From assembly GCA_031292515.1 (NCBI GenBank), contig JARLGZ010000235.1:62001-126000 (forward strand): a stretch of 64,000 nt of DNA, read 5' to 3'. This DNA comes from Puia sp. GTDB lineage: Bacteria > Bacteroidota > Bacteroidia > Chitinophagales > Chitinophagaceae. The position numbers and the translations under genes were made by a program. The notes under the pieces were generated by a model. That model ran no database searches, had not been told where the DNA came from, and was given only the letters and a program-made list of their open reading frames with translations. Of the stretch, positions 1 through 64,000 are shown piece by piece; the first letter of the stretch is position 1, and every line of letters starts with the position of its first letter.

Positions 1-1
1 G

Positions 2-1393
2 ACCTCCGTTAGCATGACTATCAACGGACCGGCCCCCATCCTGCTGGCCTTCTTCCTGAATGCGGCGATCGATCAGCAATGTGAAAAATGGATCACCGAA
101 AACAACCAATGGGGAACCGTGAACGAACGGCTCGGCCTTATCTTCGGGGACACGGAGAGACCCGTCTATGCTGACCCGGATTTGCCGGATGGGAATAACG
201 GTCTCGGATTGCATCTGCTGGGTGTCAGCGGAGCGGAGATCGTCCCGGAGCCGGAATATAAAAAAATACGCGCTTCCGCCTTATCGCAGGTTCGGGGAAC
301 GGTCCAGGCAGATATCCTGAAAGAAGACCAGGCTCAGAATACCTGCATCTTCAGTACGGAATTTGCGCTGAGGCTGATGGGAGATACGCAGGCCTGGTTC
401 ATCGGCCAGCAGGTACGGAATTTCTATAGTGTCTCCATCAGCGGTTACCATATCGCCGAAGCCGGCGCCAACCCGATCACACAACTCGCCTTCACCCTGG
501 CTAACGGATTTACCTATGTGGAATATTATCTCAGCCGCGGCATGGCCATTGACGATTTCGCGCCCAATCTGTCCTTCTTCTTCAGCAACGGGATGGACCC
601 CGAATACAGCGTCATCGGCCGGGTGGCCAGACGCATCTGGGCCAAGTCCATCCGGTATAAATACAAGGGCAACAGCCGTTCGCAAAAACTAAAATACCAT
701 ATCCAGACCAGTGGACGGAGCCTCCATGCGCAGGAGATCGATTTCAACGATATCCGCACGACACTCCAGGCCTTATATGCCATTTATGACAATTGCAATT
801 CCCTGCATACAAACGCCTATGACGAAGCGATCACGACCCCTACCGAAGAGAGCGTGAGAAGGGCCATGGCGATCCAGTTGATCATCAACCGGGAACTGGG
901 CAGCGCCCGGACGGAGAACTTCCTGCAAGGCAGCTTTGCCGTCGAAGAACTTACCGACCTCGTCGAAGAAGCCGTCATGACGGAATTCGATCGCCTCTCC
1001 GAACGGGGGGGCGTATTGGGCGCGATGGAACGAATGTATCAGCGCAACAGGATTCAGGAAGAGAGCCTCTATTATGAAAGCCTCAAACATAACGGAGAAT
1101 TGCCGATCGTAGGCGTCAACACATTTCTGAACAGCAAAGGATCACCCACCATCCTGCCGGAAGAAGTGATCCGCAGCACCCCTGAAGAAAAGCAACGGCA
1201 GATCCGCAACCTGCATGCCTTCCATAAACGAAATCAGGACCGGACAGGCCCCATGCTCGAACGGCTCAAAGAAGTAGCCGTCAGCAATGGCAACCTTTTC
1301 GGGGAGCTGATGGAAACGGTGAAATATTGCAGCCTGGGACAAATCACGCACACACTGTATGAAGTGGGCGGTCAGTATCGCCGCAACATGTAA
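2..1393 (+). CDS. icmF: Fused isobutyryl-CoA/methylmalonyl-CoA mutase, C-terminal part (cut by window edge)
   Basis: The frame is already open at base 2 and runs 463 codons to a TAA, so the true start lies off the window. The protein is an adenosylcobalamin-dependent acyl-CoA mutase that rearranges carbon skeletons of short acyl-CoAs. The visible part opens in the mutase barrel with [11 protein letters not shown], a signature of B12 mutases. It closes with [19 protein letters not shown], the usual end of the fused IcmF type, which carries the cobalamin domain and a GTPase chaperone domain in front. Those two domains are not visible, so the fusion is inferred from the C-terminus. The neighbour glk follows 22 bp later on the same strand, so the two may be co-transcribed, although I know of no functional link between them. 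Confidence 0.88.
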
Positions 1394-1415
1394 ATTTGGG
1401 TATTAAACAGGCATC

Positions 1416-2465
1416 ATGGCAAAACCACCGATCGTATCTATCGCATTCAAAAAGAGACCCGGATCCGAAAACACCACAACCATCCTGGCAGGAGATACCG
1501 GGGGCACAAAGACGAATATGGCACTCTACCGGAGCGATGCAAACGGCCTCACGGAGCTGAAAGAAAAAAAGTACGCATCGAAAGACTACCATTCCCTCAC
1601 GGATATTATACGGGATTTTTGCGGAACAGACAGACCCGACCGCATCTGTGCGGCGATAGCCGGCCCCGTAATCCACGGGAAAAGTACGCTGACCAACCTC
1701 TCCTGGCAGCTCGATAGCGAGACCATGAGCCGCGATCTGAAAACGCCTGTCTGCTTTATCAACGACCTGGAAGCGACGGCTTATGGCCTCTCCGGCCTGC
1801 AAAAGGAAGAACTTTCGACCCTGTCGGAAGGTCATGGCCTACTCCCCGGAAATACAGTCGCCGAAGGCAACCTGGCCATCATCGCCCCGGGGACCGGGCT
1901 GGGAGAAGCGGGTCTCTTCTGGGACGGCTCTTGCTATCACCCCTTTGCCACCGAGGGAGGTCATAGCGATTTCGGACCACGGGGAGAAGAAGACATCGCA
2001 CTCTATCGTTATCTGCAACAACAGTTCGGACACGTCAGCTGGGAAAGGCTCGTATCCGGGATGGGGATAAAATCGATCTACCATTTTCTGACCGAGGTCC
2101 GCAAGGAGACCACGCCAGCTTGGCTGAATGAGAGAATGCAGCAGGAAGACCCCGCCGCCGTGATCAGCCAGGCCGCCTTAAAACGCGAGGATCCGGTGTG
2201 CCGGGAAGCGATGGAACTGTTTAGCCGCTTTCTTGCAACCGAAGCCGCCAGCCTCGTGCTCAAGTTAAAAGCCACCGGCGGCCTTTTTATCGGTGGAGGC
2301 ATCCCTCCAAAAATCTTACCCCTGCTCCGGGAAGGCGAATGGCTGAAGAATTTTGTCAGTGACGGGCGCATGCAGCAATTGCTGGAAGAAGTGCCGGTGT
2401 ATGTCGTGCTCAACGACAAGATGGCGCTGATGGGCGCCGCGCACTACGGATCTTACAATATGTGA
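1416..2465 (+). CDS. glk: Glucokinase (Glk family, ATP-dependent)
   Basis: Cytoplasmic hexokinase-fold enzyme of 349 residues that phosphorylates glucose to glucose 6-phosphate. The nucleotide phosphate-binding motif AGDTGGTKTN lies at about residues 25-34. The substrate-binding region FINDLEATAYGL is near residue 115, and APGTGLGEAG, the second phosphate-contact loop, is near residue 152. The C-terminal GGLFIGGGIPPK is also typical of the Glk (PF02685) family rather than ROK kinases, because the zinc-binding cysteine cluster of ROK proteins is absent. About 20 residues precede the first conserved motif, a slightly long N-terminus. The ATG at 1416 is the first start after the icmF stop; a later start cannot be excluded. 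Confidence 0.9.
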   Translation: MAKPPIVSIAFKKRPGSENTTTILAGDTGGTKTNMALYRSDANGLTELKEKKYASKDYHSLTDIIRDFCGTDRPDRICAAIAGPVIHGKSTLTNLSWQLDSETMSRDLKTPVCFINDLEATAYGLSGLQKEELSTLSEGHGLLPGNTVAEGNLAIIAPGTGLGEAGLFWDGSCYHPFATEGGHSDFGPRGEEDIALYRYLQQQFGHVSWERLVSGMGIKSIYHFLTEVRKETTPAWLNERMQQEDPAAVISQAALKREDPVCREAMELFSRFLATEAASLVLKLKATGGLFIGGGIPPKILPLLREGEWLKNFVSDGRMQQLLEEVPVYVVLNDKMALMGAAHYGSYNM

Positions 2466-2608
2466 GATCCGGAGATCATGGGACATGGGATCCCGAAATC
2501 AGCGCTCCCGGAGAGATCCGGAGAAGAAGCCCGAACGGCGGGACGCAAAGGCGGGATGCAAAAAAACGGCCCGGATAGAAATCCAGGCCTTATAAAATCC
2601 AATATCCT

Positions 2609-2779
2609 ATGAAAAACCTCTATATTATTTTCAAACGGTATGCCAACTGGTTCCTGCTATATAACCCCCTCAACCCCGCGCCGGCAGCGAGGTTGACAAG
2701 ACCGCTTTTTTTGACAGAGGGCGACCCGGGAAAATTGTACCCAATCTGTCCGCAAAGTTCCCCGGCGCTATCCCTGTGA
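2609..2779 (+). CDS. Possible small ORF of 56 residues in the glk-OMP gap
   Basis: The 330-bp stretch between glk and the next gene holds one ATG-started frame of 56 codons. It begins MKNLYIIFKRYANWFLLYN and ends in a TGA. The first 20 residues are aromatic and hydrophobic, followed by a proline-rich stretch. No ribosome-binding site is visible and I recognise no family. It could be a chance frame or a small membrane peptide. The rest of the gap shows only repeated GATCCGGAG words just after glk. Confidence 0.2.
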   Translation: MKNLYIIFKRYANWFLLYNPLNPAPAARLTRPLFLTEGDPGKLYPICPQSSPALSL

Positions 2780-2795
2780 AAGCCTCATCCGCCTG

Positions 2796-3392
2796 TCATC
2801 GATCCCCAAGTGTATAAAACAGGCCGACGCTCCAAACGGATGAAGTCAGGCTCTTCCCTGCAATGGCTTCCTTATTCAGACGCGTAAGCCCCGGAGCATA
2901 CCGGACATTTACGCCCGACCCCTTCAACAGCTCATCCAGGCGGGCGCCTGCACCGAAACACCAGCCGAGATTCGCTGCGGAATAATACTGCTTTATATTC
3001 ATGACCACCCCGTCAAAATCCTCTTTTGAGGAGAGCAGCAGGCCGACCTGCGGACCCGTCTCGACATAGATCCCGGAACCGATCCTGTATTGGACGAGAA
3101 GCGGAAGACGAAGGAACCCCCTCTTTATTTCTCCCGTCGCCCCCGTCGGCTTATATTTCTCCCGGGTCCCCTCAGCCGAATAAAACAACTCTGCACGGGC
3201 GGCAAAGGCGCCGGCGACCGGATGTGCCGCAAAGACCCCGCCGTTGAAACCGATCCTTTCGCTGGTACTGTAATCACTACTGCCCACCGACTCCGCAGAG
3301 GAATTTAGTCCGCCTTTGAAACCATAGGTGAACTGGGCCCTCGCAGCCGCAAAAAAAATGACAAACAGGATCAATAAGCTGCCCCCTTTCAT
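2796..3392 (-). CDS. PorT-like outer membrane beta-barrel protein
   Basis: This 198-residue protein has a clear signal peptide (MKGGSLLILFVIFFAAARAQ, cleavage expected after ARA). Alternating-pattern strands follow that are typical of the small outer-membrane barrel family OMP_b-brl_2. FTYGFKGGLN at the mature N-terminus, glycine-rich turns and a C-terminal WSVGLFYTLG strand all fit an eight- to ten-strand barrel in the outer membrane. Such proteins are abundant in Bacteroidota and mostly lack an assigned function. It stands alone on the minus strand, with its promoter somewhere in 3393-3560. Confidence 0.8.
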   Translation of the reverse strand: MKGGSLLILFVIFFAAARAQFTYGFKGGLNSSAESVGSSDYSTSERIGFNGGVFAAHPVAGAFAARAELFYSAEGTREKYKPTGATGEIKRGFLRLPLLVQYRIGSGIYVETGPQVGLLLSSKEDFDGVVMNIKQYYSAANLGWCFGAGARLDELLKGSGVNVRYAPGLTRLNKEAIAGKSLTSSVWSVGLFYTLGDR

Positions 3393-3569
3393 ATTACATC
3401 GCTTTGTGAAGATTACCGGCTGCTAAACATTATAACAATCGTTGATGACTAAAACATAAGAGAATCGAAACCTAAACAAAACCACTATTTTTTTAAATCT
3501 CCGTTTTGCAAACCCCGGATACCATTTGCATACCATTAATTTCACCTCCTCTTAAGGTGACTTACAACG

Positions 3570-3743
3570 ATGAATAGGTTTGATACTCCACAAGAAAAAA
3601 AAGACAAGACCAAAGTTATAAAAAAACTGGTGGCCGGATGGATCGCCAGACAGGAGACCCGGTCTAAAGCCGCCCTGCTCATCGCCAAAAATCCGGAAGT
3701 AAAATCGCGCAAAGTGCCTGCCGCCCTTTGGAAAAGGGCCTGA
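3570..3743 (+). CDS. Small basic hypothetical protein, 57 residues
   Basis: This frame lies in the 534-bp gap between the barrel gene and korA. It starts at ATG 3570 behind an AAGG-type ribosome-binding site (3554-3557) at a plausible spacing and ends TGA at 3743. The product is strongly basic, with MNRFDTPQEKKDKTKVIKK at the start and about 15 lysines or arginines, and looks mostly helical. I recognise no family. A purine-rich start region in an organism that uses few Shine-Dalgarno sites is the main support. A 744-base antisense open frame across this region looks like a shadow, as it runs on into korA. Apart from this frame, the gap holds AT-rich upstream sequence (3400-3540) and a GC-rich stretch after it with no clear signal. 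Confidence 0.4.
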   Translation: MNRFDTPQEKKDKTKVIKKLVAGWIARQETRSKAALLIAKNPEVKSRKVPAALWKRA

Positions 3744-3914
3744 AAACCGGCTGGTGACGATTCCGGCTCCCGGCCGACCCTTTTGCCGGATCGTCGATCC
3801 TGCGCGCGCTCCTCGTCTGCGCCGGCACCGGGGTTTTTTTCGGCTGTTACCCGGCCCAAGCCGAATTTTTTCCGGCTCGCGCCCGACAGATCAAAAACCT
3901 GTCTTATCTTGTAG

Positions 3915-3922
3915 TAATTTTG
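3915..3922 (+). promoter_or_regulatory. Candidate Bacteroidota -7 box before korA
   Basis: TAATTTTG lies five bases before the korA ATG and matches the TAnnTTTG consensus of Bacteroidota housekeeping promoters. No convincing TTTG -33 element is seen about 19 bp further upstream. The transcript would be almost leaderless. Confidence 0.3.
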
Positions 3923-3926
3923 CCAT

Positions 3927-5816
3927 ATGAACAGAAAAGAAGAAGTCCTGCAGGACGTAGTGATCAAGTTTGCAGGCGACTCAGGAGACGGCATGCAACT
4001 CACCGGCAGCCAGTTTACAAATAGCACCGCTTTATTGGGCATAGACCTCGCCACTTTCCCGGACTTCCCGGCAGAGATCAGGGCCCCGCAGGGTACTTTA
4101 CCCGGTGTGAGCGGATACCAGCTCAGGTTTTCCAGCGACAAAATATTCACCCCCGGCGACGAATGCGATGTCCTCGTCGCTATGAACGCCGCGGCGCTCA
4201 AAGCCAACCTGAAAAGCCTGAAAAAAGGTGGCAAAATCCTCGTCAACACAGAAGGATTCGACAGCAAAAATCTCCGCCTGGCCAATTACCCCGAAGGAGT
4301 AAATCCCCTCGAAGACAATAGCCTCGGGAGCTACCAGGTGATCAGGATGGATGTGACAAAAATGACCCGTGAAGCCTTGAAGGAGATCACGCTTGGAACC
4401 AAGGAGAAAGACAGGGCGAAGAACATGTTTGTCCTGGGATTTCTGTACTGGATGTACAACAGGGACATGGACTATACAATCAAATTCCTGAAAGAGAAAT
4501 TCGGCAGGAAACCCGAGATCCTCGAGAGCAATATAAAGGCCCTGCAGGCGGGTTACCACTTCGGTGACACGACAGAAACCTCCACGACAACCTACCGCGT
4601 GGAAAAAGCCAAAATGGAGCCGGGCGTATACCGTTCCATTATGGGCAACCAGGCACTGGCCTATGGATTGATCGCGGCCTCGCAAAAAAGCGGCCTCCCT
4701 ATATTCCTGGGTTCCTATCCCATCACCCCCGCCTCCGATATCCTCCATGAGCTCAGTCGTTATAAGTCCTTCGGCATACGCACATTCCAGGCGGAAGACG
4801 AGATCGCGGGCATCGCTTCCGCCATCGGGGCAAGTTACGGCGGCTCCCTGGGAGTGACGACCACTTCGGGACCCGGTATGGCCCTGAAAGCCGAAGCCAT
4901 GGGACTGGCCGTTATGCTGGAAATTCCCTTGCTGATCTGTGATATCCAACGCGGAGGGCCTTCGACCGGTCTTCCTACCAAGACAGAACAAAGCGATCTG
5001 CTGCAAGCCTACTACGGCAGGAACGGGGAATGCCCCATGCCGATCATCTCCGCTTCGACGCCCAGCGACTGTTTCGACGCCGTCTATGAAGCCGTAAGGA
5101 TAGCCGTACAACACATGACACCGGTAATCCTGTTGAGCGATGGGTACATCGCCAACGGTGCAGAACCCTGGAAATTTCCGAAAGCCGCCGACCTGCCCCC
5201 TATCGAGGTGAAATTCAAAAAAGAATTGGGTGAGGGAGAAGATAAATTTCAACCTTATCTGAGGGATGAGAAATGGGTGCGTCCCTGGGCGATACCCGGC
5301 ACACCGGGGCTGGAACACCGCATCGGCGGACTGGAAAAACAAAACGTCACCGGCAACGTCAGCTACGACCCCGACAACCACCAGCTGATGGTGAAAATAA
5401 GACAGGAAAAAGTCGACAAGATCGCCGAATATATTCCCCTGCAAACGATTGACAGCGGACCCGAAAAAGGCAAACTGCTCGTATTAGGCTGGGGTAGTAC
5501 CTATGGGTCGATCAAAAGCGCCGTAATAGAACTGCAACACGAAGGATATTCGGTCTCCCATGCACATCTTCGGTACCTGCGCCCTTTCCCGGCAAACCTG
5601 GGCGAGATACTGCACAATTTCGAGCATATCCTGATCCCCGAGATCAACAACGGACAGTTGATCAGGATTATCAGGGACCAGTATTTTGTCGACGCCAAAG
5701 GCTACAACAAAATTATGGGCTCCCCCATCACAAAAACCGAGCTCGTGCTGAAACTGAAGGAAGTCCTGGGAAGCGGAAACGGCATCGCCGGGTCGAAGCC
5801 GGACATACGGGAATGA
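3927..5816 (+). CDS. korA: 2-oxoacid:acceptor (ferredoxin) oxidoreductase, fused gamma-alpha subunit
   Basis: Subunit of 629 residues of a CoA-dependent 2-oxoacid:ferredoxin oxidoreductase, probably acting on 2-oxoglutarate. The gamma domain comes first (residues 1-200), with FAGDSGDGMQLTGSQ near residue 12 and FPAEIRAPQGT near residue 50. The alpha pyrimidine-binding domain follows, with YPITPASDILHELS at about residue 262, FQAEDEIAGIASAIGASYGG and TTTSGPGMALK. The thiamine-pyrophosphate-binding beta subunit, normally encoded directly downstream, is not here: a convergent gene begins within 60 bp. Function therefore needs a beta subunit encoded elsewhere. The ATG at 3927 gives the normal N-terminus of the family. 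Confidence 0.9.
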   Translation: MNRKEEVLQDVVIKFAGDSGDGMQLTGSQFTNSTALLGIDLATFPDFPAEIRAPQGTLPGVSGYQLRFSSDKIFTPGDECDVLVAMNAAALKANLKSLKKGGKILVNTEGFDSKNLRLANYPEGVNPLEDNSLGSYQVIRMDVTKMTREALKEITLGTKEKDRAKNMFVLGFLYWMYNRDMDYTIKFLKEKFGRKPEILESNIKALQAGYHFGDTTETSTTTYRVEKAKMEPGVYRSIMGNQALAYGLIAASQKSGLPIFLGSYPITPASDILHELSRYKSFGIRTFQAEDEIAGIASAIGASYGGSLGVTTTSGPGMALKAEAMGLAVMLEIPLLICDIQRGGPSTGLPTKTEQSDLLQAYYGRNGECPMPIISASTPSDCFDAVYEAVRIAVQHMTPVILLSDGYIANGAEPWKFPKAADLPPIEVKFKKELGEGEDKFQPYLRDEKWVRPWAIPGTPGLEHRIGGLEKQNVTGNVSYDPDNHQLMVKIRQEKVDKIAEYIPLQTIDSGPEKGKLLVLGWGSTYGSIKSAVIELQHEGYSVSHAHLRYLRPFPANLGEILHNFEHILIPEINNGQLIRIIRDQYFVDAKGYNKIMGSPITKTELVLKLKEVLGSGNGIAGSKPDIRE

Positions 5817-5823
5817 CCCCCCT

Positions 5824-5839
5824 GCCCCTGTACAGGGGC
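5824..5839. terminator. Hairpin between convergent genes korA and the HD-PycTM gene
   Basis: A perfect 16-base inverted repeat, GCCCCTGTACAGGGGC, starts eight bases after the korA stop. There is no run of T after it on either strand, so intrinsic termination would be weak. Its position between convergent genes favours a terminator role. Confidence 0.5.
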
Positions 5840-5868
5840 CATAATGTTTACAATCATAATGCTTACAA

Positions 5869-7248
5869 CTATATGTAGAACATGGTGATACTGAAAGCCA
5901 GCACGGACACGATGATCCCATACATAAATATCGTATAGGCGATTCGAAGATATTTGTATTTGCGGGCGAGCACGATACCCTGATAATAGATGTCCTTGAT
6001 GATATTGTCGTACATATAGTTCCTGTCCCCGATCATTTCCTTCATGGCCTCCCCATATTCGGTCACGCTCATGTTAAAAAAATTGCCGAAGAACAGCAGG
6101 TTCACCTTCCTGTTTTTGACATCTTCCGCAGTAAAAATACCATGTGACACGTTGGGACGAGTCGCCAGGATGGCAAAAACCATGGTGATAACGCTGACAA
6201 ACATCAGGATCGTCGTCGGGATGATGAGATTATGATGATCCTGCAAGTGACGGATCAATAGGGAAATAATGATCGAGATGATGATCGAGTTGACCGAAAT
6301 GAGGATATGGGCCTTGTTATCGGCCATATGGCTGAGATTGGAATGATTCGAAGAGGTGATCCGGAAAGTCGTGGTAATCCCCCGTTCCGATTTCTCCGCT
6401 TTATCGGATTTATCCGACTTATCGGCCTTATCGGTTTTCTCCGCATCGTCCTTCTTACCTTTGTCGCCCTTTTTGTGAGCCTTTCTCCCGGGCTCTTCCA
6501 CCGGGTCAGCCGGAGAAGAGATTGGCCCCGGCCTCACCTGCGACAAACCGACCTCTCCCGCATGACCGTCCGTTTCCGCAAGGGTGCTTATCTCCGGCAG
6601 GTCTTTTCCCGTATGCACCCCATGATCGGATTTTTCCGGGGAGACAGGATACTTTCCTTCCAGTTCCTGCAGGTTCGACTGCTTCACCGGTTCCAGCCTC
6701 TCCCGTCCATAACTCGTGAAATAACGATGGCTTCGCAGAAATTCTATATTCTTCGCATTCCATTCCTCTTTATCATAGTGGGTTTTCCCCGAGCCGTTTA
6801 TTTCCTTTCGCAGGAGCTTTGACCGGGTCTTAAAATCACCCGTGCCCAAATGAGAAAGATCCGCGTCACAGAGGATTTCCCCGATAAGATTTGCCGGGGA
6901 TTGTGGCATCCGGGTAGCCGCGATGGCTGCAACGACTCTTTCCGTTAAAGCCGGCGACAAAGAAGGAATACGTTGCAAAAATTGCCTGGCGATGGCCATG
7001 CTCGCCTCCTCATGTTTCTCCGCCTCGCCGTAAGAATACCCCGTATCGTGAAACCAGGCCGCCAACAAAAGAACCAGCCTGTCCTCATCGGAAAGCTGGT
7101 AATAATCAGCCATCTCTTCACAGGCCCTTACGACCCCTTCCGTATGAGCAGCATTATGAAAAACGAAAGAAGGGTTCAGCTTCGTGCTGAAGATCCCCTC
7201 CGCGTATTGCCTTGTCTCTTGCAGTATCGTCACTCCTGCTGGATCCAT
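5869..7248 (-). CDS. HD-domain phosphohydrolase fused to a Pycsar-type transmembrane effector domain
   Basis: The 459-residue protein has two clear parts joined by a charged linker. Residues 1-190 are an HD phosphohydrolase: FHNAAHTEGVV (about residue 30), AAWFHDTGYS with the HD pair at 67-68, and CDADLSHLG near residue 128. Residues 256-288 are a Lys/Asp/Ser linker. Residues 305-459 match the PycTM/DUF5706 membrane module: MADNKAHILISVNSIIIS, a second helix near 343-364 ending ILATRPNV, the soluble NLLFFGNF segment, and a last helix at 435-459. In Pycsar antiphage defence, PycTM proteins respond to cyclic UMP or CMP and damage the membrane. An HD domain could hydrolyse or sense a nucleotide. 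No cyclase gene is adjacent. The gene overlaps the upstream GAF gene by 19 bp, which implies one operon with FUSC and GAF. Confidence 0.82.
   Translation of the reverse strand: MDPAGVTILQETRQYAEGIFSTKLNPSFVFHNAAHTEGVVRACEEMADYYQLSDEDRLVLLLAAWFHDTGYSYGEAEKHEEASMAIARQFLQRIPSLSPALTERVVAAIAATRMPQSPANLIGEILCDADLSHLGTGDFKTRSKLLRKEINGSGKTHYDKEEWNAKNIEFLRSHRYFTSYGRERLEPVKQSNLQELEGKYPVSPEKSDHGVHTGKDLPEISTLAETDGHAGEVGLSQVRPGPISSPADPVEEPGRKAHKKGDKGKKDDAEKTDKADKSDKSDKAEKSERGITTTFRITSSNHSNLSHMADNKAHILISVNSIIISIIISLLIRHLQDHHNLIIPTTILMFVSVITMVFAILATRPNVSHGIFTAEDVKNRKVNLLFFGNFFNMSVTEYGEAMKEMIGDRNYMYDNIIKDIYYQGIVLARKYKYLRIAYTIFMYGIIVSVLAFSITMFYI
6385..6483 (-). repeat. Low-complexity DNA encoding a Lys/Asp/Ser linker
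   Basis: A degenerate short tandem array of TTATCGGA- and TTATCCGA-like units lies within the HD-PycTM gene. It encodes the repeated (S/A)DK linker at about residues 256-288. The units differ by point changes, as expected of an old slippage-derived repeat. Confidence 0.6.
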
Positions 7249-9704
7249 ATATTTTTTGTTTCTTTTCCTGCTTCCTTTTCTTTTCCCGATCCTCTCTCCT
7301 TTTCGCTTCCTGCTTCCTTTTCGATTCCCGTTTTCGTCCCTGTCACCGGCGCCGCTTCATCGGGTGAACCGAAATCCACGGCAACACGAAGAGCCCGCAA
7401 ACCCACGATACCCTGTAACTCTTCCAGCTCAAAATGCTCGACGACGCCTGTCAACAGACCCTTGTCGTGCAGGTACTCGATGTATTCGAGATACTCGCTC
7501 GCTTCTTTTGGCTGCGAATAGACGACCGCGATCTTTCCGGGTTGGGTCAGCCGTTCGTCCGTATCACGGATCCTTACCTTATCGATGCGCTTCTTCATGA
7601 TCTCATAGCGAATATTGTAGGCCCCGTCCACATCGAACTTCCTTTCCGCGCTCCGGAAACTGATCGAGATCTGCTCGCCATGCGCCAATATCAACTGTGT
7701 CGTATAAAGAGGCAGTGACAATTCCTTCTCCAGCCGATGGGTGAGCTGTGCGCCGCGGGCAAGCACACTCAATTGCCAGATCTTGAGGTTACGCAGAAAA
7801 AAAATATCGAACGGCCTCCGGGGAGAAATACTCTGACCGGCGTAAATATTGAAATCGACGCCATCGGTTACAAACCGTTCGAAATAATGAGGATAGATCT
7901 CCTGGGCATCCAGCTGTTCCTTGTCGAGGAACCGCGCGACGGCGCTGTTGATATAGGTGATGCTGTTTTCAAAATTCAGACGATGCGCATGGAGAAGACC
8001 GGATTTCGGATCCAGGGACCCAAAATAAGCTTCTACTTCCTTTTTCAGCACCGGCATCGTATTTTTAAGATGGGACAGCAATTCAAAGACCTCCTGTTTT
8101 AGAAAATTGTGAATGACGACCTCGTCGTCCGAAAACAGGATATTGGAAACGGTATTCCTGTATTTGCCGATCCTGAACTGTACTTCGTCAAGCAGCGGGA
8201 AGTCCGCAGCCGTCTTGGCAAGGACGATGATCTCCGAGACCTTTTGTAATTGTTCCAGGAGGTCCTGCTGAATGGCCTGGTTGCGCTCAACAGAAGAATT
8301 CCTTACATCCATAGCCCCGTATAGCGGATAGACGTCTTCAAATACAATGGATTCCATCCGGGGTTCCTCGCCGGCTTCCTGGTGCATGAGATAATTGAGG
8401 GCGGCTTCTGTAAACCGCCACTCGACGGTACTTTGAACGGCCGTAAATTTTTCCCGGATGATCCGGTTCAGCTGGTTGTCGAGGTCCTCCGCCGTTTTTT
8501 TGACGGCAAGGACGAATAGGGAAACAGCCGGTTCGATACGGTGAACCAGGTCCTCCGTCAGGATCCCGGGCTGTCTGCAGGCTACTTCCAGCGTTCCCAG
8601 CAACTCCTTCTCTTCATTCATCAAAGGGCAGATGATCAGGCTTTTCCAACCCTGTTTTTCAAGGATCTTCAGGAAAGGATACCGGCTGACAGACTCCGGT
8701 GTCATCTCCGGGATCACCAGCATTTCGTCCTCCTGCAAAGTGGTAAGAAGATCGGAAGGAAGCTGCTTCTTCCCCGAAGCCATTTCAAAAGCAGGTAGCA
8801 AAATACTATTGCCTCCGTACAAACGGGAAAATACAAAATGATCGTTCACCGTAAAAAAGGGGCTCAGACCGATCTGGAGACCAGGTATGCCCAACAGGTT
8901 CTGCATTTGCAGCTGCAACTCCCCGAAACTCTCCTTGTCAGCAAAGGAGTGAAGGGTCAGGAGGCTATTGCGGATCTTGTGGATGGACTGTTGGGAAGTC
9001 ACCTCCTTTATGCGTAGAATGACCATCCCCTCGAATTCAAAGTTTTCCAGGGGCAGCAATTTCTGCAGCAGGACCATCTGTTTGGCAACATCCTTGCTGC
9101 GATGGAAACAAGGTCCGCAGGGAAGTTCCGGCACCGTTCCCTTCGTCGTAATATCGATATAACGCGTGTCCAGGTCCAGCTCCATATAACGATCCAATCC
9201 CGTATCCGGATCCTTAAAAGGATAGATCGCATTCATGGCGCATTGGAGATCCGTGTCGTAAAACTTATTTAGTATGAGATGATAGATCCCGCTAAGGCGA
9301 CGCTCCATGATCTCCGGATCTGCTTTGGTGTCCGGCGCGGGAACTTTGATCTGCCCATAGCTCCCGTTTAAAAAGGTGTCGCTGAAGATACGCGAGGAAT
9401 AAATGGCCTGGAAAGTGAAAGGAACCGTCACCGCAAAAAAATCCTTGTTGTCCGACAAGGTCACCGGGAAAATAGTCGTCATCATCTGCTCGATCAGCCG
9501 CGCATGCTTCTCCAGGATCGCATCGTCTTCGATCGGCTCCAGCAACTCCGGGTACTGGGTGACCTTCTTCAGCAATTCGGCATATAAATCCCCCGCCCCG
9601 GGACGTCCATTCCGTATGGCATCCTCCCATGACCGGAGCAAAGGCCGGAAGGAAAGGCGGCTTCTGACAGGCAGAAATTTCTTCGGATGCGTGCTGTCTA
9701 ACAT
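7230..9704 (-). CDS. Large GAF-domain protein of unknown function
   Basis: Protein of 824 residues from ATG 9704. A TTG six codons upstream, coupled to the FUSC stop, is an alternative start. A GAF-like ligand-binding segment is visible around residues 330-400: SRYPFLKILEKQGWKSLII followed by CPLMNEEKELLGTLEVACR. The rest is largely helical and gives no family I can name. No kinase, cyclase or output motif is seen. The C-terminus is a Lys/Glu/Gly-rich tail (EKEAGSEKERGSGKEKE). Overlap with the HD-PycTM start and close coupling to the FUSC stop place it in the middle of a three-gene operon. A sensory or scaffold role for that operon is inference only. Confidence 0.7.
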   Translation of the reverse strand: MLDSTHPKKFLPVRSRLSFRPLLRSWEDAIRNGRPGAGDLYAELLKKVTQYPELLEPIEDDAILEKHARLIEQMMTTIFPVTLSDNKDFFAVTVPFTFQAIYSSRIFSDTFLNGSYGQIKVPAPDTKADPEIMERRLSGIYHLILNKFYDTDLQCAMNAIYPFKDPDTGLDRYMELDLDTRYIDITTKGTVPELPCGPCFHRSKDVAKQMVLLQKLLPLENFEFEGMVILRIKEVTSQQSIHKIRNSLLTLHSFADKESFGELQLQMQNLLGIPGLQIGLSPFFTVNDHFVFSRLYGGNSILLPAFEMASGKKQLPSDLLTTLQEDEMLVIPEMTPESVSRYPFLKILEKQGWKSLIICPLMNEEKELLGTLEVACRQPGILTEDLVHRIEPAVSLFVLAVKKTAEDLDNQLNRIIREKFTAVQSTVEWRFTEAALNYLMHQEAGEEPRMESIVFEDVYPLYGAMDVRNSSVERNQAIQQDLLEQLQKVSEIIVLAKTAADFPLLDEVQFRIGKYRNTVSNILFSDDEVVIHNFLKQEVFELLSHLKNTMPVLKKEVEAYFGSLDPKSGLLHAHRLNFENSITYINSAVARFLDKEQLDAQEIYPHYFERFVTDGVDFNIYAGQSISPRRPFDIFFLRNLKIWQLSVLARGAQLTHRLEKELSLPLYTTQLILAHGEQISISFRSAERKFDVDGAYNIRYEIMKKRIDKVRIRDTDERLTQPGKIAVVYSQPKEASEYLEYIEYLHDKGLLTGVVEHFELEELQGIVGLRALRVAVDFGSPDEAAPVTGTKTGIEKEAGSEKERGSGKEKEAGKETKNIWIQQE

Positions 9705-9718
9705 GCTGACAAAGTTAA

Positions 9719-12079
9719 TCAATTACCGGGCAGCTGACTTTTTGTTACCATAAACCCTCCCCGGGGGGATAGGTCAGGAAATGCCGCCCCGGAATCTGTC
9801 CCGGCTTCCTGATTACCGGGTTCGTCTCCTCCGCTATCAGCAGCCCGCTCAATAGACGCCGGATGCAGGTTTCGACTCAGCCTTTCGATATCCCCCGCCA
9901 CCTTCGCGATAAAATTGAACTGGTCCACAATGGGCTTGAATTCAGACAGTTGATTGCGGGTTTCGCTATGCAGCACCCCCTGGTCCAATTCTGCCTTGCG
10001 CTGCTTGATCAGGGTATTGACCCGGTCGTTCATTACCCGGAGATCTTCCTTGACAACAGGATTTTCGATAGCCGGCACCCCTTGTTCCAGGATCTTGTGC
10101 GCTTGATTCAGCTTACGGATGCTGGCTTCAATCACAGGCTGGTAGTCAGGGGAGGCATATTTCATGGCTGATCCCATATAATAAGCCAGGGTCGCAATAT
10201 GAGAAGTCAGCATATGATTGGCCACGACGAATTCATGCACATACCCGACATTCTTTTGTTTGCTCCGGGGCTCCGACAACATACGGCTAAAGGCATCGGA
10301 GAGGTTCGCCAGCGAGACGAAAGCCTTTTTCCGTGAGAGTTTGTACCGGTTGACCGAAAGCGTCCTTCCCAGGAAAGGTTCGGACACATCCCTGAAATAA
10401 CGGATATTGTCTTCTACCGTTTTCCCCATGTACTCAATAACCCGCTCCTGTTCCCAGGACGGAATAAAGAAGATGTTCGCGAGAAAGGCGATTGCCGATC
10501 CGATCACGGTATCGATCACCCGGTCCAGCAGGACCGCGCTGAAATGGTGAGGGTTCAGCAAATGAAACAGGAGCAGGATATAGGGCGTCATAAACACTAC
10601 ACTGACAAGGTACCGCGTTCTCAAAAACGAGTAGGTCCCTATCATAAGCAGGATCATAAGCACGAAAAGGACGGTAGGATCCGTGATAAAATACAGGATC
10701 AGCAGACCGATCAGGGCCCCGGCAAGGGTTCCGGTCAACCGCTCGTAATTCCTCCGTTTGGTCAGGCTGTAAGCAGGCTTCAGGATGACGATGATCGTCA
10801 GCAGGATCCAATAACTATGGCCAAAAGGGAAGAAATTGGATACAAGGACCCCCGCCATCGTGGCAATGCTGACACGCAGGGAATGCCTGAAAATATTCGA
10901 CTGCAGCGTAAAATTCTCCCAAAGCAGCTTTTGATCGATATCCTGGTGGGTAATGAACTGTTCGTAATCGATGGCCGGCTTGACCCTCTTCTCCAGCAGG
11001 GCGTCATAAGTCGTATATCCATGCAAGGTATGGATCCGGTCGGCGATATCCTGCATACTCTCCAGGATATGCCGGAGACTGATGAACCCCTCCACATTTC
11101 CTGCCGTCCGGTTTGAGTCCCTGAATTTTATAAAAGAATCGCGAAGCGCAGCGACACGACCGGCCAGAAAAGGTGTCTCCTCCGAAGGCCTGCCGCTCTT
11201 GACGGCGATGCCGATCGTATCCAGCTCCATGACCATATCGAGGATCAACAGCCGGTATTGCTCCAATATATCGCCGTCATCGAAGAGTGCATGGAGTGTC
11301 TTATAGTCCTGGTGAGAGGTCATCACCCGCTCGAAGAGGTCTACAATATCCAGGAAGATCATGACCAGCACACGGCCCCTGTGCGTGGACTCCTTCACGA
11401 TATCGCGGCTCTTGAACAAGAGTTCGCGGATCAGGTCCTGTTTCTCATGGACGATGATCTGTTGATCCACCAACTGGCGGTAGTTTTTATCAAAATCGGG
11501 CTGACGCTCATAAAAAGAAGCTTTCGCCTGCAGGTACAGGGCCGTCGACTGGATACAATCCCCGAGTGCCTGCTGGGTCAGCTTGTAAGGCCGGAAACTA
11601 TAAAGCAGCAAGCTTAAAAGAGTATACCAGGCGCCCCCGGCCAGGACCAGAAGCGCATTGATCAGCACCTGCCGTCCTCCTGCATAGGGATGATCGATGT
11701 TCAACACCATCACCAGCAAGGCCGCAATGCCGACCGAACTGGCCCTGCTGCCGTATATGCCGATCATGGAAAATACAAAACAGGAACCGAACACCAGGAA
11801 GTCCAGGAAGACGGGCCGGGCGACGGCGAAGCCCGTCAGGACTGCTTCTGCGAAAATGATCGCCATACATGCCATCATGCCGTTCCTCCGGTGATGGATC
11901 GGTCCCGGGTTATCGGTCACGGCCACGCACATCGCTCCCACCGAAAGAACGATGCCTGCCGAAAGATCATGAAAATAGCCCAGGACGATCGCCGGAAGGG
12001 AAATACCGGCGGTGATCCTCACCCCATCGCTCAGATAATGGCTATTGACGAAGCTTTTGTATTGTTTGATATAGTCCAT
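9719..12079 (-). CDS. FUSC/YccS-family inner membrane protein
   Basis: Protein of 786 residues with two blocks of transmembrane helices, near residues 20-160 and 395-520, each followed by a long cytoplasmic region. This is the duplicated layout of YccS/FUSC proteins, a family with aromatic acid exporters and inner-membrane proteins of unknown substrate. MCVAVTDNPGPIHHRRNGM in the first block and PFGHSYWILLTIIVILKPAYSLTKRRNYERL in two parts (PFGHSYWILLT, then KPAYSLTKRRNYERLTGT) in the second are family hallmarks. It is the first gene of the FUSC-GAF-HD/PycTM operon, and it diverges from the TonB receptor gene across 114 bp. The substrate is unknown. Confidence 0.85.
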   Translation of the reverse strand: MDYIKQYKSFVNSHYLSDGVRITAGISLPAIVLGYFHDLSAGIVLSVGAMCVAVTDNPGPIHHRRNGMMACMAIIFAEAVLTGFAVARPVFLDFLVFGSCFVFSMIGIYGSRASSVGIAALLVMVLNIDHPYAGGRQVLINALLVLAGGAWYTLLSLLLYSFRPYKLTQQALGDCIQSTALYLQAKASFYERQPDFDKNYRQLVDQQIIVHEKQDLIRELLFKSRDIVKESTHRGRVLVMIFLDIVDLFERVMTSHQDYKTLHALFDDGDILEQYRLLILDMVMELDTIGIAVKSGRPSEETPFLAGRVAALRDSFIKFRDSNRTAGNVEGFISLRHILESMQDIADRIHTLHGYTTYDALLEKRVKPAIDYEQFITHQDIDQKLLWENFTLQSNIFRHSLRVSIATMAGVLVSNFFPFGHSYWILLTIIVILKPAYSLTKRRNYERLTGTLAGALIGLLILYFITDPTVLFVLMILLMIGTYSFLRTRYLVSVVFMTPYILLLFHLLNPHHFSAVLLDRVIDTVIGSAIAFLANIFFIPSWEQERVIEYMGKTVEDNIRYFRDVSEPFLGRTLSVNRYKLSRKKAFVSLANLSDAFSRMLSEPRSKQKNVGYVHEFVVANHMLTSHIATLAYYMGSAMKYASPDYQPVIEASIRKLNQAHKILEQGVPAIENPVVKEDLRVMNDRVNTLIKQRKAELDQGVLHSETRNQLSEFKPIVDQFNFIAKVAGDIERLSRNLHPASIERAADSGGDEPGNQEAGTDSGAAFPDLSPRGGFMVTKSQLPGN

Positions 12080-12193
12080 TTTTTGTCCCTGCTTTGCCTT
12101 TCACCGGTTATTTTTTTCCGCTCAGCGTGAGTCCTTTTCGACGCGATCCTCCCCCATCTTACTTTCGCGCTTCAAATCTCCTAAAATTTGATC

Positions 12194-14701
12194 ATGCGCG
12201 GTATTTTTTTACTGGTTTCAGCCGTTTTATCCTATTTGTCAATATGCGCTCAATCGGCTGCTTATCAATCCATCAAAGGAATCGTGCGTGATGAGCAGGC
12301 AAAACCCCTTTCAAATGTTTCCGTAACCTTGCGGAAAAGGGGAGATTCTTCTCTCGTCAAGTTGAGCGTCACGGATGCATCGGGTCATTATACCTTTGCC
12401 GATATTGCCCCGGGCAGCTATTTTATCGAAGGGTCGCACATTGGTTACGGCAACCTGCAATCGACGGCTTTTGAGCTCGGCACGGCAGGACGGACAACCG
12501 GCGCCCCCGCCGGGAACAAAGAGTTTATGGTCCCGGACATAAATCTCGTGAAGACATCGGACGGGCTGCAGGAAGTCGTAGTCACCACCCGCAAACCCAT
12601 GATAGAAGTAAAAGCGGACAAGATGATCCTCAATGTCGAAGGAAGCGTCAATTCGGTGGGAGTGGACGCGCTGGAATTGTTGCGCAAATCGCCAGGGGTC
12701 ATGGTAGACAAGGACAACAACCTGACTCTTAGCGGCAAGAATGGCGTGCAGGTGTACATCGACGGAAAGCCGACCCCTCTTACGGGAGCAGACCTGGCAA
12801 ATTATCTTAAGACCGTACAGTCCTCTTCCATCGAAGCCATCGAGATCATCAGCAACCCATCCGCGAAATACGACGCAGCCGGGAATGCCGGGATTATCAA
12901 TATCCGGCTGAAGAAGAATAAGACCTACGGCACCAACGGAACCGTCAATGCCGGCTACGATATCGGCATCTACCCGAAATACAATGCCGGGCTTTCCCTG
13001 AACCACCGCGACGGCAACCTCAATGTATACGGCAGCTATTCCTACAGCAAGGCCCGGAACGAAAGCTACATGAATATGTATCGTTTACAGGCGGATACCG
13101 TATTCAACCAGCGAAGCACCATGACCTCCCGGTTTGAAAGCCATAATTTTAAGGCGGGGCTTGACTACACGCTGAATCCGCGGAATACCATCGGGTTCAT
13201 GGTCAACGGCAGCCTGTCCGACAATGCAGACGGCAATTACAGCCGTACGCCCATTTCCTATGCCCCCACCGGTACCGTGGACAAGATACTGGTCGCCAAT
13301 AACCGTCTCGTCGGGAAACGGAATAATGTGAATGGCAATCTGAACTATCGCTACGCCGACACCGCCGGCAGGGAATGGACGATCGACGCGGATCACGGAC
13401 AATATACCATTCGGACCAATCAGCTCCAGCCCAACTATTATTACGACCCGGCGGGCACTACCCTTACAGACAGCAATGTCTACAACCTGGTCGCACCGAC
13501 CGATATAAATATCTACAGCCTCAAAAGCGACTATGAGCAAAATTTTAAAAAGGGCAGGCTTGGACTGGGCTTTAAGACTTCCTATGTCACCAGCGACAAT
13601 GATTTCACCCAGTATGAATTTCTCCCCCAGGGGAAACAGATGGACACGCTGAACAGTAATTCCTTTGGCTACAAGGAGAACATCAATGCCGCCTATGCCA
13701 ACTATAACCGGGCCCTGAAAGGATGGACCGTCCAGGGAGGACTGCGTGTCGAGAACACCCATGCCATCGGCCGATCCAGGGGTTACAGGCAAGTGGGCGA
13801 TGGCTATACCGCCTTCGATTCGAGCTTTGACCGTAACTATACCGGGTTCTTCCCCAGCGCGGCCCTGACCTATAACAAGGACCCAAAAAGACAATGGACG
13901 CTGGCCTACAGCCGTCGCATCGACCGGCCGGCCTACCAGGACCTGAACCCCTTCGAGTTCAGATTGGACGAATACACCTTCGAGAAGGGTAACACAAACC
14001 TGAAACCCCAGTATACGAATAGCATCGGGCTCACCTACCTCTATCAATACAAACTTACCACAACGCTGAACTACAGCCACGTCAGGGATATGTTCGCTCA
14101 GCTGCTGGACACCACCGACCTCTCCAAATCCTATATCACCAAACAGAATCTCGCTACGCAGGATATTATCAGCCTCAACGTCAGCTATCCGTTCCAATAC
14201 CAATGGTACAGCATGTTTAGCAACCTGAATGCCTACTATTCGAGATACAAGGCGAATTTCGGACCCGGCCGTATCATCGACCTCGACGTATATGCGTTGG
14301 TCTTCTACGCACAGAACAGCTTTCGTCTCGGCAAAGGTTGGTCGGGCGAACTGACGGGTTTCTATACCTCTCCTTCGATCTGGCAGGGAACTTTCAAAAG
14401 CAAAGAGATGTGGAGCGTGGACGGCGGATTGCAGAAGACGGTCATGAAAGGAAAGGCTACCCTGAAGGCTTCCGTCAGCGACATCTTTAAAACCATGACC
14501 TGGAAAGGTACGAGTGATTTTGCCGGCCAGCTGAATATCGCCAGCGGAGGATGGGAAAGCCGGCTGCTCAAGCTCAATTTCATCTACCGCTTTGGCAATA
14601 CCCAGGTCAAGCCCACTCTCCAACATAAGACCGGCTCCGAAGAAGAGAGCAAGCGTGTGGGAAACGGCGGCGGAAGCGGCGCGGGGATGGGGAATAATTA
14701 A
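12194..14701 (+). CDS. TonB-dependent receptor-like outer membrane protein with carboxypeptidase-regulatory domain
   Basis: Outer-membrane protein of 835 residues from ATG 12194; a TTG two codons earlier is less likely. The signal peptide MRGIFLLVSAVLSYLSICAQS is followed by a CarboxypepD_reg-like beta domain (about residues 28-90, IKGIVRDEQAKPLSNVSV). A plug domain follows near 130-220 (VNSVGVDALELLRKSPGVMV, GVQVYIDGKPTPL), and then a large barrel of the OMP_b-brl_3 type. The C-terminus ends in a glycine-rich tail (GGGSGAGMGNN) instead of the usual terminal aromatic residue. No SusD-like partner is adjacent, so it is not a classical polysaccharide-uptake pair. The substrate is unknown. Confidence 0.87.
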   Translation: MRGIFLLVSAVLSYLSICAQSAAYQSIKGIVRDEQAKPLSNVSVTLRKRGDSSLVKLSVTDASGHYTFADIAPGSYFIEGSHIGYGNLQSTAFELGTAGRTTGAPAGNKEFMVPDINLVKTSDGLQEVVVTTRKPMIEVKADKMILNVEGSVNSVGVDALELLRKSPGVMVDKDNNLTLSGKNGVQVYIDGKPTPLTGADLANYLKTVQSSSIEAIEIISNPSAKYDAAGNAGIINIRLKKNKTYGTNGTVNAGYDIGIYPKYNAGLSLNHRDGNLNVYGSYSYSKARNESYMNMYRLQADTVFNQRSTMTSRFESHNFKAGLDYTLNPRNTIGFMVNGSLSDNADGNYSRTPISYAPTGTVDKILVANNRLVGKRNNVNGNLNYRYADTAGREWTIDADHGQYTIRTNQLQPNYYYDPAGTTLTDSNVYNLVAPTDINIYSLKSDYEQNFKKGRLGLGFKTSYVTSDNDFTQYEFLPQGKQMDTLNSNSFGYKENINAAYANYNRALKGWTVQGGLRVENTHAIGRSRGYRQVGDGYTAFDSSFDRNYTGFFPSAALTYNKDPKRQWTLAYSRRIDRPAYQDLNPFEFRLDEYTFEKGNTNLKPQYTNSIGLTYLYQYKLTTTLNYSHVRDMFAQLLDTTDLSKSYITKQNLATQDIISLNVSYPFQYQWYSMFSNLNAYYSRYKANFGPGRIIDLDVYALVFYAQNSFRLGKGWSGELTGFYTSPSIWQGTFKSKEMWSVDGGLQKTVMKGKATLKASVSDIFKTMTWKGTSDFAGQLNIASGGWESRLLKLNFIYRFGNTQVKPTLQHKTGSEEESKRVGNGGGSGAGMGNN

Positions 14702-14805
14702 CCTCACCCCTTCTCACCGGCCCTTCTAACCCGGGCGTTTCACGCTTAGAATTTATCCTTCGTTTAATTTCCTGATTTTCTTATTTTTACTCCTCCAAAC
14801 ATTCT

Positions 14806-16254
14806 ATGTTACCCATCATCCAGGAGATCCGGCAGTTATTTGCCACCTATAGTCAGGAACCCGTCACCGGTGTCGAAAAACTTCCGCAGTCCGGAAGCAA
14901 CCGGAGTTACTTCAGGCTCAGCACCAGCGGCCGGTCCTATATCGTAACCTATAACGATAATGTAAAAGAGAACAAGACCTTTATCTATTTCAGCAGGCAT
15001 TTCCGGGGCTGCGGCTGCCCGGTACCTGAGATATTTTGTGTGAACGATACCTGCACGATCTATGTGCAGGAAGACTTTGCGGATACATCCCTGCTGGCCA
15101 GCCTGGAACGTCACGGCCGGAACGAATACGTATACGGGCTCTTCCGCCAGAGCCTGGAAGAACTGGCGCATATGCAGATCGCCGGTGACCGGCAGCTGGA
15201 CTACGGCCAGTGTATCACTTCGAAGGAGTTCGGGAAACAGGCGATCCTAAGCGACCTGCTCTATTTTAAATATTATTTTCTGGATACCCTGCAGATCCCC
15301 TACGACAAGGAAAAACTTATTGACGACTTCGAGGCGCTGAGCACCTATCTGACCCGGGTAGACTATAAATATTTCATGTTCCGTGATTTCCAGAGCCGCA
15401 ATATCATGGTGCAGGACGACAGGGTTCATTTTATCGACTTCCAGGGTGGTATGAAGGGAGCGCTGCAATACGATGTCGCCTCCATGCTGTGGCAGGCCAA
15501 GGCGGAATTGCTGGATGACTGGAAAAACGGCCTGCTGGATCACTACATGGACTGCGTGGAGAAAATCCTCGGAAAAAAGATCGACCGGCCGCGGTTTGTC
15601 AGCCAATACAATGGCTATGTCCTGATCAGGCTGCTGCAGGTACTCGGCGCTTATGGGTTCCGGGGGCTTTTCGAACGGAAGGCCCATTTCCTGACCAGCA
15701 TCCCCCTGGCGCTCCGAAACCTGAAATGGTTCTTCCTCAATAAACAGGTAGGAATTGTTTTGCCGGAATTTGAACGTTTATTGGGTTTGATTGTTATGGA
15801 TGAGGTGATAGACAGGTTCGAGCCTTTGCGCGCGAACGAGACAACACCGCTGATCGTGCATATCAACAGTTTCTCTTACAAGAAGGGGATTCCCGAAGAT
15901 GGCAGCGGAAACGGCGGCGGCTTTGTCTTCGATTGCAGGAGCATCCTCAATCCGGGGCGGCAGGAAGAATTCAGGCCCCTCAGGGGTAGGGACAAACCGG
16001 TAAAGGACTTTCTCGAACAGCAGACATTGATGCCGGTATTTATGAATAGCGTCTATTCGATCATAGATATCGCCGTCGAAGACTATATCCGAAGAGGATT
16101 CGAAAGTCTTTCCGTCAATTTTGGATGTACCGGCGGCCAACACAGGAGCGTATATGCCGCAGATGCGCTTGTAAGGCATCTCAGGAATAAGTTCAGCGTA
16201 AAGATCGATCTGCATCACCGGGAACAGGAAGCAAAAAATTGGATCAACGGGTAA
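14806..16254 (+). CDS. Aminoglycoside-phosphotransferase-type kinase fused to a RapZ C-terminal domain
   Basis: Fusion of 482 residues. Residues 1-310 are a small-molecule kinase of the APH/choline-kinase fold: SGSNRSYFRL in the nucleotide-binding lobe, the catalytic loop FRDFQSRNIMV near residue 198, and the metal-binding FIDFQGGMKGALQYD after it. Residues 345-482 are the RapZ C-terminal domain, with VHINSFSYKKGIP, FDCRSILNPG and the phosphate-binding NFGCTGGQHRSVYAA near residue 440. In E. coli RapZ this domain senses glucosamine 6-phosphate. Related kinases (AmgK) phosphorylate N-acetylmuramate or GlcNAc for cell-wall recycling. An amino-sugar kinase regulated by an amino-sugar phosphate is therefore a fair inference. 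The gene is 15 bp from the first acyltransferase, in one operon. Confidence 0.83.
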   Translation: MLPIIQEIRQLFATYSQEPVTGVEKLPQSGSNRSYFRLSTSGRSYIVTYNDNVKENKTFIYFSRHFRGCGCPVPEIFCVNDTCTIYVQEDFADTSLLASLERHGRNEYVYGLFRQSLEELAHMQIAGDRQLDYGQCITSKEFGKQAILSDLLYFKYYFLDTLQIPYDKEKLIDDFEALSTYLTRVDYKYFMFRDFQSRNIMVQDDRVHFIDFQGGMKGALQYDVASMLWQAKAELLDDWKNGLLDHYMDCVEKILGKKIDRPRFVSQYNGYVLIRLLQVLGAYGFRGLFERKAHFLTSIPLALRNLKWFFLNKQVGIVLPEFERLLGLIVMDEVIDRFEPLRANETTPLIVHINSFSYKKGIPEDGSGNGGGFVFDCRSILNPGRQEEFRPLRGRDKPVKDFLEQQTLMPVFMNSVYSIIDIAVEDYIRRGFESLSVNFGCTGGQHRSVYAADALVRHLRNKFSVKIDLHHREQEAKNWING

Positions 16255-16269
16255 ACCGGTCAGAATCAC

Positions 16270-17175
16270 ATGTATTATCTCATCTACGGTATCCTCTATA
16301 CGATGTCTCTCGTGCCGATGCGGCTTTTGTATATCCTTTCGGATATTCTCGCCTTTTTCCTTTACTATTTCATCCGTTACCGGCGCGGTGTCGTTATGGG
16401 CAACCTCCTTATCGCATTCCCCGAAAAAAGCGACGAGGAACGGACCCGTATCGCCAAAAAATTTTACAGGCAGTTCGTCGACAGTTTCATGGAGACGATA
16501 AAACTTCTCTCCGCCGGCAAATCCTTTATAACACGCCGCTTCGTCATAGACAACCCGGAAGTACTGGAAAGCCAGTTTCGCCGGGGACGGAAATGCCAGC
16601 TCCACCTCGGCCATACTTTTAACTGGGAGATTGCGGACGCGGCAATGCCCCTGCTAAGCTCCTTTCGATTCCTGGTCGTGTATATGCCTATAGGCAACAA
16701 AGTCTTCGACCGGCTGTTCATGAAGATCAGGGGACGGACCGGAACGGTCCTGTTGCCGGCGACCGACATGCGCAAGAAGATCCTTCCCTATCGCAATGAC
16801 CGCTATCTGCTGACCCTGGTCGCAGACCAGGCGCCGGGAGGGCCCGAATATGCCTATTGGCTGAATTTTTTTGGAAAGCCTACCCCTTTCGTAAAAGCTC
16901 CTGAGAGAGGAGCCCGGATCGCCGATATTCCCGTCGTTTTCGCCCAACTCTACAGCACGCGGCGTGGACACTACCGGGCCCGGCTCGAGACCGCCGCCGA
17001 CCATCCGGGTGAATTGCCCGAAGGTGAGCTGACCCGTCGTTATACCGCCTTTCTGGAACGCTGCATCCGGCAATATCCCGAAAACTACCTCTGGAGCCAC
17101 AAAAGATGGAAAAGTCAATGGAAACCCGAATACAGGGACAACTGGATAGACCAGCAAGAGAATATACCCGCCTGA
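16270..17175 (+). CDS. Lipid A-type lysophospholipid acyltransferase, copy 1
   Basis: Membrane-associated acyltransferase of the LpxL/HtrB family, 301 residues, which transfers acyl chains onto lipid A precursors or similar lipids at the inner membrane. It has an N-terminal membrane helix (MYYLIYGILYTMSLVPMRL) and the YRRGVVMGNLLIAFPEKS family motif near residue 40. The catalytic HX4E motif GHTFNWE is at about residue 116. VADQAPGGPEYAYWLNFFG near 185 and the C-terminal LWSHKRWK complete the set. It lies directly after the APH-RapZ fusion and before a close paralogue, so the pair could add two different secondary acyl chains. Confidence 0.87.
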   Translation: MYYLIYGILYTMSLVPMRLLYILSDILAFFLYYFIRYRRGVVMGNLLIAFPEKSDEERTRIAKKFYRQFVDSFMETIKLLSAGKSFITRRFVIDNPEVLESQFRRGRKCQLHLGHTFNWEIADAAMPLLSSFRFLVVYMPIGNKVFDRLFMKIRGRTGTVLLPATDMRKKILPYRNDRYLLTLVADQAPGGPEYAYWLNFFGKPTPFVKAPERGARIADIPVVFAQLYSTRRGHYRARLETAADHPGELPEGELTRRYTAFLERCIRQYPENYLWSHKRWKSQWKPEYRDNWIDQQENIPA

Positions 17176-17237
17176 TAAAGACCGGAATTAACAAATCCGG
17201 AGTCTCCTCTTTTATTACCTTTACCCGGACCCTTATA

Positions 17238-17277
17238 TTTAAAACATCATGCCCGGGTTTAAAACATCATGCCCGGG
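17238..17277. repeat. Perfect tandem duplication of 20 bp between the two acyltransferase genes
   Basis: TTTAAAACATCATGCCCGGG occurs twice head to tail, at 17238-17257 and 17258-17277, with no mismatch. Exact identity suggests a recent slippage event. It lies 23 bp before the ATG of the second acyltransferase and adds a spurious upstream ATG in each copy. Confidence 0.95.
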
Positions 17278-17299
17278 GGCATGGACAATCTCATTTTGC

Positions 17300-18211
17300 A
17301 TGTACTATCTCCTTTATGGAATTCTCTACCTGTTCTCCCTGCTACCCATGCGTATACTTTACCTGTTGTCTGATTTCATCTGCTTTCTTTTATACTATGT
17401 CTTTGGCTACCGCAAGACCGTCGTCATGAATAACCTGCTCATTGCCTTCCCGGAGAAGAGTGAAGCGGAACGCATCCGGATCGCCAGGAAATTCTACCGG
17501 AACTTCGTCGATTCGTTTATCGAAGTAGTCAAGCTCCTCTCTGCCAATGACGCCTTCCTTCAAAAGAGGTTTACCTGCGATGCAGGCGTCCTCGACGAGT
17601 TGTATAAGACCGGCAAAAGCTGCCAGCTCCACCTCGGCCATACCTTTAACTGGGAATGGGGACAACTCGTTCTGACGCGGTTGACCCGGTACCAGATCCT
17701 GGTTGTCTATATGCCGATCAGCAACGCCTTCTTCGAGAAATTGTTCCTGCGGCTTCGCACCCGTAACGGAAATGTATTTTTGCCGGCGACGAATATGCGC
17801 AATTCCATGGCGCCTTACCTCGGCAGGCAATATCTCCTGGGATTGGTTGCAGACCAGAACCCGGGCGGTCCGGAATATGCATACTGGCTCAATTTCTTTG
17901 GCCGCCCCACCCCCTTTGTTCCCGGGCCCGAAAATGGCGCCCGCGCCAGCCAGCTGCCGGTGGCCTTCGCCTGCATAGAAAAGCCCCGGCGCGGGTATTA
18001 TCATGCTACCGTAAGCATCGGAGCCGAGGACGCATCCACCCTTCCGCAAGGGGAAATAACCCGCCGCTATGTACGTTATCTCGAATCGGTCATCCGTCGA
18101 AACCCGGACATGTATCTTTGGACCCATAAGCGTTGGAAACACTCCTGGAAAAAAGAATATGCCGGAAACGTATCCTGGATTGACGAAATGCCATTAAACG
18201 CGGTCGAATAA
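17300..18211 (+). CDS. Lipid A-type lysophospholipid acyltransferase, copy 2
   Basis: Paralogue of the preceding gene, 303 residues from ATG 17300. This start was chosen because MYYLLYGILYLFSLLPMRI aligns residue by residue with the start of copy 1; an ATG in the 20-bp repeat at 17249 would add 17 unrelated residues. The same motifs are present: VVMNNLLIAFPEKSEAER, the catalytic GHTFNWE, VADQNPGGPEYAYWLNFFG and LWTHKRWK. The two proteins are alike along their full length, so they arose by tandem duplication. Different acyl-chain or acceptor positions are likely but not shown by the sequence. Confidence 0.87.
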   Translation: MYYLLYGILYLFSLLPMRILYLLSDFICFLLYYVFGYRKTVVMNNLLIAFPEKSEAERIRIARKFYRNFVDSFIEVVKLLSANDAFLQKRFTCDAGVLDELYKTGKSCQLHLGHTFNWEWGQLVLTRLTRYQILVVYMPISNAFFEKLFLRLRTRNGNVFLPATNMRNSMAPYLGRQYLLGLVADQNPGGPEYAYWLNFFGRPTPFVPGPENGARASQLPVAFACIEKPRRGYYHATVSIGAEDASTLPQGEITRRYVRYLESVIRRNPDMYLWTHKRWKHSWKKEYAGNVSWIDEMPLNAVE

Positions 18212-18449
18212 GCCTTCATCTGGGACCGCCCGGTTCATCATGACCGCGTATCCGCCATACCTGCCAAATAATTAACATGAAAGGCTTTGAAACTCAAAAA
18301 AATGAAAATAAATTTATCTTCCGGCTATTTTGTGCAGGACACACACCGTTGAAAGACGGTAATCCCTAATCAGCAGCCCCTTGAAAAATAGGACTTTATT
18401 GGTTGATCCGGCCCGTTAAACCACCTGTTAACAGCCTAAACCTTAACCA

Positions 18450-19112
18450 ATGAACGAATACAAGACTGCTGTAGCTTTGGTAGATGATCATATCCTTCTC
18501 CGCAAGGGTCTTGCGAGCCTGATTCGCAGTTTCGGCCCCTATATGATCCTTTTCGAAGCCCGGGATGGCAAAGATCTCATTAACAAGATCAATCCCCGCT
18601 TTCCACCCGACATCGTTTTGCTGGATGTCAACATGCCCGGAATGGACGGATACTCGACAGCCCTTTGGCTGAAACGGAACTACCCGGATGTCAAAGTCCT
18701 TGCCGTGTCGATGTTCGATAACGAGAACTCCATCGTCCGTATGCTGAAGAACGGCGCCAAAGGGTATGTACTGAAAGATGCGGAACCCTCCGAATTGAAT
18801 ATGGCATTGGACTCGCTCGCGCAGAAGGGGTTCTATTATTCGGAAAAAGTGACCGGCAAACTGATCCATATGATCAACAACCTCAACGAACCTGAACAAA
18901 GACTGCGCAACCTGGTGACCCTGAATGAAAGGGAGATCGAATTCTTAAAGAGAGCATGCACGGAAATGACCTATAAGGAGATTGCGGAAAAGATGTGTCT
19001 GAGTCCCAGGACCATCGACGGCTACCGGGATCTTCTTTTCGAAAAACTAAAAGTCAGAACCCGGGTAGGGCTGGTATTATATGCCATCAAAAACGGGGTC
19101 GTCTCTTTCTGA
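18450..19112 (+). CDS. NarL/LuxR-family response regulator, orphan
   Basis: Two-domain transcription factor of 220 residues. The receiver domain (residues 1-125) has the acidic pair in VALVDDH (11-12), the phospho-acceptor Asp in IVLLDVNMPGMDGYS (about 57) and the conserved Lys in GYVLKDAEP. The C-terminal LuxR helix-turn-helix runs from about 150 to 215, with TLNEREIEFLKRACTEMTY, YKEIAEKMCLSPRTIDGYR and LFEKLKVRTR. No histidine kinase is adjacent, so its signal partner is encoded elsewhere. The 238 bp upstream are AT-rich and presumably carry its promoter. Confidence 0.9.
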   Translation: MNEYKTAVALVDDHILLRKGLASLIRSFGPYMILFEARDGKDLINKINPRFPPDIVLLDVNMPGMDGYSTALWLKRNYPDVKVLAVSMFDNENSIVRMLKNGAKGYVLKDAEPSELNMALDSLAQKGFYYSEKVTGKLIHMINNLNEPEQRLRNLVTLNEREIEFLKRACTEMTYKEIAEKMCLSPRTIDGYRDLLFEKLKVRTRVGLVLYAIKNGVVSF

Positions 19113-19130
19113 TTATCAGTATCTGCCCGA

Positions 19131-19200
19131 TTCGCGTCTCTTTGGTTCGCGCCGCTTCGCGTCCATTAGCGTTTCCTCACTTCGCGCCCATTCGTGTCAA
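19131..19200. repeat. Degenerate array of TTCGCG(T/C)CCATT-like units
   Basis: Units resembling TTCGCG or TTCGTG begin at 19131, 19146, 19156, 19181 and 19191 in the short gap between convergent genes. Spacing is irregular and the units diverge. Function is unknown; it may be remnant intergenic repeat sequence. Confidence 0.45.
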
Positions 19201-20601
19201 TCAGTTGGCGCTTACCGGATGCTCGATGTCGATACCGGGTTGTTCCTTTATCCGGGCCCAGCCGCCCGACACATTCCGGATATTGTGTATACCCTGGCGT
19301 TTGATCAGCGAGGCGGCGATAACGCTACGATAACCGCCCCCGCAGTATAGATAGATATTCTGATGGTCTTCGAAATTGGCCATGCTCCCCGGGTCTTTTA
19401 AATCCTGGAGCGGGATATTCACTGCCTCACGTACATGCCCATCGGCAAATTCAGTCTCCCGGCGAACATCCACCACTACGAGATTATCGTCAAAAGGCAG
19501 ATCCATCGCGAGCTCATCGGCTTCCACATCGATGATCAGATCGATAGGCTCCCCGGACGCCTTCCATTTTTCAAACCCTCCTTCCAGGAACCCCCTCATT
19601 TTGTCAAAGCCCACTCTGGCCAATCTTATGACGCTTTCTTTTTCCAGCCCTGCTTCGGTGATCAGCACGATGGGTTTATCGAAAGATATCAGGCTGCCGG
19701 CCCATTCCGCAAACCTTCCGTCCAACCCGATGTTTATAGAACCCGGGACGAAACCCTGCAGGAAGACATCCTGGTTTCGCGTATCCAGCAAAACGGCGTC
19801 CTCCCGGATCAATTCTTTGAACGCATCCGGGTCGAGCTCTTTCATACCGGCTTCGAGCACCTCATCCAGGCTCTCATATCCTTCTTTATTTATCCGCGCA
19901 TTGATGGGAAAATAATGCGGAGGGGCATCGAGATTATTGGTGACCGCTTTGACAAAATCTTCCTTTGAAGCCGCCCGCAAGGCATAGTTCTGCTCCCTCT
20001 CGATCCCGATCTTACTAAATGTATCCGGCCCCAGATTCTTGCCGCAACTGCTGCCGGCTCCATGAGCCGGGTAAACAAGGGTATCGTCCGGTAGAGAGAG
20101 AATCTTGCTCTGCAGGGAATCATACAAGAGACCCGCTAACTGCTCTTTGCTCAGGTTGCCGCTGCTAAGATCCGGCCTGCCAACATCGCCTACGAACAAG
20201 GTGTCGCCGGTGAAGACGGCGTAAGGCTTGCCATCCGCATCCTTCACCAGGTAGCAGGACGATTCCAGGGTATGGCCCGGGGTATGAAGCACTTCTATCC
20301 GAATGTCCCCTAATGGAAAGCTTTCGCCGTCCGAAGCCTTGTGTATGGCAAAATTTGTTTCCGTGCCGGGTCCGAATATGATAGGCGCCTTGGTTGCCTT
20401 TGCAAGATCCAGGTGTCCGCTTACAAAATCTGCATGAAAATGAGTTTCGAATATATACCTGATAACGGCCTTTCTTTCCGCCGCAAGGCGGATATAACTA
20501 TCGATATCGCGCAAAGGATCGATTATAGCAGCCTCTCCTTGACTCTCAATGTAATAGGCAGCCTCACTCAAACAGCCGGTATAAAGTTGCTGAATATACA
20601 T
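19201..20601 (-). CDS. Metallo-beta-lactamase-fold hydrolase with two rhodanese domains (persulfide dioxygenase-like)
   Basis: Protein of 466 residues from ATG 20601; a TTG six codons earlier is less likely. Residues 1-235 are an MBL-fold, ETHE1-like domain with ETHFHADFVSGH near residue 52, HTPGHT near 106, FTGDTLFVGDVGRPDL and YPAHGAGSSCG. Two rhodanese domains follow. The first, near 270-350, has VLITEAG where the catalytic Cys should be, so it looks inactive. The second, near 370-460, has YCGGGYRSVIAA with an active-site Cys. Such proteins oxidise glutathione or other low-molecular-weight persulfides during sulfide detoxification. An ArsR regulator sits 75 bp upstream on the same strand, echoing sulfide-responsive operons. 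Confidence 0.85.
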   Translation of the reverse strand: MYIQQLYTGCLSEAAYYIESQGEAAIIDPLRDIDSYIRLAAERKAVIRYIFETHFHADFVSGHLDLAKATKAPIIFGPGTETNFAIHKASDGESFPLGDIRIEVLHTPGHTLESSCYLVKDADGKPYAVFTGDTLFVGDVGRPDLSSGNLSKEQLAGLLYDSLQSKILSLPDDTLVYPAHGAGSSCGKNLGPDTFSKIGIEREQNYALRAASKEDFVKAVTNNLDAPPHYFPINARINKEGYESLDEVLEAGMKELDPDAFKELIREDAVLLDTRNQDVFLQGFVPGSINIGLDGRFAEWAGSLISFDKPIVLITEAGLEKESVIRLARVGFDKMRGFLEGGFEKWKASGEPIDLIIDVEADELAMDLPFDDNLVVVDVRRETEFADGHVREAVNIPLQDLKDPGSMANFEDHQNIYLYCGGGYRSVIAASLIKRQGIHNIRNVSGGWARIKEQPGIDIEHPVSAN

Positions 20602-20676
20602 ACGGTTGATTTTGTGCAAAGTTAGGCAATCTTATGAGACCGGGAGATACCCTGTCCTGCAGGAGTGTTAAACCCG

Positions 20677-21030
20677 CTAATCGATCAGTTGATCTACACA
20701 CTTCATGATATCAGCCAGTCTCTCATGGTTGATGATATAGTAGATAAACTTACCGTCACGCTGGGTTTTGACGATTCCTGCCCTGCGTAAGATAGCGAGA
20801 TGCTGAGAGGCGACAGATTGTTCCAACCGGAGGTGGACATAGATCTCTGTCACGGTGAGTCTTTTGTTTTCATCCAGTAACCGGATGATCTGCTGACGAA
20901 GCTTGTGATTCAAAGCCCTTAAAATCAAGGCGCCCTTTTTCAGATTGAGGAAATCCACTTTTACAGGAGTTCCTTCGGAACCCTCTGCGTTCACAACCAT
21001 CCAGTAATTATTGTTCATCGTTAAGCTCAT
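20677..21030 (-). CDS. ArsR-family transcriptional regulator
   Basis: Winged-helix repressor of 117 residues. ALNHKLRQQIIRLLDE and LTVTEIYVHLRLEQSVASQHLAILRRAGIV (in two parts, LTVTEIYVHL and EQSVASQHLAILRRAGIV) are the ArsR DNA-binding core. RDGKFIYYIIN is the beta wing. It is the first gene before the MBL/rhodanese hydrolase on the same strand, so it probably controls that gene and itself. Sulfide sensors of this type (BigR, SqrR) use two cysteines. Here only one Cys is present (MKCVDQL, near the C-terminus), so a dithiol switch within one subunit is not possible and the inducer is uncertain. Confidence 0.87.
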   Translation of the reverse strand: MSLTMNNNYWMVVNAEGSEGTPVKVDFLNLKKGALILRALNHKLRQQIIRLLDENKRLTVTEIYVHLRLEQSVASQHLAILRRAGIVKTQRDGKFIYYIINHERLADIMKCVDQLID

Positions 21031-21138
21031 GAGCGATTACCATTTTTTGAATTTCAACAAGATACAAGATAAGGCAAAGCAAATTTAATCCCTAATGCCC
21101 AAATAAAACATGATAGTTATCTTAAAATGATAATATGG

Positions 21139-21813
21139 TCATTTTCTGTTATGAGTGTAGAATTCTTTGGTATAAGCGGGTTCGCAATAAATCGTATCGG
21201 CGAATTCGCCCTGTAAATATAACTTAAAAGATAAAATTCCGAGATGTCCTGCATGATATCTTATTTGTACAAAATGCGCGCGAATAGACTGGATTACTAG
21301 TTTACACTTATCGCTGCCTCCTCCAAAAAATGACACCTCTCCTTGCTCCAGCCATTCATCGAAAGACCCTTTTTCAACGGTCATAGCCTTCGGGAGCATA
21401 CGGGTTACCCCGTCAGTTTGATAGACTGCTGTGAACACGTCCATACGACGGGCATCGATCATCGGACATAACAGACCCGTCCATTCCGGCAGCTGCTCCA
21501 TCGCGGCCAATGCCATCACCCTCAACGTGTTTGCAGCGATCAGGGGAATTTGCAAAGCATAGCACAAACCCTTTGCTGTAGCCATTCCTACGCGCAAACC
21601 GGTGTAGGACCCGGGGCCGCCGGTAACAGCCACCGCCTCCAGATCACTGAGATTATACCCAGTTTCCCTCATCATCTTTCCGATGGCCGGTTGCAACCAG
21701 GCGGCATGATCTTTTTGCTCGTCGTGCTGAAAAAGAGCGAGCGTTTCTCCCTCTCTCGAAAGGCAAATTCCAGCGGTCTCCGTTGCAGTATCAATGTTTA
21801 AAATCAAGGCCAT
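21139..21813 (-). CDS. tsaB: tRNA threonylcarbamoyladenosine biosynthesis protein TsaB
   Basis: Cytoplasmic ASKHA-fold protein of 224 residues that partners TsaD in making the t6A modification of ANN-decoding tRNAs. It starts at ATG 21813 (MALILNIDTATETAGI); a TTG three codons earlier is less likely. Key motifs are NIDTATETAGICLS, AVAVTGGPGSYTGLRVGMATAKGLCYAL (read as AVTGGPGSYTGLRVG and AKGLCYAL) and PMIDARRMDVFTAVY. These separate TsaB from TsaD, which has two metal-binding histidines that are missing here. The minus-strand neighbour upstream is the HADH-like gene, 57 bp away. Confidence 0.92.
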   Translation of the reverse strand: MALILNIDTATETAGICLSREGETLALFQHDEQKDHAAWLQPAIGKMMRETGYNLSDLEAVAVTGGPGSYTGLRVGMATAKGLCYALQIPLIAANTLRVMALAAMEQLPEWTGLLCPMIDARRMDVFTAVYQTDGVTRMLPKAMTVEKGSFDEWLEQGEVSFFGGGSDKCKLVIQSIRAHFVQIRYHAGHLGILSFKLYLQGEFADTIYCEPAYTKEFYTHNRK

Positions 21814-21870
21814 CGGTCTCAAAAAATTTTAACGAAGTTTTAATCTTATCGCTCAATCTTTAATCTCATT

Positions 21871-22515
21871 TTAATAATCGATCCTCATTTTCAGCGCTTC
21901 CTCTTTTAACAAATCAGACAATTTATAACACGGATCCGTTGCCCCCATCGCAATAAGTAAAGAATAAATATTGCTCAACCCAATGATAGACGCCCATTCA
22001 AAAGGGCCATACGGATAGTGAGTGCCGAGCCTCATGGCCGTATCGATGGACTCCCGGGCACTCACGCCTTCCTGAAGCGTATAGTAAGCCTCGTTGATGA
22101 TCGTCGCCAGGATGCGTGGGCTGACCATTCCAGGCAGGTCGGCAACTGCAAGATAACGCCAGCACAAGCGGTCCAACACACCTGCCGCCTCTTTTTCGGC
22201 ATCAGCCGGAAATACCAATTCGCAGATCTTCCTCTCCAGGAAACCCGGCCATGCATTAATGCGTATAAAAGGCCGGCCAATCTCTTCCAATGTATGGACC
22301 ACCGAATTTATAAAAACTGGCTTGGGAAGCAAGTCTGAAAGACGCAGGATGCGCCGCTTGTCCATCTTGAAGGAGAGATCAAAATAAGCGATCGCATCGG
22401 TGTGCCCGGACAAAGCGTCCACCGAATCCTCCCAGGCGATCAGGATCCCGGTACCCGCAACCCGGTTTTCCAACGCCCTTCTCCCCGATTGATCCGCTAA
22501 CGCCGCGATTTTCAT
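21871..22515 (-). CDS. 3-hydroxyacyl-CoA dehydrogenase-like protein with degenerate NAD domain
   Basis: Protein of 214 residues. Its second half (about 110-190) matches the C-terminal domain of 3-hydroxyacyl-CoA dehydrogenases: GMVSPRILATIINEAYYTL, SIDTAMRLGTHYPYGPFEW. Full enzymes are near 290 residues or more. Here the N-terminal region is only about 100 residues and has neither the GxGxxG nucleotide motif nor the catalytic His-Phe/Asn-Pro motif. It may be an accessory or binding protein instead of a dehydrogenase. The reading frame is intact. It diverges from ridA across 60 bp. Confidence 0.75.
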   Translation of the reverse strand: MKIAALADQSGRRALENRVAGTGILIAWEDSVDALSGHTDAIAYFDLSFKMDKRRILRLSDLLPKPVFINSVVHTLEEIGRPFIRINAWPGFLERKICELVFPADAEKEAAGVLDRLCWRYLAVADLPGMVSPRILATIINEAYYTLQEGVSARESIDTAMRLGTHYPYGPFEWASIIGLSNIYSLLIAMGATDPCYKLSDLLKEEALKMRIDY

Positions 22516-22564
22516 GCTGCAAGCTACGGAATTACCAAATGAGGCGGTCTCATCGGCGATTACC

Positions 22565-22572
22565 TATATTTG
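22565..22572 (+). promoter_or_regulatory. Candidate -7 box before ridA
   Basis: TATATTTG ends three bases before the ridA ATG and fits TAnnTTTG exactly. No clear -33 TTTG is visible, and the leader would be extremely short. Confidence 0.3.
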
Positions 22573-22575
22573 CGC

Positions 22576-22959
22576 ATGCAAAAGAAGATCATCCAAACTG
22601 ATAACGCGCCCGCCCCCATCGGGCCCTATAACCAGGCCGTCCAGGCAGGCAACCTCCTGTTTATCTCCGGACAAGTCGCGATCAACCCGGCAACGGGCGC
22701 CGTCGATGCGACGGATACCATCGGGGAAACACACCAGGTGATGCATAACCTCAAAGCCATTCTCTCCCAGGCAGGCCTGGATTTTGGCAACGTGGTGAAA
22801 ACTACTATCTTTTTGACGGACATGAGCCTCTTCGCCACCGTAAATGAAGTGTACGGGAAGTACTTTTCCGGGGATTTCCCTGCCCGTGAAACGGTAGCCG
22901 TAAAGGGTCTGCCCAAAAACGTCAATGTGGAGATCAGTATGATCGCCGTACTGCCCTGA
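22576..22959 (+). CDS. ridA: RidA-family enamine/imine deaminase
   Basis: RidA (YjgF/YER057c) trimeric protein of 127 residues that hydrolyses reactive 2-aminoacrylate-type enamines released by PLP enzymes. It starts at ATG 22576 (MQKKIIQTDNAPAPIG); an upstream TTG is less likely. Motifs include APAPIGPYNQAVQAGNLLF, SGQVAINPATG and the C-terminal FPARETVAVKGLPKNVNVE, with the substrate-binding Arg in ARETV. The convergent neighbour kbl is a PLP enzyme, which may be coincidence. Confidence 0.93.
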   Translation: MQKKIIQTDNAPAPIGPYNQAVQAGNLLFISGQVAINPATGAVDATDTIGETHQVMHNLKAILSQAGLDFGNVVKTTIFLTDMSLFATVNEVYGKYFSGDFPARETVAVKGLPKNVNVEISMIAVLP

Positions 22960-23001
22960 ACAGGAATCCGCGTCGCTTTTACCGGATGGCGCCGGATTGC
23001 C

Positions 23002-24237
23002 TTATTTTATTACGTTCAGCTTCCTGCCGACTTTTGTAAAGGCTGCAATCGCCTTATCCAGGTGATGCTCCTCATGCGCCGCGCTGAGCTGCACCCGGAT
23101 TCTTGCCAATCCTTTGGCCACCACGGGATAAAAGAAACCGATCACATATACCCCTTCTTCCAGCAGCGCGGCTGCAAACTGTTGCGCGATCACTGCATCA
23201 TACAACATGATGGGAACGATAGGATGATCGACGGCCTTGATGTCAAAACCAGCCTCTCCCATTTTACGACGGAAATATTTTGTGTTGGCCTCCAATTTGT
23301 CCCGCAGGGTCGTCGTCTCGCTCAGCATATCGAGCACGACGATCGAGGCGCCCGCTATGGAAGGCGCCAGCGTATTTGAAAAAAGATAGGGGCGGGAACG
23401 CTGCCGGAGCATTTCTATAATCTCCTTTCTGCCCGAGGTGAAACCGCCGCTCGCTCCGCCGAGTGCTTTTCCAAGCGTTCCGGTAATGAGATCGATCCTG
23501 CCCATAACGCCCCGGTATTCGTGGGTTCCCCGACCGGTCTTACCCAGGAAACCGGAAGAATGACATTCGTCGGATAGTACAATGGCATCATACCGGTCGG
23601 CGAGATCGCAGATCTTGTCCAATTGTGCGATGGTCCCGTCCATACTGAATGAGCCGTCTGTTACAATGATGCGATTGCGAAGCGACTGGCTCTCCTTCAG
23701 CTTCACCTCCAGGTCAGCCATATTATTGTGTTCATACCGCAGGCGCTGAGCCTTGCAAAGCCTGACCCCGTCAATAATCGAGGCATGATTCAACGCATCG
23801 GAAATAATGGCGTCCTGCTCGTTGAATAAAGGCTCGAAAACACCCCCGTTGGCATCGAAAGCCGCCGCATACAGGATCGTATCCTCCGTCCCGAGAAAGG
23901 AAGCCAGTTTTTGTTCCAGCTCCTTATGGATATCCTGGGTGCCGCAGATAAACCGCACGCTGCTCATTCCGTAGCCATGCGTTTCTATGGCCTTGTGAGC
24001 CGCTTCAATGACAGCGGGATGGGAAGAAAGACCCAGATAGTTATTGGCGCAAAAATTCAGCACCTTTTTATGCCCTTTCCCGGCCATCCCCGATCCGGAG
24101 CCATTACCGGGATCCGGGATCATCACCTCGATCTCCGCACCCTGGGCGCTGGTAATAATACGTTCCGTCTTCATCAACCCCGCCTTCCCGATCTCCCCCA
24201 ACTCGGCAGCAATACGTTCGACAAATTTTTTATTCAT
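23002..24237 (-). CDS. kbl: Glycine C-acetyltransferase (2-amino-3-ketobutyrate CoA ligase)
   Basis: PLP-dependent alpha-oxoamine synthase of 411 residues. It cleaves 2-amino-3-oxobutyrate with CoA to glycine and acetyl-CoA in threonine breakdown. Motifs include NFCANNYLGLSSHPAV near residue 60, YGMSSVRFICGTQDIHKELE, DALNHASIIDG, and the PLP lysine in ITGTLGKALGGASGGF near residue 247. It carries a Gly/Ser-rich insert near residues 40-56 (DPGNGSGSGMAGKG) in the N-terminal arm, which looks like a flexible local expansion. No threonine dehydrogenase gene is adjacent. Confidence 0.9.
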   Translation of the reverse strand: MNKKFVERIAAELGEIGKAGLMKTERIITSAQGAEIEVMIPDPGNGSGSGMAGKGHKKVLNFCANNYLGLSSHPAVIEAAHKAIETHGYGMSSVRFICGTQDIHKELEQKLASFLGTEDTILYAAAFDANGGVFEPLFNEQDAIISDALNHASIIDGVRLCKAQRLRYEHNNMADLEVKLKESQSLRNRIIVTDGSFSMDGTIAQLDKICDLADRYDAIVLSDECHSSGFLGKTGRGTHEYRGVMGRIDLITGTLGKALGGASGGFTSGRKEIIEMLRQRSRPYLFSNTLAPSIAGASIVVLDMLSETTTLRDKLEANTKYFRRKMGEAGFDIKAVDHPIVPIMLYDAVIAQQFAAALLEEGVYVIGFFYPVVAKGLARIRVQLSAAHEEHHLDKAIAAFTKVGRKLNVIK

Positions 24238-24423
24238 AGAATTTTTTTAAAGGATTAAAGGTAAGCAGTTCATATAAAAAAAGTCTATAGTCCGGGTGCA
24301 ACGTTTTTTAACCCCCGTTGTCATTAACCCGGGTCTTTTGCCACCGGCGGCCGCATCCAAATTTTTCGGAGCCCGTAACTTTTTTTATAGTAACTTCGTC
24401 AAACCGAGAGTAATAAAGTTCTC

Positions 24424-24630
24424 ATGAACCCAAAAGCCTACACCCGCTTGTTGATTTTGGTGCTGGTAGCTTCTATCAGTTGTATGCTCTTTGCCTATTC
24501 CCGGTCTACCTCTACGGTGAAAGAACAGGATTGTCCCGACAATGACAAATGCTGCGAACAGCAAAAGGCCCACACCGATTTTATCTTTTGGGAATCGCTA
24601 TCACGCAACTTATTGTCTGCCAATCGTTAA
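24424..24630 (+). CDS. Small Cys-containing membrane-anchored or secreted protein
   Basis: This 68-residue protein starts MNPKAYTRLLILVLVASIS, with one hydrophobic helix or signal peptide. A Cys follows at residue 20 that could be lipidated (VASISCMLF is a poor lipobox). A short acidic region with CPDNDKCCEQQK comes next, and the protein ends FWESLSRNLLSANR. It lies directly before the ECF sigma gene on the same strand. I recognise no named family; the signal segment and context make it likely to be real. Confidence 0.55.
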   Translation: MNPKAYTRLLILVLVASISCMLFAYSRSTSTVKEQDCPDNDKCCEQQKAHTDFIFWESLSRNLLSANR

Positions 24631-24723
24631 AAGACCACTTCTTAAAAAGATTTGTTTCTCCCTTCCTGTAACATTTTGTAACGCCTGTTCGTCTTACCTA
24701 CGGAGAATTACCCGTTGCTGTTT

Positions 24724-25209
24724 ATGACTGAAAAAGAATACAATGATTGTGTTACGAACTATGCGGATAAGGTCTATCGATTTATCCTGAAAAGTCTCAG
24801 GCACGAAGAAGATGCCCGTGACGTCGTCCAGACGTCTTATGAGAAATTGTGGCGCAGCCGCGACGAGGTAGCGGTGGGAAAAGGCAAGTCCTACCTCTTT
24901 ACAGTAGCCTATCACCAGATGATCGATCATCTGCGTAAATCAAAAAGGATGGTCCTGCGCGCAGAATTAAGAGAAGAGACGCTCATCGCCGATCATGGCG
25001 TTCACAACCTCAAAAAAGTATTGGAAGTGGCCTTATTCCGGCTCACCGAAAGACAACGCTCCCTGGTTTTGTTAAAAGATTATGAAGGATATTCGTATGA
25101 CGAAATCGGGCAGATCACCGGTCTAAATGAAAGCCAGGTAAAAGTGTACCTGCACCGCGCCCGGATACAGTTGAAAAATTATTTGGTAAAACCCGAAAAC
25201 GTACGCTGA
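24724..25209 (+). CDS. ECF-type RNA polymerase sigma factor
   Basis: Sigma-70 family factor of 161 residues from ATG 24724. Region 2 (about residues 10-75) has YRFILKSLRHEEDARDVVQ and KGKSYLFTVAYHQMIDHLRK. Region 4 (about 100-155) has LTERQRSLVLLKDYEGYSY and YDEIGQITGLNESQVKVYLHRAR (read as DEIGQITGLNESQVKVYLHR). It is followed after 4 bp by a membrane anti-sigma-like protein, which is the usual regulator/sigma pair. Later genes encode a beta-barrel protein and an L,D-transpeptidase, suggesting an envelope-stress regulon. A TTG three codons upstream is a less likely start. Confidence 0.92.
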   Translation: MTEKEYNDCVTNYADKVYRFILKSLRHEEDARDVVQTSYEKLWRSRDEVAVGKGKSYLFTVAYHQMIDHLRKSKRMVLRAELREETLIADHGVHNLKKVLEVALFRLTERQRSLVLLKDYEGYSYDEIGQITGLNESQVKVYLHRARIQLKNYLVKPENVR

Positions 25210-25213
25210 ATCG

Positions 25214-26473
25214 ATGATCACACGCAATAACTATGAGGAGTTCTTTCTTCTGTATATCGACAACGAACTGTCGGACGCAGAAAGGGAGACCGTGGAACGA
25301 TTCGTTCGCGATAACCCGGATCTGGAAGCGGAACTCGACCAATTCAGGCAGTCAGTTCTCCGACCCGGAGACGATCTGTTCTTCACCGGCAAGGAATCCC
25401 TGCTACGGGATTCGACGCTCCCGCAAAATGAACGGACCAGCGCCCTCTTACGCGGCGAACTGCCCGTATGGGCCGGAGAGAGCTTATTCATCGATGAAGA
25501 GAATTATCCCACTTATCTTTTATCCTACCTGGATAATGAGCTGGATGAAGACAGCCGTAAAATTGTAGAAGACCACGTGAGGCGGCACCCGCGCCTCGAA
25601 GAAGAGCTGGCCCTGCTGAAACAGACCCGTCCCGAACCCGATCTTTCAATTGTATTTGCGGGAAAAGAGCTGTTATACAAATTGCAATACAGCAAAAGGG
25701 GGATCATCCTGTCCTGGTCCAGGATAGCGGCGGCAGTCCTGCTGCTGATAACGGCTCTGCTCCTCTTCGACAAGAAAACGCATAGATCCCGTGAACAGTC
25801 TGTTTCAAAAGGATCTTTTCCAAATAAAAAAAACGTTCAAAAAGATCAGCCTTCTGTAACACCTGTCGCGACTGATCCGTTATACAATAAGAAAGACAGC
25901 ACGGCATTGGCAAGCGGAAAAATGTCCCCGGCGAAGCAGGACGCCGAAACACCCAAAGCTGTGATGTCTCCCGAAAACACCGACAAAAACAGGCAGGAGG
26001 TAACCCGGACGGGGGCAGTCAGAGCCGCCGCAGACAGGACGGGCGGCAACAGATACGACCATCCGGAACCGGCTGGTAGGAGGACGCTCCGGAATGTCCT
26101 CGCGAACAATACATCCCGAAACCGGAGACCTGATCAAATGCAGGATCCGGATAAAAACAGGATGCCTGACCAAAATTACACGAATATCCATCGTACGATC
26201 AGCGCCCCGGACCTTGTATCGCCTGCCGTTCAGGCTGTCCAGACGACAAATCCGCCTCCCCTCCTACGCGAGACGGCTGTCTCCGGGACCAGGGATAATT
26301 CGGTCGTAATGGCCCGTGAGGGGATTCCCATCGAAGACCCTTCGGCTATCAGAAAAAACAAAATGCGCGGTCTCTTCAGAAAAGTCACGCGGATCCTGGA
26401 AAGAACTACCAGTGCTGACAATGACAATGACAAGCATGGGGTGCTGATCGGAAGTTTCCAGGTAGCATTATAA
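25214..26473 (+). CDS. Membrane anti-sigma factor-like protein with duplicated N-terminal domain
   Basis: The 419-residue protein has two similar acidic helical modules at residues 6-50 (FFLLYIDNELSDAERETVE) and about 98-140 (YLLSYLDNELDEDSRKIVE), each of the anti-sigma binding type. One membrane helix follows near 172-187 (IAAAVLLLITALLLF). A long, low-complexity periplasmic region rich in Lys, Asp, Asn, Arg and Pro runs from about 190 to 380. The N-terminal half would hold the adjacent sigma factor at the membrane. A duplicated sigma-binding module is unusual. The stop of the sigma gene and this ATG are 4 bp apart, so translation is probably coupled. Confidence 0.78.
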   Translation: MITRNNYEEFFLLYIDNELSDAERETVERFVRDNPDLEAELDQFRQSVLRPGDDLFFTGKESLLRDSTLPQNERTSALLRGELPVWAGESLFIDEENYPTYLLSYLDNELDEDSRKIVEDHVRRHPRLEEELALLKQTRPEPDLSIVFAGKELLYKLQYSKRGIILSWSRIAAAVLLLITALLLFDKKTHRSREQSVSKGSFPNKKNVQKDQPSVTPVATDPLYNKKDSTALASGKMSPAKQDAETPKAVMSPENTDKNRQEVTRTGAVRAAADRTGGNRYDHPEPAGRRTLRNVLANNTSRNRRPDQMQDPDKNRMPDQNYTNIHRTISAPDLVSPAVQAVQTTNPPPLLRETAVSGTRDNSVVMAREGIPIEDPSAIRKNKMRGLFRKVTRILERTTSADNDNDKHGVLIGSFQVAL

Positions 26474-26497
26474 ATCATCATCTTTAAAAAGGACAAT

Positions 26498-27355
26498 ATG
26501 TTTCGCCAATTTTTACTGCTGGCAGGATTATGCATGGGATTATCGGGCTGGGCTCAAAACGATACGACCCGGACAGGCACGGCAAAGACTGATCCCGACA
26601 CGCTGCGGATCGGTAACCTGATCATCGTCAGGAACGGGAAGGGAGCGTCCGATGGAAAACAGGGAGGAGCGGATACCGGCAGGCAGATCACCCCGATCCA
26701 CAGACACCACAGGGATTATAAGCCCTCGAATGTCAGCACCAACTGGATCATCCTCGACCTGGGCTTCGCCAACTACAATGACCGGACGAATTATTCATCG
26801 GCGGCCGCGCAACAATTTGCGCCGGGTTCGTCTGCCGACTGGTTCCACCTGCGCAATGGAAAATCCATAGACGTGAACATCTGGTTTTTTATGCAGAAAA
26901 GGAACCTGATAAAACACGTTTTGAACCTGAAATATGGGCTGGGCCTGGAATTGAATAACTATCGCTATACGAGCGATATAAAATTCCTGAAGGATCCGAC
27001 AGAGGTGATCATGGACACGATCCATTTCAGTAAGAATAAACTGGCAACCGACTATCTCACCGTTCCGGTGATGCTGAATGTCAATTTCACCCCGCACCGC
27101 AGAGAGGCCATCGGACTAAGTCTCGGCGCCAGCATCGGATACCTCTATTCTTCCCGCCAAAAGGTCAAAAGCCATCAGACCGGGAAACAAAAGACCTTCG
27201 ACGACTTCGACCTGTATCCCTGGAAGATATCCTATATCGGAGAACTACAGCTGGGTCCGGTCAGATTGTATGGTTCCTACGCGACGAAGAGCATATTCGA
27301 TAGAGGTCTTAACCAGACGCCTTATACGGTAGGCATACGTTTTAGTAACTGGTAA
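26498..27355 (+). CDS. Outer membrane beta-barrel protein
   Basis: This 285-residue protein has a signal peptide (MFRQFLLLAGLCMGLSGWAQ). A variable region to about residue 75 contains a His-rich patch (IHRHHRDYKP), and a barrel follows with strands such as WIILDLGFANYND, LNLKYGLGLELNNYRY, EAIGLSLGASIGYLYS and the terminal TPYTVGIRFSNW. The aromatic C-terminal strand is the usual BAM signal. It lies 24 bp after the anti-sigma gene and so probably belongs to the same operon. The function is unknown. Confidence 0.8.
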   Translation: MFRQFLLLAGLCMGLSGWAQNDTTRTGTAKTDPDTLRIGNLIIVRNGKGASDGKQGGADTGRQITPIHRHHRDYKPSNVSTNWIILDLGFANYNDRTNYSSAAAQQFAPGSSADWFHLRNGKSIDVNIWFFMQKRNLIKHVLNLKYGLGLELNNYRYTSDIKFLKDPTEVIMDTIHFSKNKLATDYLTVPVMLNVNFTPHRREAIGLSLGASIGYLYSSRQKVKSHQTGKQKTFDDFDLYPWKISYIGELQLGPVRLYGSYATKSIFDRGLNQTPYTVGIRFSNW

Positions 27356-27451
27356 TCGGGCCCGGGTTGATAAAGCCCCGTTAAAATTTTCCACATAAGA
27401 AATAAACTTCCGGCCGATCCCGTTGTCAAAGGACGCAAACCCGGGAGGACT

Positions 27452-28000
27452 ATGACAAAGAAGATCTTGTGCTGCAGCTTATTGGCGATTTGTCTGTTAG
27501 GATTCAAAGATGCTCACGAGCGCACTGTGCGTAGACGACTCTTCAACAGGACACTGGACGGCGAGGTCTCCATCCTGGTCATCAAATCCACCTATGAATT
27601 ACAGGTCTATGATAAAGATGGATGGTATGCTACCTACCCGGCCGTATTCGGCAGCAAATCCCAGGAAGACAAAATGATGCAGGGAGATCGGCTGACCCCG
27701 GAAGGCACCTTCCATATCGTCTCAAAAAGACCCCATGAAAAATGGGATAAGATCATGCTGATCGACTATCCCACAAAAGCCGATATCGCTAAATTTCAGG
27801 ACCGCAAAGCCAGGGGGATTATCCCGAAGGATGCGAAGATCGGGGACGGGATTGCCATACATGGCACCTGGCCTCACGACGACAATGCCGTGGACGCTTT
27901 CCAGAACTGGACCAACGGCTGCATCTCCCTCAAAAGGGAAGATATCGACGAACTCTACGATATGACGCCTGTTGGAACCAAGGTCGTCATACGGCGCTGA
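27452..28000 (+). CDS. L,D-transpeptidase (YkuD domain)
   Basis: Exported protein of 182 residues with an N-terminal signal segment (MTKKILCCSLLAICLLGF). The YkuD catalytic domain covers about 42-182: IKSTYELQVYDKDGW, VFGSKSQEDKMMQGDRLTP, IAIHGTWPHDD near residue 133, and the catalytic Cys in NWTNGCISLKREDID near residue 153. These enzymes form 3-3 peptidoglycan crosslinks or attach proteins to peptidoglycan, and they resist most beta-lactams. Its position after the sigma/anti-sigma/barrel genes suggests control by envelope stress. Confidence 0.9.
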   Translation: MTKKILCCSLLAICLLGFKDAHERTVRRRLFNRTLDGEVSILVIKSTYELQVYDKDGWYATYPAVFGSKSQEDKMMQGDRLTPEGTFHIVSKRPHEKWDKIMLIDYPTKADIAKFQDRKARGIIPKDAKIGDGIAIHGTWPHDDNAVDAFQNWTNGCISLKREDIDELYDMTPVGTKVVIRR

Positions 28001-28098
28001 CCGCCGCATATCCCCTTACCGGCCGCCGCCATCCATCCTCCGATAAAACGGGGGCATCGTCTCCTAAAAAGGGGAATCGCCTCAGCTCTTTTATTGAA

Positions 28099-28125
28099 AA
28101 GGCTGCCGTAGAAACCGGCAGCCTT
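28099..28125. terminator. Hairpin between convergent L,D-transpeptidase and acs genes
   Basis: A perfect 10-bp stem (AAGGCTGCCG with its complement) closes a 7-base loop. On the minus strand the stem is followed by TTTT, giving a usable terminator for acs. On the plus strand only a mixed CTTCATT follows. It lies about 100 bp from the L,D-transpeptidase stop and 75 bp from the acs stop. Confidence 0.7.
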
Positions 28126-28199
28126 CTTCATTGGTATGCTTCTTTAAATTGTCAGTAGTTCTTTTGTCAGTAATTCTTAATAGGAATCACGCCCGGTCT

Positions 28200-30113
28200 T
28201 TATAACTTTCCGGTCTTGATCTCCTCGACTACGGCCGGGTCGAGCAAGGTACTCGTATCCCCCAGATTCGAGGTCTCTCCTTCCGCGATCTTCCGTAAGA
28301 TCCTGCGCATGATCTTGCCGCTACGCGTCTTGGGCAGACCGCTTACAAACTGGATCTTATCCGGTTTGGCGATCGCGCCGATAATACGGGCCACGGTTTG
28401 CACAATATCTTTACGGGTAAGCTCGTCGTTGCTTTTATTGCCGCTAAAGATCACATAAGCGTAGATACCCTGACCCTTTATCTCATGCGGATAACCTACC
28501 ACGGCACTTTCGACAACGCCTGTGTGCATGTTGATGGCATTCTCTACCTCGGCCGTCCCGATACGGTGACCACTCACATTCAGCACGTCATCCACGCGAC
28601 CCGTGATCCGGTAATTGCCGGATTCGTCACGCAAGGCGCCGTCGCCGGTAAAATAGAGTTGGGGATAAGTCGCAAAATAATTCTGTCGACAGCGCTCGTG
28701 ATCGCCGTAAGTCGTACGGATGATGCCCGGCCAGGGAAATTTAATACAGAGGTTCCCCCCCACGCTATTACCCTTTACCTCTTCTCCTTTTTCGTCGACC
28801 AGCAGCGGCTGAATGCCCGGCAGGGGCAGGGTGGCATGAGCCGGTTTCTCCGGGGTGACACCCGCCAGGTTCGATATAAGGATTCCTCCGGTCTCCGTCT
28901 GCCACCAGGTATCTACGATCGGACAGCGTCCTTTCCCGATATGGTCGTGATACCAATGCCAGGCTTCCTCGTTGATGGGCTCGCCGACGGTGCCCAATAC
29001 ACGAAGGGAATCCAGGTTCTTATTTTTCACGAAATCCAGGCCAAAACCCATCAAACTACGGATAGCCGTAGGCGCCGTATAGAGGATGTTGACCTTGAAT
29101 TTGTCGACCACATCCCAAAACCGGCCGGCATCGGGATAGGTAGGAATACCTTCGAACAGCACGCTTGTAGCGCCCGCGCTCAGGGGACCATACACAATAT
29201 AGCTATGACCGGTAATCCATCCGATATCCGCAGTACAGAAATAGACTTCCCCCGGCTGGTATTGAAATACATTTACGAAGGAATAGTTGGCATAGACCAT
29301 ATATCCCCCGCAGCTATGCACCACCCCCTTCGGCTTGCCCGTGGAACCGGAAGTGTAAAGGATGAACAACATGTCCTCTGCGTCCATCGACTCGGCAGGA
29401 CAAGGCGGGTTGCCCTGGGTCTCCACTTTTTTTATCTCGTCTTCCCACCAGAGGTCACGGCCTTTTATCATACTCACGGGAACGCGGGTGCGGGTGAGGA
29501 CGATGACTCTCTTTACCGATGGGCAACGGACCAGCGCATCGTCTATCACCGACTTCAAAGGGATCTCCTTATTGCCGCGAAAAGCGCCGTCGGCCGTAAT
29601 GACCAGGCTGCATTGCGCGTCCAGTATCCTGTCGGCAATGCTTTGCGCGGAGAACCCGCCGAATACGACCGAATGTACGGCCCCGATCCGGGCGCAGGCC
29701 AGCACGGCAATGGCCAGTTCAGGCACCATCGGCATATAGATACAGATACGATCGCCTTTCCTGACGCCGTTGTTTTTTAGCACGTTTGCAAACTGGCAGA
29801 CTTTGAAATGCAGCTCCTTGTAAGACAATACCCGGTAATTTTCTTCAGGGTCGTTGGGCTCCCAGATGATCGCCGGCTGATCCCCCCGCTCCTTCAAATG
29901 TCTGTCAAGGCAATTTTCCGTGATGTTCAGTTTTGCCCCGGAAAACCATTTCACGGAGGGCTCTGAAAAATTCCAGTCAAGCACCCGGTCCCATTTGCGG
30001 TGCCATAAAAAATTCCCGGCGATCTCTTCCCAAAAACCCTCGGGATCCTCCACGCTCTTTTTGTAGACGGACTGGTACTCTTCTAACGACTTGATCTGGT
30101 AAGGATAATCCAT
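28200..30113 (-). CDS. acs: Acetyl-CoA synthetase (AMP-forming)
   Basis: Full-length enzyme of 637 residues that activates acetate to acetyl-CoA through acetyl-AMP. It has the P-loop-like ILYTSGSTGKPKGVVHS near residue 252, TADIGWITGHSYIVYGPL, VDTWWQTETGG near 400 and YFTGDGALRDESGNYRI with GRVDDVLNVSGHRIGTAE. The C-terminal PKTRSGKIMRR holds the lysine that is acetylated to switch the enzyme off. The satP acetate-channel gene lies 83 bp upstream on the same strand, so uptake and activation of acetate are co-transcribed. Confidence 0.95.
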   Translation of the reverse strand: MDYPYQIKSLEEYQSVYKKSVEDPEGFWEEIAGNFLWHRKWDRVLDWNFSEPSVKWFSGAKLNITENCLDRHLKERGDQPAIIWEPNDPEENYRVLSYKELHFKVCQFANVLKNNGVRKGDRICIYMPMVPELAIAVLACARIGAVHSVVFGGFSAQSIADRILDAQCSLVITADGAFRGNKEIPLKSVIDDALVRCPSVKRVIVLTRTRVPVSMIKGRDLWWEDEIKKVETQGNPPCPAESMDAEDMLFILYTSGSTGKPKGVVHSCGGYMVYANYSFVNVFQYQPGEVYFCTADIGWITGHSYIVYGPLSAGATSVLFEGIPTYPDAGRFWDVVDKFKVNILYTAPTAIRSLMGFGLDFVKNKNLDSLRVLGTVGEPINEEAWHWYHDHIGKGRCPIVDTWWQTETGGILISNLAGVTPEKPAHATLPLPGIQPLLVDEKGEEVKGNSVGGNLCIKFPWPGIIRTTYGDHERCRQNYFATYPQLYFTGDGALRDESGNYRITGRVDDVLNVSGHRIGTAEVENAINMHTGVVESAVVGYPHEIKGQGIYAYVIFSGNKSNDELTRKDIVQTVARIIGAIAKPDKIQFVSGLPKTRSGKIMRRILRKIAEGETSNLGDTSTLLDPAVVEEIKTGKL

Positions 30114-30196
30114 AAAACAATGACGACTTTTTAATAGATTTTAATAGACAATAAATGCTGACTTAGGCTGAATTTATTTAAAATACAGGGCGCTTA

Positions 30197-30781
30197 TCAT
30201 ACGCGGCCGATCGGCAATACGGTTCTTCCATACATTTCATTCAGCAGGTTCGCCACGCCCGTATAGATTGCCGAGGCGCCGCAAACGATGCCTTCATAAC
30301 CGGCTAAATGTTTGATCCCCGCGTTCCCTGTCAAATCGCCCGCGGCCAGTAAAAAAAACAGGATCGTCAGGGATGCAAAGACAAATTGCAGGGCACGATT
30401 CAGCTTCAGCGTACCGAAAAAAAGCAGGAATGTGAAGATTCCCCAGAAAATAAGATAGGCAGCCATCCCCGTCTCTGAAGCAGCGGGTATCCAACCCAAT
30501 TTTGGCATAACGATCAGTCCCACCAGGGACAGCCAGAAAAAACCGTATGATGTAAAAGCTGTCAAACCAAAAGTATTGTTCTTTTTGGCTTCCAGTATTC
30601 CGGCAACTACCTGTGCGAGGCCGCCGTAAAAGATGCCCATTGCGAGGATCATGGCATTCATTTCAAAAAAACCGGCGTTGTGAAAGTTCAATAAGACGGT
30701 GGTCATGCCGAACGCGCAAAGACCGAGTGGGGCAGGATTGGCTGTGCCATCCTTTATCGGAGCAATCGTTGTCTGAGTCAT
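30197..30781 (-). CDS. satP: Acetate uptake transporter (SatP/YaaH, GPR1/FUN34 family)
   Basis: Inner-membrane protein of 194 residues with six predicted helices. It carries the family signature [18 protein letters not shown] at residues 16-33 and the second motif [20 protein letters not shown] near 38. GYFFWLS-type aromatic helices occur near 78 (here GFFWLSL). Members form channels for acetate and succinate. It is the promoter-proximal gene of the satP-acs pair and is divergent from gldA across 161 bp. Confidence 0.92.
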
Positions 30782-30942
30782 AAAAAGATCAGGTTAACTG
30801 GTTTAAGGATACAATTTTAGTTCATTTTATGATATCTGGTATATAGAATATTTTGCCGCTATCAGAGATGAACAAAAATGATAATCTGACCGGGTAAAAA
30901 AATCCGGGGGATTCACCTAAATTCGCCGGGTAAATCAGCAGC

Positions 30943-33178
<2,236 letters not shown>

Positions 33179-33216
33179 AGAGAAAACCGCCCGATTTGGG
33201 CATAGTTGATAATTAG

Positions 33217-33270
33217 CAGTTGGCAGTTTGAAAGATTTAATTAATTTTAAACTGCCGACTGTTTCTTTTT
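33217..33270 (+). terminator. Rho-independent terminator after enolase
   Basis: A 13-base stem, CAGTTGGCAGTTT pairing with AAACTGCCGACTG with one G-T mismatch-type exception, encloses an AT-rich loop. The stem is followed by TTTCTTTTT. It lies about 40 bp after the eno stop and ends before ftsB. Confidence 0.75.
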
Positions 33271-33292
33271 ACATACCTGATTGACCGACTGA

Positions 33293-33604
33293 ATGGAGGA
33301 TAAAATGAGATTACTGGACCGCATACCATCCTGGCTAAAGAACAAATACGTGCTGACAGCCCTGTGCTTTGCCGTCTGGATGGTGTTTTTCGATGACCGT
33401 GATCTGATTACCACCCATTTCAGACAGCCCGGGGAGTTAAAAAAGCTTGAGCAAAGTAAAAAGTATTACGAAGAGCAGATCTCCGCCACAAGCAAGGAAC
33501 TCGAACAATTGAAATCAGACCCGGCAATACTCGAGAAATATGCCAGGGAGAAATACCTGATGAAACGGGATAACGAAGATCTTTTCCTGGTACGCAACAA
33601 ATAA
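33293..33604 (+). CDS. ftsB: FtsB/DivIC-family septum formation initiator
   Basis: This 103-residue bitopic protein has a short cytoplasmic start, one membrane helix (about 20-34, YVLTALCFAVWMVFF) and a periplasmic coiled coil (about 48-80, LKKLEQSKKYYEEQISATS). The conserved closing motif EKYAREKYLMKRDNEDLFLV follows (shown here as YAREKYLMKRDNEDLFLV). In E. coli FtsB bridges FtsL and FtsQ in the divisome. An ATG four codons downstream (33305) could also serve. Placement after eno is common for this family in several phyla. Confidence 0.88.
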   Translation: MEDKMRLLDRIPSWLKNKYVLTALCFAVWMVFFDDRDLITTHFRQPGELKKLEQSKKYYEEQISATSKELEQLKSDPAILEKYAREKYLMKRDNEDLFLVRNK

Positions 33605-33798
33605 TGCCTGCAACGAATGCCTGCATCAGCCCCTGAGAGCCAGCCCCTTACCTTTGAAGAGCAGAAACCTTGATCGTCAGATTAACGTGAGATTAATTTA
33701 ACCGTTAATTTACCCCGCAAACAATAAAACTACCCAATACCCCGTTTTTATAACGGACGTTTCAGGTTTTTTTCGCTTTGGACAATTTAGGACATTAA

Positions 33799-34053
33799 AT
33801 GGTTTTGCCTATGACACTCTTTACACCGGAGGATCTTTTGCTGTATTTGTACAAAGAGTCTTCCTCAGAATTGACGATTGCTATCGATATGGCTTTACGG
33901 GAAGACTGGACCCTGCGCGAGAAGCTGCAGGAGATACAATCCTCCGTCGACGGGCTGGAGAAGATCACCGTCGCTCCTCGCATGGAAGTGATTTTGAAGG
34001 TGATGCAATACGCCCGGGAGACAGCCGTCGAATCTATTCAACATCATCCCTGA
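33799..34053 (+). CDS. Conserved-looking small hypothetical protein, 84 residues
   Basis: This small soluble helical protein starts MVLPMTLFTPEDLLLYLYK; an ATG at 33811 would drop four residues. It has an acidic helix and a basic patch, with no membrane segment, no cysteine and no known catalytic motif. I believe similar short proteins occur widely in Chitinophagaceae, but I cannot assign a function. It lies 63 bp before nth on the same strand. Confidence 0.65.
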   Translation: MVLPMTLFTPEDLLLYLYKESSSELTIAIDMALREDWTLREKLQEIQSSVDGLEKITVAPRMEVILKVMQYARETAVESIQHHP

Positions 34054-34082
34054 TCTGAGATACCCTCCCCGATCTGAGATAT
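34052..34082. repeat. Short direct repeat GATCTGAGATA before nth
   Basis: GATCTGAGATA occurs at 34052 and again at 34071, a period of 19 bp. The second copy lies just before a TACATTTG box. It may be a regulatory half-site pair or a small duplication. Confidence 0.5.
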
Positions 34083-34087
34083 TACGC

Positions 34088-34095
34088 TACATTTG
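34088..34095 (+). promoter_or_regulatory. Candidate -7 box before nth
   Basis: TACATTTG fits the TAnnTTTG consensus and lies 21 bp before the chosen nth ATG at 34117. It supports that start over the TTG at 34093, which would overlap the box. Confidence 0.35.
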
Positions 34096-34116
34096 CGGTC
34101 ACTGAAATACGCTCAG

Positions 34117-34767
34117 ATGACCAGAAAAGAACGGTTTTCATTTGTTCTCACCTATTTTCAGGAACACACCCCGAACGCAGAAACGGAGCTATTCTACGAC
34201 AGCCCCTATCAGCTGCTGGTGGCAGTTATCTTATCCGCACAATGCACCGATAAAAGGATCAATATGACAACCCCCGCCATTTTTGAGCGGTATCCTGACC
34301 CCCAATCTCTATCAAAAGCCAGCTTCGATGAATTATTTCCTCTTATTAAGAGCATTTCCTATCCCAATAACAAGACCCGCCACCTGATCGGTATGGCTTC
34401 CATGCTGGTGCAGAAATTTGGCGGAGAAGTTCCCCTGTCCGTAGACGAGCTGGTACAATTGCCAGGGGTCGGAAGAAAAACGGCCAACGTGATCACATCC
34501 GTCGTCGATAAGCAGCCCAATATGGCCGTCGATACCCATGTATTCCGCGTATCGGCACGCATCGGCCTGACCCTGAACGCAAGAACGCCGCTGGCGACCG
34601 AAAAACAGCTTATCAGCTTCATTCCCCCCTCCCTCATCCATATCGCTCACCATTGGCTGATCCTGCACGGACGCTATACCTGTGTCGCCCGCAACCCCAA
34701 ATGCGACCAGTGCGGCCTTCGACCTGCCTGCAAGTACTATGCGAATCTTGTGAAACAGGCTAAGTGA
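34117..34767 (+). CDS. nth: Endonuclease III (DNA glycosylase/AP lyase)
   Basis: Base-excision-repair enzyme of 216 residues that removes oxidised pyrimidines and nicks at the abasic site. It has the helix-hairpin-helix LPGVGRKTANVI with the catalytic Lys (about residue 121), and the catalytic Asp in MAVDTHVFRVSARIGL (about residue 139). The [4Fe-4S] cluster motif is CVARNPKCDQCGLRPAC, spacing C-x6-C-x2-C-x5-C. LVAVILSAQCTDKRIN near residue 35 is also canonical. The start at ATG 34117 agrees with the family length. Confidence 0.95.
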   Translation: MTRKERFSFVLTYFQEHTPNAETELFYDSPYQLLVAVILSAQCTDKRINMTTPAIFERYPDPQSLSKASFDELFPLIKSISYPNNKTRHLIGMASMLVQKFGGEVPLSVDELVQLPGVGRKTANVITSVVDKQPNMAVDTHVFRVSARIGLTLNARTPLATEKQLISFIPPSLIHIAHHWLILHGRYTCVARNPKCDQCGLRPACKYYANLVKQAK

Positions 34768-34905
34768 CTTTTATCTACCTGCCTGTAGCCAGCCTATATG
34801 CCCGTGATCAGCGTGGAAGTTCTGATTGCCATGATTAAAGCTTTATAACGCAGCACGTCTTAGCCCTTGTCGCTACGCCGCTGGTCCTCGGCCACCGGCT
34901 GGTCC

Positions 34906-37900
34906 CTAAGATAGCGAAAGCGTGCCTGTGGGCCTGCGGAGGCGGCTCCGCTTCTTTACTGCCTTCTTAGACTTGGAAGGTTCGCTGGTCCCCTCCCCAT
35001 CCACCCCCATCGCCTTATAAATCGTCTCCTGGATCCTGCCCCGGATACGCAGGTCCGAGAGCCGAAGGTTCGTTCCGCCAAACGGGTTGACCCGGTTGGA
35101 CAAAAAGATAAAGACGAGATCGTATTTCGGATCCACCCATACGCAGGTGCCGGTGAAACCCGTATGACCAAAAGTCTCCGGCGAGGCGGAAAGACAGGGA
35201 TAAGGCTCCTTCCGGGTGGCATTATCCTTTTCCGGTTTGTCGAAACCGATGCCCCGGCGGCTGATATCACTATGATAGGCGGTGAAATAGTCGATCGTCT
35301 GCTTTTTGAGAAAATCCACCCCGTTCATGGAACCGCCGTTCAGCAGCATCTGTTCCAGCACCGCCAGGTCATACGCATCGCTGAAAAGACCGGCATGACC
35401 CGATACCTCGCCAAACATAGCGGCGCCCGGATCATGCACGTCTCCCCACAGCAACTGCTTCCTGAACACGGGCTCGTTTTCGGTAGGTGCGATGCGGGCG
35501 AGCGGAAACCGCTCCCGGGGTCTGAAACCGGTACTGGTCATCCCCAATGGATCATAGAAGGTCTTCTTCACATATTGATCCAACGACTGTCCGGTGATCG
35601 CCTCCACGACCCGGGCCATGAAGATAAAATCGTTGTCGCTATAGACATACTTCCTCGGCCCCACCTCGCTCTGCAGGATCCTGAGATTGATCGTATCCTG
35701 CCAGTCATTACGGATATACAGGTTGTCGGCAACCCGCAATTTATGCAGGCTGTCTGGTTTCCAGGCGTAGATAGCCGGCAGGGGCGCTCCCTCATTCGTA
35801 GTGTCGATCGTCTCTTTATAGAAAGGGATAAAGGCCTTCAGGCCGGCCTGGTGCAACAGGATATCCCAGATCTTCAGTTGCTCTTTGTTGCTGCCCCGAA
35901 CCCAGGGCAGGTAATCCCCCAGGGTCTTTTGCAGATCGAGTCGGCCTTCGTCATATAGCTTCATCGTGGCCATCGTGGTAGCGCAGATCTTTGTGCAGGA
36001 TGCCAGGTCATAAAGTGTCTCCAGGTAGACCGGTTGCGTCTTCTCATAAGTCAGGTATCCAAAAGCCTTTTCATAGGCGATCTTACCGTCTTTGGCAACC
36101 AATACCACGCAGCCAGGCGCCGCCTGTTTTTCAATCGCCTCTTTGCAAATCGAATCGATTCCCTGCAAACGTCCCGGATCGAGACCTACTTCCGCGGGAC
36201 TGGCAGCCGGCAACAACGCCCCGCTGCCTACGACGCCAGTGCCATATTTCAAATGCTCGCAGACCGAAACCGGCAATTTCCCCCGCGCGGTAAATTGGCC
36301 GTTTAGCAGATCTGCAGCGGCATCCTGCGTAATGTCGTCGTCTTCATAACAGGCGATCAGCACCTTCGAATCGCAGGAGTTTTTTATGGCGTAAGGATTT
36401 CCAAAAGCCATCATCACACTTTTATTCTCCTCCTGCAATTGCCGCAACAGCCAGGCGGCCGGTTTGCTGATCCTGAAATTACCGGCGGGATAGCGGCTAT
36501 ACTCATGCAGGCCGATCACCACCTCGTCGTAGCGACCCCTGATGAGTTCCAGCGCGGCAGCGGCCTTAACGCTGTCCAGCATATAATCGAAATAATAGAC
36601 ATGTGCCTGGTGATCCGCACGCATGCGGCGACAAAATTCGTTTTCCCCGCTCAGCCCCATACCGATATAGGCGATCTTTTTCCGGTTGCCGGGAAGAATC
36701 GGAAAAGCCGATGTATCCACATCGTTTACGAGCGTGATGGCTTGTTCGGCAACCTTTCTGCGCATCTCTTTCACGCCCTCGTTCAGGTCTTCGGGGAGAT
36801 GATCCGTGTTGACGGGCTGCCAGGCGGCCAGGCCATATTGATATTTTGCATGCAACACCTTTTTTACGCGGGCGTCGATGTCCTTCCATTTCAGCTTTTT
36901 TTGACGGATCGCCTGGTTGATCTTTGCGATGCTCAGCGCGATATCTCCCGGCAGACAGAGCATGTCGTTGCCGGCTATCAGGGATTGTACCGAAGCATCC
37001 CCGTCCGGATAATATTTAGCGACCCCCTTCATCTCCAGCGCATCGGTAAAGCTGATCCCCTTATAATGCAGGTCTTTACGCAGGAGTTTTGTTACATTTT
37101 TATAGGAGAGCGAAGTCGCCTGGTTGGGGGTATTGTCGATAGAGGGAATATAGAGATGCGCGATCATCACACTGCCGACACCGGCTTTGAAAAGCTCGCG
37201 GAAAGGATATAACTCGAGAGAATCCAGCCCGGCCCTGCTCTTATTGATGACCGGCAGGTCGAGATGGGAATCCACAGAGACATCCCCATGACCCGGAAAA
37301 TGTTTGGCGCAGGCCATGACCCCCATGTCCTGCATACCCTTCATAACCTGTACGCCATACTGTGCGACTTTATATTTATCCTCCCCGAAGGAGCGGTCGT
37401 TGATGACCGGGTTGTCAGGGTTGTTGTTTACATCCACTACCGGCGCATAATTCACCTGGATCCCCATCCGTTTGCATTGAGCGCCCACCAGCCGGCCGTA
37501 CTGATAGACCAGGTCAGGGTCCTGCATCGCACCCAACATCATTTGGCGGGGCAACCCCATTACGCTGTCCATCCGCATCCCCAAACCGTTCTCCGCATCG
37601 ATACAAACCAGCAGGGGCGTCTGTGCGATGGCCTGAAAATGGTTGAGGAGACCTGCCTGTGCAAGCGGCCCCCCCTGGAACAGACAGATGCCCCCGATAT
37701 TATATTTCCGGACCGCCTCTTCCACTTCCTTGCCGAAAAACAGGACCCTGTGGTTCGCGGCGTCGATGGCCGATTCCCGGACAACCATCAACTGGGCGAT
37801 CTTCTGGTCCGGGGTAAGCGAGCGAAACACGCTGTCCACCCAGGCTCCGGCCAACTCCAAAACAGGGTCGGACGCCGATAGAACCCGGCCGGCGGAGAGA

Positions 37901-38106
37901 CGGACGCCCGCGGCCAGGAATCGGATACCATCCGCCTGTGGCCGGAAACGGTCACGGGCAGAAATACCGGGAACAAGCGAAATTTGGGGCCTTGAAGAAG
38001 ACACGGATCCGGAAGGAAAAAGCGGTTTGAAGAGCACTTCCGGACGGGAAAACGCGAGAATGAGGACCACAAAAGACAAAGACATCAGCACGAAAGATTT
38101 TCTCAT
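34906..38106 (-). CDS. Glycoside hydrolase family 3 (NagZ-like) fused to a serine beta-lactamase-type hydrolase
   Basis: Fusion protein of 1066 residues with an N-terminal hydrophobic signal (MRKSFVLMSLSFVVLILAF), so probably periplasmic or lipid-free exported. Residues 90-620 are a GH3 beta-N-acetylhexosaminidase. KHFPGHGDVSVDSH near residue 268 contains the Asp-His catalytic dyad typical of NagZ, and GISFTDALEMKG holds the nucleophile Asp at about 355. The C-terminal part (from about 650) is a class C beta-lactamase/DD-peptidase fold: LASCTK (SxxK), VYSDNDFIF (YxN) and a C-terminal GHTGFTGTCVW triad. It likely trims peptidoglycan sugars and peptides or recycles muropeptides. The basic tail KKAVKKRSRLRRPTG is odd. 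Confidence 0.88.
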   Translation of the reverse strand: MRKSFVLMSLSFVVLILAFSRPEVLFKPLFPSGSVSSSRPQISLVPGISARDRFRPQADGIRFLAAGVRLSAGRVLSASDPVLELAGAWVDSVFRSLTPDQKIAQLMVVRESAIDAANHRVLFFGKEVEEAVRKYNIGGICLFQGGPLAQAGLLNHFQAIAQTPLLVCIDAENGLGMRMDSVMGLPRQMMLGAMQDPDLVYQYGRLVGAQCKRMGIQVNYAPVVDVNNNPDNPVINDRSFGEDKYKVAQYGVQVMKGMQDMGVMACAKHFPGHGDVSVDSHLDLPVINKSRAGLDSLELYPFRELFKAGVGSVMIAHLYIPSIDNTPNQATSLSYKNVTKLLRKDLHYKGISFTDALEMKGVAKYYPDGDASVQSLIAGNDMLCLPGDIALSIAKINQAIRQKKLKWKDIDARVKKVLHAKYQYGLAAWQPVNTDHLPEDLNEGVKEMRRKVAEQAITLVNDVDTSAFPILPGNRKKIAYIGMGLSGENEFCRRMRADHQAHVYYFDYMLDSVKAAAALELIRGRYDEVVIGLHEYSRYPAGNFRISKPAAWLLRQLQEENKSVMMAFGNPYAIKNSCDSKVLIACYEDDDITQDAAADLLNGQFTARGKLPVSVCEHLKYGTGVVGSGALLPAASPAEVGLDPGRLQGIDSICKEAIEKQAAPGCVVLVAKDGKIAYEKAFGYLTYEKTQPVYLETLYDLASCTKICATTMATMKLYDEGRLDLQKTLGDYLPWVRGSNKEQLKIWDILLHQAGLKAFIPFYKETIDTTNEGAPLPAIYAWKPDSLHKLRVADNLYIRNDWQDTINLRILQSEVGPRKYVYSDNDFIFMARVVEAITGQSLDQYVKKTFYDPLGMTSTGFRPRERFPLARIAPTENEPVFRKQLLWGDVHDPGAAMFGEVSGHAGLFSDAYDLAVLEQMLLNGGSMNGVDFLKKQTIDYFTAYHSDISRRGIGFDKPEKDNATRKEPYPCLSASPETFGHTGFTGTCVWVDPKYDLVFIFLSNRVNPFGGTNLRLSDLRIRGRIQETIYKAMGVDGEGTSEPSKSKKAVKKRSRLRRPTGTLSLS

Positions 38107-38170
38107 ACGCGGGAGACTTAAAAGGCCTTACAATTATTCGCAGTAAATTGCAGCACAAATTAAGACAGAA

Positions 38171-40081
38171 TTGCCAGACATTATCCATTTATTGCCCGAT
38201 AATATCGCCAACCAGATCGCCGCCGGCGAAGTCATCCAACGCCCCGCCAGCGCCGTGAAGGAATTGCTGGAGAATGCAGTAGATGCAGGCGCCACCGAAA
38301 TCAGGCTCCTGGTAACGGAGGCCGGAAAATCGCTTATCCAGGTCATCGACAACGGAAAAGGAATGAGCGAAACCGATGCCCGTATGGCATTCGAGAGACA
38401 TGCGACATCTAAGATCAGGAATATCGACGACCTCTTTCATATCCGCACTATGGGTTTTCGCGGGGAAGCCCTGGCGTCTATCGCGGCCGTGGCGCAGGTC
38501 GAGCTAAAGACCCGCAAAGCAGAAGAAGAACTGGGCACCTTCCTGGAAATCGCCAATAGCCAGGTCCTGCGGCAGGAACCCATAGCCTGCCGGCAAGGAA
38601 GCAACCTGTCGATGAAGAACCTGTTTTTCAATGTGCCGGCACGCAGGAATTTTCTGAAGAGCAACGCAGCGGAGATGCGGCATATCCTGGATGAATTCAT
38701 CCGGGTGGCCCTGGCCTTTCCGGAAATTCTCTTTTCGCTCTCCAGCAACGGGCAGGAGATGATGCATTTTGAAAAAGGCAGCCTCAAGCAAAGGGTTCTC
38801 CAGGCACTGGGGAATCACTACAATGCGAAACTGGTCTCCGTGCAGGAGAATATGGACTACCTGAATATCTATGGTTTCGTCGGCAAGCCGGAGACGGCAA
38901 AAAAGACGAGGGGCGACCAGTACTTTTTTGTAAACAGTCGTTTCATTCGCAGCGCCTATCTCAACCATGCGGTGATGAACGCCTACCAGGAAATGATACC
39001 CAGGGAGAACTTCCCGCTTTACTGCCTGTTTATCGACCTGGACCCCTCGCAGATAGATATCAACGTGCATCCCACAAAACAGGAGATAAAATTCGAAGAC
39101 GAGAAGATCGTATATGCCTTCGTTCAGGCCGCCGTAAAACATGCATTAGCCCAGTTCAGCATCACCCCGACCCTGGATTTCGACCTGGATCCTTCCATTC
39201 AAAGCCTGGACGCCGTCACCAAGCCGCTCACCGAAGAGAAAAAAGCCGCAGTCACTACCACCTCTCTGTACCAGACGTTCACGAAAAAGAACCAGGCCCA
39301 TTTTATCGACCCGAACCAAACAGTAAAAAATGACACGGCAAAACAAGCCAAAACCGGCGATCCGGAAGCTCATGACAGGGGAAATTTCGTGAGCCTGAAG
39401 GATCACCTGGAAGCCCGGGCCGCAAACGACAAAACACCCGAAGACACTGCCTTTCAATACGTTCTCGGCGAGACCGGCAAACCCGCCAACCCGGTCCATA
39501 AGACCCTGCCGGTGGAAGACGCGGCGCTCAGCCAGATGTTGAATACCTATATCATTACCCCCACGAACCGGGGTCTCATGATGATCAACCAGCAGGCTGC
39601 CCACGAGCGCGTTCTTTACGAGCACTATTCCGCAGCCGCGGCCGGAAAGTCCCTTCCCAGCCAGCAGAGCCTGTTTCCCGTCACGCTTCAGCTCGCTGCG
39701 CAAGACGCCATCCTGCTGACGGAACTACTAAAAGACCTGCATTCCCTTGGCTACGGGATCGAACCCTTCGGTAAAGACAGCTTTATCTTACAAGGAGTGC
39801 CCGCCGGCATGAGCCAGGGTCACGAGAAAGCCGTTGTCGAAGAATTGCTGGAACAGTTCAAAAATTTCAGCAGTGAAGTCAAATTTTCCAAACGCGAAAA
39901 GCTGGTCCGCTCGCTGGCGCGCCGGGACGCCGTCAAAACGGGGATCTCATTGGATCAAAAAGAGATGAGGGGTCTCATTACGGATCTGTTCGAATGCGCC
40001 CAGCCGAATATTACCCCGGGTGGCGACCCTACTTATATCGAGTTCAGAAGGGATTACCTGGAGAAACTCTTTAGCAGGTAA
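38171..40081 (+). CDS. mutL: DNA mismatch repair protein MutL, TTG start
   Basis: Mismatch repair ATPase of 636 residues. The N-terminal GHKL domain has NQIAAGEVIQRPASAVKEL, LENAVDAGAT, DNGKGM and ATSKI with TMGFRGEALASI. The C-terminal dimerisation domain runs from about 440. Its QAAHERVLYE segment fits, and a metal-dependent endonuclease motif DQHA(x)2E is replaced by NQQAAHERV; the end is typical. The start must be the TTG at 38171. MPDIIHLLPDNIANQIAAG is the family N-terminus, the next in-frame ATG lies inside the GHKL domain, and a stop precedes the TTG by eight codons. Confidence 0.93.
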   Translation: MPDIIHLLPDNIANQIAAGEVIQRPASAVKELLENAVDAGATEIRLLVTEAGKSLIQVIDNGKGMSETDARMAFERHATSKIRNIDDLFHIRTMGFRGEALASIAAVAQVELKTRKAEEELGTFLEIANSQVLRQEPIACRQGSNLSMKNLFFNVPARRNFLKSNAAEMRHILDEFIRVALAFPEILFSLSSNGQEMMHFEKGSLKQRVLQALGNHYNAKLVSVQENMDYLNIYGFVGKPETAKKTRGDQYFFVNSRFIRSAYLNHAVMNAYQEMIPRENFPLYCLFIDLDPSQIDINVHPTKQEIKFEDEKIVYAFVQAAVKHALAQFSITPTLDFDLDPSIQSLDAVTKPLTEEKKAAVTTTSLYQTFTKKNQAHFIDPNQTVKNDTAKQAKTGDPEAHDRGNFVSLKDHLEARAANDKTPEDTAFQYVLGETGKPANPVHKTLPVEDAALSQMLNTYIITPTNRGLMMINQQAAHERVLYEHYSAAAAGKSLPSQQSLFPVTLQLAAQDAILLTELLKDLHSLGYGIEPFGKDSFILQGVPAGMSQGHEKAVVEELLEQFKNFSSEVKFSKREKLVRSLARRDAVKTGISLDQKEMRGLITDLFECAQPNITPGGDPTYIEFRRDYLEKLFSR

Positions 40082-40176
40082 ATCCCCTCATCACCGATCA
40101 TTCACCATTCACGACTCCCCGTCTCCACGTCTTCACCCCACTCACTACTGACTACGCACTATCGGCCACTCACGAC

Positions 40177-41523
40177 TCAATACTTCTCCCGGACCTTTTT
40201 CAGCAGACGCTCCATACTCCTGCGAATCGTCACGCCGTTGCCACGATGGTCGTTGATAAGGATCGAAAAAATAAGCAACCGTCCCTTGCGGGTGATGAGA
40301 TAACCGCTGAGCGCGATGACACCGGTCAGGCTGCCTGTCTTGGCGAAAATATAGCCGCTTTCCCCTTTATAATAGTTGCGTAAAGTGCCGACACCTCCGG
40401 TCGCGAGGATCCGCTTCATCCTGTCCAGGCCAAAAGTATCCTGCATTTTATCCAGGAGCCATACCAGGTCCATGGGCGAGAAAAGATTAAACCGGCTGAG
40501 CCCGCTTCCATCGACCCAGGACGGCTTCAGCGGGAGATCCTTGAGATCCCCGTTCAACAGCGTGTCGATGATCGCCTCGTCATTCATGATCCCTAGCCGT
40601 TCGGCCGCCGCCATGAGCAGGGTTTGCTCGGCAAAGAAATTGTCACTGTTGTGCATCATGGGCGTAAACAAAGAATCGACAGGCTGGGAACGCACCAGAA
40701 AGACCCGGGATTGCTCCGGTTTCCCTGGCCGTCCACCCATAAAGACCGTTCTGCCGACCGTATCTTTCAGCAGGGTCGCGGCCGATTCCAGGCCATGCGT
40801 GATAAAAGGGACGTCCTGCGCCTGGTGTTTTTCGGGACCTTCGGTGATCGTGAAGACATTTTTATCCCATTGCCGCCGTACAAAGAAGGATTTGCGGCCA
40901 GTATCCGTGCTGAAATGCACCTCCCAATCCACATCGGGTATCGAATAGAAAGAAGGGGAGGCCGCGAAGTCGGCATTCTTTTTTTCGCCTGGTTCCTTTT
41001 CCTGGATCCAGCGGATCGTATTACCGTACACCGGCATAGGACTCCGCTCGGGCATATAATAGTCATTGTAGTCATCCCAGGCCCATCCCGCGCCCAAAGG
41101 CTGGTCTTTCCAGGTCGCATCAGTCAGATAGATCTTTTTCCGGCTGGCCCTGAGCAGCGAAATCACCGGCTGATTGGGAAAGTCCGGGTGCAGGACGGTA
41201 GGATCTCCGCACGGAATGATGAACAAGGCGGTATCGGTCTCCCAATACCGGACGGACGGCAGGGAATCCCCCAGATATCTCAAGCCCGCATAAAGTGTAA
41301 AAAGCTTGGTATTGCTGGCAGGCGTAAAGTATTTATCCCCGTGATAGTTATAGAGATATTTACCGGTAGCGGGATCATAGAGGGTGATGCCTGCATGTGC
41401 AGCCCGGAGATCCGGCGATCCGATCAGTTCCCGGTTGGCGATACGGCCGATAACCCGGGAAGAAGAGCATCCTGTCAGCAAAAGACAAACGATAATCGCA
41501 AAAAAAAGGGGAATTTGTCGCAT
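40177..41523 (-). CDS. dacB: D-alanyl-D-alanine carboxypeptidase/endopeptidase (PBP4 type), lipoprotein
   Basis: Penicillin-binding protein of 448 residues that cleaves the terminal D-Ala or crosslinks of peptidoglycan. The signal peptide has a lipobox, LLLTGC near residue 19, so the protein is probably an outer- or inner-membrane lipoprotein. Catalytic motifs are ASNTKLF (SxxK, residue about 69), MHNSDNFFAE (SxN, about 296) and AKTGSLTG (KTG, about 395). The inserted domain between SxxK and SxN is typical of PBP4. It is convergent with mutL across 95 bp of imperfect CACT/CACGACT-type low-complexity sequence. Confidence 0.9.
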   Translation of the reverse strand: MRQIPLFFAIIVCLLLTGCSSSRVIGRIANRELIGSPDLRAAHAGITLYDPATGKYLYNYHGDKYFTPASNTKLFTLYAGLRYLGDSLPSVRYWETDTALFIIPCGDPTVLHPDFPNQPVISLLRASRKKIYLTDATWKDQPLGAGWAWDDYNDYYMPERSPMPVYGNTIRWIQEKEPGEKKNADFAASPSFYSIPDVDWEVHFSTDTGRKSFFVRRQWDKNVFTITEGPEKHQAQDVPFITHGLESAATLLKDTVGRTVFMGGRPGKPEQSRVFLVRSQPVDSLFTPMMHNSDNFFAEQTLLMAAAERLGIMNDEAIIDTLLNGDLKDLPLKPSWVDGSGLSRFNLFSPMDLVWLLDKMQDTFGLDRMKRILATGGVGTLRNYYKGESGYIFAKTGSLTGVIALSGYLITRKGRLLIFSILINDHRGNGVTIRRSMERLLKKVREKY

Positions 41524-41673
41524 GTATAAGTGTATTCCTGGTCAAACCTACAAAAAAATGCTCCTCTTTTTGTAAGAATCGAGGCTTGTATATAGTTACC
41601 ATATTTTATATTTAATTTTACACTGTCCGATAATTATATAATTAATTATACTTTACATTATAAACAGCTATAC

Positions 41674-42000
41674 ATGAAACTATTTATTGCCGGTCTGCCT
41701 TACGACTTTGATGATGTCGATCTAAAGGAAATGTTCGAATTGTACGGTGAGGTGAATTCGGCGAAAGTGGCCCTGGACAAAGAGACCCGGAAAAGCAGGG
41801 GCTTCGGGTTTTTAGACATGCCCAATGACAACGAAGCCCTCGAGGCCATACAGGCGCTTAACGGAGCCAACCTGAAAGGCGGCAAACAGCTGTCGGTAAA
41901 GAAATCCGAAGAACAACCAAGACCTGGCTTCGGGAATCGTGGACCCGATCGTGGACCCGATCGTCGTCCCGGCGGTGGGCCCGGAGGAAGAAGGTACTAG
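41674..42000 (+). CDS. RRM-type RNA-binding protein
   Basis: Single RNA-recognition-motif protein of 108 residues. RNP2 is LFIAGLPY at residues 3-10 and RNP1 is KSRGFGFLDM near residue 43. A glycine/arginine-rich tail follows (RGPDRGPDRRPGGGPGGRR). Such proteins act as RNA chaperones in Bacteroidota and cyanobacteria and are often cold-induced. The upstream region is extremely AT-rich (41590-41670). The end of the gene converges on the metallophosphoesterase gene. Confidence 0.92.
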   Translation: MKLFIAGLPYDFDDVDLKEMFELYGEVNSAKVALDKETRKSRGFGFLDMPNDNEALEAIQALNGANLKGGKQLSVKKSEEQPRPGFGNRGPDRGPDRRPGGGPGGRRY

Positions 42001-42025
42001 CAGGGAGTATGCCCTGCTCCCGCCT

Positions 42026-42853
42026 TTATTCGTGAGCTGCGGATACCCGTATCTCGGACAGGCGGGGATCGCGGTCGCTGTCCGTCGTTTCCTGCATGAT
42101 TCTCCGGGCAAGGGGAATCGCTTGCAGTTGCAGGCTTTGTGTATCCAGGATCATGATTCCATTATTAAACTGGCAACGGGCCGTACAGGGTCCGAACAAC
42201 CACTGCAATCCTTCATGCAGCGAATAGCTGCCGAAACCGTTTCGACTCATACCGGTCTCTGTACAGATGGATACCCCCTCAAAGTGCATATGTCCCGAAA
42301 ACCCCATCGTGCAGTTTTGTTGGCGCATGAATCCGAGATGCGGCAAAAACTCTTCCGATAATTTGGGAAAATAAGCCTTAACTCCCTGCAGGTCGGGGAA
42401 CGCGAAATGGGAGAACAGGATGCGGAGCGTGTCATATTCCCGCGTGATAAAAGCAGGCAGGGAATCCATCCAGGACCGGTCTTCGGCAGTCATCAGCGCA
42501 TTCAGCTGCACATCCTCGTAGAGGAATACCCGGTCGTTGCTCAACGCCTTGCGTTCATAGTAATCACGCTGGTACCAGTCGGGGGGGAAATCGAAACCGC
42601 CGTTAAAATCCGGCAGCTTTTTCAATTGATAGAGATCGTTGTTGCCGATGACAACGGCCGCACAATTGGCGCGAACCATAGCAATACATTCGTGTGCATT
42701 CCGGGTATCCAGGTAGCGATAGGTGTTGACCTTAAATCCGACGATATCACCGAGGCAGATGATCTCATTACAGCCCTCCTGTTCGAATATTTTAAAGGCG
42801 CCTTTTAACGCGACGATGTCTTCATGTATATCTCCGACGATCCCGATCTTCAT
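42026..42853 (-). CDS. Calcineurin-like metallophosphoesterase at the end of the phn locus
   Basis: Protein of 275 residues with the metal-binding set of this superfamily: GDIHED at residues 7-12, LGDIVGF near 35, IGNNDLY near 69 and FSGHMHFEG near 185. The ATG at 42853 gives a start four residues before the first motif; a TTG seven codons upstream is less likely. The substrate is unknown. It follows the second phnM by 67 bp on the same strand, so it may dephosphorylate a C-P lyase intermediate, for instance a ribose phosphate or its cyclic form. That is inference from position. Confidence 0.83.
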   Translation of the reverse strand: MKIGIVGDIHEDIVALKGAFKIFEQEGCNEIICLGDIVGFKVNTYRYLDTRNAHECIAMVRANCAAVVIGNNDLYQLKKLPDFNGGFDFPPDWYQRDYYERKALSNDRVFLYEDVQLNALMTAEDRSWMDSLPAFITREYDTLRILFSHFAFPDLQGVKAYFPKLSEEFLPHLGFMRQQNCTMGFSGHMHFEGVSICTETGMSRNGFGSYSLHEGLQWLFGPCTARCQFNNGIMILDTQSLQLQAIPLARRIMQETTDSDRDPRLSEIRVSAAHE

Positions 42854-42920
42854 GTTAGTGTTTTTGGCTCGCAATATTAGTAATAAGCAGATGGCAAATG
42901 CCGATGATCTTCTTCCCCGG

Positions 42921-44141
42921 CTAGTAGGCCGCCACTCCCGTCAGCGTCTCCCCGGTCCCGACCCTGCTCCTGTTCTCCCGCGGCTTTGTCGCTTCCTTTC
43001 CATAGTCACAGGTGAGCTTGTCAATCCCATCCACGAATACGCGGCTGACGGAGGCAAAAGAGCCCGCGCTCCCTCCCCGGCTTTCGAATACCACCAGGTC
43101 AGCTCTTTTACCGGCCTCAATACTTCCCGTCTCTTTATCGAACGACAATAGCTTTGCGGGGTTCAGCGATACCAGGTTGACGGCACGGCTCGGATCGAGG
43201 CCCTCCTCTATCATCCGGACTACGCTGGCCAGCAGGGTAGGGAAATGATAATCGCTGCACAGAATATCTACGAGCCCTTCCTGTAATGCCTCCACGCAGG
43301 AAAGGTTTCCGCAATGAGATCCGCCCCGGTAATAATTAGGAGCGCCCATACAGATCCATAACCCGAGCTCGCGGGCCTTCCGGGCAGCTTCGAGCGTTGT
43401 CGGCATTTCCGAAAGGGTAGCCCCGAATGCCTTCCCTTCTTCTACATGCGCCACCGTTGTGTCGTCGTGGCTGGCGATAACGCATTTATTTTTAAAAGTC
43501 TCGTGTAAGATCCCCCGGTGGTTCACCTTTTTAGCCGCTTCTATCTTCGCAAGTATGATTTCCCGGGCCGCTTCCCCGCTGATGCCTTGCGATTTCGCCA
43601 TTCTCTCAATGGAGAAGTCCAGGGTAAACTGGCGCTGGCCGGGGATGTTCTCATTGTAGACCAGCAGGTGCAGGCTTTCTAAAGCCAGCAACTCGTGTAA
43701 ATGAGCGAGGATACCATCGGTATTCGGGTCGATACGGGCATGCAGGTAATGTCTTACGAGCAGGGAATCCCGCTGTTGGTCGATCTGCCTGGCGATCGAA
43801 AGCGCATCGTTCAGGCTTCTCTCCTTCTGCTGATTATCCGAAAAACTAAGCGCGCTGAACACCGTCGTGATACCGGTAGCGGCGGCGCGGGCATCGAGGA
43901 AATGAAGCGCGAAAGGAAGGGGGAAAGAAGCACCGGGACGCGGGTTGAGTTCCCTTTCCAGGTAGTCGGTATGGATATCTATCACGCCCGGCGTGAGCCA
44001 TTGCCCCCGCAGGTCCACGCCTTCTTCGTAGAACCTGTCCTTGATGATCTCGGTAATGATACCGTTTTCGATACTAACGGAGCCGGTAAAATTTTCGGTG
44101 GGCGTAACGATGCGTGCGTTCGTTAAGAGATGTCTGTTCAT
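42921..44141 (-). CDS. phnM: Ribose 1-methylphosphonate 5-triphosphate diphosphatase PhnM, copy 1
   Basis: Amidohydrolase-fold enzyme of 406 residues that removes pyrophosphate from 5-triphosphoribosyl 1-alkylphosphonate. It has metal ligands in VIDIHTDYLERELNPRPG near residue 50, and VIASHDDTTVAHVEEG near 222. MGAPNYYRGGSHCGNLSC near 275 and DILCSDYHFPTLLASV near 300 also match. The start at ATG 44141 (MNRHLLTNARIVTP) was chosen by family length. It is separated from the main phn operon by 104 bp that contain a Pho-box-like repeat, so it may have its own promoter. The C-terminal tail beyond the domain is Arg/Glu-rich. A paralogue lies at 52030-53271. Confidence 0.9.
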   Translation of the reverse strand: MNRHLLTNARIVTPTENFTGSVSIENGIITEIIKDRFYEEGVDLRGQWLTPGVIDIHTDYLERELNPRPGASFPLPFALHFLDARAAATGITTVFSALSFSDNQQKERSLNDALSIARQIDQQRDSLLVRHYLHARIDPNTDGILAHLHELLALESLHLLVYNENIPGQRQFTLDFSIERMAKSQGISGEAAREIILAKIEAAKKVNHRGILHETFKNKCVIASHDDTTVAHVEEGKAFGATLSEMPTTLEAARKARELGLWICMGAPNYYRGGSHCGNLSCVEALQEGLVDILCSDYHFPTLLASVVRMIEEGLDPSRAVNLVSLNPAKLLSFDKETGSIEAGKRADLVVFESRGGSAGSFASVSRVFVDGIDKLTCDYGKEATKPRENRSRVGTGETLTGVAAY

Positions 44142-44183
44142 TGAGATACCCTGTCTTTTGAAGATGTAAATGTCACCCCCAAT

Positions 44184-44201
44184 TATTAGCAACCCATTAG
44201 C
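44184..44201 (-). promoter_or_regulatory. Pho-box-like direct repeat before phnM1
   Basis: On the minus strand CTAATGG, a 4-base spacer GTTG and CTAATAA form an 11-bp-period direct repeat about 45-60 bp before the phnM1 ATG. The same word CTAATGG recurs in the regulator/EEP intergenic region. E. coli Pho boxes have the same 7+4+7 geometry but a different sequence. Confidence 0.45.
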
Positions 44202-44245
44202 CTTTTATAAGGATTTGTTGATATGTATACCGCTATGCCAGGAGT

Positions 44246-44806
44246 TTACAATTTGGAACGAATAATATAATCGATGATCGCTTCCACCCGTTCTTCCGTC
44301 GAAATATCTTCCCGGAGCTCCAGCACCGGACAATCGAGCTCCCGCATCCATTTCTCATGGGCCGCCAGCGTCCTGCCCGATAGGGAGTTGTCATCGTAAC
44401 CGGAAGCCCAGTCGATAAATGCCTCATACAGTCTCCTCCTTTCCGGGTCGAGAAAAAGAACGTCCCCGTAGCGTTCCTGTTCCCGCTGCTGTAAACGCCG
44501 GATCCTGACCCCAGGCGGGATCCACAGGAAGACCGCCAGGTCGAAATCCCGGAACACCGGATCGTTCCAATTGACCACCGAGCCGCCCAGTATCCACTGA
44601 GGAGAGGACGCACCCCCTTGTTTTGCCAGGTCCTCCTTCAAAAGAGCGTTGCGCGCCGCCGCCCTTCTTTTTACGGTAAAGGGCGGATCCGACCGCTCCC
44701 AGAAATATTCGTCGCTGTCAAAATAAGGCAGGTCCAGTCTTTCCGACAACGCTCTTCCCAGGGTCGATACACCCGAACCCGATGCTCCGAAAATATGAAT
44801 CTTCAT
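44246..44806 (-). CDS. Small P-loop kinase-like protein (adenylate/shikimate-kinase fold)
   Basis: Protein of 186 residues with Walker A GASGSGVSTLG at residues 7-17, a substrate-proximal FDSDEYFWERSDPPF near 29 and the lid-like RIRRLQQREQERYGD near 104. The Walker A Lys of GxxGxGK is replaced by Val (GASGSGVST), which is known in some small kinases but lowers confidence in catalysis. It is 5 bp downstream of the ABC exporter gene within the phn region. A nucleoside- or sugar-phosphate kinase role is possible. Confidence 0.75.
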   Translation of the reverse strand: MKIHIFGASGSGVSTLGRALSERLDLPYFDSDEYFWERSDPPFTVKRRAAARNALLKEDLAKQGGASSPQWILGGSVVNWNDPVFRDFDLAVFLWIPPGVRIRRLQQREQERYGDVLFLDPERRRLYEAFIDWASGYDDNSLSGRTLAAHEKWMRELDCPVLELREDISTEERVEAIIDYIIRSKL

Positions 44807-44811
44807 ATATT

Positions 44812-46638
44812 TTATTCAACTGTCGACAAAGGCCTCCTGGCAGCGTGTGTTTCGGGATGATCTGCATGACCGTGCCGCTCTGCCTGCGCCTGGATAAAAT
44901 TAAAATAGACACCCCGCAAAGCCATTAGCTCCCCATGTTTCCCATCCTCCACGATCCTGCCCATCTCCAATACCAGGATCCTGTCCAGGTCGCGGATGGT
45001 CGAAAGCCGGTGGGCGATGACGATGACCGTTTTGCCGATGAACTCCTTATTCAGGATCTCCAATATTTCCGACTCCGTCATCACATCCAGCGCGGAAGTA
45101 GCTTCGTCCAGGATCAGCACCGGGGTATTTCGAAGGAGAGCCCGTGCGATACCGATCCGCTGTCTTTGCCCTCCTGATAATTTCAATCCCTTCTCCCCGA
45201 TCAGCGTCTGGTAACCCGAAGGAAGCGAGAGGATAAACTCGTGCATCCGGGCACGTTTGGCAGCCGAGATTGCTTCTTCATCGGAGGCGCCCGAATCGGC
45301 AAACCGGATGTTCTCCAGGACCGTCCGGTTGAAAATGTCTATATTCTGCGGTACGTAGGAGATCCAGTTCTTTAAGCCGTCGAGAGAGAAATCGTCTTTG
45401 ATAGCGCGGTTGCCTACCCGTATGGACCCCTCCGTGGGGTCCATCATCCTTAATAACAGATTGGCAAGCGTACTCTTACCCGAGCCCGTCGTCCCGCAAA
45501 TGCCGATCTTCTGACCCGCCGGGATATCCAGCGACAGGTTTTTAAAGATCTCCCGCCCTCCCATATAGGCATAGGACACGTTCTCAAGCCGGATCGACGC
45601 ATGCAGGATATCCTCTACCTTATTTTCCGCATCCGTCAGTTCGACCGGGTGTTCGAAAATATCCACCAGCTCACCGGCATCTGCGATAGACTTGGTGATC
45701 TTTTTAAGACCTTCGTCCAGGGTCCATATCGCCATCGATAACTGGAAAGAATAGCTGAAGAATAAATACATAGTCCCCACACTGATCGCGCCTTTCGTAT
45801 ACAATTGACACAAAAGACCGACCATCAGCGTATCAAAGATCAGCAGGATCGCACCTTTTAACATGCGTACCCGCGTGTAGAATCGTTGCGCATGGAGCTG
45901 TGCCTGTTTGAATTCGGTCGTTTTTCTGCCAAATCTTTCCAGCTCGTCCGGATGCTGTCCGTAATGCTTGATCGTTTGAACGTTTAGCAGGACATCCGCC
46001 AGGGCGCCGCTAACGGCCGACTCCCGGTCGGTGGAAAATTTATCAAGCTCCATCTTCTTTGGCAGAAAAAGAATGGAAATAAAAGAGAAGCTGGCAATAA
46101 AAAGCAGCAACAAGGCCCCGATACGATAGTCGGTGGCGAGAGCCAGCCCGGTGACACCGATCGCATAAATTGCCATAATGGAGACCCGGAAGGTGAATTC
46201 CTCGAACAGGGTCTCAAAGGCTGTGGTATAACGCCGGATCCTGGTGATCAGCCTCCCTGTATCCGAAAAATTGATAAAAAACAAAGGGGAATGCCCCAGA
46301 ATTTTTCGAAGGCTTCCATCGTACAGGATTTTGCTCATCCTGGCTTCAAAGGATATGATCGCATAATCCGCCGTCCGGAAGAAGGCATTGTACAACAGGA
46401 CGGCCGCCGCAAAGAGCAGCATCGCCCGTAGCGGGGTGATCGTATGGGCCAGCGTTCCGTCGATTACATATTTTACGATATAAGGTCTGAGGATCTCGGA
46501 ACAGGCAAAGCCGGCCGCAAATAAACTGTAAGAGACAACAGCCATCGTAGCATGCGGACGCGCAAAATCCTTAAAATAGGCGAATACCTTTCGCGTCAAC
46601 CGGTTCTTTTGTTTAAGAGGCGGTTTCTTCTTTTCCAT
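44812..46638 (-). CDS. ABC transporter with fused membrane and ATP-binding domains
   Basis: Type IV exporter half-transporter of 608 residues. Six transmembrane helices lie in about 30-310. The ATPase domain has Walker A GTTGSGKSTLANLL near residue 385, signature LSGGQRQRIGIA near 495, Walker B VLILDEATSALD and the H-loop IAHRLSTIRD. The C-terminus is His-rich (AERHGHADHPETHAARR). It probably works as a homodimer or with an unlinked partner. It lies 109 bp after phnE2 on the same strand, an unusual companion for an importer operon. The substrate is unknown. Confidence 0.88.
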   Translation of the reverse strand: MEKKKPPLKQKNRLTRKVFAYFKDFARPHATMAVVSYSLFAAGFACSEILRPYIVKYVIDGTLAHTITPLRAMLLFAAAVLLYNAFFRTADYAIISFEARMSKILYDGSLRKILGHSPLFFINFSDTGRLITRIRRYTTAFETLFEEFTFRVSIMAIYAIGVTGLALATDYRIGALLLLFIASFSFISILFLPKKMELDKFSTDRESAVSGALADVLLNVQTIKHYGQHPDELERFGRKTTEFKQAQLHAQRFYTRVRMLKGAILLIFDTLMVGLLCQLYTKGAISVGTMYLFFSYSFQLSMAIWTLDEGLKKITKSIADAGELVDIFEHPVELTDAENKVEDILHASIRLENVSYAYMGGREIFKNLSLDIPAGQKIGICGTTGSGKSTLANLLLRMMDPTEGSIRVGNRAIKDDFSLDGLKNWISYVPQNIDIFNRTVLENIRFADSGASDEEAISAAKRARMHEFILSLPSGYQTLIGEKGLKLSGGQRQRIGIARALLRNTPVLILDEATSALDVMTESEILEILNKEFIGKTVIVIAHRLSTIRDLDRILVLEMGRIVEDGKHGELMALRGVYFNFIQAQAERHGHADHPETHAARRPLSTVE

Positions 46639-46747
46639 GTCGGTAATTTTATTTCATAGGCATCCGCAGGTCCCTGAATCGGGCGGCATCTTTCCCGGTC
46701 CACCACTTTTCCCCGGCCCTCAATAAATGCCCAGGTTAACCAGGTCA

Positions 46748-47563
46748 TCACTTCAGGCGTCCATCGCCCAATATTCTCCTGCGCAGGGCATCGGATATTT
46801 TTTCCACGAAGATGATGAGCAGGATGGTAAAGAATATCAGGGCCAGCGCGTCGCGGTAATGCAGTACGCGCATGGACAGGAACAGCTCAAAGCCGATACC
46901 GCCGCCACCGAATATGCCCAACCCGATAGCCGCCCGCATATTGATATCGAAAGAATAAAGAAAGTTGGCGATAAAAGAGGGGAAGACCTGCGGAAGGATC
47001 GCATAGCGGATGACTTGCATCCTGGACGCGCCGACCGAATAGATCGCTTCCGAAGGAGCATTTTCGGTATTCTCGATGATCTCCGTGAACAATTGCCCAA
47101 ACGTCCCGATCGTCCCGAATACAAGCGTCAGCATTCCCGCAAAGGCGCCCAGGCCGACCGCTATCACAAAGATCAATATGATGACCAGCCCGGGTATCAC
47201 ACGTTGAAGGGATAGGACCAGTCGTACGAGCACCCGCACAAACCGCAAAGGCATCGTATTGGAAGCGGCCAGAAAAGCCAGGACGACGGCAATACTCCCC
47301 CCGAAAAGCGTCCCGAGAAAGGCCATCGAAATCGTTTCCAGTATGGAAAAAGCAATACCCTTGCCGGACCACAACACCTCAAAGTTCGGAGGTAGCATAC
47401 TCCCGATCAGTTCCGTCACATAATGAAATTCGGTTACCAGCATCCATGGATTGAACTGCAGATAGATACAGGTTCCTACCAGCAAAATCGAAACCAGGGA
47501 AAAAAGGGTGGCCTTCCGTTTGAACCGGACCGACGGAAGCGTGTATAAAGCAGGACGATTCAT
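46748..47563 (-). CDS. phnE: Phosphonate ABC transporter permease PhnE, second copy
   Basis: Inner-membrane permease of 271 residues with about six helices and the binding-protein-dependent transport loop (EAA-like) region TFGQLFTEIIENTENAPSEA near residue 155. SVGASRMQVIRYAILPQVFPSFIANFLYSFDIN (read as ASRMQVIRYAILPQVFP) is also typical of PhnE. Its ATG overlaps the TGA of phnE1 by four bases, so the two are translationally coupled and form a heterodimeric channel with PhnC and PhnD. Confidence 0.93.
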   Translation of the reverse strand: MNRPALYTLPSVRFKRKATLFSLVSILLVGTCIYLQFNPWMLVTEFHYVTELIGSMLPPNFEVLWSGKGIAFSILETISMAFLGTLFGGSIAVVLAFLAASNTMPLRFVRVLVRLVLSLQRVIPGLVIILIFVIAVGLGAFAGMLTLVFGTIGTFGQLFTEIIENTENAPSEAIYSVGASRMQVIRYAILPQVFPSFIANFLYSFDINMRAAIGLGIFGGGGIGFELFLSMRVLHYRDALALIFFTILLIIFVEKISDALRRRILGDGRLK

Positions 47564-48354
47564 CGCAGAGAGCCCTCCATTTTTACTTTTTTACGCAGGG
47601 AGGCCGAAAGTCTTTCGGTGATGAACACCATGACCAGCGTAATGATCAGGGCGGTGCACGCCTTACGATAGTCAAGCAACGAAAAAGCACGGTACAATTC
47701 ATACCCGATACCACCCGCCCCTACGGCGCCCAGGACGATCGAAAGCCGGATATTCAATTCAAAACGGAACAGCGCGAAAGAAATAATGGAAGGGATGATG
47801 GGTTGGATCACCCCGAATGCGATCACCTGGAGCTTTCCGGCGCCCAGGGCTTCGATCGATTCGATGGAAATGGGATCTATCTCTTCGATAGTGTCGGCAA
47901 AAAGCTTACCCAGCATCCCGATACAACCTATCGTAAGGGAAAGGACACCTACAAAGGGCCCCAGACCCATGGCCGCCACCAGGATAAGCAGGATGATGAT
48001 TTCCGGTAGCGACCGCTCCGTACCGATCAGGAAACGGCAGGTGGCCCTCAGCCAGCGGGGGGAAATATTGGAAGCCGCGGCCAGACCGAAGAAAAGCGAT
48101 AACACGGTTCCGAGAAAGGTGCCGAGCAGGGCGATGATCACCGAATCAAAAGCCGGCTTCAGCATCTCTGTAAAAGCAGACCAGTCAGGGGGAAACATAC
48201 CCCCGAAAAACGACAGACCCGCAACAAGACCTTTGCCGAGGCCACTCATATCGACCTTACAGACACGTGCGGCGCCTGATGTCAGGACAACCAGCAGCAG
48301 GATCGGAAGGACCCGCTTCCGGTATCGCTTGAGACTATAGGCACGCCAATTCAT
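47560..48354 (-). CDS. phnE: Phosphonate ABC transporter permease PhnE, first copy
   Basis: Inner-membrane permease of 264 residues. The family loop is FADTIEEIDPISIESIEALG near residue 155, followed by AGKLQVIAFGVIQPIIPSI. Helices lie near residues 12-30, 65-90 and through the C-terminal half. It overlaps phnC and phnE2 by four bases on each side (ATGA), so phnC-phnE-phnE are tightly coupled. Imports phosphonates or related phosphorus compounds delivered by PhnD. Confidence 0.93.
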   Translation of the reverse strand: MNWRAYSLKRYRKRVLPILLLVVLTSGAARVCKVDMSGLGKGLVAGLSFFGGMFPPDWSAFTEMLKPAFDSVIIALLGTFLGTVLSLFFGLAAASNISPRWLRATCRFLIGTERSLPEIIILLILVAAMGLGPFVGVLSLTIGCIGMLGKLFADTIEEIDPISIESIEALGAGKLQVIAFGVIQPIIPSIISFALFRFELNIRLSIVLGAVGAGGIGYELYRAFSLLDYRKACTALIITLVMVFITERLSASLRKKVKMEGSLR

Positions 48355-49442
48355 GGCTGTTCCGGTTTTTTTAGGGCGTAAATATCCTTCAGCACTTTCA
48401 CTTCGTTTTGCTTCAGCCGCATGGCGGCTCCCATATTCTTCAATACATGCTCACCCAGCAGCCTGTCCTGTTCATAACTATCGGCGGCGGCCTGAGGCGG
48501 TATCCCGGCGATCTGGCCGGGGTCGCCGGCGATTTGACCCGGAGGAGTAGCGAGTAGATCGCCCGCAATCGGGCCGGGTGTATTCGCGATCAGCTCGCCC
48601 GCGATCTGCACACGTCCTTCCGGGAAAGAGACCGAATCGGTCATCGAGGCGGCAGAAATACGTTCGGCGAGCGGCTGTTCGTGATTTTCCAGCTGACGGA
48701 GCTCCTCTCCATATATTTCGATGAGCAGGTCCATCGACAAACGGGGGTCTCCGTCATAAATGATCTTTCCATCTTTGATGGCAATTACCCGGCTGCAATA
48801 TCTTGCCGTCATCTCCGGCTGATGAAAGACGCCAATCACGGGCATGGTAGCGGACAGAGGCCTGATCAGCTTCATGATCGTCTTGGCATTGCTGGGATCC
48901 AGGTTGGAGATCGGTTCGTCAGCGAGTAAAAGGGTAGGATCCTGGAAGATCGCCCTGGCGATCGCCACCCGCTGCATTTCACCGCCGCTCATGCTTCCCA
49001 CACGGGTGCCGGCAAGATGGCCGATCTTGACTTTGTCAAGCGCCAGCAGGGCCTGCTCCGCTTCGAGGTCCGTAAATCCATAGAGCAGGCTCCTTAACGT
49101 ATTGATCTGTCCCAGCCTGCCGATCAGCACGTTTTCCAGGCCTGTAAGCCGTTTCACCAGGTGATACCCCTGGAAGACGACACCTATCTTCTGTCGGAGC
49201 CTTCGAAGTTGTCTCTTAGGCACGCTGCAGATATCCCTCCTTACCTGGTTCTCGTCTTCCACGATCACGGAACCCCGGTCCGGTTTTAGCAGACCGTTGA
49301 GACATCGAAGCGTCAGCGTTTTGCCCGCCCCGCTGGGACCGAGTATTCCCACGAATTCACCCTTGTTGACCGTAAAGCTGATCCCGTCTAAAAGCTTACG
49401 GCCGTTGGGCAAAGATTTTGTCAGATTTTTTACTTCGATCAT
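48351..49442 (-). CDS. phnC: Phosphonate ABC transporter ATPase PhnC with a long repeat-bearing C-terminal extension
   Basis: ABC ATPase of 363 residues. The normal domain occupies residues 1-245: Walker A GPSGAGKTLTLRCLNGLL near 35, signature SMSGGEMQRVAIARA near 150, Walker B TLLLADEPISNLDP near 170 and the H-loop GVFHQPEMTARYCSRVI. PhnC proteins are normally about 250 residues, so this one has about 110 extra. The extension has four degenerate (Q/P)IAG(D/E) repeats at residues 279-316 and a charged tail with RLKQNEVKVLKDIYALKKP. The reading frame is intact into phnE1. The extra domain could dock on another phn protein. Confidence 0.9.
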   Translation of the reverse strand: MIEVKNLTKSLPNGRKLLDGISFTVNKGEFVGILGPSGAGKTLTLRCLNGLLKPDRGSVIVEDENQVRRDICSVPKRQLRRLRQKIGVVFQGYHLVKRLTGLENVLIGRLGQINTLRSLLYGFTDLEAEQALLALDKVKIGHLAGTRVGSMSGGEMQRVAIARAIFQDPTLLLADEPISNLDPSNAKTIMKLIRPLSATMPVIGVFHQPEMTARYCSRVIAIKDGKIIYDGDPRLSMDLLIEIYGEELRQLENHEQPLAERISAASMTDSVSFPEGRVQIAGELIANTPGPIAGDLLATPPGQIAGDPGQIAGIPPQAAADSYEQDRLLGEHVLKNMGAAMRLKQNEVKVLKDIYALKKPEQP

Positions 49443-49511
49443 ACCACTTCGTTTTAATACACGTAGTACATACGTTTTTTATGACGTTCCCCTGCCGGCG
49501 CTTCCTGCCGT

Positions 49512-50450
49512 TCAATGCCCCTTCTTATTGAAGTCGAGGTCTTTGATACCGCCGGCTATCTTCCGAAGCCCGTTGTAGAGGGAATCCTGCGCCGGCATAT
49601 AACTGAGGTCGGTTTGATTCAGATGGTAAAGCGAAAGATATCCCTTCCATATATCCGGCGCTTTTTCCGGTAAGTCCAGGTAGGCCTGCCTCACCTTTCC
49701 TGCAAATTCCGTATTGATATCCGTACGCGCTGTGATGCAGCCTTCCACGATCGGATCGGAGGTCCACAGCCTCACGATATCCTGGTCTTTGATCATCCCC
49801 CTTGCACTGAGCATGTTCAGTGCGAGTTCCATCGTACAGCCCACATCGACTTTTCCCGATTTTACGGTCATCACGGAAGCCGCATGACTGCCGGCAAACA
49901 ACGTCTCCTTGAAAGCGTTCTGGGGATCCAGCCCGATGCTGGTCAAATAGGCCCGGGGAATCAGGTGCCCTGAAGTGCTCGCCGGATCCGCAAAACAAAT
50001 AGTCAGGCTTTTCGCACGGGCCCGCACATCGTCCATCGTCCTCAGACCGCTGGCCGGACTGGTGATGAGAACGCTCCGGTACATGAACGGCTGGCCCTTT
50101 ACCCCAATCATGGCGAGGGGGACCAGCGGCTTTTTCTGGGTCGCGAGCACATAGGAAAAAGGGCTTAGATAGGCTATATGCACTTTGTTCGTGAGCATGG
50201 CCTGTATCACGGACGTATAATCGGTGGAAATAGTCAATTCCACCTTCATGCCCAACTGCTTTTGCAGGTATTGCCGGACCCTTTCGAGAATCTTCCCCTG
50301 CTCACCGGGGTTATCGCCCGCGTAGACGCCGATCAGTAGCGTAGAAGGCACACCATTAGCATCAAGATCGGCCTTGTTCCTGCATCCGCCCAATAGCAGG
50401 ATGAAAAGAAAGGTAAATAAGAACGCCTTAACCGGAAATCTCTTTTTCAT
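49512..50450 (-). CDS. phnD: Phosphonate ABC transporter substrate-binding lipoprotein PhnD
   Basis: Periplasmic-side binding protein of 312 residues with a lipobox (LLLGGC at about residue 23). The domain resembles PhnD/phosphite-binding PtxB-type proteins: LLIGVYAGDNPGEQG, TDYTSVIQAMLTNKVHIAYLSPFSYV (read as VIQAMLTNKVHIAYL), ICFADPASTSGHLIPRAYL near 150 and FAGSHAASVMTVKSGKVDVG. The sugar- or phosphonate-contact residues cannot be assigned by eye. It is followed 69 bp later by phnC. Confidence 0.93.
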   Translation of the reverse strand: MKKRFPVKAFLFTFLFILLLGGCRNKADLDANGVPSTLLIGVYAGDNPGEQGKILERVRQYLQKQLGMKVELTISTDYTSVIQAMLTNKVHIAYLSPFSYVLATQKKPLVPLAMIGVKGQPFMYRSVLITSPASGLRTMDDVRARAKSLTICFADPASTSGHLIPRAYLTSIGLDPQNAFKETLFAGSHAASVMTVKSGKVDVGCTMELALNMLSARGMIKDQDIVRLWTSDPIVEGCITARTDINTEFAGKVRQAYLDLPEKAPDIWKGYLSLYHLNQTDLSYMPAQDSLYNGLRKIAGGIKDLDFNKKGH

Positions 50451-50488
50451 ACTGGAAACTTTTGTGATGCCCTGTTTTTATGATACCC

Positions 50489-51184
50489 CTAAACAGCGGC
50501 GATATCGATATCCCTTAAAACGCCAGGTTTCTCCAATGCCGGTGAGGCCAGAAATTTCTCCAGATCCAGCAAATCTTCGAAACGTTCCTCCAGGGTGGCA
50601 CGATCCCAGTTCCACCATTCGCTGGCCAGCAGTTTTCCGATCGTCGCCTCGTCGAACCGTTTCTTGATCACCTTTGCAGCAACGCCGACGGCCACTTCAT
50701 ACGGCCCGATATTCTTCGTCACCACCGCACCCGATCCGATCACAGCGCCGGTGCCGATCTGCACGCCGGGCATGATGACGGCCCCATGCCCAATCCATAC
50801 ATCATGACCGATCACACATCGATGATCCCTCCTCCATTGAAAGAAATCCTTGTCATCCTCGGCGCCTAAACCGTAATGCTTCCTGCGGTAGGTCATGTGA
50901 TGCTGGGTCACTCTCCACTGAGGATGGTTGCCGGGGTTGATCCGCACGCTGTTGGCGATGGAACAGTATTTTCCGATCTCGGAATAGATGATCTGGACAT
51001 TTCCCGCCGTATAACTATAGTCCCCGAAAGAAGACTCTACCAGGAATGTATTGGCTCCGAGTGCCGTCCAGCCGCCGATCTTGCTGTCTTTTATCCGGCA
51101 ACTGGGATGTATATGCGGCTCCTCTCCCAGCTTCGTGTCTTTTTCCCCGGTCGTAACCGCAGGATATTGATCGAAATAACGCAT
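50489..51184 (-). CDS. Hexapeptide-repeat transferase of C-P lyase clusters
   Basis: Left-handed beta-helix protein of 231 residues from ATG 51184 ([10 protein letters not shown]). Isoleucine-patch repeats run through [42 protein letters not shown] and [22 protein letters not shown] (each read in parts). The [20 protein letters not shown] stretch is typical of acetyltransferases found in phosphonate operons (TIGR03308-like). The acceptor is unknown; E. coli has an unrelated GNAT acetyltransferase, PhnO. It lies between the 2H phosphoesterase and phnD. Confidence 0.85.
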
Positions 51185-51200
51185 ATGGGATTTGGTTTTT

Positions 51201-52037
51201 TTACAGTAAATGAATGGGATAATAATCCGGCCTTTTGAATTCTGCAAGATGATGATACCGCCTCAGTTCCGTATGAGAGAGCAGGAAATGAACGTTCTTA
51301 CGGACGAGTTGCTCGTTGATCCCGATCACCGTTTCTGCAAGATGAGCTCTTTGCACCCTATCGAGCAGCTTTTCCACATACAGCAGGGTGATATGACCGA
51401 TAAAAGGCCTTGTCAGTAGGACTCCGAGTTCAAAAAGGCGGCTATTCCCATAGAACTGTGAGCGGAAACGGAGGATGCGGTTGTAATCCTCTTCATCTTC
51501 AAATATACCCAGCATGCCGAGAGAAGTACCGAAAATGCCCAGCCCGATCAATTTCATGCGAACAGGTCCGGCAGGCGGAGACGGCTCCATTCCCGTGAAG
51601 ACCTCCCTGACGATTTCCGGATAAGCCGGCTCCAGCCCACGGTCTACGATGGAATGTTGAAAGCGCTCCGCGGAAAGAGTATTGGCGACCGTCTGGTGGA
51701 AACTGGCTGCGGGGAGCTTATAATAAGCGTCCGCGGGGTACAAATTGCTGATCAGCTCGATTTGCAGGCCCTCCAGCTCAAAAGGCAGCAGGTCATTATG
51801 AGGGTTGTCCGCAACCATCGATGCGATGGCAAAACCCTGATATTCCTGCGGTTCCCAGGCGCGTCCGTTAAAGCGGAAATTCCCCGATGGATGTATCTCC
51901 TGCGCCCGCTCCCGTATCCGGTCCGCACTGACTTCCCGGTACTGCCGGCGGGTATAGTCCAGGAAGGGCAAATCTTTGGGTTGCGATTCCTGCTTTGCTT
52001 CAGGCCCTCCTTTTATTTTCAGTTCCTCCTTATGCAT
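51201..52037 (-). CDS. 2H phosphoesterase-like protein in the C-P lyase cluster
   Basis: Protein of 278 residues from ATG 52037; an upstream TTG would overlap phnM2 by about 100 bp. It carries two H-x-T motifs, [12 protein letters not shown] near residue 110 and [13 protein letters not shown] near 213, the hallmark of the 2H phosphoesterase superfamily, which opens or forms cyclic phosphates and 2',5' phosphodiesters. It overlaps the phnM2 stop by eight bases, so it is translated with phnM2. No PhnP, the metallo-beta-lactamase that opens the ribose 1,2-cyclic phosphate, is seen in the locus. This protein is a candidate replacement. Confidence 0.78.
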
Positions 52038-53271
52038 GAGCTTGTTCTTTGGAGATGCGATTGGATTCCCTCGACTGTCTCGGGGCCACCGGTTGCTTGG
52101 TGTTCGCCTGGAAGACCGCGCTGCCAGCGACAAACGTATGCGTGATCATAGGAATCTCATCCAGCATCCTTACCAACAGCATGTCCGCGTGTTTCCCGGT
52201 CTCCAGGCTCCCGGTAAACGAGTCGATGCGCGTTGCTTTAGCCGGGTTGAGGCTGGCAAGGTTCACTGATTCATGCAGAGGAAGCCCCTCCCGGTTATTT
52301 AGTAAAAATACGGAATGCAGGATGGAAGGCGGGTAATAATCCGAGCAGAGTATATTTACCACCTTTTCCAGGACCGCCTCTTTCATAGACAGGTTCCCGG
52401 ACAGCGATCCGCCGCGCAGGATATTGGAAGCGCCTCCGGCTACATGCATGCCTAAGGCCTTGGCATGACGACCGGCTTCGAGATTGATGGGGAACTCGCA
52501 GATGTCCACTCCCAGCTTGTGCATAAAATCTACTTTCTCAACGGTGTCGTCGTCGTGTGAGGCAATCGGGATCTTGTTGTCATAAGCACAACGAATCATT
52601 CGCTCCAGCCGCTCTCCCTCGATCTTCGGCTGATTGATCCGGTTCTCATATTCAATGGCGGCCTTTTCCGTCGTCATTCCCTTACTGGCCATGTACCTGA
52701 AAAAAGTCTCTTTGCTAAGCTGCCCCTGGCCGGGTGTATGATCCATAACCGACAGCAGGTGAATATGGCCCTTTTCCATGAGATCCAGACAGGTGTCATA
52801 GGCATGAACACCACTCACTTCAAACCGGAGATGGATCTTATTATTGATCAGGGTCGGCTCCGCGGAAATCCTGGAAACGGTTTCAAATACCTCCCGGCGG
52901 CTATAGCGGCTGCGGGATTGGAGGTCCGCCGCATCATAACCCAGGTGCAGGGAATGAAATACCGTGGTGAAGCCGCAGCCGCTCATCTTCCTCTCCAGCT
53001 CACGAAAAGCCACCGGAATAGGGATATCGGCGCCGGTTCTGGGAACGATCTCCATGTCCATGGCATCGGTATGGATGTCTATGATCCCGGGAATAATCAC
53101 CCCTCCCTTTGCGTCGAGGACACGGGAGGCTGCCTGGAAAGAAGAAGAATCCCCGGTATCGGAACCGATTTCGACAATGATACCATCTTCCACCAGGACA
53201 TACCCGTTTGAGATCGTCTCCACGGGAGTAACTACTTTTGCATTTTTTATGAGTATCGAGCTCATGTTCAT
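52030..53271 (-). CDS. phnM: Ribose 1-methylphosphonate 5-triphosphate diphosphatase PhnM, copy 2
   Basis: Amidohydrolase of 413 residues with IIDIHTDAMDMEIVPRTGAD near residue 57, LLSVMDHTPGQGQLSKETFF near 172, IASHDDDTVEKVDFMHKLG near 235 and VAGGASNILRGGSLSGNLSM near 280. It begins with MNMSSILIKNAKVVTP; two ATGs are possible, at 53271 and 53265. It lies 123 bp after phnL. Its catalytic residues resemble copy 1, but the two differ through most of the sequence, for example IIDIHTDAMDMEIVPRT versus VIDIHTDYLERELNPRP. The pair may handle two substrates. Confidence 0.91.
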   Translation of the reverse strand: MNMSSILIKNAKVVTPVETISNGYVLVEDGIIVEIGSDTGDSSSFQAASRVLDAKGGVIIPGIIDIHTDAMDMEIVPRTGADIPIPVAFRELERKMSGCGFTTVFHSLHLGYDAADLQSRSRYSRREVFETVSRISAEPTLINNKIHLRFEVSGVHAYDTCLDLMEKGHIHLLSVMDHTPGQGQLSKETFFRYMASKGMTTEKAAIEYENRINQPKIEGERLERMIRCAYDNKIPIASHDDDTVEKVDFMHKLGVDICEFPINLEAGRHAKALGMHVAGGASNILRGGSLSGNLSMKEAVLEKVVNILCSDYYPPSILHSVFLLNNREGLPLHESVNLASLNPAKATRIDSFTGSLETGKHADMLLVRMLDEIPMITHTFVAGSAVFQANTKQPVAPRQSRESNRISKEQAHA

Positions 53272-53293
53272 TTATATTTTACCGGCGTTCAGG

Positions 53294-53354
53294 TCCGGTT
53301 TTTTTCCGGAAAGATTGATTCCTCGGGATGTCGTCGTCTCTTCTCACCGACGAC
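53294..53354. other. Two small hairpins between phnL and phnM2
   Basis: A 5-bp stem TCCGG/CCGGA with a seven-T loop sits at 53294-53310. A 7-bp stem GTCGTCG/CGACGAC sits at 53330-53354. They may act as an attenuator or RNA-stability element between the two genes. Confidence 0.4.
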
Positions 53355-53394
53355 CTTATCGATGACCCCGGCTTCAAATAGGTAAGATGCCATC

Positions 53395-54102
53395 TTAAGA
53401 CACCATCGCAGCCTCCGTCAACTCTCCGAACCGAAGATCGAGCCTCCTGTCAGTAAGCCGCTCGAGTGTATATTCGTCATGAGAGATACAGATCACCGAG
53501 GTCCCCTTCTTCTTTAGCTCGAGGATCATGTCGATCACCGTGTCTTTTGTCTTCTGATCCAGTGACGCCGTTGGCTCGTCAATCAGCAGGAGACGCGGAT
53601 CACCGATGATGGCGCGGGCTACGTTGATGCGTTGCTGCTCTCCCCCGCTGAATGTGACGGGGAAAGCATCCCATAACTCGGTCGGAAGACCCAGCATTTC
53701 GAGCATTCCCCTGGCCTTGGCGCGGGCCTCTTCCTTGTTACCGGTCCTAAGCAGGCTCTCGCATACCACGTCGACGGCCGTGACGCGTGGAATGACGCTA
53801 AGAAACTGGGAACAGTAGGTGATCTCCGTCTTCCTGAGCGCGATGATCGCATGGTCGTCCGCGCGAACCAGGTCTATCTTGCCCGCCCGGGAAGAAAAGA
53901 GGATCTCTCCGGAACTGGCCAGATACGTGCGGTAGAGACATTTCATCAGGCTGGATTTTCCGCTGCCGGACTTACCCGTGAGACCGATGATCTCCCCTTC
54001 CTGCACAGAGAATTGTATATTCTTAAGCGCTTCGATCTTTTTCCCATGCAGGATATGCAACCGGAACACTTTACTCAGGTTATTGATCTCCAGTATATTC
54101 AT
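53395..54102 (-). CDS. phnL: C-P lyase complex ABC-type protein PhnL
   Basis: Soluble ABC-family ATPase-like protein of 235 residues that associates with the C-P lyase core. It has Walker A GKSGSGKSSLMKCLYRTY near residue 44, signature VTFSGGEQQRINVARAII near 145, Walker B LLLIDEPTASLDQKT near 170 and the H-loop ICISHDEYTLERL. ITYCSQFLSVIPRVTAVDVV near 100 is the PhnL-specific Q-loop region. It is 112 bp downstream of phnK. The sequence TEITYCSQ supports PhnL over PhnK. Confidence 0.92.
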   Translation of the reverse strand: MNILEINNLSKVFRLHILHGKKIEALKNIQFSVQEGEIIGLTGKSGSGKSSLMKCLYRTYLASSGEILFSSRAGKIDLVRADDHAIIALRKTEITYCSQFLSVIPRVTAVDVVCESLLRTGNKEEARAKARGMLEMLGLPTELWDAFPVTFSGGEQQRINVARAIIGDPRLLLIDEPTASLDQKTKDTVIDMILELKKKGTSVICISHDEYTLERLTDRRLDLRFGELTEAAMVS

Positions 54103-54159
54103 GAGCTTGAAGCTGATTTATAACAATTTGACGATTGAATAAGGTTTACACAAAACCCC

Positions 54160-54189
54160 CATCCTCCGGACATCACATCCTCCGACATC
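54160..54189. repeat. Near-perfect direct repeat between phnK and phnL
   Basis: CATCCTCCGGACATC at 54160-54174 is followed by CATCCTCCGACATC at 54176-54189. The copies differ by one base. Its role is unknown; it is in the 112-bp spacer of the operon. Confidence 0.7.
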
Positions 54190-54214
54190 TACCCGACCCG
54201 AACCCCTGCCGCCG

Positions 54215-55063
54215 TTATAACAGGGAACTTACCAGCAGTTGCGAATATTCGTGCTGCGGATCCTGCAGGATCTGGTCGGTCAGACCACTCTCTACGACAC
54301 GCCCGTTCTTCATCACGAGCGTCCTGTCGGTCAGCATGCGTATGACCGACAAGTCATGGGAGACGACAATCATCGCGATACCCAGTTCCTGCTGCAATTC
54401 CCTGATCAGGTCGAGTACCTTGGCCTGTACCGATACATCCAGACCGGTCGTCACCTCATCCAGGAAGAGGAGAGGAGGGTTGTTGGCAATCGCCTTGGCG
54501 ATCTGTACCCTTTGCTGCATACCGCCGCTGAATGAAGAAGGCCTGTCATCCATCCGGCGAACAGGGACCTCCGTCTTATCCAGCAGCCCGGAAGCCCGGT
54601 CCCGGATATTGCCTACATGTAAATTACCCGCCATGATCAGCTTCTCCGCAATATTTCCACCGGAAGAGAACCGGAAATTGAGACCGTCGCGTGGATTCTG
54701 GTAGACCATCCCCATCAGATGATTCCGGATAAACCGCTTCTGCTGGTTGGAGGCATCCAGCATATTGGAATGCCCGTTTGAAAAGGGCTTTAACCAGGCC
54801 GCCCCACCCGACGCCTCCATGTCGAAATAGAGCAGCTTCACCACCGTGCTCTTACCGGAGCCGCTCTCTCCGACAATGCCCAGCACTTCACCGGGGAAAA
54901 GATCGAAACTCACATCCGCACACGCTACGATGCTTTCCGTCTCAGGGCATATATTCGAGTTGCAGGAAGGCCCCGTCAGCTTCAACGTATTTTCATTGGG
55001 CTCTCCGTAAATCTTCGTCAGGTTCCTGACCTTCAGCAGCCAGTTGTCCTTTATCCCGCTCAT
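54215..55063 (-). CDS. phnK: C-P lyase complex ABC-type protein PhnK
   Basis: ABC-family protein of 282 residues of the C-P lyase supercomplex. It has Walker A GESGSGKSTVVKLLY near residue 66, signature FSGGMQQRVQIAKAIA near 175, Walker B LLFLDEVTTGLDVSVQAKV near 193 and the H-loop VVSHDLSVIRMLTDR. MGMVYQNPRDGLNFRFSSGG near 115 is the PhnK Q-loop motif. In E. coli PhnK binds the PhnGHIJ core near PhnJ. Its ATG overlaps the PhnJ stop by four bases (ATGA). Confidence 0.92.
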   Translation of the reverse strand: MSGIKDNWLLKVRNLTKIYGEPNENTLKLTGPSCNSNICPETESIVACADVSFDLFPGEVLGIVGESGSGKSTVVKLLYFDMEASGGAAWLKPFSNGHSNMLDASNQQKRFIRNHLMGMVYQNPRDGLNFRFSSGGNIAEKLIMAGNLHVGNIRDRASGLLDKTEVPVRRMDDRPSSFSGGMQQRVQIAKAIANNPPLLFLDEVTTGLDVSVQAKVLDLIRELQQELGIAMIVVSHDLSVIRMLTDRTLVMKNGRVVESGLTDQILQDPQHEYSQLLVSSLL

Positions 55064-55956
55064 GATTGGATCGTGTTTAAATATTTATTGACATGCTGCC
55101 GGACCGGATTGCCGGCCGCCAATTTATCGAGATAATTGCTATCGTTGACGACAAACTGTTTGGACCCGTCATCGAGGAACAATTCGTCGAGGAAAGCCTT
55201 TCCGGAACCCGTCCTGTAACAGGATTTTCCCAGGAAGCGTTCGATGTCGAATTTCACATCTTCGAATTCAAGCGGCTCGACTTTTGTATGAGGAGGGACG
55301 ACGTATAACCTTTTTTCCCGCCCTGCCCCGAACAGGAACAGCGCTTCCGACTGGTTGAGATTGGGCACATCCCAGCGTGGAATAGGAGAAGGCGCCATGA
55401 TATACCGGTCGTTGACCTTTACGGGATACCCAGCCCCCAGCATGATATCCCCGTAACGGACAAAGGATTCATAGAGAGACACCCACATTTTTGCATAGTC
55501 GGCTTCTCCGTGCATCTGCCGCGTCTTGTTCTCATATCTTTCCACCCCCCGCAAAGGCTCCGGCTGAGGAACCTGGAAGACAAAGAGCTGGTTTGCCTTC
55601 AACACCTCTTCCGTTATTCGGTGGCGTGACTGGATCAGGGTGGCTTCCGTGGTATCGAAAGTGACCTTGCAATGGGTCATCATCTGAACGAATTCGCGCA
55701 GATTGCAGGCGTTTACACTGGCATCGCTTCCCTGGTCTATGATCTTAAAGATATCGTCGCGTCCGATGAGGGCCAGCGAAACATGGAGCCCACCCGTACC
55801 CCAGCCTCTCGAAATAGGCATTTCGGGAGAAGAGTAAGGAACCTGGTAGCCCGGTATCGCGACGGCCTTCAACAGTTTACGCCGGATCTCCTTCTTCGTG
55901 GATTCGTCGATGAAAGCGAAATTGTATTTGTTGCTGTATTTCTTGTTCTCTATCAT
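55060..55956 (-). CDS. phnJ: C-P lyase subunit PhnJ lacking most radical-SAM cysteines
   Basis: Protein of 298 residues that aligns with PhnJ over its whole length: LLKAVAIPGYQVPYSSPEMP, GWGTGGLHVSLALIGRDD, IDQGSDASVNACNLREFVQM, TLIQSRHRITE, FGAGREKRLYVVPPHTKVEP. In E. coli, Cys241, Cys244 and Cys266 bind the [4Fe-4S] cluster and Cys272 acts on the substrate. Aligned positions here are Cys246 (KSCYRTG), Thr249, Val270 (QFVVND) and Leu276 (SNYLDK). I rechecked the codons on the DNA (55129-55221) and the frame is open on both sides. Gly36 of IPG and His112 of the zinc site remain. The usual radical C-P cleavage is therefore unlikely as drawn. Alternatives are a divergent non-radical role or decay. 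Confidence 0.9.
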   Translation of the reverse strand: MIENKKYSNKYNFAFIDESTKKEIRRKLLKAVAIPGYQVPYSSPEMPISRGWGTGGLHVSLALIGRDDIFKIIDQGSDASVNACNLREFVQMMTHCKVTFDTTEATLIQSRHRITEEVLKANQLFVFQVPQPEPLRGVERYENKTRQMHGEADYAKMWVSLYESFVRYGDIMLGAGYPVKVNDRYIMAPSPIPRWDVPNLNQSEALFLFGAGREKRLYVVPPHTKVEPLEFEDVKFDIERFLGKSCYRTGSGKAFLDELFLDDGSKQFVVNDSNYLDKLAAGNPVRQHVNKYLNTIQS

Positions 55957-55966
55957 GGCTTCGCTT

Positions 55967-57109
55967 TTAGACAGGTTGTAATGAAGGGATGATCACAGAT
56001 GGATTTATTGTCGAAGGAGGGACAGCAGCCGCATTCCTTTCGATGGCCGCGCGGACATTGTTCAGACCGGATTGGAAGGTGACGTAATGCGGCAGCTTCA
56101 GGTGATTGGTAAAACCCATGGACTCTATGCCTTCCGTATGATAAAGAACGAATTCCTGGTCGTTGGAAGGGGAGTTCCCTTCCGGGCTTCGCATGGCCCT
56201 GTCGAGGATACCCATGCAGATAGCCTTCGTATCGTTCTGACCGAAACAGAGACCGTAGCCGATGGAATAATAAGGGATGGCTTTTTTCGACTTTGCCTTG
56301 TACTCGGAGATCATCTCAGCCTCCGTGACCTCGATGCTGCCGATATAGCGTACCCTTCCCAACCTGTCTTTGACCCTTACCGGGACTGCGCCATAGCGAA
56401 GTTCACCTACCGTCGGATGCACACTCCCAAAACCCCTCATGCTGCTATAACCCAGGGCCATCAGCCCCCCCGTTTCCGCCCTGGCAAGCATCTGCAGACG
56501 CGCCGAACGCGGGGCCGGAAACTTGATGGCTTCCCGGGTGATATCCTTCAGCGTGGTATCTTCATCGTTACCTACCGGCTGTAGCAACCCCTCCTTCTTC
56601 AGCAGGTCGATCACTTTGTCGAAATGTGCGATGTCCGCCAGCTTCGCAGGATCGATATGAGCGGCGAAGCCCGCGAGAAACGTTTCGACGTCTTCCTTCG
56701 TCTCAATGGCTTTCGCCGTATCGAGCATTCGCTGGATATAGTCACGGGTGGGGCCGAGAATCTGTCCGCCGGGGATCTCGCGGAACGAAGCCGAGATCTT
56801 CCTCTTAACGAACATCTCCCGTGTGTTGATCGTTTCGGAATAAAATTTCCTTTGCAGGGTAGCCCGGAAGGCCCTCAATACAAAGGCGGCCTCGAATACG
56901 TCGCCTTCCATCTGTTTGATGGCCAGGGCCGCATACTCCGTCGCATAAATGCCTCCTTCTCCCATCACTTTGTCTATCGATAGCCGCAACTGTGAACGTA
57001 TCTGTTCGATTTCTATAGGTTTTACGGCTTTTTTCAGCCTATAGAACTCTACCAGTTCCCGGGCATTATGTATGGCGTCCGTGCCGCCTTTTACCGCGAT
57101 GTATCCCAT
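55967..57109 (-). CDS. phnI: C-P lyase core subunit PhnI
   Basis: Protein of 380 residues of the PhnGHIJ core; with PhnG, PhnH and PhnL it transfers ribose triphosphate to the phosphonate. It has YIAVKGGTDAIHNARELV at the start, VMGEGGIYATEYAALAIKQM near 48, IPGGQILGPTRDYIQRMLD near 112 and ALGYSSMRGFGSVHPTVGEL near 218. The zinc-site pair HLKLPH (His336 and His341) is kept. The C-terminus is slightly long, with a Pro/Ile-rich tail. It ends 10 bp before phnJ. Confidence 0.94.
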   Translation of the reverse strand: MGYIAVKGGTDAIHNARELVEFYRLKKAVKPIEIEQIRSQLRLSIDKVMGEGGIYATEYAALAIKQMEGDVFEAAFVLRAFRATLQRKFYSETINTREMFVKRKISASFREIPGGQILGPTRDYIQRMLDTAKAIETKEDVETFLAGFAAHIDPAKLADIAHFDKVIDLLKKEGLLQPVGNDEDTTLKDITREAIKFPAPRSARLQMLARAETGGLMALGYSSMRGFGSVHPTVGELRYGAVPVRVKDRLGRVRYIGSIEVTEAEMISEYKAKSKKAIPYYSIGYGLCFGQNDTKAICMGILDRAMRSPEGNSPSNDQEFVLYHTEGIESMGFTNHLKLPHYVTFQSGLNNVRAAIERNAAAVPPSTINPSVIIPSLQPV

Positions 57110-57202
57110 AAGAATCTTTTATTTTTAGGTATTCATATCTGCTCCGGATCCTCTTTAATCCGGATCGCCGGCCCAAAACCTCCTCATACCACACGGGTAT
57201 GC

Positions 57203-57814
57203 CTACGCCGTACGGGCAGCATACGAGAAGCGATTGCTCCTCGGGATGCAGACAATATGGTCGTTCCCGTCGGTCAATATCATGTCAATCCCCAATGGAA
57301 ATTCAAGATTTTGTTCTTTCAGCGCTTCCAGCAGGGGTTCCTCCAGACCGCTCACAAAGACCGTCTTTTCCCCCGCAATCCCGGGGCCCTTTAAGGTGAG
57401 GGCAATAGAAGCCGGGATCTTCTCTTCACTGATCTCCTTCACGTCCGTGATGAACGTTGCGCTCTCCTCGGGATAAGACAGGGTACCGGTCCTGGCCTCG
57501 AGGATATACCGCGCTTCGGAATCACCCGGTATAAATATAAAGTCCGCTTTTCTGTGTTCTTCGGAAACGGCCGATGTATTGAGGATCAGGTAGCGGGTGA
57601 TCTCGTCGGCGTAGGGGCCTGCTGCATCAAAGGAGACATCTGCGTTTAAGAGCGCCATGCCTATCAGAACGCTGGCACGGTTGATGCCGGCAGGAGGTTG
57701 GATATTCTCCAGGGTAAGGCTATTGATCTTTCCCGGGCGAGCCATGCTGTCCAGCAGAATCCTGTAATGTACCTGGGCGTCAAAAACTTCGTCGTAAAAT
57801 ATTTCTCTGCTCAT
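57203..57814 (-). CDS. phnH: C-P lyase core subunit PhnH
   Basis: Homodimer-forming core subunit of 203 residues that contacts PhnI. FDAQVHYRILLDSMARPGKI near residue 11, LNADVSFDAAGPYADEITRY (read in parts), TLKGPGIAGEKTVFVSGL near 138 and the C-terminal FPLGIDMILTDGNDHIVCIP match PhnH (DUF-free carboxymuconolactone-unrelated fold). It is 71 bp downstream of phnG. Weak hairpins lie in the 93-bp spacer before phnI (CCGGAT/ATCCGG and CATACC/GGTATG). Confidence 0.92.
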   Translation of the reverse strand: MSREIFYDEVFDAQVHYRILLDSMARPGKINSLTLENIQPPAGINRASVLIGMALLNADVSFDAAGPYADEITRYLILNTSAVSEEHRKADFIFIPGDSEARYILEARTGTLSYPEESATFITDVKEISEEKIPASIALTLKGPGIAGEKTVFVSGLEEPLLEALKEQNLEFPLGIDMILTDGNDHIVCIPRSNRFSYAARTA

Positions 57815-57885
57815 GATATGTATATGCGTATATAGTATGCCGGATAATTCTATTCCTATCCATCTCTCCCATTCCTGTTCCGTCT

Positions 57886-58305
57886 CTATTCCTGTTCCAT
57901 CAGTTTAAAATCCACCCGGGTCCGCAGGATATGATTGTACTCCAACGTACGGGCTTCGGAGATAAGACGGGCCTGATCCTGGAGAAAAGCGTCGACCCTG
58001 CCCGTATGAGGGCCGTCCAGTTGTTCGAGGGCGTCGAGGAAAGCAATGCAATAACTTCTTACGGGTTCATCACCCATGCACAGACCGAGCCCGGGGATGC
58101 CGTTTACCAACACCTCGCATTCGGTTGTCAGCGCCTCGCCCAGATAAAAAGGCTGTCCTTCCACGGAATCTTCTGCCTTGATCATGGTCAGGCAGACAGC
58201 CGGCCCACCCGCCATTTTTATTTCAAAATCTTTTTCGAGGGAAGCGATGAATTGCTCAAGAGGAGACAGCTCGCACTCGCAGAGTATATAGTCCTTGTCC
58301 GTCAT
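57886..58305 (-). CDS. phnG: C-P lyase core subunit PhnG
   Basis: Small core subunit of 139 residues that contacts PhnI. The family motif PFYLGEALTTECEVLVNGIP near residue 50 is followed by GLCMGDEPVRSYCIAFLDAL, and the Arg/Glu-rich C-terminus LEYNHILRTRVDFKLMEQE is typical. It is the first phn structural gene of the minus-strand run. The regulator gene lies 173 bp upstream, with repeat words between. Confidence 0.92.
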   Translation of the reverse strand: MTDKDYILCECELSPLEQFIASLEKDFEIKMAGGPAVCLTMIKAEDSVEGQPFYLGEALTTECEVLVNGIPGLGLCMGDEPVRSYCIAFLDALEQLDGPHTGRVDAFLQDQARLISEARTLEYNHILRTRVDFKLMEQE

Positions 58306-58416
58306 CGGCTTTTTATTTTTTATGATATACCCTTTTTGTGATCCATCCCGGCAGTTCCTCCCCGGAATCGATCCTTTGATTTATCAGATCAAAAATAAAA
58401 GCCGAATATTTGTGAA

Positions 58417-58445
58417 TAATTAGGAAAGGGATATTGTTTGGTTAG
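58417..58445 (-). promoter_or_regulatory. CTAA repeat words upstream of phnG
   Basis: On the minus strand CTAACCA (58439-58445) and CTAATTA (58417-58423) lie exactly 22 bp apart, two turns of an 11-bp period, about 112-140 bp before phnG. They resemble the CTAATGG words elsewhere in the locus but only CTAA is shared, so the call is weak. Confidence 0.25.
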
Positions 58446-58478
58446 TATTCGATGTGAAAGCATTTGAACAACGACGGT

Positions 58479-59195
58479 CTATATACGTAACGCCGATTCA
58501 TTCAGCCGGTATCCGACGGACCTTACCGTTTCCAGCGCACTCTTATAGGCACCCAGCTTTTTCCGGAGACCTACGATCTGAACATCTATGGAACGCTCCG
58601 TGGCAAAATAATCCGTTCCGTTGATCCTTTCGATCAACTGGTTCCTGGAGAAGACCTTACCCGGCTGCCGCGCCAATAACTCAAGCAACTTAAATTCCCC
58701 GATCGTCAGATCCAGCAGATTCTCATGAAGATATACTTTATAAGCAGCCAGATCTATCCTGAGCATGCCCCTCGCGATCGACTCCTTGTTTTCTTTTTTT
58801 GCCTCACCCGCTTCCTCGGAGTATCTCCTGCGAAGAACCTTCTTGACACGGGTCAGCATTTCCCGGATACGAAAAGGCTTTGTAATATAATCCTCGGCGC
58901 CTATCTCCAGTGCCGTTACGACATCGATTTCGTCATTTCGTCCCGTGATCATCATGACCGGAATATCCCGGGTGGCGGAACTGCCCTTCAGATTCTTACA
59001 GAGATCCAGTCCGTCCATTTCAGGCAGCATCCAATCTGTGATCACGAGGTCTGTATTTTCAACAGTAATATATTTTAACGCATCCACCGCATTGAAGAAA
59101 TTCTTTACTTCATAATCCTCGTTGGTCAGGTTATACTTCAGCAGTTCCAGGGTATCATAATGGTCGTCTATAATTACAAGCCGGTATTTTTTCAT
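58479..59195 (-). CDS. OmpR/PhoB-family response regulator, possible phn regulator
   Basis: Regulator of 238 residues. The receiver domain has VIIDDHYDTLELLKYNL near residue 8, the phospho-acceptor Asp in DLVITDWMLPEMDGLDLC near 55 and ITKPFRIREMLTRVKKVL near 108. The winged-helix domain (about 145-235) has MLRIDLAAYKVYLHENLLDL, TIGEFKLLELLARQPGKVF and RSIDVQIVGLRKKL with VRSVGYRL. It lies directly upstream of phnG on the same strand with no histidine kinase nearby. PhoB-type control by phosphate starvation is plausible, given its place and the 11-bp repeats, but it could be an unrelated orphan. Confidence 0.88.
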   Translation of the reverse strand: MKKYRLVIIDDHYDTLELLKYNLTNEDYEVKNFFNAVDALKYITVENTDLVITDWMLPEMDGLDLCKNLKGSSATRDIPVMMITGRNDEIDVVTALEIGAEDYITKPFRIREMLTRVKKVLRRRYSEEAGEAKKENKESIARGMLRIDLAAYKVYLHENLLDLTIGEFKLLELLARQPGKVFSRNQLIERINGTDYFATERSIDVQIVGLRKKLGAYKSALETVRSVGYRLNESALRI

Positions 59196-59349
59196 CCCCC
59201 AGGTGTTTTTGAATTGAAAAAAAGCAGTTAAACGCGGACGTATCCAGGTGCATATTACCTTCCCAAGGTTACCGGAAGTTTAGGGGAATATTAAAATTCT
59301 AACAATTCAAGGTTAAATCCCGCCTTTGGGCGGAGCTTATCCACATTTG

Positions 59350-59367
59350 CTAATGGCTGGCTAATGG
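59350..59367 (+). promoter_or_regulatory. Pho-box-like direct repeat, site 1, in the regulator/EEP gap
   Basis: CTAATGG-CTGG-CTAATGG, a perfect 7-base direct repeat with a 4-base spacer (11-bp period), lies 109-126 bp before the EEP gene ATG. It may serve either the EEP-phnN genes or the divergent regulator gene. The 280-bp gap also holds site 2 and AT-rich sequence. Confidence 0.5.
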
Positions 59368-59418
59368 TTTAGCAACAAACTCCAAACAATTGGCGTCTAA
59401 CAAAAAAATAACCAAGGG

Positions 59419-59436
59419 CTAATACTGGACCAATGG
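59419..59436 (+). promoter_or_regulatory. Pho-box-like direct repeat, site 2, before EEP gene
   Basis: CTAATAC-TGGA-CCAATGG is a weaker version of the same 7+4+7 arrangement, 40-57 bp before the EEP ATG, where an activator would contact polymerase. It has two to three mismatches to the CTAATGG word. Confidence 0.35.
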
Positions 59437-59475
59437 CCTTCATTGAATTTCGCCGCCGACAGGCAATAATCAGGC

Positions 59476-60276
59476 ATGGAACTAAAGATCGTGACCATCA
59501 ACAGCTGGAAATGCGACGGGGACTATCATAGGAGGCTTCCGGTGCTTTCCGGGCAATTAAAGCGGGTAAACCCTGATATTATCGCCTGCCAGGAATGTTT
59601 TTTTGCGGAGGAAGTCGGAGCGGACACCGCGGCCCGGCTGGCAGCGGCTTTGGAGATGGAATACTCTTTTCTCCCCTGCCGTCGCAAAAAAAGAGAGTTC
59701 GATGGCCATTGGGTGGACAGCTATTCGGGAATGGCTGTATTGAGCCGGTTTCCCATCGTCTCCGGCGAGGCGCTGGAACTGTCTTCGGTTCCGGAAGATC
59801 CCGGAAGAAAGGCTCAGCGGGTAGAAATCGAATTCCTGGCAGGGAGGATATTGCGGATCACCAATATCCACCTGACACATCTTCGGGGTCAGACCGCCCT
59901 GCGGAAAAAACAGGTCGCGGAAGTCTGCAAATGGGCAGAAGCAGTGGCTTTGCCCGGGACCGGCGCGGTCGCCTGCAACCTGGTCTGCGGAGATTTTAAC
60001 GCGGTCCTGGCATCGGCAGAACTGGCCACTTTAAAAGAGCTCACAAAAGCCGCGGATGGTTATAGTCTCGGAGGAGGTCCCGAACCACGAACCAGTCTGC
60101 TGGAGTCTTTTAAAAGAGGGCGGACCTTATGCGTCGATTATATTTTTTGCCTGCCGGTAGCCAACAGGTATCCCTTCTGTAAGGATGCCGCGGTCGTCCT
60201 GAATGAGCCCGACGCGCTCACCGGGTTATATCCCAGCGATCATTTCGGGATCAGCGTCGTATTGGTGACGGATTAA
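59476..60276 (+). CDS. Endonuclease/exonuclease/phosphatase-family hydrolase, divergent from the phn locus
   Basis: Metal-dependent phosphoesterase of the EEP (DNase I-like) fold, 266 residues. It has KIVTINSWKCDGDYHRR at the start (metal-site Asn), DIIACQECFF with the catalytic Glu near residue 40, SGMAVLSRFPI near 90, ITNIHLTHLRGQ near 133, VCGDFNAVLAS near 172 and YPSDHFGISV near the end. No signal peptide is visible, so it is probably cytoplasmic. It precedes phnN by 126 bp on the same strand. It may act on a phosphorylated or cyclic sugar of the phosphonate pathway, but DNA or lipid phosphate substrates are equally possible. Confidence 0.85.
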   Translation: MELKIVTINSWKCDGDYHRRLPVLSGQLKRVNPDIIACQECFFAEEVGADTAARLAAALEMEYSFLPCRRKKREFDGHWVDSYSGMAVLSRFPIVSGEALELSSVPEDPGRKAQRVEIEFLAGRILRITNIHLTHLRGQTALRKKQVAEVCKWAEAVALPGTGAVACNLVCGDFNAVLASAELATLKELTKAADGYSLGGGPEPRTSLLESFKRGRTLCVDYIFCLPVANRYPFCKDAAVVLNEPDALTGLYPSDHFGISVVLVTD

Positions 60277-60402
60277 AACCCGTATTTTATATTTCACTTT
60301 TCATCATTATATTTCATCATCCTATTCACGCTTTATCATCCGGTTCTCTATTTATCGTTATATCCTTTTTTAATTCTTTAATCATTAAAACAGATCGGCA
60401 GG

Positions 60403-60945
60403 ATGGCATCATTATACTATATTATCGGGGCCTCGGGGGCAGGAAAGGATTCGCTCATGAACTATGCCCGTGCAGCCATCAACGGCAGCCATCCGGTGAT
60501 CTTTGCAAACCGCTATATTACACGCCCCCTTGGCACTGGCAATGAGAATCATATCAGCCTGAGCCCGGAGGAATTCAAATGCCGCCTGGAGGGCGGCCTG
60601 TTCGCCCTCGACTGGGGCAGTCATCGGCAATTGTATGCCATCGGAAAGGAAATCGATGAATACAGGAACAAAGGGTTTACGGTCGCCGTCAACGGCTCCA
60701 GGGAATACCTTGCGACGGCACGCGAAAAATACAGCGAATTAAAAGTAGTAATGATTGAAGCCAGCCCGGAACTGATCCGGCGTCGGCTTCTCGACCGGGG
60801 CCGCGAAAGTCCGGCCGACATAGAAGGGAGGATCGCACGGAACCTGGCCCTGAGCCGGCCCGCCGGTCCGCTTATCCGCATCGGCAACGATGGATCGCTG
60901 GCGGAAGCAGGAGAAAAACTTGTATCGGTATTGATCGGTTCCTGA
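60403..60945 (+). CDS. phnN: Ribose 1,5-bisphosphate phosphokinase PhnN
   Basis: P-loop kinase of 180 residues that turns ribose 1,5-bisphosphate into PRPP, the last step of the C-P lyase route. It has Walker A IIGASGAGKDSLMNYAR at residue 6, FANRYITRPLGTGNENHISL near 34 and FALDWGSHRQLYAIGKEIDE near 66, which separates PhnN from guanylate kinase. VNGSREYL near 97 and the lid-like LLDRGRESPADIEGRIARN near 128 also match. It stands apart from the other phn genes on the opposite strand. A hairpin follows the stop. Confidence 0.92.
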   Translation: MASLYYIIGASGAGKDSLMNYARAAINGSHPVIFANRYITRPLGTGNENHISLSPEEFKCRLEGGLFALDWGSHRQLYAIGKEIDEYRNKGFTVAVNGSREYLATAREKYSELKVVMIEASPELIRRRLLDRGRESPADIEGRIARNLALSRPAGPLIRIGNDGSLAEAGEKLVSVLIGS

Positions 60946-60973
60946 GCGGTTCCACACCACTTTGCATAATTCG

Positions 60974-60998
60974 GGGAGCAGACTTCCTGTCTGCTCCC
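60974..60998. terminator. GC-rich hairpin between convergent phnN and the DUF4242 gene
   Basis: A perfect 10-bp stem, GGGAGCAGAC/GTCTGCTCCC, closes a 5-base loop 28 bp after the phnN stop. No T run follows on either strand, so termination strength is uncertain. Confidence 0.6.
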
Positions 60999-61031
60999 TC
61001 TGGACTTTGTCTGGAAGCTTATACCTACAAA

Positions 61032-61664
61032 TTACTGCCCTTGTTTAACCCTGAGCACCTCGACGGGAAGCAGACCATGCGCCTCCTGATGCGTCCGGAC
61101 AATCGAAGTGGAATCACTGGCCTCCGAAAGACACATTACCACGCCATTCTTTTCGTCTACCCAATAATTGATAAAATTGACCCCGTATTTACCTTCGACG
61201 GCCAGGTCTTTGGCGTGCGCCGCCGCCACGTCTTTTGCCTTTACATTCCCGGCGCCCAGCTCATGGATGTCCAGGTACAAATTTTTTTGACCTTTTAAAG
61301 CCGCCTCCTGTCCATCCGTTACCAGGTAGATGCCATCAGGCAGTAGTCCGTGCGCTTCTGCATGTGTCTTCCGGATGGATGCCGTGTCGCTGGAGGAGGA
61401 GAGGCAATATACCAGCCCACGGTCTTCATCAACCCAGAATTTGATAAACTCGACCCCATATTTATACTCGACGGCGAGATCCTTGGCATGGGCCGCTTCG
61501 ACGTCTTTATATTTGATCTTGCCGGGCGTCAGGTGATGGACGTCTATAAAAAGATGCTTTGCGCCCGCCTGGCCGGAAGAATCCGCTTGCTTCGTCTGGG
61601 CAGACAGGCCAAAAGAGAAAAGGGAGAAAGCGGCAAAAAAAAGAACGGGGGATGAATTGTTCAT
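61032..61664 (-). CDS. Exported protein with two DUF4242 (nickel-binding-like) domains
   Basis: Protein of 210 residues from ATG 61664 with a signal peptide (PVLFFAAFSLFSFGLSAQ). Two tandem copies of the same ferredoxin-like DUF4242 domain follow, at about 37-115 and 122-205. Each has LFIDVHHLTPG or LYLDIHELGAG, an AAHAKDLAVE helix, FWVDE or YWVDE, and a closing histidine motif AHGLLP. Actinobacterial relatives (SCO4226 type) bind nickel. The export signal implies periplasmic location. A regulator carrying the same domain is next upstream on the same strand, with a 21-bp-period tandem repeat between them. Confidence 0.8.
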   Translation of the reverse strand: MNNSSPVLFFAAFSLFSFGLSAQTKQADSSGQAGAKHLFIDVHHLTPGKIKYKDVEAAHAKDLAVEYKYGVEFIKFWVDEDRGLVYCLSSSSDTASIRKTHAEAHGLLPDGIYLVTDGQEAALKGQKNLYLDIHELGAGNVKAKDVAAAHAKDLAVEGKYGVNFINYWVDEKNGVVMCLSEASDSTSIVRTHQEAHGLLPVEVLRVKQGQ

Positions 61665-61727
61665 AATCAGCGGTTTTAATTTTGATGGAAACAATTACTT
61701 GTCATCGGCAAAACTAGATGCCCGCTC

Positions 61728-61769
61728 ATTCAAAGGCTGTAACTTTTGATTCAAAGGCTGGTAATTTTG
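61728..61769 (-). promoter_or_regulatory. Tandem 21-bp repeat in the promoter of the DUF4242 gene, candidate AraC operator
   Basis: Two head-to-tail 21-bp units, each starting ATTCAAAGGCTG and ending TTTTG, match at 18 of 21 positions. A partial third unit (ATTCGAACC) follows at 61770. The block lies 64-105 bp before the DUF4242 ATG. AraC-type regulators bind direct half-sites about 21 bp apart, and an AraC gene is next door. Confidence 0.6.
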
Positions 61770-61808
61770 ATTCGAACCACCCGTTGATTCGACCCGCCCC
61801 TTTGCTGT

Positions 61809-62915
61809 TTAGCATACCCTTTCGGACAGGTAATCGGACGGCTGATGGCCGTATTTCTTTTGAAAACATTTGGAGAAGTAGGAAGGACTGGTAAACCCTG
61901 TCTCGAAGGCTATGGCCGAAATGTTACCGTTATTTTTATTCAACAGGGCCAGCGCCTCCTGCAACCGGTAATCCCTGATAAAAGCATTGGGCGACCGTCC
62001 CGTCAGGGATACCAGTTTTCGATAAAGCCCGGATTTACTGTATCCCAATGGTTTGCTGAAATCATCGACTTTGAAATTCGTGTCGCTCCACACAGACTCG
62101 GTATAGTCCATTAAAAGTGTCAGAAACTCCTCGTCGGCATGGCTCAACGAGACGATGCCCGCCCCCTCCAAAGGATCCGGGCTCTCGTGACCGTATAGCT
62201 CCTTTACTTCCCCGGAGACGATAATATCGCCTTTTACGATCTTGCAGATCCTTTCAGCGAGTTTGACGGCATCCTGGAAGAGCAGCTTCTTGTCGGTTAC
62301 CGGTGACCCGGCGCTTAATCCTATTTTTAAAAATACCCCGTCCCTGTTCAGCTCCTTTGTAAAGTCTTTAAAGGCGGCCCGGATATCAAAAGCCGCGCGG
62401 ACGGCGCCGGAGGACGATTTAAAAGAAACCAAAAACAGGTAGCCGCCCTCTTTTACCGGTTTCCCGCCATAACCTTGCAGCACCCGCAGCGCGGCTTTGT
62501 TGAAATCATGTAGAAAAGACACGAACCGGGTATGATCATTTTTCGTCAGCGACGAGCGGCTCACCTCGGCGACCATGATGATTCTGAATCCCGGGTCATT
62601 GATGATATTCAATTCTGTGTCCTGCGTCTTTGCAGGGTCCTCTATTCTTCCTAGAAACGAATCGACAATACCGGGATCTACTTCTATCACGCGGTGAGGA
62701 ACCTGGCCGTGTGCATGATTATGCATCTTGCGGATCGCCTCCTCATCGGGAGCCTCGATTAAACAAAAGGCGGTCTTTCTCTTTTCATCGAACCAATAGG
62801 TCAGCCCCCTGCAGCCAAACTGCTCCTGTATTTTCAGGTCTTCCTGATGCAGACGGGCGATATGCTCTGCGGTGACCGTCTCGGAAACATCGTGGCGGTC
62901 CATAAAAATCGGCAT
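61809..62915 (-). CDS. AraC-family regulator with DUF4242 and degenerate nucleotide-cyclase domains
   Basis: Protein of 368 residues from ATG 62915. Residues 1-80 are a DUF4242 domain with the HAHGQVPHRVIEVD motif. Residues 108-240 resemble the class III adenylate/guanylate cyclase fold, with FNKAALRVLQGYGGKPVKEG, FLVSFKSSSGAVRAAFDI, LKIGLSAGSPVTDKKLLFQD and GDIIVSGEVKELY. The two metal-binding Asp residues appear as Glu117 and Tyr159, so catalysis is unlikely. Residues 262-365 are an AraC helix-turn-helix pair: LGYSKSGLYRKLVSLTGRSP, NISAIAFETGFTSPSYFSKC and FQKKYGHQPSDYL. The sensor domain is shared with its presumed target. Confidence 0.82.
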   Translation of the reverse strand: MPIFMDRHDVSETVTAEHIARLHQEDLKIQEQFGCRGLTYWFDEKRKTAFCLIEAPDEEAIRKMHNHAHGQVPHRVIEVDPGIVDSFLGRIEDPAKTQDTELNIINDPGFRIIMVAEVSRSSLTKNDHTRFVSFLHDFNKAALRVLQGYGGKPVKEGGYLFLVSFKSSSGAVRAAFDIRAAFKDFTKELNRDGVFLKIGLSAGSPVTDKKLLFQDAVKLAERICKIVKGDIIVSGEVKELYGHESPDPLEGAGIVSLSHADEEFLTLLMDYTESVWSDTNFKVDDFSKPLGYSKSGLYRKLVSLTGRSPNAFIRDYRLQEALALLNKNNGNISAIAFETGFTSPSYFSKCFQKKYGHQPSDYLSERVC

Positions 62916-63082
62916 AAAAATATTTTTTAAATATTCTACACCAAATGGTGCTCGGGAATGAGTCGACGACCCTATCAGGGAACGGAGATGCAAAAAAAGA
63001 AGCGATTCAAAAAGAACCAATGATTAGCAATAGGGAAATTACGAAAAAAATGAAGACCCGCTTATCCCATTTACCCGACATC

Positions 63083-64000
63083 CTACCCCCTTTCCTGTGC
63101 CCGCAGCCATCGTTCGGGGATCTCATTGTTGCTGGCGACCAGGTAGTCTTTATAGGAGCAGGCTATAAATTTCTTATCCGGCAGCTGCATCCACCAGCGG
63201 TTGGTCCGCTTGCTTTGCAGGAATACCGTCTCCACCTCCGCAAAAGCAGTATGATATTCCAGGAAAAAATCCTTTTCGTGGAGGGACGCCTCCCGGCGGC
63301 TACGGCTCTTGCCATCCACCAGGTACCAAAGCATATGGCTGATCTGTTTGGCTGTTAAATGGTCTTTGTCCTTTGAAGGCATGTAGCCATAGATGCCGAC
63401 CGTATTGACATGGTTGCTGAGACCGGCATAACGCATGAGGATACAGGCCTCTTCTCCGTTGAGGCCATTGGGAGATAAGAGGCTGGCGGGGGAATAGGCA
63501 TTGGCAATCGCCGAGATATCAAAGCTGAAAAGACTGGAGTTTCGAATCACCGGCTCCATCTCCTCGATACTTTCTCTGACGGTTCCGAGCCGAAAACAAT
63601 CGAACCGCAGTTTATCCATCGTCTCCAGCATATGAGGGTGTACATAATAGCTTTGAAAAGCGATATGACTATAATGACGGATATAGTTCGGTTCTCCTGT
63701 CAGCATCTCCATCAGGAAATTGTCGTTACGATGCAGGGAATTCATATCGAGATCTATCAGCGCATCGACGCAGGTCGCCTCCACGATCTGCTTTCTGTCC
63801 GAATAAGAATAGTATTGAGAAAGGGTAAGGTCATGCGAACCGCCCAGGATGACAACCGTTTTGCCGATGGCCGTCAACTCCATGATGACCGTTTTCAGCG
63901 CGGCTTGCGTATCTGCCAGACTGGCCCCTGAACGGATATTTCCGGCATCGGCCAACCGGGTATCCGCATGCCACCAGAAAAGCTGGTAAAACTGTTGCCT
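63083..64000 (-). CDS. Arginase/formiminoglutamase-fold protein (cut by window edge)
   Basis: The frame stays open to the window's right edge, so the N-terminus is missing; 305 residues are visible. VVILGGSHDLTLSQYYS matches the GGxH motif of ureohydrolases. The second motif reads VDALIDLDMNS, with Leu where the metal-binding His of DAHxD should be. The third reads FSFDISAIANAYSPAS, where Asp-x-Asp has become Asp-x-Ser. Bacteroidota have arginase-like proteins of this kind, about 390 residues long, often annotated as formimidoylglutamase. Loss of metal ligands makes activity doubtful. The gene is the last on the minus strand here and precedes the AraC gene by 167 bp. Confidence 0.75.
   Translation of the reverse strand, partial: RQQFYQLFWWHADTRLADAGNIRSGASLADTQAALKTVIMELTAIGKTVVILGGSHDLTLSQYYSYSDRKQIVEATCVDALIDLDMNSLHRNDNFLMEMLTGEPNYIRHYSHIAFQSYYVHPHMLETMDKLRFDCFRLGTVRESIEEMEPVIRNSSLFSFDISAIANAYSPASLLSPNGLNGEEACILMRYAGLSNHVNTVGIYGYMPSKDKDHLTAKQISHMLWYLVDGKSRSRREASLHEKDFFLEYHTAFAEVETVFLQSKRTNRWWMQLPDKKFIACSYKDYLVASNNEIPERWLRAQERG

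Follow-up and report, generated by a model that had tools for sequence, protein, structure and literature searches.

How does a C-P lyase break its bond when its scission subunit has lost most of the cysteines to which the chemistry is assigned? The question is raised by a phn locus in a 64,000-nucleotide stretch of DNA from the soil bacterium Puia sp. (hereafter, the window), whose PhnJ retains one of the four cysteines of the Escherichia coli protein. C-P lyase yields methane from methylphosphonate in oxic water and degrades glyphosate in some bacteria. SAM-dependent methane formation has been assigned to the cluster-bearing E. coli PhnJ, as related in three papers (PMC9947105, PMC11978286 and PMC7916636), and the phnJ gene has been termed strictly conserved in a fourth (PMC12413358). 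A 2025 paper describes two major PhnJ clades and argues for function from the fact that the four cysteines and Gly32 are conserved; the sections consulted describe no loss of cysteines (PMC11978286). Among the open-licence matches listed in a literature search, nothing in the titles or the opening lines of abstracts concerned a PhnJ without the cluster cysteines.

The gene is a frame open from ATG to stop on the minus strand (55956-55060), encoding 298 amino acids. The protein matches Pfam family PF06007 with 413.8 bits against a cut-off of 25, spanning profile positions 2-271 of 275, and its alignment with E. coli PhnJ (PDB 4xb6/7z15) covers residues 10-277, that is 268 residues. This alignment confirms an earlier note on the same DNA, which had reported an alignable PhnJ with losses at the positions of E. 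coli C244, C266 and C272 and only C246 left; the codon coordinates it gave for the three replacements are correct by arithmetic on the reading frame (Table 1). At the [4Fe-4S] ligand positions Cys241, Cys244 and Cys266, the window protein has C, T and V, and the thiyl radical residue Cys272 is replaced by L276. The glycyl radical residue is kept, as the note had said, with G36 standing for E. coli Gly32. Three further Puia species have PhnJ proteins 78-80% identical to this one, with the same cysteine pattern and V or I at the third position, which rules out a sequencing error.

Table 1. Features of the phn locus in the window, with the basis for each assignment
Feature	Position	Strand	Basis
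phnE permease, second copy	46748..47563	-	over cut-off
phnE permease	47560..48354	-	over cut-off
phnC-like transporter ATPase	48351..49442	-	best match PhnC, under cut-off
phnD-like phosphonate/phosphite/phosphate binding protein	49512..50450	-	profile matches
Phosphonate-associated hexapeptide transferase (TIGR03308), ORF start uncertain	50489..51247	-	over cut-off
2H-phosphoesterase-like protein with two HxTx motifs; candidate cyclic-phosphate hydrolase replacing PhnP	51201..52133	-	weak family matches of relatives
phnM (ribosyl phosphonate triphosphate diphosphatase)	52030..53271	-	PRK15446.2-6, 403 bits, cut-off 233
phnL (ABC ATPase)	53395..54102	-	over cut-off
phnK (ABC ATPase)	54215..55063	-	best match PhnK, under cut-off (240.3 of 302.85 bits); operon position
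phnJ, one-Cys form: C246 kept; T249, V270 and L276 elsewhere in cluster	55060..55956	-	ORF, alignment, Pfam
phnJ codon 276, Leu replacing E. coli C272	55129..55131	-	alignment
phnJ codon 270, Val replacing E. coli C266	55147..55149	-	alignment
phnJ codon 249, Thr replacing E. coli C244	55210..55212	-	alignment
phnJ codon 246, Cys equivalent to E. coli C241, sole cluster cysteine left	55219..55221	-	alignment; arithmetic from start 55956
phnI with H231, H336 and H341 (E. coli H219, H328 and H333)	55967..57109	-	profile match, alignment
phnH	57203..57814	-	profile match over cut-off
phnG	57886..58305	-	one profile over cut-off; another just under (84 of 89 bits)
PhoB-like response regulator, directly upstream of phnG	58479..59195	-	best match PhoB, under cut-off
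Endonuclease/exonuclease/phosphatase family protein adjoining phnN	59476..60276	+	profile match
phnN (ribose 1,5-bisphosphokinase)	60403..60945	+	186.3 bits, cut-off 156

The window encodes the full core complex, phnG, phnH, phnI and phnJ with phnK, phnL and phnM, and the phnG-to-phnM set recurs in 17 related loci, some of which end early at contig ends. The order from phnG to phnM is that of E. coli, and the PhnI histidines, the residues in contact with PRcP and Gly32 are likewise shared. Unlike E. coli, the window has a PhnJ without Cys244, Cys266 and Cys272, and a locus with a 2H-phosphoesterase-like gene, a hexapeptide transferase and two phnE genes. Family, operon and known active-site residues are in place and the defining radical-SAM cysteines are not, which, as far as sequence can tell, makes this system a C-P lyase variant.

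The loss is common to a much larger group. Among 59 aligned PhnJ loci, a sample drawn with one-Cys queries and from plasmids in which 30/59 expresses no frequency, 30 have Cys241 only (one-Cys), 29 have all four cysteines (four-Cys) and none has two or three; this all-or-none pattern (0/59 intermediate) is more than chance. The contrast set consisted of E. coli K-12, 25 of the 215 PhnJ-encoding plasmid records and extra copies from nine, with repeats removed. The one-Cys set comprises 18 loci from Bacteroidota, so that the loss asked about in the earlier note is indeed shared within the phylum, together with three from Acidobacteriota, seven Alphaproteobacterial plasmid copies and two Thermus thermophilus plasmids. 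Position 244 is occupied by T or S, position 266 by V, I or L, and position 272 by L, G, A or M. In species genomes, a scan turned up 17 named loci, including Puia dinghuensis, Mucilaginibacter polytrichastri and three Acidobacteriota, and the three cysteines are missing from all 17. The label of one locus, L018 (Beijerinckiaceae), is doubtful since its contig is the same as that of a genome in the window's family.

PhnJ is rare in these groups: it was found in 4 of 33 genomes of the genus Puia, in 4 of 394 of the family Chitinophagaceae and in 1 of 395 drawn from the phylum Bacteroidota, the window's own. A second family, centred on Mucilaginibacter polytrichastri, gave 5 of 251, and sampling the phyla of genomes G458 and G456 (396 and 148 genomes) recovered only G458 and G456 themselves. 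One Acidobacteriota order of 240 genomes contained four with PhnJ, two one-Cys and two four-Cys. All 14 Bacteroidota and Acidobacteriota host genomes that were searched have a single PhnJ. The sole four-Cys copy seen in a Bacteroidota record lies on a Dysgonomonadaceae plasmid and is nearly the same as one from a Labrenzia plasmid. Because many copies are plasmid-borne, the wide spread of one-Cys PhnJ may owe much to transfer. No relatives were found on viral contigs.

Two of the nine plasmid records searched for further copies have both kinds of PhnJ. Haematobacter plasmid pOT1-5 encodes one one-Cys and one four-Cys PhnJ, and the Microvirga VF16 megaplasmid encodes nine, seven of them four-Cys and two one-Cys. 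This coexistence on one replicon suggests that the two forms are not interchangeable and have different jobs. The idea that a well-studied phosphonate degrader is already one-Cys was dropped for Sinorhizobium meliloti, which is four-Cys; the PhnJ of Thermus thermophilus HB8 is one-Cys.

One-Cys phnJ is under purifying selection and is no decaying gene. For whole phnJ, dN/dS between one-Cys pairs is 0.014-0.19 (9 of 12 pairs with finite dS), and for the C-terminal domain it is 0.03-0.29 (11 of 12 pairs finite), with the widest pairs near saturation. The earlier note had named a dN/dS near 1 as the sign of a pseudogene, and these values are far below it. The only hint of decay lies outside phnJ, on a one-Cys Nitratireductor plasmid whose phnK is split across two reading frames and unannotated, so that this relative's operon may be broken. 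A pseudogene or assembly error is hardly credible for a pattern common to congeners and to 30 loci in four phyla with open frames, and we rejected it. The central claim of the earlier note, that the proposed radical centre is gone while family identity and partner genes remain, is supported, and the loss proves to be that of a whole clade under selection.

A maximum-likelihood tree of the 59 PhnJ sequences separates the one-Cys rows by a single branch (99 ultrafast bootstrap, 92 SH-aLRT), and the split was recovered in all 200 bootstrap trees. An earlier tree of 45 rows gave it with 98/96; when the C-terminal domain, and with it the trait's own columns, was left out of the 45-row tree, one change was still enough, with an SH-aLRT of only 78. 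In quick trees, PhnI and PhnK each require two label changes, with some joins flagged as long-branch, and these trees do not by themselves show a single origin; the Nitratireductor PhnK row, used both in the PhnK tree and in the comparison of partner cysteines, comes from a broken gene. With PhnH as outgroup, the one-Cys clade is nested within the four-Cys forms. This suggests one loss, on an outgroup whose very long branches are too long to trust fully.

What the clade has kept is as informative as what it has lost. The cryo-EM paper (PMC9947105) links PhnI His219, His328 and His333 and PhnJ Arg107, His108 and Gln124 to zinc and to the ribosyl cyclic phosphate in the site: histidines of PhnI ligate the zinc, and PhnJ His108 touches the cyclic phosphate of the bound ligand. 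All of these PhnI histidines and PhnJ contacts to PRcP are present in the window. The earlier note was right that PhnI keeps His336 and His341 (E. coli H328 and H333). Its 'zinc-site His of PhnJ' is also kept (H112, equivalent to His108), and it is the zinc role that has to be given up, the ligands being histidines of PhnI. Across the collection, Gly32, Arg107 and Gln124 are kept in 59/59 PhnJ, His108 in 57/59 (both exceptions are four-Cys and Labrenzia-type) and the three PhnI histidines in 45/45. Within the C-terminal domain (E. coli 235-281, bounds from the structure paper), C241 and D268 are the only residues invariant in 59/59; F227 and D229, just before the domain, are invariant as well. 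Cys241 has been retained although its three partner cysteines are gone, which suggests that it has a role of its own. The claim that the fold is kept stands by sequence alignment; the AlphaFold model (mean pLDDT 48.9) is too poor for geometry or a fold search.

Very little else distinguishes the two groups. A screen of 28 one-Cys against 17 four-Cys PhnJ found four separating columns. Three are the cysteine positions; the fourth is N-terminal, and 9 of the 17 four-Cys rows have a gap there. A stricter screen of PhnG, H, I, K, L and M, with groups from 18+6 (PhnG) to 28+17 and some copies shortened by locus ends, gave a single separating column, PhnI Asp318 to Glu. PhnI Cys253, which seemed to be lost along with the others (C in 13/17 four-Cys and 3/28 one-Cys), was rejected since its exceptions track taxonomy on both sides.

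So small a difference would be expected if the reaction had not changed at all, the four cysteines forming a structural, zinc-ribbon-like metal site instead of a radical centre and one clade having dropped the metal. Cleavage would then follow a single mechanism in the two forms, at the PhnI-PhnJ zinc site and on identical bonds. The bond-breaking step is in fact in dispute. About 30 A separate the proposed cluster from the glycyl radical at Gly32 (PMC9947105), a discrepancy that a review calls confusing while reporting Zn instead of an intact cluster in structural work and asking for more study (PMC7916636); Zn at the PhnJ cysteines is also named in PMC11978286. Against this stand the assignment of SAM-dependent methane formation to the cluster-bearing E. 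coli enzyme, as related in the sources cited at the outset, and the point that a merely structural site would not demand an invariant C241. We regard this explanation as unlikely, and as one to be taken seriously; that the rest of the known active site has stayed as it was agrees just as well with an unchanged reaction.

The invariance of Cys241 could also be read in another way, with the radical supplied from outside: a separate radical-SAM enzyme would activate Gly32 and Cys241 would act as a thiyl carrier. Both residues are present in 30/30 one-Cys forms. Gly32 may, however, be retained for other reasons, and the one activase model searched, TIGR02494, exceeded its cut-off in none of the 19 one-Cys hosts searched (weak matches in 10), compared with 3 of 14 control genomes, which leaves this reading improbable.

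Other cysteines might instead build an alternative metal or cluster site, from C84, C96, C246 or cysteines of the partner subunits. C84 is Cys in 21/28 and C96 in 14/28 one-Cys PhnJ, and PhnG has several cysteines that recur in many one-Cys systems (up to 14/18). C84 and C96 looked promising as relocated ligands within Puia, yet they are absent from parts of the clade, Thermus among them. The earlier note had raised the possibility that the cysteines had moved within PhnJ; no replacement is common to the whole clade, and among the copies of PhnG to PhnM compared, no cysteine other than Cys241 occurs in all one-Cys systems. This makes an alternative site very doubtful. To the same slight degree, we would entertain a complex that no longer cuts bonds, whose task is to store, sense or ribosylate phosphonates and in which PhnJ is a scaffold for PhnK and PhnL. 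The proposed catalytic residues are gone while the rest of PhnJ stays, as a scaffold would have it, but the cyclic-phosphate contact residues, phnM and phnN are all retained and the operon adjoins an importer and a PhoB-like regulator.

Judged by its residues, one-Cys PhnJ is a real, conserved variant that cannot hold a [4Fe-4S]/SAM centre as drawn. The ligand contacts, PhnI histidines, PhnM, PhnN, importer and candidate hydrolase suggest that the pathway is unchanged and that either its bond-breaking step differs or the textbook role of the cysteines is wrong; they do not establish the different overall reaction proposed in the earlier note. The explanation that we favor, tentatively and with somewhat less than even confidence, is a functional C-P lyase variant whose scission subunit would work without the [4Fe-4S]/SAM centre. 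Such a complex probably dispenses with radical-SAM chemistry and acts at the zinc/His site, perhaps with a narrower range of substrates. We think that attack by the ribose 2'-OH at this site is the likeliest substitute, with the reading in which the cysteines were never a radical centre close behind.

The favored zinc-site variant would operate as follows. PhnCDE would import the phosphonate, PhnI (with G, H and L) would join it to ribose, and PhnM would trim the ribosylated product. The substrate would then bind at the PhnI-PhnJ zinc site through PhnI His336 and His341 and PhnJ Arg111, His112 and Gln128, where the ribose 2'-OH, helped by zinc and His112, would attack phosphorus and the organic group would depart. 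The product would be the ribosyl 1,2-cyclic phosphate, to be converted to PRPP by PhnN together with a cyclic phosphodiesterase, either a 2H phosphoesterase or a different one. Cys241 and Asp268 are candidates for the remaining role of the C-terminal domain. This pathway logic (ribosylation, trimming, cyclic phosphate, PRPP) is legible from the genes, with the hydrolase as a candidate only.

Since Cys272 and the cluster are missing, the published scission, in which a SAM-made radical is handed on to Cys272, cannot operate. The step would not be radical-SAM chemistry and would likely be most effective when the phosphonate or phosphate ester has a leaving group better than methyl. An alkyl C-P bond that is not activated should resist heterolytic breakage, so the zinc-site reading needs restricted substrates. 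A bolder version would have the PhnI-PhnJ zinc site and Cys241/Asp268 break C-P bonds, unactivated ones included, without cluster or SAM. We consider this version rather unlikely; if true, there would be a second C-P lyase chemistry, possibly oxygen-tolerant, and the E. coli PhnJ cysteine site would not be where the bond breaks.

The consequences reach beyond this locus. As PhnJ without the three cysteines has been kept by selection in four phyla, the textbook C-P lyase mechanism may be incomplete, and inferring radical-SAM methane production from the presence of phnJ may mislead for the whole one-Cys clade. Nature here supplies a clade without cluster ligands in which the other known residues persist, a ready means of testing which residues are catalytic, and the mechanistic question becomes testable under either reading, be it a zinc-site variant or a cysteine site that was never radical.

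Operons from phnG to phnM with one-Cys PhnJ occur in Bacteroidota, Acidobacteriota, Alphaproteobacteria and Thermus. Importer genes adjoin them in the window and in 10 of the 12 other Bacteroidota loci extending beyond phnM, as well as in three Acidobacteriota loci, Thermus and three Alphaproteobacterial plasmids; they do not tell which substrates are used. In 17 loci, whose ORFs were compared with the window and E. coli Phn proteins and few of whose other genes are annotated, no extra gene turned up that all one-Cys loci have in common. Thermus thermophilus HB8 pVV8 (NC_017767.1) shares with the window a one-Cys PhnJ of the same clade (C,T,V,M), phnD, phnE, phnG to phnM and a hexapeptide-type protein. 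It differs in a PhnK of 255 amino acids against 282, in a PhnJ without C84 and C96, and in having no 2H phosphoesterase annotated within the stretch examined. The Rhizobiales and Rhodobacterales plasmid operons (Microvirga, Rhizobium 11515TR, Sinorhizobium B11, Mesorhizobium AR07, Haematobacter and Nitratireductor) also have one-Cys PhnJ of this clade (C,S,L/V,G/A); they differ in having a PhnF regulator where annotated, and two of the replicons have four-Cys copies too.

The step after scission is the one least secured. PhnP is a metallo-beta-lactamase-fold protein. Its model TIGR03307 exceeded the cut-off in none of the 19 one-Cys genomes, all of which have weaker metallo-beta-lactamase relatives, and in one of 14 controls, 11 of which gave matches; no match to E. 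coli PhnP was found among the one-Cys loci compared. A 2H-type candidate with two HxTx motifs, which we take to be the signature of the 2H phosphoesterase superfamily, is encoded in 13/13 Bacteroidota loci reaching past phnM. The first motif is HQT in all 13 and the second is HIT in 12 and HVS in one; family matches are weak, and the window copy itself had no family hit in profile searches. Three Acidobacteriota loci have no match to the window 2H protein and PhnP is under cut-off in 19/19, so the cyclic-phosphate step is not secured and the 2H protein is a candidate for it. As a separate observation, the Acidobacteriota locus L022 has a metallo-beta-lactamase-fold gene nearby. The one-Cys operon of Mesorhizobium AR07 has a DUF1045 gene beside PhnN, after PhnM.

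The PhnI position equivalent to E. coli Cys253 is occupied by cysteine in 13 of 17 four-Cys systems (PhnJ with Cys241, Cys244, Cys266 and Cys272) in the PhnI alignment. Of the 28 one-Cys systems, in which PhnJ keeps Cys241 alone, just 3 have cysteine there, and these are the three Acidobacteriota. The difference between the two kinds may reflect taxonomy instead of function.

Both kinds occur on the plasmid NZ_CP069355.1 of Microvirga sp. VF16, a single megaplasmid carrying nine PhnJ loci (L082, L089 and L093-L099), seven four-Cys and two one-Cys. Pairwise identity among the seven copies compared is 45-86%, and this C-P lyase expansion is unusual.

The plasmids of Labrenzia (L054) and Dysgonomonadaceae (L055) represent another divergent kind of C-P lyase. 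Their phnGHIJKL sets are near-identical to each other and adjoin an iron ABC transporter, with no annotated phnM in the surrounding stretch; their PhnJ has Gln at the His108 position and forms a very long branch. Plasmids of Morganella, Proteus and Klebsiella (H58-H60) encode yet another divergent PhnJ, with ~38-39% identity to the window's PhnJ and, where annotated, its own PhnI alongside.

Gene content and order around the phn operons also vary (table below). The YmdB-like enzyme of Thermus thermophilus HB8 plasmid pVV8 could act as a cyclic-phosphate hydrolase there. In Sinorhizobium B11 (L067), too, a PfkB kinase is present, following phnE.

Features in the compared phn loci
Feature	Coordinates within locus	Context
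YmdB-like metallophosphoesterase, Thermus pVV8	L044:10055-10837	downstream of phn genes
PfkB/phosphomethylpyrimidine-kinase-like gene	L010:981-1781	flanked by phnN and phosphatase-family gene
PfkB/phosphomethylpyrimidine-kinase-like gene	L012:474-1259	flanked by phnN and phosphatase-family gene
Rearranged Bryobacteraceae phn operon	L022:2464-8479	phnI-phnM-phnG-phnH-phnJ-phnK-phnL
phnK, Nitratireductor sp. OM-1 plasmid	L066:7873-8706	

The one-Cys phn operon of the Nitratireductor sp. OM-1 plasmid may be broken, since its phnK is spread over two reading frames and lacks an annotated CDS. Another one-Cys record, CAJCIQ010000021.1 (L018), is titled Beijerinckiaceae, yet the contig is part of a genome in the window's own Bacteroidota family, and the title looks wrong.
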